Assembly: GCA_002329565.1 (NCBI GenBank)
Contig: DCTM01000061.1
Coordinates: 40,071 to 59,268, forward strand
Reading direction: 5' to 3'
Source: Firmicutes bacterium UBA1440
GTDB lineage: Bacteria > Bacillota > Clostridia > Peptostreptococcales > Anaerovoracaceae
Length of the DNA: 19,198 nucleotides
Every line of letters begins with the position of its first letter. The first letter of the stretch is position 1. Below are positions 1-19,198 of this stretch, in pieces. The notes beneath the pieces were generated by a model. That model ran no database searches. It had not been told where the DNA came from and worked only from the letters and a program-made list of their open reading frames with translations. A program made the translations under genes and the position numbers.

Positions 1-94
1 AATGGGCAAGATAAGTAAAAAATCGTCGCATTTTGTCAGATTTTATATTCTTTTTTTCCTTTACCCTTGCTTGCCGGAGGCATATAATTTTTGT

Positions 95-775
95 ATGAAT
101 ACGAAACTCTTTAACAATGCATACGTAGCCCACGAGCTGCGCAACAGACTCAATGTGATTTCGGCCGCCATACAAGTTCTGCAATGTTCAAACCTGACAG
201 AGAGTCAAAAAAAGCTCATCGACAAGATAGCATACGCGGAGCATTCGATGGTGCGCTTGTCGGAAAATCTTCTCGGCGCACACAAAATCACCGTCTGTCC
301 AAGCAGAGTCAATATCTATCGTTTACTCGTCGATATCGCTGATTGCAATGCCGCTAAAATACACAAAAAAGGTCTGGACTTCAATTGCAATTTTAAACTT
401 CCTTCCAATCGTATCCTGATGCTCGATCCTTTGCGAATTGAGCAAGTAATCGTTAATTTACTCGAAAATGCCTGCAAATTTACGCGCGAAGGCAGCATCG
501 CCTTAGATGCGGAATTCCTCAAAGAAGACGAGGAAGGAGTCTTTCTCGAAATCAGCGTCAGTGATACGGGATCCGGTATATCCGAAGATGAACTCCCGCA
601 TATCTTTGATTACGGCGTCAAAGGTAAGATGAGCTGCGGCTGCGGCATCGGGCTGTATATATGCAACTGCATCGCCTTAGCCTTGGATGGCTCCCTGTCC
701 GTGGAGAGCACCCTGCACAAAGGCACAGTATTTCGCTTTTCTTTCTATGCAAAAAGGGCGGGCGAGGAATTTTGA
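95..775 (+). CDS. Histidine kinase lacking a sensor domain (HisKA + HATPase_c)
   Basis: Cytoplasmic-type sensor kinase core, 226 residues from ATG 95. The H-box reads AHELRNRLNVI, with the phosphoacceptor His at residue 13. The N-box EQVIVNLLENACKF is at about 116-129, the G1 box DTGSG at 157-161 and the G2 box GCGIGLYI at 182-189. The proline usual after HELR(T/N) is arginine here. Start: the frame is open back to base 2 (ATG), but bases 30-94 are T-rich and encode a hydrophobic, non-domain stretch, so ATG 95 is preferred. Its Shine-Dalgarno CGGAGG (75-80) is unusually far away (14 bases), so an upstream start or continuation past the left edge cannot be excluded. No response regulator is visible, so the partner is unknown. 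The gene converges on glnS. Kinase identity is firm; the start is not. Confidence 0.82.
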   Translation: MNTKLFNNAYVAHELRNRLNVISAAIQVLQCSNLTESQKKLIDKIAYAEHSMVRLSENLLGAHKITVCPSRVNIYRLLVDIADCNAAKIHKKGLDFNCNFKLPSNRILMLDPLRIEQVIVNLLENACKFTREGSIALDAEFLKEDEEGVFLEISVSDTGSGISEDELPHIFDYGVKGKMSCGCGIGLYICNCIALALDGSLSVESTLHKGTVFRFSFYAKRAGEEF

Positions 776-795
776 CCATCCTCTCCGCCTTTTTC
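751..795. terminator. Bidirectional Rho-independent terminator between the kinase and glnS
   Basis: The arm 751-768 (AAAAAGGGCGGGCGAGGA) pairs with 779-794 (TCCTCTCCGCCTTTTT) around a loop of about 10 bases, with one or two bulged positions. There is a T-run on the right for plus transcripts and, because the left arm begins with AAAAA, a U-run for minus transcripts. It overlaps the last codons of the kinase and lies just past the glnS stop, so it can serve both convergent genes. Confidence 0.8.
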
Positions 796-806
796 TTTTG
801 CTCATT

Positions 807-2435
807 TTATTTTTTCCAAGAAGATTTCAAATCGACAATGCGATTGAATACCTTATTTTCGTCATCATATAATTTTGCGTCGGCAATGTAATAGCCGTGG
901 CGGAAGAACTGAAATCTGTCGCCTGCCTTGGCATCTGCCAGCGCAGGCTCCGCGTACGCGTCAATGATGGCAACGGAGTTCTCGTTGTAGACTTCTTCTC
1001 CGTCCTCATTTTCCTTCATCATATAGTCATAGGAGCGAATCTTAATCGGGAGAGCCGTGGTAGCTTCCACCCAATGAATAGTGCCCTTGACTTTTCGTCC
1101 TTCAAAGCCCGAACCGGATTTAGTCTCGGGATCATAAGTGCAAAGCAGTTCCTTGACCGCGCCGTTCTCATCCTTGACTACTTCGTTGCAGGTAACAAAA
1201 TATGCTCCCTTAAATCTCACCTCGTTGCCTGGAAACATGCGGAAATATTTTTTTTCGGGCACTTCCATGAAATCCGCCCCGTCTATCCACAGGTCGCGTG
1301 AGAACGGTACGAGGCGACTTCCCATCTCCGGCACCTCTCTGTTGTTTTCTATCTCCAGATATTCGATCTGTCCCTCGGGGTAGTTTGTTATCGTCACCTT
1401 GATCGGTTGCTCGACCACGTTTCGCGACTCAACCTTTGTCTTTAAATCCTCTCGCAAGCAATGTTCGAGCAGCGAGATATCGACCTTACTGTTGGCTTTG
1501 GCGACGCCTATCCTGTCGCAGAAGTCACGAATCGATTCAGGAGTATATCCTCTTCTGCGTATGCCCGCAATCGTCGGCATACGCGGGTCGTCCCATCCAT
1601 CCACAAGCCCATCGTCCACAAACTTCTTCAAATAGCGCTTACTCATGACTGTGTTTGTCAAATTCAAGCGTGCAAATTCGATCTGCTGCGGTTTCGGATT
1701 CCACCAACCGATTTCGTTGAGCACCCACTCGTACAACGGTCTGTGATCTTCAAATTCAAGCGTACAAATCGAATGAGTTATCCCTTCGATTGCATCTTCG
1801 ATCGGATGCGCATAGTCGTACATCGGATAGATACACCATTTATTGCCCGTGTTGTGATGCTCCGCGTGAGAGATTCTGTAGATGACCGGATCTCTCATAT
1901 TGATATTCGGCGAAGCCATATCAATCTTGGCCCTAAGCACCATTGAACCGTCGGCATGCTTGCCGTCTCTCATTTCTTCAAACAGACGCAGGTTTTCTTC
2001 TATTTCCCTTTCTCTGTAAGGAGAAGGCTTTCCGGGTTCCTTCAAGGTTCCCCTGTATTCTTTCATCTCCTCGGCGGTCAATTCACATACATATGCTTTG
2101 CCTTTTTTTATCAGTTCCACCGCGCCTTCGTACATGGTATCAAAGTAGTTAGAAGCCCAGAGACGTTTATCCCATTCGAATCCCAGCCATCTGACATCCT
2201 CTTCGATGGCGTTGATGTATTCTTCATCTTCTTTGATTGGATTTGTATCGTCGTAACGTAAATTACATTTCCCCCCGTACTTCTCAGCTGTTGAAAAGTT
2301 AAGGCAAATCGATTTCGCATGTCCGATATGAAGGTATCCGTTAGGCTCCGGCGGGAAACGCGTGTATACTTCGCCTCCGTACTTGCCGCTTTGTATATCT
2401 TTATCGATTATGTTGTGAATAAAGTTATCCGCCAT
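807..2435 (-). CDS. glnS: Glutaminyl-tRNA synthetase
   Basis: Class I aminoacyl-tRNA synthetase charging tRNA-Gln directly with glutamine, 542 residues, close to the usual length of about 550. The N-terminal Rossmann domain carries [15 protein letters not shown] with HIGH at 36-39. The KMSKS-equivalent VMSKR is at 263-267, followed by [15 protein letters not shown], characteristic of GlnRS. The remaining C-terminal half is the two beta-barrel anticodon-binding region. The GlnRS-type block at 181-235, including the run [18 protein letters not shown], separates it from GluRS. The start ATG (2433-2435) has GGGGAGGAAC eight or so bases upstream. It stands alone with its own promoter and a terminator shared with the kinase. 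Many Gram-positive bacteria lack GlnRS and use the GatCAB amidotransferase route, so its presence is informative about lineage. Confidence 0.97.
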
Positions 2436-2472
2436 ATTGTGTTCCTCCCCAAGAAAAATTGCATTGTTTCTA

Positions 2473-2507
2473 AGTATATCATATCATTTCGTTCAATACA
2501 AACGAAA
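2473..2507 (-). promoter_or_regulatory. glnS promoter with overlapping inverted repeat
   Basis: On the minus strand, TTGTAT (2496-2501) and TATACT (2473-2478) are separated by 17 bases, placing a start about 30 bases before the glnS ATG. A 7-bp perfect inverted repeat, TTTCGTT (2487-2493) and AACGAAA (2501-2507), with a 7-base loop, straddles the -35 element. It could be an operator or a hairpin at the end of the upstream operon; there is no T-run after it. The promoter match is reasonable; the role of the repeat is unproven. Confidence 0.5.
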
Positions 2508-2519
2508 ATCCCGCATTTT

Positions 2520-3434
2520 CTAAGCGATACACACCAGATACTTTTCGATGAGAAATGCCGGATGATACGAAAGTTTAGACTTTCTAAGCCCTTCGCTGCC
2601 GACATCCTCCTCACGATTGATATATTCCACGCCCTCTCTGTAGGCAGCACGGGCAAATTCACGGCAAACAAATGTATAGATCCCGCTGTATTCCGTCAAG
2701 GCCTTCTCTACGTGCACCACGAGAGTGTTGCCGACAATTTCACCTATAGAAAATCCGGCCACACTGCCGCCCGTCTCGATAAAAATCCCTTTCATCTGCA
2801 AAGTCTCGAGTTGCTCAAGCAACAAGACGGTTTCCTCGCTCTCGGCAGCCTTATACGAATCATCGCCGCCGACGTTGAAGCGCTTGAGAAAATATCTTTC
2901 ATATTCAGCTTTGATTCTCGGTATATCGCGCGCGGTGATCGGTTTGATTTCGTATCCGGGGTAACTTTTTATGAAGTTTCTGATGTGATTGCGTTTGCCG
3001 CTGTACTTTCTGCCCTTCATCTCCGCCAAATCCTCGTAGTTATAGACGTAATCCGACCACTCCCGCTTTGCGACGGCACATGTTACTTCGAATTCGCCCT
3101 CCAAAAATTCCTTCATTTCTGTAGGAACTCCAACCAAATAGAATTCGCCCGCGTCCTCGAGAGCATGCTCTCTCAACACGCGCAGGAAAGCAACGAGATC
3201 TGCTTTGCTCTTATTATCCTTTGAAACAGGGAACGAAAAGCAGGTTTTCTCTTCGGCTTGCCATTCGTAACGCAAAACGAGAAAGCCGTCTTGTACACAA
3301 AATTTCGTCTTGTGATATCCTTTCCACATATAAACGGCACCGACAGAATAGTCGCACATGCCGAAACTCTGCGCTTGGTAGAACTCATTCAAAGTTTTGA
3401 AATCTTCCGTTTTTATTTCATTAAACTGCAACAT
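2520..3434 (-). CDS. COG4866/DUF2156-type protein (phosphatidylglycerol lysyltransferase C-terminal-like fold)
   Basis: 304-residue soluble protein without membrane segments. It resembles the stand-alone LPG_synthase_C/DUF2156 family, a double GNAT-like fold related to the aminoacyl-tRNA-dependent transferase part of MprF. Recognisable blocks are KGRKYSGKRNHIRNF in the middle, AGFSIGE and VVHVEKA further on, and the C-terminal signature INREEDVGSEGLRKSKLSYHP. No substrate has been established for the stand-alone family, so only the fold family is named. ATG 3434 has AGGAG five bases upstream. It is the last gene of the sirtuin operon, 26 bases after the hydrolase gene, and is followed by glnS under its own promoter. 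No clear Rho-independent terminator follows it. A role in aminoacyl transfer to lipid or peptide would be inference only. Confidence 0.85.
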   Translation of the reverse strand: MLQFNEIKTEDFKTLNEFYQAQSFGMCDYSVGAVYMWKGYHKTKFCVQDGFLVLRYEWQAEEKTCFSFPVSKDNKSKADLVAFLRVLREHALEDAGEFYLVGVPTEMKEFLEGEFEVTCAVAKREWSDYVYNYEDLAEMKGRKYSGKRNHIRNFIKSYPGYEIKPITARDIPRIKAEYERYFLKRFNVGGDDSYKAAESEETVLLLEQLETLQMKGIFIETGGSVAGFSIGEIVGNTLVVHVEKALTEYSGIYTFVCREFARAAYREGVEYINREEDVGSEGLRKSKLSYHPAFLIEKYLVCIA

Positions 3435-3460
3435 ATATTCTCCTGTCCGTTTCGCACACG

Positions 3461-4045
3461 TTATTTTACAATCTTTGATATCATTTTGAAAGCCGGACTG
3501 TCCTTCCTTTCCAGCATTTCATAAAGTGCAGCCTCATATGTCGTCAGTACGGCTCCGGCCGCCGTCATCCTCGTACAAGCGACCTTCTTGTTGTGCTTGC
3601 TTCTCGAAGAAATACCGTCTTCGATTACAAATACATTGTATCCTTCTTCCAACAAATCCATGCACAACTGCTGAGTGCAAATGTGTGCTTCTATACCACA
3701 GAGCAAGACAGTTTTCTTACCTATGGCTTGTAATTTCTCAACAAAGGCAGCGTCACGCATTGCGCTGAACGCAGTCTTCTCGATCGGTGTATACTGCGCT
3801 GCGGGCACTTCCCCTTCGAATAATGGTTCCGTCAAAGCCGCATCTATTGCAGGAACCGTACGCCCGAGACCTTTCGGATATTGCTCTGTGACGATAATAT
3901 CCGTGCCGAGCACTCGACAGCCCTGTATAAGGCGAACCATCGTTTCTTCAAGTTCTTCGCGTTTGCGCACGGCCGGTAACAATTTTCCCTGAAAGTCAAC
4001 GACAACCAGTACAACGTCTTCTCTTTTTATTCTTTTGACCGTCAT
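3461..4045 (-). CDS. Isochorismatase-family cysteine hydrolase (YcaC-like)
   Basis: 194-residue alpha/beta hydrolase of the isochorismatase superfamily. The expected catalytic triad is visible: Asp17 in VVVDFQGKL, Lys90 in PIEKTAFSA and nucleophile Cys123 in GIEAHICTQQ. The metal-binding motif of true nicotinamidases (DWHP..H.SF type) is absent, so a YcaC/general amidase-like member is more likely than PncA. The substrate is unknown. The ATG lies one base after the surE stop codon (TGA, T, ATG), and its Shine-Dalgarno GGAGG is inside the end of surE, an arrangement that implies translational coupling. Its position behind a sirtuin and a nucleotidase raises a possible role in breakdown of NAD-derived amides, but nothing in the sequence proves it. 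Confidence 0.88.
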   Translation of the reverse strand: MTVKRIKREDVVLVVVDFQGKLLPAVRKREELEETMVRLIQGCRVLGTDIIVTEQYPKGLGRTVPAIDAALTEPLFEGEVPAAQYTPIEKTAFSAMRDAAFVEKLQAIGKKTVLLCGIEAHICTQQLCMDLLEEGYNVFVIEDGISSRSKHNKKVACTRMTAAGAVLTTYEAALYEMLERKDSPAFKMISKIVK

Positions 4046-4046
4046 A

Positions 4047-4811
4047 TCAAATCCTCCAATTTCTGATCTCTTCAGTAAGATTCCAATCGGTAAAATCGTG
4101 CTTAAGTGCAGTTATTGTCGCATAACCGCGCGAAATGTACGCTACGTCGGTCACATCGTCATCATCGATTTTATCCAACGAACTCGGTTCCCCTTTATAC
4201 ACGTAAATCTGTTTGCCGTCTTCCTCTCCGTCATGTCCAAACCAATTATCGTACTTACGCCTGCCAAGCGGTGCATATACGATACCCTTGATCTTTTCAT
4301 ACGGTAAATTCGGAACGTTAATGCTGAGCGTCGAATGTTTCCCAAGCTTTCCAAACACCTTTTGTGCCGTACGAGCCGCCAGCTCACAGGCATAGTCAAA
4401 GTATTTTGGGAAATGAGAGCCGACCGAAACAGCCACCGCAGGCAGACCGCAGATATTTCCTTCGATTGCCGCCGAAACCGTGCCCGAGTACAGCGTGTCC
4501 GTACCGACATTTGCGCCGTGATTGATGCCGGCGAACACCATGTCCATCTCGATTCCGTTTGTGCGGTAAAAGGCTTGCCCGATTTTGACACAATCCGCGG
4601 GCGTGCCTGTCAATGAAACGGCCTTCTTCGCATAAGGGAACTCTGTTTCCTCGATGTAAATCTTTTCGTGTGCGGTGATACCGTGTCCCGCCGCGCTCTT
4701 TTGCACATTCGGTGCGGCCACATAAATGTCGGCCACTTCCGACAATGCTCTTACGAGTTCGTGGATTCCTCTTGCGTTTATGCCGTCATCATTGGCGACT
4801 AAAATATTCAT
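4047..4811 (-). CDS. surE: 5'/3'-nucleotidase SurE
   Basis: Metal-dependent phosphatase acting on nucleoside 5'- and 3'-monophosphates and, in some bacteria, polyphosphate. 254 residues, the usual length. The N-terminus MNILVANDDG has the metal-binding Asp8-Asp9. The phosphate-site serine lies in PNVQKSAAGHGIT (Ser39). The family blocks GTPADCVKIG (69-78) and INHGANVGTDTLYSGTVSAA (96-115, with metal-ligand Asn97) are intact. The start ATG is preceded by GGAGGTAATTTTCATA. It is the second gene of the operon, 55 bases after the sirtuin and coupled to the hydrolase downstream. Confidence 0.96.
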   Translation of the reverse strand: MNILVANDDGINARGIHELVRALSEVADIYVAAPNVQKSAAGHGITAHEKIYIEETEFPYAKKAVSLTGTPADCVKIGQAFYRTNGIEMDMVFAGINHGANVGTDTLYSGTVSAAIEGNICGLPAVAVSVGSHFPKYFDYACELAARTAQKVFGKLGKHSTLSINVPNLPYEKIKGIVYAPLGRRKYDNWFGHDGEEDGKQIYVYKGEPSSLDKIDDDDVTDVAYISRGYATITALKHDFTDWNLTEEIRNWRI

Positions 4812-4866
4812 TATGAAAATTACCTCCGTCTTTTGTCATATCTGTCTTTCTTATATTTGTCACAGC

Positions 4867-5613
4867 CTATATTTCACAGACTTCGCCCAATACGTCACCG
4901 ATCTTATCGTGAATTACAATGTCTGCACTGCGATCGTAAGGAGTTTTGGATTTGTTGATCAAAACGACCTTATTGCCGCGGAAATAGTTGAGCAATCCCG
5001 CCGCCGGATATACGGCCAACGAGGTACCGCCGACAATCATCACATCCGCCCTGCGGATATCGTTGATTGCCTCTTGCATCACCTCGTCATTGAGCGGTTC
5101 TTCGTACAAGACGACATCCGGCTTGACCGTGCCGCCGCAGGCAGCGCAAACGGGAACGCCGTTTTTTTCTCCTCCGCATTTGCCCGGCTGCAGAATGTAA
5201 TCGAGATCATACGAGGCACCGCAACGCATGCAGTAATTGCGCATCACCGATCCGTGAAGCTCATGAACGCGCTTGCTGCCCGCCTTCTGATGCAAGCCGT
5301 CAATATTTTGCGTAATTACCGACAGCAGCTTCCCTTCATTCTCCAATTTTGCCAGTGCAAGGTGCGCTTTATTCGGCTGCGCCTCGGGGCAAACCAGATT
5401 TTCCTTATAGTATGCGAAAAAGGTCGCGGGATTTTGTTTAAAAAATGTATGCGACAGCAATACCTCGGGTGGGCTCCCATACGATTGCACCGCATTGTAC
5501 AATCCCGTCTCCGATCGAAAATCAAGCAGGCCGCTTTCTGTTGATACCCCTGCACCGCCAAAAAAAACAATTTTATCACTGTCTTTAATCAATTGTTTGA
5601 GTTCTTCATACAT
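4867..5613 (-). CDS. NAD-dependent protein deacylase, sirtuin (Sir2/CobB type)
   Basis: 248-residue sirtuin that removes acyl groups from lysines, consuming NAD and releasing nicotinamide and O-acyl-ADP-ribose. Motifs: GGAGVSTESG (19-28), DFRS (31-34), TQNIDGLHQKAG (101-112), catalytic His120 in ELHGS, a zinc site formed by Cys128, Cys131, Cys156 and Cys159, and GGTSLAVYPA (195-204). The cofactor loop reads SGLLDFRS where most sirtuins have SGIPDFRS, so the proline is replaced. Start: the frame is open 57 bases further up to 5670, but GGAGGGATTTTGT directly precedes ATG 5613, and the extra stretch contains the promoter, so 5613 is chosen. It is first in an operon with surE, the hydrolase and the DUF2156 gene. 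Confidence 0.95.
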   Translation of the reverse strand: MYEELKQLIKDSDKIVFFGGAGVSTESGLLDFRSETGLYNAVQSYGSPPEVLLSHTFFKQNPATFFAYYKENLVCPEAQPNKAHLALAKLENEGKLLSVITQNIDGLHQKAGSKRVHELHGSVMRNYCMRCGASYDLDYILQPGKCGGEKNGVPVCAACGGTVKPDVVLYEEPLNDEVMQEAINDIRRADVMIVGGTSLAVYPAAGLLNYFRGNKVVLINKSKTPYDRSADIVIHDKIGDVLGEVCEI

Positions 5614-5641
5614 ACAAAATCCCTCCTTTTCATATATACTC

Positions 5642-5670
5642 ATTATACTATACAAAAATGAAGTTTTCAT
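5642..5670 (-). promoter_or_regulatory. Promoter of the sirtuin-surE operon
   Basis: Minus strand: a perfect TATAAT (5642-5647), 17 bases from a weaker -35 candidate ATGAAA (5665-5670). The expected start is around 5635, about 20 bases before the sirtuin ATG. The -10 match is strong and the -35 only 4 of 6. The stretch 5614-5703 otherwise holds nothing coding. Confidence 0.45.
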
Positions 5671-5703
5671 CGTCTTTGTTTTATTTTTATCATTTGTGCC
5701 GCT

Positions 5704-6435
5704 TTATATTTCCGTCAGATGCTTGCGATAGCGCATCGGCATAAACATACGCTGACAACGCGGATTAGTGCGTTCTTTGATAGCGATATTTTCGAAGTAT
5801 TCTTTCCATAGCCTGCGATAGGCTATCTCACCGGCATCGTAACGCTGCTCTGTGGATTCTTGAAAAGCAGAGATGTACCAATGCCCGCCTCTTGCCACAA
5901 GAGCTTTCTCACGCCGCAAGTCGTGTATGATGAAAGGGTCGTTTCTATAGCGATCGGCAAAGTGGTTAGCCAACAGTTCGAGTATATCGTTGTCAGGTTC
6001 CGATTTTGCATAGAGTATGCCACCCTCCATGACGGAAAACCGCACCAAACCTTTTAGACGACACACTTCCTGCGTAACTTTCTTTTCAAGCAGCTCCGCA
6101 TTTCGCACGATAGGGTGCCCGTGGTAGGAAGAGACACTTTTGCCCTTTATAAAGCCAAGACGGATATAGTCGAGCAATTGCATCTCCTTTTGCTCGGCTT
6201 CGGCGAGGAATACGCGGTACACCCTGCGCAGATCGTAGAGAGAAATTTTATCCCGGATTGCCCGATAGACTGCCTCTGATTTTTCCGGATCCGTCTTGAT
6301 TTCTACACTGTCAAGAAAGCTGATTTGCTCGCAACGCGTTGAGGGTAAGATATTCGAGGCCTTTCCCAAGTAATAATGCGCATGCACGCAGCATAGGAAT
6401 CCTTCGAAAGTGGCATCATACATGTAGTTCGTCAT
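5704..6435 (-). CDS. TIGR03915-type DNA metabolism protein (partner of radical SAM repair protein)
   Basis: 243-residue protein of the conserved family that accompanies TIGR03916 radical SAM proteins. Family features are the start YDATFEGFLCCVHAHYY, the central KGLVRFSVMEGGILYAK with DNDILELLANHFADR, the segment IHDLRREKALVARGGHW, and the C-terminal block RTNPRCQRMFMPMRYRKHL. In other genomes this domain is often fused to a uracil-DNA glycosylase-like domain. Here it stands alone, since the frame ends directly after the block. ATG 6435 is preceded by GGGAGGCGGTT. It lies 20 bases inside the radical SAM gene, so the two are translationally coupled. A longer frame up to 6555 is merely the opposite reading of the upstream gene. 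The biochemical activity is unknown. Confidence 0.87.
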   Translation of the reverse strand: MTNYMYDATFEGFLCCVHAHYYLGKASNILPSTRCEQISFLDSVEIKTDPEKSEAVYRAIRDKISLYDLRRVYRVFLAEAEQKEMQLLDYIRLGFIKGKSVSSYHGHPIVRNAELLEKKVTQEVCRLKGLVRFSVMEGGILYAKSEPDNDILELLANHFADRYRNDPFIIHDLRREKALVARGGHWYISAFQESTEQRYDAGEIAYRRLWKEYFENIAIKERTNPRCQRMFMPMRYRKHLTEI

Positions 6436-7840
6436 AACCGCCTCCCAAAAGACTCTGTCCCGAATGGATAATCGACTGCGCACCGACAATTGTCTGGTCG
6501 AACAGAGAGAGTTGCTCACCGTCGCCGAGGCCAAGCAGATCGTTGCGAATCTCATCCGGTTTCATACTCTTAATACCGAAATATTTACCCGAACAGGTTA
6601 TAAAATATTTGGCACGCTTCATTACGACACCCATCTTCTTCAAATCATCGTACTTGATGCTCGCGACCCGCCGTTGGCGCACAATGCGCATTGCCGAAAC
6701 CGTGCCGACACCGGGAATTCTGAGAATATCCTCAAGCGGTGCCTTGTTGACCTCGATGGGGAAACGCGAAATATTGCGAAGCGCCCATGATACCTTCGGA
6801 TCGAGCGTCGGATCAAGGAAGGGATGATCTTCGTCAAACATTTCATCGGCAGTAAAACCATAAAAGCGCAGCAACCAATCGGCTTGATACAATCGATGTT
6901 CTCGTGCCAGAGGAGGCTGCACGGATCTGTCGGGCAACAGCGGTGAGTCGCTGATTGGAATATAGGCACTGAAATAAACGCGTTTCATTTTGAACATCCG
7001 GTAAAGGCTCTCTGACGTCTTGATAATCTGCATATCCGTTTCTCCTGCAGCTCCGATAATCATCTGCGTAGTCTGTCCCGCAGGTGCGAATTTCAATTTG
7101 CCCTTGCTCCTTCGCTGTGCCGGCAGCCTGCTCAGAGAGAGCGGCTCTCCGTCGGGCAAAAGATAGGCGTTGGATTCTTCTTTTAAATAATGTGCCGGAT
7201 TGTTTAAGTCCATACCTTCAAACATCGTACCCGGACCCTTGAGCGCGTTGCGCTCGATAAGAGTATTCGTAATCTGGCGCATGGGTGCAAAGATAGCATT
7301 AGGCTTCTTTTGCGGTGCCAAGAATCCTAGACTGCGCTCCGTTGGCAGCTCGATATTTACCGAAAGGCGGTCAGCCTCAAAGCCAATACTTTCAACCAAT
7401 TCCTTGTCGACTCCGGGAATTATCTTTGAGTGGATATATCCCCCAAAGCCATAGTCGTTGCGCAGGATACGAAGCGCCCGTAAAATCCTCTCAGCCGTAT
7501 GATTTGGCGAAACTTCGACCGCCGACGAGAGAAAGAGGCCTTCGATATAATTGCGGCGATAAAACTCCATCGTCAGCTTGGCTATTTCTTCGGGTTCAAA
7601 TGAGGCGCGCGGCACATCTGCACTGCGCCGGTTAACGCAATATTGACAGTCGTAGACGCAGTTGTTGGTAAACAGTACCTTCAGCAGCGAAATGCATCTC
7701 CCGTCAGCCGACCAGGAGTGACAGATTCCTGCGGCTACCGCATTGCCGAGTGTACCCGTGTTGCGCCTTTGACTCCCGCTTGATGAGCAAGAGACATCGT
7801 ACTTGGCACTCTCAGCGAGGATTTTCAGTTTTTCGTACAT
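6416..7840 (-). CDS. Radical SAM protein, putative DNA modification/repair type (TIGR03916)
   Basis: 474-residue radical SAM enzyme expected to bind a 4Fe-4S cluster and cleave S-adenosylmethionine. The cluster motif is NNCVYDCQYCVN (Cys61, Cys65, Cys68). Three more cysteines (18, 40, 49) sit in the family-typical leader with GICHSWSADGRCISLLK. Further family blocks are RRNYIEGLFLSSAVEVSPN, GYIHSKIIPG, APAGQTTQMIIGA and YQADWLLRFYGF. A helix-hairpin-helix DNA-binding segment (ILRIPGVGTVSAMRIVRQRR) lies at about 372-391, and QLSLF at 443-447 matches the sliding-clamp binding motif. The start ATG 7840 has GAGAGGTG nine bases upstream; an in-frame GTG at 7858 is less likely. It leads a two-gene operon from a promoter with two SOS boxes. 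The family is linked by genomic context to uracil-DNA glycosylases; its substrate is unknown. Confidence 0.92.
   Translation of the reverse strand: MYEKLKILAESAKYDVSCSSSGSQRRNTGTLGNAVAAGICHSWSADGRCISLLKVLFTNNCVYDCQYCVNRRSADVPRASFEPEEIAKLTMEFYRRNYIEGLFLSSAVEVSPNHTAERILRALRILRNDYGFGGYIHSKIIPGVDKELVESIGFEADRLSVNIELPTERSLGFLAPQKKPNAIFAPMRQITNTLIERNALKGPGTMFEGMDLNNPAHYLKEESNAYLLPDGEPLSLSRLPAQRRSKGKLKFAPAGQTTQMIIGAAGETDMQIIKTSESLYRMFKMKRVYFSAYIPISDSPLLPDRSVQPPLAREHRLYQADWLLRFYGFTADEMFDEDHPFLDPTLDPKVSWALRNISRFPIEVNKAPLEDILRIPGVGTVSAMRIVRQRRVASIKYDDLKKMGVVMKRAKYFITCSGKYFGIKSMKPDEIRNDLLGLGDGEQLSLFDQTIVGAQSIIHSGQSLLGGGYDELHV
6500..6514 (-). other. Sliding-clamp (DnaN) binding motif QLSLF in the radical SAM protein
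   Basis: Codons CAA CTC TCT CTG TTC encode Gln-Leu-Ser-Leu-Phe at residues 443-447, about 27 residues from the C-terminus and after the helix-hairpin-helix segment, in an apparently flexible Gly/Asp-rich context (GLGDGEQLSLFDQ). This is an exact match to the bacterial beta-clamp consensus QL(S/D)LF known from polymerases, MutS and Hda-type proteins. Function here is inferred from the match and its position. Confidence 0.6.
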
Positions 7841-7869
7841 ATCCTGCACACCTCTCACCGTCCTTTCTC

Positions 7870-7881
7870 GAACTTATGTTT
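7870..7881. promoter_or_regulatory. SOS (LexA) box 2
   Basis: GAACTTATGTTT fits GAAC-N4-GTTY and is preceded by C, as in the consensus CGAAC. Its centre is 29 bp from box 1. It covers the expected transcription start of the radical SAM operon, so a bound repressor would block initiation. Confidence 0.6.
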
Positions 7882-7883
7882 AT

Positions 7884-7912
7884 ATTATACCTTTTTGTGA
7901 ACATATGTTCAA
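7884..7912 (-). promoter_or_regulatory. Promoter of the radical SAM operon
   Basis: On the minus strand TTGAAC (7907-7912) is followed after exactly 17 bases by a perfect TATAAT (7884-7889), giving a start near 7877 and a leader of about 37 bases to ATG 7840. The -35 hexamer shares its GAAC with SOS box 1, and SOS box 2 lies at the start site, so the promoter is flanked by repressor sites on both sides. Confidence 0.75.
7899..7910. promoter_or_regulatory. SOS (LexA) box 1
   Basis: GAACATATGTTC is a perfect 12-bp palindrome matching the Gram-positive LexA/DinR operator core GAAC-N4-GTTC, with the spacer ATAT fitting the preferred RNRY pattern. It overlaps the -35 element of the radical SAM promoter and lies 21 bp upstream of the divergent patatin -35, which it should not block directly. 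Confidence 0.8.
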
Positions 7913-7931
7913 TAATACTTTTTGTTTTCGG

Positions 7932-7960
7932 TTGTAAAATCAAGGGCGCTTTAGTACAAT
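7932..7960 (+). promoter_or_regulatory. Promoter of the patatin-like gene
   Basis: TTGTAA (7932-7937), a 17-base spacer and TACAAT (7955-7960) give an expected start near 7967, about 49 bases before the ATG at 8016. It is divergent from, and does not overlap, the radical SAM promoter. The 175-base intergenic stretch 7841-8015 is fully accounted for by the two promoters, the two SOS boxes and the leaders. Confidence 0.55.
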
Positions 7961-8015
7961 ATTGGTAAATAAACGTGCACATGTTCACAAGCACGACTTG
8001 GTAAGGAGCGAAAGT

Positions 8016-9218
8016 ATGAAAAGCAGAAGAACAGCTTTGGTGCTCTCGGGCGGCGGCTCTCGCGGGGCGTATCAGATCGGTGTATGGCAGGCACTTAACG
8101 AACTCGGCATTGAAATCGACGTTGCCTGCGGCACCTCGGTGGGCGCAATCAACAGCGCCATGATTGCGCAAAATTCTTTCGATCTCGCTGTCAACCTCTG
8201 GAAGACGATGGAAACGGAGATGATATTCGACGTCAGCATTGATGACAACTATAAGTTCCCGAAATTCGACTTCGCGGGTCTCAGTGCTGAGGAGGCTCTT
8301 GCTTATGCCAAGGAGATTATCGGCAATGGCGGCGCGGACGCCACAAATCTGAAAGAACTTTTAGAAAGATACATCGATGAAGAATTAATACGCAAGTCTC
8401 ATACCGCACTCTGCGTAACAACAGTCGAGCTGCCGTTTTTAAAAACACAAAGAAACTTCATTGAAGACATCCCGCAAGGGCAGCTCGTGGATTACCTGAT
8501 GGCGACCTCCGCTATCATACCGGCCATCAAACCTTATGAAATAGAAGGCAAGGTCTTTATTGACGGTGCCTGGGGCGATGGAATGCCCATCCGGGCGGCT
8601 CTCGACAGCGGAGCGACTGACATTATAGCCGTCGATCTTCGCAGCCCCGGCATCATTCACAAGAGCGACATCGAGCAAGCCAAGAAAACTACGCGATTTA
8701 AACTCATCTCACCGCTTCATAACCTCGGTAATATTATGTCCTTTGAGACCGAAAATACTGTTCGAAGCATACGCCTCGGTTACCTGGATACCATGAAAGC
8801 CTTCGGTGTCTTCAGAGGATATTACTGCACATTTGCCGCCGGTGCGATCCCCGTTGCCGATCTGAACGGTGCTGACGCAGCCGGCAACATATTCGAGCTT
8901 GATCCGGCAATCCTCTATACGTCCGATATATTCCACGACCTTTTGGTCGACAGAGTCATCAACGCCGTCAAAGATATACGGCCGAGCATTTCGACCAATC
9001 CTTTCGAAAGCATAGCCGACATTATAGCCGGAATTGCAAAGATTACAAGTCGAAAGTCTTTCACCGTTCACCTTGTTTATGCATTAAAAAAAGGCGACCG
9101 TGAAATCGCCTTGATGAAAACAAAACACGCTGCTAAGCTTTTCCGAGAGGAAATCGCCGCAGCGCGCTATATCGCGAAAATGCCGTTTTCCGACTTATTA
9201 TTTGAAACGGGAAAGTAG
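8016..9218 (+). CDS. Patatin-like phospholipase (RssA/YjjU-type)
   Basis: 400-residue serine acyl hydrolase with a catalytic Ser-Asp dyad. The oxyanion-hole motif SGGGSRGAYQIG is at 11-22, the nucleophile elbow GTSVG at 39-43 with Ser41, and the catalytic Asp183 in FIDGAWGDGMP. The patatin domain fills the first 230 or so residues. The C-terminal part includes FETENTVRSIRLGYLDTMKA, typical of bacterial patatin-like proteins. There is no signal peptide or membrane segment, so it is probably cytoplasmic or peripherally membrane-bound. The exact lipid substrate is unknown. ATG 8016 follows AAGGAG by seven bases; an upstream in-frame TTG at 7962 lies before the likely transcription start and is rejected. 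The last 21 bases overlap the convergent ECF gene. Confidence 0.93.
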   Translation: MKSRRTALVLSGGGSRGAYQIGVWQALNELGIEIDVACGTSVGAINSAMIAQNSFDLAVNLWKTMETEMIFDVSIDDNYKFPKFDFAGLSAEEALAYAKEIIGNGGADATNLKELLERYIDEELIRKSHTALCVTTVELPFLKTQRNFIEDIPQGQLVDYLMATSAIIPAIKPYEIEGKVFIDGAWGDGMPIRAALDSGATDIIAVDLRSPGIIHKSDIEQAKKTTRFKLISPLHNLGNIMSFETENTVRSIRLGYLDTMKAFGVFRGYYCTFAAGAIPVADLNGADAAGNIFELDPAILYTSDIFHDLLVDRVINAVKDIRPSISTNPFESIADIIAGIAKITSRKSFTVHLVYALKKGDREIALMKTKHAAKLFREEIAAARYIAKMPFSDLLFETGK

Positions 9219-9737
9219 CTGTCTGCCTTCGGCAGTCGAAGCAAGCGTCCGATGGAAGACAAGAGCTATCACGATTCCGAGTACAAACTGCCCGACGTTC
9301 CACGGAATGGCGATTGCAGCCATAAACGGGTTGCCGTACATAAGAAATTCAGCCGTGTAATACACAAGCGTCATTGTTGTTCCGCCTAATATCATGCCCA
9401 GAACTTGTCGCAAACGTATGCAGGTGACATCGTCATTGCGCGTCTCACCGGCAAGTCTCAGAGCAATCAATACCATCGCCCCTTTGGCGATAAATGTCCA
9501 CGGTGCCCAGATTGCAAATCCTCCTAAAATATCAGCCAGCGACGCGCCGACCGCGGAGGCAGTCGCTGCATACCTTTTATTCAGTATCAGCATTGAAATG
9601 AATACCATGGCGTCACCGAAATGCACATATCCTCGCGTAAGCGGAATCGGTACTCTTACAAACAAAGTCGCCAACATCACCAGGCATGCCATCAGCCCCG
9701 CCATCACAAGCATATTTGTCTTTTTCTTTACGTTCAT
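9198..9737 (-). CDS. ECF transporter substrate-binding (S) component
   Basis: 179-residue integral membrane protein of the PF07155-like S-component group, which captures a vitamin and works with the shared EcfA/A'/T energy module encoded elsewhere. Hydrophobic helices lie at about 9-29, 40-53, 56-76, 80-95, 111-133 and 141-162. Typical S-component motifs are VPIPLTRGYVHFGDA (29-43) and GASLADILGGFAIWAPWTF (64-82), and a Lys at 85 follows the latter. The substrate cannot be read from sequence; this group includes riboflavin-, hydroxymethylpyrimidine- and pyridoxine-type transporters. ATG 9737 has AAGGGGTG eight bases upstream. It is divergent from a MocR/PdxR-type regulator, which makes a vitamin B6 compound a reasonable guess. 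Its own promoter is weak (TATTAT at 9766-9771, TTTAAA at 9788-9793). Confidence 0.88.
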   Translation of the reverse strand: MNVKKKTNMLVMAGLMACLVMLATLFVRVPIPLTRGYVHFGDAMVFISMLILNKRYAATASAVGASLADILGGFAIWAPWTFIAKGAMVLIALRLAGETRNDDVTCIRLRQVLGMILGGTTMTLVYYTAEFLMYGNPFMAAIAIPWNVGQFVLGIVIALVFHRTLASTAEGRQLLSRFK

Positions 9738-9741
9738 CGCA

Positions 9742-9770
9742 TTGACACCCCTTTTCGTATGTACTATAAT
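9742..9770 (+). promoter_or_regulatory. Consensus promoter of the MocR-type regulator gene
   Basis: TTGACA (9742-9747) and TATAAT (9765-9770) with exactly 17 bases between is a perfect sigma-A promoter reading right, with a start near 9777 and a leader of about 134 bases. Its -35 overlaps the ribosome site of the divergent ECF gene, and its -10 overlaps the best ECF -10 candidate. The two genes are therefore unlikely to be initiated independently of each other. Confidence 0.75.
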
Positions 9771-9794
9771 ACAGTAAATTTGTAGCTTTTAAAA

Positions 9795-9824
9795 TATACA
9801 AAAATAATTATTTTTATGTGTATA
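9795..9824. repeat. AT-rich palindrome in the ECF/MocR intergenic region
   Basis: AAAAATAATTATTTTT (9800-9815) is a perfect 16-bp palindrome, flanked by TATAC (9795-9799) and, four bases off symmetry, GTATA (9820-9824). It lies in the leader of the regulator transcript and just upstream of the ECF promoter region. It could be an operator, an UP-like element or a simple AT hairpin. The rest of 9738-9910 holds the promoters described and no visible riboswitch. Confidence 0.4.
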
Positions 9825-9910
9825 GTTTGCCAAAAACGATGATTTTGTTCTGTGATTTTTCTATCTATATTGCTTTTCTTCGATTTTGGCGCATACAGAT
9901 GGAGGTTGCT

Positions 9911-11305
9911 TTGAAACAGAGAGCTGTATACCTGCAGATTTACGATTCTTTAAAGGATTCTATATTAAGCGGGCGGGTGAAGGCAGGCGAAAAGTTGCCT
10001 TCACTGCGAGAGTACGCACAGGAGATGTCCGTCAGCATTACCACTGTCGAGCTGGCCTATGCGCAGCTGATGGTCGAAGGCTATATTGTGAGCAGGCCAA
10101 AGTCGGGCTATTACGTTGACGAAATCCCTCTTTCTGACCTTTCTGCAGCAAGCGTCTCCCCTCCTTCAAACGAAGAGGAAGGCTCCGAAGGGACGGGCTT
10201 ACATTCATATCGCTATGACCTCGCTTGCTTTGATTTCAACAAGTGGAAACGCTGCATGAACCGAGTGTTGACTGAACATCAAGGACTCCTGATGTTCGAT
10301 TCCGATCCTCAGGGAGAAATCGTGCTGCGACGAGAGATTTCCGACTACCTTCGTCGGATGCGCGGCGTCATCTGTACTCCCGATCAAATCGTCATCGGCG
10401 CAGGCACGCAACAGATTATGGGACAACTGTCGCTGATTCTAAAGCACATGGATATCAACCACGTCTCCGTCGAGGAGCCCGGTTATACTCCGGTGCGCAA
10501 TATTTTTCGTGATCGAGGTTTTACTATTTCCCCCATCTCAATCAAGAGCGACGGCATAGACACGGAAAAATTACCCTGTAACATCCGTTCCGCCGTCTAC
10601 ATCAGCCCATCAAACCAATTTCCGACCGGTGCTGTAATGCCGGTAGGGAAACGTGTGCGACTGCTTGATTGGGCGCAGCGCAATGCGAGCATTATTATCG
10701 AGGACGACTACGACAGTGAGCTGCGCTACAGCGGACAGCCGTTGCCCGCCATGCAGGGCTTGGATCGCACAGGCTGCGTTGTCTACCTCGGTTCCTTTTC
10801 ATCTACGCTGTTTTCGGGCCTGAAAATCAGCTACATGGTCTTGCCGAAGCAGCTTGCGCGTATTTTCGAAGCGCATAAGCGCGACTACGTACAGACTTGC
10901 TCGAAAACAGAGCAGCTTACACTGTGGCTCTTTATGCAGCAAGGACTGTATCATATTCACATAAAAAAACTGCGTCGCCTATACGCACAGAAGCTGCAAG
11001 CGGTGATTCGAGCCATCGAAACCTACGGCACTGACTTTCTCATTACACGCAACACCTCATCGGGAATCAACATCATTGTCGACGTAAGAAGCCAAAAGGA
11101 CGGCGCCACACTGTCAAAAGAAGCTGCCCAACTCGGCATCTCAGCCCTTCCTCTGTCTAATTTTTTCAGCGCACCCGCTTTTGACAGCCCGGGCTTCGTT
11201 CCGATGATTCTTTACTACAACCATCTGCCGTTCGCGGATATCGACGAGGCCGTCAGATCTCTTATAACCATGTGGCAAGGTGAAAAAAAGATTTGCTCAC
11301 ACTAA
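9911..11305 (+). CDS. MocR/PdxR-type regulator: GntR helix-turn-helix fused to an aminotransferase-like domain
   Basis: 464 residues. The N-terminal GntR winged helix (about 5-68: VYLQIYDSLKDSILSGRV, PSLREYAQEMSVS) is joined by an acidic linker to a type I aminotransferase fold. The latter keeps GAGTQQI, EEPGYTPVRN, SPSNQFPTGAVMP and EDDYDSELRYSGQPLP, with the pyridine-contacting Asp and Tyr in EDDYD. The block normally GTFSK(T/S)L reads GSFSSTL, so the lysine that should bind pyridoxal phosphate is Ser298 (TCT at 10802-10804). The later phosphate-contact Arg is Lys (GLKIS). Start: TTG 9911 has GGAGG five bases upstream. ATG 9899 lacks a ribosome site, and GTG 9818 precedes non-domain sequence. 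The gene is divergent from the ECF S component, its probable target besides itself. Regulator identity is firm; the ligand is unknown. Confidence 0.9.
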   Translation: MKQRAVYLQIYDSLKDSILSGRVKAGEKLPSLREYAQEMSVSITTVELAYAQLMVEGYIVSRPKSGYYVDEIPLSDLSAASVSPPSNEEEGSEGTGLHSYRYDLACFDFNKWKRCMNRVLTEHQGLLMFDSDPQGEIVLRREISDYLRRMRGVICTPDQIVIGAGTQQIMGQLSLILKHMDINHVSVEEPGYTPVRNIFRDRGFTISPISIKSDGIDTEKLPCNIRSAVYISPSNQFPTGAVMPVGKRVRLLDWAQRNASIIIEDDYDSELRYSGQPLPAMQGLDRTGCVVYLGSFSSTLFSGLKISYMVLPKQLARIFEAHKRDYVQTCSKTEQLTLWLFMQQGLYHIHIKKLRRLYAQKLQAVIRAIETYGTDFLITRNTSSGINIIVDVRSQKDGATLSKEAAQLGISALPLSNFFSAPAFDSPGFVPMILYYNHLPFADIDEAVRSLITMWQGEKKICSH

Positions 11306-11308
11306 AAA

Positions 11309-11347
11309 ATTCCGGCAATTAAGGATTTATTGCCGGAATCTTTTATT
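11309..11347. terminator. Bidirectional Rho-independent terminator between the MocR-type gene and serS
   Basis: ATTCCGGCAAT (11309-11319) and ATTGCCGGAAT (11329-11339) form a perfect 11-bp stem with a 9-base loop. It is followed by CTTTTATT on the plus side and by a six-base U-run on the minus strand (AAAAAA at 11304-11309). It ends both the regulator transcript and the serS operon, whose stop is about 33 bases away. Confidence 0.92.
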
Positions 11348-11372
11348 ACTTCTGCACAAATGTGGCAGATAC

Positions 11373-12647
11373 TTATCTGATTACTTCTACGCCGCCCATG
11401 TACTTTCTCAGCACTTCAGGTACTGCGACGCTGCCGTCAGCCTGTTGGAAGTTCTCCAAAATCGCCGCTGTTGTTCTGCCGACTGCGAGTCCCGAACCGT
11501 TGAGCGTGTGTACAAATTCAGGTTTGCCGCCGCCCGTCGGTCTGAAACGGATGTTAGCGCGTCTGGCTTGATAGTCCTCAAAATTCGAGCAGGAGGATAT
11601 CTCCACATATCTGCCGTAACTTGGCATCCATACTTCGATGTCATATGTCTTGGCCGAGGAAAATCCGAGATCTCCTGTGGATAGAGCAACGACTCTGTAA
11701 GGAAGTCCGAGTTTCTGCAATACTTCTTCTGCGTTGTTAGTCAGCCTCTCTAACTGCTCATAGGAATCCTTCGGAGATGCGAATTTAACAAGCTCGACCT
11801 TGTTGAACTGGTGCTGACGGATGAGCCCCCTCGTATCTCTGCCGGCCGATCCCGCTTCTTTTCTGAAGCAAGGAGTATAAGCCGTAAAATTAATCGGGAG
11901 ATCCGCTTCATCCAGAATCTCGTTTGCGAGCAGGTTTGTTACAGGTACCTCAGCCGTAGGAACGAGGAAGAAATCCTTTGCCGGTACGTGGAACATATCA
12001 TCCTCAAATTTCGGCAGTTGACCGGTTCCCGTCATCGCATCTCTGTTGACCATAAAAGGAGGAAGAATTTCTTCGTAGTCTTGATCGATTACATGCAGGT
12101 CAAGCATAAAGGAAATTATAGCCCTTTCCAATCTGGCACCAAGTCCTCTGTAAACTGTGAATCTCGCTCCGGAGATCTTCGCAGCTCTCTCAAAATCGAG
12201 AATCCCCAGATCGATTCCGACATCCCAGTGCGCCTTAAAGTCAAAGTCAAACGTTGTCTGTTCTCCGACCCTTCTGATTTCAACATTGTCACTGTCGTCA
12301 TTCCCCTTCGGAACGCTTGGATGCGGTGTGTTTGGCACGTTGAGGAGCGCATTTCTCAGCTCTGCATCAAATGTCGACACCTGTCCTTCTAAGACCTTGA
12401 TCTGCTCGGAAAGCCTCTTCATCTCCGCCATCAATTCAGACGTATCTTTGCCCTCTTTTTTCATGACGGGGATCATCTTGGAGTCGCTGTTCTGCTTACT
12501 CTTCAGCGCTTCCATTTCACTCAGAACGGCTCTTCTTTTCTCATCGAGCGCAGGAATGTCACTCAATCCGAAATCGCCGTTTCCGCGTGATTCGACGGCT
12601 TGTTTGATACCTTCAAAATCTTCTCTGATCTTCTTAATGTCTAACAT
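11373..12647 (-). CDS. serS: Seryl-tRNA synthetase
   Basis: Class II synthetase charging tRNA-Ser (and tRNA-Sec where present), 424 residues, the normal bacterial length. The N-terminal tRNA-binding coiled coil spans about 30-105. The catalytic domain shows TAEVPVTN (the serine-binding TxE motif), motif 2 [22 protein letters not shown], and motif 3 at the C-terminus with [21 protein letters not shown] 12647 follows AAAGGAGAGG. It is the last gene of a minus-strand operon, 23 bases after the glutamine synthetase gene. I looked for a T-box leader, common before serS in Firmicutes, and the short gap leaves no room for one, so any such control must lie upstream of the operon. Confidence 0.97.
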
Positions 12648-12670
12648 TTTCTTCTTCCTCTCCTTTGTAT

Positions 12671-14584
12671 TTAAAATAGGTTCTTTTTATACTCCGCATA
12701 GAGTTCCGTAAGCTCCTCCAGCTTTTCCTGCATCTCAAGCTGCAATGTCGAAGCCGTTTCGTAGTCACCGCTGTCCAGCGCATTTGTCACTCGTGTCAGA
12801 AGGCATTTCTCATCAATACTGTCTTTCCCTAGGTAGATACGAAGATCGTTGATCTTCTCCCACATCACAACATCCAAATCCGTACACTGAGTTCCGATAT
12901 GCTCCTGCACACAATGTTGCACAAGTTTCTTTGCTCCCGGAATCAAGCGATGATGAAGTTCCGTTGCCCAGTGAGCCAAAACAGCTTCTCTGTAAGATGC
13001 GAGCGTCAAATCCGTCATTACATTATCTCTTTTAAAGATAGCCAGCTTTTCCGGATAAATATCAAAGCTCTTAAGATTTTCCCATACCGTAGCGGGTGCC
13101 TTACCGAACAAGCGATTTCTTTCCTCTCCGGTATAGTATTTAAACACTTCTTGCTCGCTCCTGTATTGCCTGTCTTTTTCTAAATAAAAATCTTCTTCTC
13201 CGTACGCTTTTGACAACGAGTTGTACATGTCCGCCGCAGTCTTTCCGGCTTCCAGAGCTGCCTTGATACCGTCAAGCATAGCCATGTAACAAGCAGCAAT
13301 TACGAGATAAGTGTTGCTCTTGGGGTTCGGTGAACGCAGTTCGAAACGCGTAGCCAACGGATTGGCCAAGTCTCTTACAAGGCCCACGAGTACCGTTCTG
13401 TTTCGTGACGGTCTGTCGACGGAATGCCCCAACGATGTTACGATGCATACCGGTGCTTCAAATCCCGGCTTCAGCCGATTAAAGGAGTCGTTCGACGAAC
13501 TGACGAACGGGTTGATCACCTCATAGTTTTTGAGGATACCCATTAAAGCTCCGAATCCTATTGTGTTCACAAATTCGTTGCCCTTATCCGAATGGAACAA
13601 ATTGACCCTCTTGCCGTTCTTTAACTTTGCAGAAACACCCAAATGCGTATGCTCACCGCTGCCGGCAACGCCGCTGACCGGTTTTGCCATAAACGTTACT
13701 TCAAGCCCATAGTGTCTGAACACATCTCTGACGATGTATTTGACCATATTTTCATTGTCAGCCGCCTGCAGCGCTTCCGCAAATCTCCAGTCGATTTCGA
13801 GTTGCTCCATGATGTGGTCATATTTGCCGGAGTTGTCGAACTTCGCCTTTACTCCGCCAACTTCCTTATGCCCCATTTCAACTTCAAATCCGTATTTGTC
13901 AAGAATCAAAAGTGTCTTTTCCAAAGCGGATCGCACCGGCCCTATCGTACGTTTCCAGTACTGCTCTTTCAGCGACTGCGCAGTCGAGAGGCTCTCTGTA
14001 TCCGCATCGTCGTCCGGTGTCTTGACCCAAAACTCCAGCTCGGTCGCCGAGGTCAAGCTCAATTCTTCTATTTCTTCCACAGAGTTAAATGGGAGTTCAT
14101 CGAATATGTACGGATTCTCCCGAATGATTTCCAAGAGGTCTCTCTTGAAATTATATACCGCATCTCGCAAAATGACGCGAGATCCGACCTCTGCCGTATC
14201 GTTGTGCACCAAGAAAGAAGGGATTCGGAGCGTCCCTACAGGGAGCCTCGTTTCCGTATCCACGTGATTGTAATTGTAATCCACATACCAGTTTACATTT
14301 TTATCCGGTATGATGTCCACCTTTGCGTTGTTCAGGTCGGCAATCTTGGGCAGAACCACACTCGAACCGTCCGTCTGCGCACCGTTCCGCATGAAGCTCT
14401 CGAAATTTTTCAACATCACTTCAGTAGGAATCTTTTCATCTGTATCATGTCCGCCTATATCTATTCCCACCAGTGAAACGAAGCGCACTTCGGGGTGTGC
14501 GGAGAGGATTTTCTTAACCTCCGCTTCGGAGTGTTTTTCGGGTGGAATGGTAAAGAGCATCTTCTCAAAATCAAAGTCCAGCAA
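12671..14584 (-). CDS. Long-form glutamine synthetase (about 637 residues)
   Basis: Glutamine synthetase catalytic domain protein, much longer than GlnA type I (about 440-470). Metal and substrate ligands can be matched: ATELEF (Glu182, Glu184), Glu241 in HKEVGG, Glu263 in LEIDW, His312 in GSGEHTHLG, Arg370 and Glu376 in [11 protein letters not shown], Arg396 in NRTVLVG, and Glu415 and Arg417 in FELRSPNP. Compared with GlnA there is an insert of about 20 residues between the two Glu ligands and a helical C-terminal extension of about 100 residues ending in [14 protein letters not shown]. The usual RSPDP is RSPNP. It probably makes glutamine from glutamate, ammonia and ATP, but a related ligase role is possible. 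The start is TTG 14584, with AAAGGAGGAGG just upstream. It lies 32 bases after the UPF0182 gene and 23 before serS. Confidence 0.85.
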
Positions 14585-14616
14585 TATCGGCCTCCTCCTT
14601 TATAATCTTTCCGTGT

Positions 14617-17463
14617 TTATTTTAAAAGGTCCATAAGGTAACCTTCAAGTTCCTTCATATACTTTCCATAGCCGGCCCAATCGTCGTTCTTCTGTGCTTC
14701 CTTTGCCTTGGCCAGTGTTTCGTTTGCCAATTGTATGAGCTGTTCATTAGTATACTTGCCGTTCTCATCCGGAGTCGTCACTGCACCGCTGCCGTCACTC
14801 AATGACGTTCCGCTGCCTGCCGCTGTGCCGAACAGAGATTGCAATGCTTCTGCCAATGTCGGCTCGTATGCGATTCTGTCGTTGTAGGCAACGATAACTC
14901 TCTTGACTTCAGGAATCGAGGAATTAGTAGCTTCAAGATATACCGGTTCAACATAGAGCAGGGAATCTTCTATCGGGATAACAAACATGTTTCCTCTCGT
15001 ATAAGTTGAACCCGAGGAATTCCACAGAGAGAACTCCTTTGATATCTCAGGATTCTGGTCAATCTGTGCCTCAATCTGCATCGGCCCGTAAACGATTTTA
15101 CTCTTCGGCAACTGATAGATAATCAGTTCGCCGTAGTGGTCGCCGTCGTTCCGTGCCACAAACAGGGCCATCAAGTTCTTCTTATCCTTCGGTGTATACG
15201 GTATTGTGTTAATAAACTCAGCCTTGTTTTCTCCCGGCAACTTCATGATGTAGTAGTTCGGGGTCATGGCCTGTTCCTTTGTCCCGTAAATCTCGTTGGA
15301 AATTTCCCAACGGTCCTCATTCTGATAGAATACGTTGATGTCTTCCATGTGGTAGCGTGCATAGACCTTGGCCTGTATTTCAAACAAGGCGTTCGGATAA
15401 CGAATGTGCGCCTTGATAGAATCCGGCATCGAATCAAAGCTTTTGAACAAATCCGGATAAATCTGCTGCATCGTCATCGCAATTGGATCGCCGTCATCCA
15501 CAATGTAATAATTCGTATCGCCGTTATAGGCGTCGATGACTACTTTGATGGAGTTTCTGATATAGTTGGTTCCGTACGCGTTCTCATACGGCTCTGAATA
15601 TGGGTAATTCGAACTCGTCGTGTAAGCGTCAATAATCCAGTACAGTTTGCCGTCGACAGTCACGATATACGGATTGTTGTCGTAAGTCAGGTACGGCATG
15701 ATTTCATTTACACGCTGCATGATGTTGCGGTTGATGATAATCTTCGAGTCGCTGTCGATGTTGGTGGATACCATCAATTTGAGCGATCTTTCTCTGATGG
15801 AGAACATCGTTCGATTGAGGAAAGTCATATCGATACCGGCGTCACCCTTGTACATAGTATACACATTGCTGCTGCCATCCGGGTAGTCGAACTCCTTCTC
15901 GTTCGCACCGACGAGAACGTACGAGTTGGACAGCTCGCCGAAGTAGATTTCAGGCTGTGTAATCTGAATTTCATCGACGCGGGAAATCGGCGGGATGCTG
16001 TCAATCAGCATGTCGGGTTGCCCCGAAGCCGTAATCTGGTCTACCCTGGAGAGCGTGACACCGTAGCCGTGAGTATACTTCAAGTGCTTGTTGAGCCACT
16101 CCTGAGCTATCTTCGCCTCATCGATTTCTCTCGCCGAGAGGAAGGTCTGCGTATATTCACCGTTAATCATATATCTGTCAACGTCAACGTTGTTAAATGT
16201 ATAGTACTGACGGATGGATTGTGTTTGGTTATAGAATTTCTCTGTTGGTTCGTAGTCGTTTATACGGATATTTTTGATCGTATCTTCGTTGTTTTCGAGA
16301 ATTTCTTTGTTCAGCGTGTTTGATGCCGCAAATTCCTTCGTCTGTACGTTGTTGAGTCCGTACGCATACTGAGTATATTCTATGTTTCTCTCAAGATATT
16401 TATATTCCTTGTTGATTTCATCCGGAGAAACGACGAGGTTTTGGACCAACATTGCTCCGCCGCTGCCGGCCAAGCTTACCACAAGCATAACTACAGGCAC
16501 TGCCAAAATCGTGCGCACGTTTTTCTTTTTAACGCCGACCGCAAAGAAGGCTGCCGCCACGACCGACAAACCTGCCAGAATTCTGTAGACCCAAAGCGTT
16601 ATGTTAACATCTGTGTAACCCGCACCGTAAAGTACGCCCGTGCTCGAGTAAAGGAGATCGTATTGTTTAAGGAAGAAATTTACACCGATCATCAGGAAGA
16701 AAATGATTCCGAGACCGATAAGCTCTTTTGCGGCAATGCCGATCAGGCGCATAAAGTTGTCATCGTCAAAACGCTTGCGCGGTTTTCTTGGTCTGCGTTG
16801 CTTGTTCATTTGGCCAAACAGATCGCCAAAAGGCGTACCGGCAAACGGATTATCGTTCTTAGGCGGTTCGCCGGTGTCATAGCCATCGAATTCCGGCGTC
16901 ACCTCTTCGAACATTTGAGGTGTACGCATCGACAGCAACACCATGTAGTAGAGCACTGTTACCACTACAAGAACAATAACGGCGCCGATAACCAACTCAT
17001 TCACCTGCTTGATGAAATCGAGCTTGAATATATAAAATGAAATATCGTTGCCGAACAGCGGGTCCTTGATGTTGAAATCCGTGCTGTTCTTGAACTGCAG
17101 GAATTTGTACCACAAAGCTCCCGACGCAGTAAAGGAAAGCGCAAATGCCGCAATGGCCGCCATCACCCATGTCAAGCGATTCAGGCGCTTTTCGTCGACT
17201 GCCTCTTTTGACTCTATGTGCTTGAAATAACCTCTCCTCAATGCGCGCATATATCCGTATGCGGCCACAAGCAAGACCGCAAACACAGGCCCCGCAATGC
17301 TCAGCTGTGTGAGCAGTTTTGTAAAGAACACGCTGACATAGTTGAGTTCCTTAAACCATAAGAAATCGGTGATAAATCCGATCAGTAAAAGGAATACAAA
17401 CATAATGGCAATGACAATTCCTATCAACCATTTTGCTTTTGCTCCCTTGCTGTTGTTTTTCAA
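14617..17463 (-). CDS. UPF0182 family multi-pass membrane protein
   Basis: 948-residue protein of the UPF0182/COG1615 family, whose function is unknown. Seven hydrophobic helices are visible at about 11-32, 52-74, 97-115, 156-178, 244-265, 290-311 and 318-338. A polar, Pro/Gly- and Arg/Lys-rich loop (180-235, with KQRRPRKPRKR) is probably cytoplasmic. A large extracytoplasmic domain (about 340-880) includes family-typical YTQYAYGLNNV, KYTHGYGVTLSRVDQI and PEIYFGELSNSYV. A Gly/Ser-rich linker and a helical tail (about 900-948) follow. The start is TTG 17463 with AAAGGAGG eight bases upstream. It is 43 bases after the membrane-anchored protein gene and 32 before the glutamine synthetase gene, in one transcript. 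Confidence 0.93.
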   Translation of the reverse strand: MKNNSKGAKAKWLIGIVIAIMFVFLLLIGFITDFLWFKELNYVSVFFTKLLTQLSIAGPVFAVLLVAAYGYMRALRRGYFKHIESKEAVDEKRLNRLTWVMAAIAAFALSFTASGALWYKFLQFKNSTDFNIKDPLFGNDISFYIFKLDFIKQVNELVIGAVIVLVVVTVLYYMVLLSMRTPQMFEEVTPEFDGYDTGEPPKNDNPFAGTPFGDLFGQMNKQRRPRKPRKRFDDDNFMRLIGIAAKELIGLGIIFFLMIGVNFFLKQYDLLYSSTGVLYGAGYTDVNITLWVYRILAGLSVVAAAFFAVGVKKKNVRTILAVPVVMLVVSLAGSGGAMLVQNLVVSPDEINKEYKYLERNIEYTQYAYGLNNVQTKEFAASNTLNKEILENNEDTIKNIRINDYEPTEKFYNQTQSIRQYYTFNNVDVDRYMINGEYTQTFLSAREIDEAKIAQEWLNKHLKYTHGYGVTLSRVDQITASGQPDMLIDSIPPISRVDEIQITQPEIYFGELSNSYVLVGANEKEFDYPDGSSNVYTMYKGDAGIDMTFLNRTMFSIRERSLKLMVSTNIDSDSKIIINRNIMQRVNEIMPYLTYDNNPYIVTVDGKLYWIIDAYTTSSNYPYSEPYENAYGTNYIRNSIKVVIDAYNGDTNYYIVDDGDPIAMTMQQIYPDLFKSFDSMPDSIKAHIRYPNALFEIQAKVYARYHMEDINVFYQNEDRWEISNEIYGTKEQAMTPNYYIMKLPGENKAEFINTIPYTPKDKKNLMALFVARNDGDHYGELIIYQLPKSKIVYGPMQIEAQIDQNPEISKEFSLWNSSGSTYTRGNMFVIPIEDSLLYVEPVYLEATNSSIPEVKRVIVAYNDRIAYEPTLAEALQSLFGTAAGSGTSLSDGSGAVTTPDENGKYTNEQLIQLANETLAKAKEAQKNDDWAGYGKYMKELEGYLMDLLK

Positions 17464-17506
17464 ATCCGTATCCTCCTTTTAAATTCACGCTGTGCCAACG
17501 AATGCT

Positions 17507-19198
17507 CTACTTTTTATCCCTGATATAATCGACCAGACGCAGATTCGCGCCGTCCGATTCGAAGTAATAAATCCAAGAAAAGTTTTCTTCTGCGCTCTTC
17601 CCATTTTCAACGGTAACTATCTTTTCGTTTGCCCATATATAATATCCGTTCTCGCCGACTCTGATCTCACCTATATTTAAATCTTTAAAATATTTTTTCA
17701 CAAGCCCGGCTTTTTTATAGGCATTGCAATTACGGTAAGCGTTGCTGCTCTCTTTAAGCAGTTCGAAAACGGCTCTGTCCTTTGTGTTTACATAATCGAT
17801 CCACCGCGAATCAAACGAAATCAACATTCCGACAATGTCGGAGGCGTTCTTGTTGTAATCCTCTGCCGAAGGATATTTCTCCGCCAAACTGACGGAAGTA
17901 TTCAAATCCGTTTTGCCGTAATCGATATTCTTGTCGTATCCGATATTGGGATTGTATGAAATGTTCTCGATATTCGTATTGTTACCGATTTGTGAGGAAA
18001 TTATTTCCGGCATGTCCATCATCTTGGGCAGAGCCTCATCCTCAACCCGGGCCCCGTCCGGTTGCGACTCATCCTCATCGAGTCCCATCTTCGCCGTAAG
18101 CCCTGTAAAGGTATCTGAAACTGCAGAAAATGTCCGATCGATAAAGCGCGATGCATTGCTTTCCGGCGCAAAATGTCGAATGCCGATTGCCGTCAGACCC
18201 GCTAAAATCAGTATCACAACGATGACAAGCAATGTACGGCCGATGATTTTGCCCGCTCCGCCTTTTTCCTCCTCAGGCTGAATCGATGCAAAAAAGTCAT
18301 CTACTTTTGCCTGTGTATCTTCTTTGGCTGCGTTCGTTGCGATTTCGGTCTTAGCCTGCTCGTTGCCGATACCTTCTTCGGTCCCGACAGATATCGCTTC
18401 GATGCTTTCCGCATCGCCTTCTTCATTTTCCTTTGAGGTGTCGGCAGCAAGGCCGAGTTGCTCATCAAGTTCCGCCTGTGTATCCGTCACCGCCTTATCT
18501 TGCGGTTTCAACTCCAATGCGCTTTCTTTTGCGGGAGTTTCAACGATAAACCCCAGAGATGCATCAAGATCTTCTTGCCGATGGACAGGACTTACAGATA
18601 GATCCGAATCCACATTGTAAATGCCGGCGGCAGCAGCTCCCGCATTCGCCTCGGAGCTTTCCTCACTTTCGAGCGCAACTGCCGGGTTTTCTGCCGAATT
18701 GTCCTGTGGCTGCTTGATTTCACCGAACAATTCGTCAAGCATCGCCGTCCGGGTTCCCTTTTCTTTTGCCAAGGTACCGTCTGCTGCGTCACCGGTTTCA
18801 TTCTGCACATCTTTTTCCAATTGCAATGTATCGAACTTTTTAATGATGGTGTCGTTGTCAAAGATTCCGGACTTCGCCAGCTCAGCCTGTCGTGCGGCTG
18901 TCGACTCTTTTAAGTGTTGGACGGGATCGAAAGCTTTGGCTTTTTCTGCTTGCACGACAGAATCGGTTTCCTGCATTTTATGTATATCAGTGCCCGCATT
19001 CGAAGCTGCCGTCGCCGTCATTCTTTCTGTATCCGCAGGTGCAAAGTCTTTATTTGTCTGCTTCTCGGCTATTGTTTCAGGTTCCTGAAAATCCGGATTC
19101 GTCAAGCGTTCAAACTCCAGAAATATCTGAGCTGTATCCGGCGGAACCGAGCCATGCACCCTCTCGTACTCCTTATCGAGCAGCTTTTGGAATTCCTC
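17507..19198 (-). CDS. Single-pass membrane protein with acidic cytoplasmic tail (5' end outside window)
   Basis: Not recognised as a named family. The frame runs open through the right edge with coding-like sequence (EEFQKLLDKEYER before the GTG at 19159), so the start is probably beyond 19198. Counting from that GTG: residues 1-300 are acidic, low-complexity and Ala/Glu/Asp-rich, predicted disordered and cytoplasmic. One membrane helix (RTLLVIVVILILAGLTAIGI) is at 308-327. Residues 328-550 form an outside domain ending in a compact part (about 425-550) with FSWIYYFESDGANLRLVDYI, perhaps NTF2-like. The cytoplasmic tail repeats a short motif: LDELFGEI, LDASLGFI, LDEQLGLA, VDDFFASI. Short Asn-Ile-x-Tyr repeats follow the helix (396-414). 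It heads the visible part of the UPF0182-glutamine synthetase-serS operon, 43 bases before UPF0182. Confidence 0.8.
   Translation of the reverse strand, partial: EEFQKLLDKEYERVHGSVPPDTAQIFLEFERLTNPDFQEPETIAEKQTNKDFAPADTERMTATAASNAGTDIHKMQETDSVVQAEKAKAFDPVQHLKESTAARQAELAKSGIFDNDTIIKKFDTLQLEKDVQNETGDAADGTLAKEKGTRTAMLDELFGEIKQPQDNSAENPAVALESEESSEANAGAAAAGIYNVDSDLSVSPVHRQEDLDASLGFIVETPAKESALELKPQDKAVTDTQAELDEQLGLAADTSKENEEGDAESIEAISVGTEEGIGNEQAKTEIATNAAKEDTQAKVDDFFASIQPEEEKGGAGKIIGRTLLVIVVILILAGLTAIGIRHFAPESNASRFIDRTFSAVSDTFTGLTAKMGLDEDESQPDGARVEDEALPKMMDMPEIISSQIGNNTNIENISYNPNIGYDKNIDYGKTDLNTSVSLAEKYPSAEDYNKNASDIVGMLISFDSRWIDYVNTKDRAVFELLKESSNAYRNCNAYKKAGLVKKYFKDLNIGEIRVGENGYYIWANEKIVTVENGKSAEENFSWIYYFESDGANLRLVDYIRDKK

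Follow-up and report, generated by a model that had tools for sequence, protein, structure and literature searches.

Genes and promoter elements at the TIGR03916/TIGR03915 locus

The window, meaning the whole stretch of 19,198 nucleotides analysed here, carries on its minus strand a gene for a TIGR03916 radical SAM protein with a C-terminal helix-hairpin-helix (6416..7858; start at GTG 7858, GTG 7849, or ATG 7840) and, adjoining it, a gene for a TIGR03915/DUF4130 partner (5704..6555, minus strand; likely start ATG 6435). A preliminary description had assigned the operon to this pair of families, and both proteins indeed scored over the curated NCBIfam cut-offs: the radical SAM protein reached 598.7 bits against TIGR03916 (cut-off 343.5) and also matched Radical_SAM in Pfam, and the partner reached 234.2 bits against TIGR03915 (cut-off 112.25), with the match beginning at residue 44, and also matched PF13566. 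With its start at ATG 6435, the partner gene has its first 20 nt within the end of the radical SAM gene, in line with a coupled operon. A gene for a Sir2-type NAD-dependent protein deacylase (4867-5670, minus strand) immediately follows the operon. On the other side, a divergent patatin-like phospholipase gene (8016..9218, plus strand), recognised from sub-cut-off patatin-family matches, probably does not belong to the system.

Reading of the sequence upstream of the TIGR03916 gene gave, on the minus strand, a -35 hexamer TTGAAC (7907..7912) and, after a 17 bp spacer, a -10 hexamer TATAAT (7884..7889). This good promoter is bracketed by two putative LexA operators of the form GAACN4GTTY, as the preliminary description had it. 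Operator 1, GAACATATGTTC (7899..7910, no strand), is a perfect palindrome that overlaps the -35 hexamer, and operator 2, GAACTTATGTTT (7870..7881, no strand), lies over the expected transcription start, leaving the -10 hexamer between them and both sites within 43 bp. The pattern thus overlaps predicted polymerase contacts, as a member of the Gram-positive LexA regulon should. The patatin-like gene has a promoter-like sequence of its own, TTGTAA-17-TACAAT (7932..7960, plus strand, read from sequence), which starts 22 bp beyond the nearer box and is clear of both. As a bare pattern, GAACN4GTTY gave 4 rows in the window against a shuffle mean of 1.34; because 19 of 200 shuffles reach 4, this count is not significant, proves little alone, and was dropped as evidence for LexA sites.

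The LexA regulon of the source genome

The source genome (1.48 Mb, 68 contigs, 90.6% complete) encodes a canonical LexA on contig 27, with S24 peptidase and LexA DNA-binding domains and a score of 227 bits against TIGR00498 (cut-off 110.95); a genome devoid of LexA, which the preliminary description had named as fatal to SOS control, is therefore not what was found. Genome-wide, GAACN4GTTY gave 65 rows, corresponding to 50 distinct sites, and these include sites upstream of the genome's own lexA, recA, ruvC, uvrB, a small LysM gene, and the TIGR03916 operon, so that the operator proposed for the window is of the LexA type of this lineage. LexA, RecA, and RuvC were identified by Pfam. The uvrB gene, of which a contig end leaves the first 99 residues, was assigned by eye, Pfam matching helicase domains only; the ruvA- and ruvB-like frames behind ruvC were likewise recognised by eye.

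A close counterpart is the LexA regulon of Clostridioides difficile, where LexA binding to operators was tested by surface plasmon resonance (PMC4234289). Judging from the available text of that study, the two regulons have in common GAACN4GTTY, the genes ruvC and uvrB, and identical cores at lexA and recA, both of which carry GAACAAATGTTT upstream in the present genome; they differ in that Table 1 there names no radical SAM gene. We ranked the 50 sites with a matrix built only from four operator sequences that PMC4234289 prints for C. difficile. Window operator 1 ranked first, followed by the sites of ruvC, recA, the LysM gene, and lexA, with window operator 2 sixth; the uvrB site was tenth, behind two intra-frame sites and C9:1261. 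Among the 43 sites outside named promoters, 37 are inside reading frames, and C9:1261, C39:2680, C48:4235, C35:6630, C64:33051, and C64:34860, which are non-coding, at frame edges, or doubtful, all score below the top six.

The small LysM gene (L027:3002-3403, contig 61) has GAACAATTGTTC 93 bp upstream; its product, which we take to resemble the SOS division inhibitor YneA, is a candidate inhibitor of that type. On another contig of the same genome (contig 40, 3.3 kb; L045), a Y-family polymerase gene is found with an SRAP gene and LexA-N-like and XRE/S24-like ORFs, and a one-mismatch box, GAACATTTGTTG, lies 70 bp upstream of the polymerase gene.

Conservation of the boxes in orthologous promoters

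The scan of homologous promoters that the preliminary description had proposed showed the boxes to be retained in orthologous promoters. At the 80 loci in the genome collection most like the window gene, a strict box (GAACN4GTTY, either strand, within 350 bp upstream) was present in 67, with 34 loci carrying one box and 33 carrying two or more, against 0.016 per 380 bp in the remainder of the same loci. At the family level, TIGR03916 was over its cut-off in 59 of 148 genomes, and all of the 30 best-scoring loci, which include the window's own and in some cases repeat loci of the 80-locus set, had a box (two or more in 21; background 0.0125 per 360 bp). An evenly drawn phylum-wide sample gave 65 of 299 genomes over the cut-off. 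Here, 42 of 65 promoters (window genome and one partial duplicate left out, one sub-cut-off match added) contained a strict box, rising to 45 when AAACN4GTTT was allowed, and 23 (then 20) did not; the 30 loci of this set that have flanks gave a background of 0.0033 per 380 bp.

Among the 33 twin-box loci, 18 have their first two boxes at a spacing of 25-34 bp and the other 15 at 46-63 bp. The stretch between them always held a hexamer matching TATAAT at 4 or more of 6 positions, a count that comes from AT-rich stretches and is without a control. As in the window, the first box supplies the -35 TTGAAC in seven closely similar loci, L046, L047, L050, L054, L058, L060, and L061, of which L047 and L046 belong to the DSM strains Anaerovorax odorimutans and Clostridium aminobutyricum. 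This geometry suggests that twin boxes would act by double occlusion of the promoter, and a two-operator clamp with two preferred spacings (L046-L125, L126-L155) would bear on the strength of LexA repression.

Given that the patatin and radical SAM genes share one intergenic region and that the boxes, being palindromic or nearly so, are directionless, the operators could in principle serve the divergent gene, or both genes, with the radical SAM operon as a bystander. We consider this very improbable. The boxes overlap the minus-strand promoter, the patatin gene has the separate promoter-like sequence described above, and a relative of it occurs at only 4 of the 80 loci, while 40 of the 48 loci whose nearest upstream frame runs in the same direction (mechanical reading frames) keep a box. 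The boxes therefore follow the TIGR03916 gene and not its neighbour.

Box presence and LexA presence

We compared boxes with LexA in 28 genomes. LexA was over its cut-off in all 15 box-bearing genomes tested, and 6 of the 13 box-less loci of the 80 were in genomes where no LexA reached that score, namely three Chlorobi genomes with no LexA match and L062, L067, and L070, which had sub-cut-off matches only. The association of box and LexA gave a Fisher p of 0.0046 for strict boxes and 0.0002 counting one-mismatch boxes, in a non-random sample made up of 15 genomes chosen from the 67 box-bearers and all 13 box-less ones. Seven box-less loci were in genomes with LexA: boxes with a single mismatch lie upstream at L069, L078, L083, and L108, and at L063 and L103 the genome's own lexA is also without a known box. 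In the remaining genome (L071), which has a canonical LexA, AAACN4GTTT is found at lexA and not at the TIGR03916 promoter.

Upstream of lexA itself, a box was present in 20 of 22 genes examined (17 strict, 3 with AAACN4GTTT only), L206 and L207 being below the LexA cut-off and left out of this reading. Two second LexA-like genes over the cut-off, L209 and L210, were also present. At L063 and L201, the lexA and TIGR03916 promoters of one genome lack the standard box and share a similar TTTGACAAACRAACA element, possibly a drifted LexA operator.

Coincidental hits of so short and degenerate a pattern, in a promoter rich in A and T, would be compatible with the non-significant window count taken alone, yet we give this explanation hardly any credence. 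The position of the sites around the promoter and their far-above-background recurrence in orthologous promoters make a chance origin unlikely, and the first rank of operator 1 in the genome and the covariation of boxes with LexA presence argue the same way. From LexA presence, a shared operator, and conserved boxes, the direct SOS control put forward in the preliminary description is supported at the sequence level, and the TIGR03916 promoter is very probably under LexA control.

Other lineages

From a plasmid collection, 19 of 158 records with a relative were fetched. GAACN7GAAC, which we take to be the alphaproteobacterial LexA motif, lay upstream of the gene in 12 of 12 alphaproteobacterial loci and was absent from their 67 kb of flanks. 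Likewise, CTGTATN4ATACAG was found upstream in 3 of 3 betaproteobacterial loci, with no CTGTN8ACAG, presumably the betaproteobacterial LexA motif, in 17 kb of flanks. A Lachnospira locus carries GAACN4GTTY, and no convincing box was seen at the Fusobacterium, Gemmatirosa, and Parabacteroides loci among these records. All four proteobacterial partners scanned were fusions of TIGR03915 with a UdgX-type domain. In Bacteroidota, 33 of 118 genomes were over the TIGR03916 cut-off; of 30 loci, CTAAN5TTAG occurred in 2 (background 0.005 per 310 bp), GGAN5TCC in 2, about the background rate, and GAACN4GTTY in none, most of these loci being without any motif tried. Predicted LexA control of the operon is thus not universal, but the proteobacterial promoters carry the local motif. 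With the operator type changing between phyla and the target kept, the operon would illustrate cleanly how a regulon can be conserved while its motif turns over.

Features of the two proteins

The CX3CX2C motif of the TIGR03916 protein (C67, C71, and C74) is invariant in 47 sequences, and three more invariant N-terminal Cys residues precede the radical SAM motif. This triad, lacking in the Gemmatirosa relative, may form an auxiliary cluster of the lipoyl-synthase-like kind. A search of solved structures matched the helix-hairpin-helix, at residues 365-411, to the ComEA-related 2duy, a weak match (E 0.0005). There was no SplB match, TIGR03916 being the sole NCBIfam listing for the protein at E 0.001 in a collection that presumably contains a SplB model.

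For the TIGR03915 protein, the solved-structure search gave a weak match (Csx28, E 0.007). Its fold points to a relationship with DHH/RecJ phosphoesterases, a kinship to which profile comparison with five-sequence alignments gave no support, and no homology was seen between the two partners of the operon. The window partner matched no UDG (uracil-DNA glycosylase) family in the NCBIfam scan, nor did any of 70 TIGR03915 partners scanned, a set that includes 3 Chlorobi proteins; two UDG-superfamily genes of the source genome are on contigs other than that of the window. The link to uracil-DNA glycosylase cited in the preliminary description therefore does not apply here, and in the clostridial operon, which has no UDG, the radical SAM/TIGR03915 core stands apart from uracil excision.

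A probable LexA-repressed SOS operon and its possible function

Taken as a whole, the data are best explained by a LexA-repressed SOS promoter driving TIGR03916/TIGR03915, a reading to which we assign a probability of about 0.88. Against it stand the phylum-wide promoters that have no strict box, locus L071, the Bacteroidota loci, most of which carry no motif tried, and the Fusobacterium, Gemmatirosa, and Parabacteroides loci. The sequences themselves show a LexA gene, the operators and promoter, a regulon in common with other SOS genes, and conservation; binding, repression, and induction would follow from these in this way. In an undamaged cell, LexA dimers on both operators, over the -35 and over the start, would block RNA polymerase. 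DNA damage would lead to RecA filaments, LexA self-cleavage, and release of both sites, and the freed promoter would allow TIGR03916 and the coupled TIGR03915 to be made together. The conserved LexA-bracketed promoter of this widespread pair would then point to DNA damage as the time of need, and it offers a ready assay in culturable Clostridia through mitomycin C induction and the sensitivity of deletion strains.

We know of no substrate for the pair. Its function is probably DNA repair by radical chemistry, a role that the recurrence of the LexA arrangement in many related bacteria supports. The pair would act on DNA and, in Clostridia, independently of uracil-DNA glycosylase: the radical SAM enzyme, drawing on a [4Fe-4S] cluster and S-adenosylmethionine, would attack a damaged base or strand by radical chemistry, with the helix-hairpin-helix holding the DNA. 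Were the LexA sites real and the operon only an SOS passenger, the target could instead be something other than DNA, for example through RNA or nucleotide-pool modification. This alternative seems unlikely in view of the helix-hairpin-helix match in the TIGR03916 protein, the UdgX-type fusions of the proteobacterial partners, and the keeping of SOS-type boxes across lineages with differing LexA motifs. A bolder version of the DNA repair reading, which we put forward tentatively and regard as rather doubtful, is that TIGR03916 and TIGR03915 form the central part of an SOS repair system that works on its own and by new chemistry. In it, a two-cluster radical SAM enzyme would act directly on damaged DNA alongside a DNA-binding partner that is RecJ/Cdc45-like and catalytically degenerate; UDG would be an add-on found elsewhere, and the published uracil-excision reading would miss the main function.

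Relation to known systems

The COG4277 family is, we assume, the same as TIGR03916. A "UDG base excision repair" operon, COG1573-COG4277, with LexA motifs in Bacteroidetes is listed in the available text of PMC8565304, which also cites Verrucomicrobia and Alphaproteobacteria for SOS regulation of this operon; the statement in the preliminary description that genomic association is the main link of the pair to repair is thus out of date. As predicted for the operon of the window, COG1573-COG4277 appears there as a LexA-controlled two-gene operon (PMC8565304). Unlike it, the clostridial version has TIGR03915 alone, without UDG, another operator type, and the multiple boxes noted above at 33 of the 80 nearest loci. 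DUF4130, the domain of the window partner, was described with SplB-like radical SAM proteins and uracil-DNA glycosylases in SOS gene neighbourhoods and predicted to be a mutagenesis-related enzyme (PMC3765255), with no LexA operator reported for it in the portion of that paper at hand.

SOS control of the related UDG operon is thus already in print for other phyla (PMC8565304, in its available text), and the UDG-less clostridial version is an extension with a twist and not a new kind of system. No report naming the operon a clostridial LexA target was found among the matches listed, in a literature search that covers few subscription journals; the family name TIGR03916 had no match there, and the available text of another paper on LexA in C. 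difficile (PMC4689574) contained none of the terms searched. According to the accessible part of PMC8565304, the spore photoproduct lyase SplB is SOS-regulated in several species; it is a radical SAM enzyme of DNA repair, as the window protein probably is, and differs in that the window protein matches TIGR03916 only. A radical SAM gene, of a family unspecified here, also stands in the Streptomyces venezuelae LexA table of PMC9380542, as far as the available text goes.
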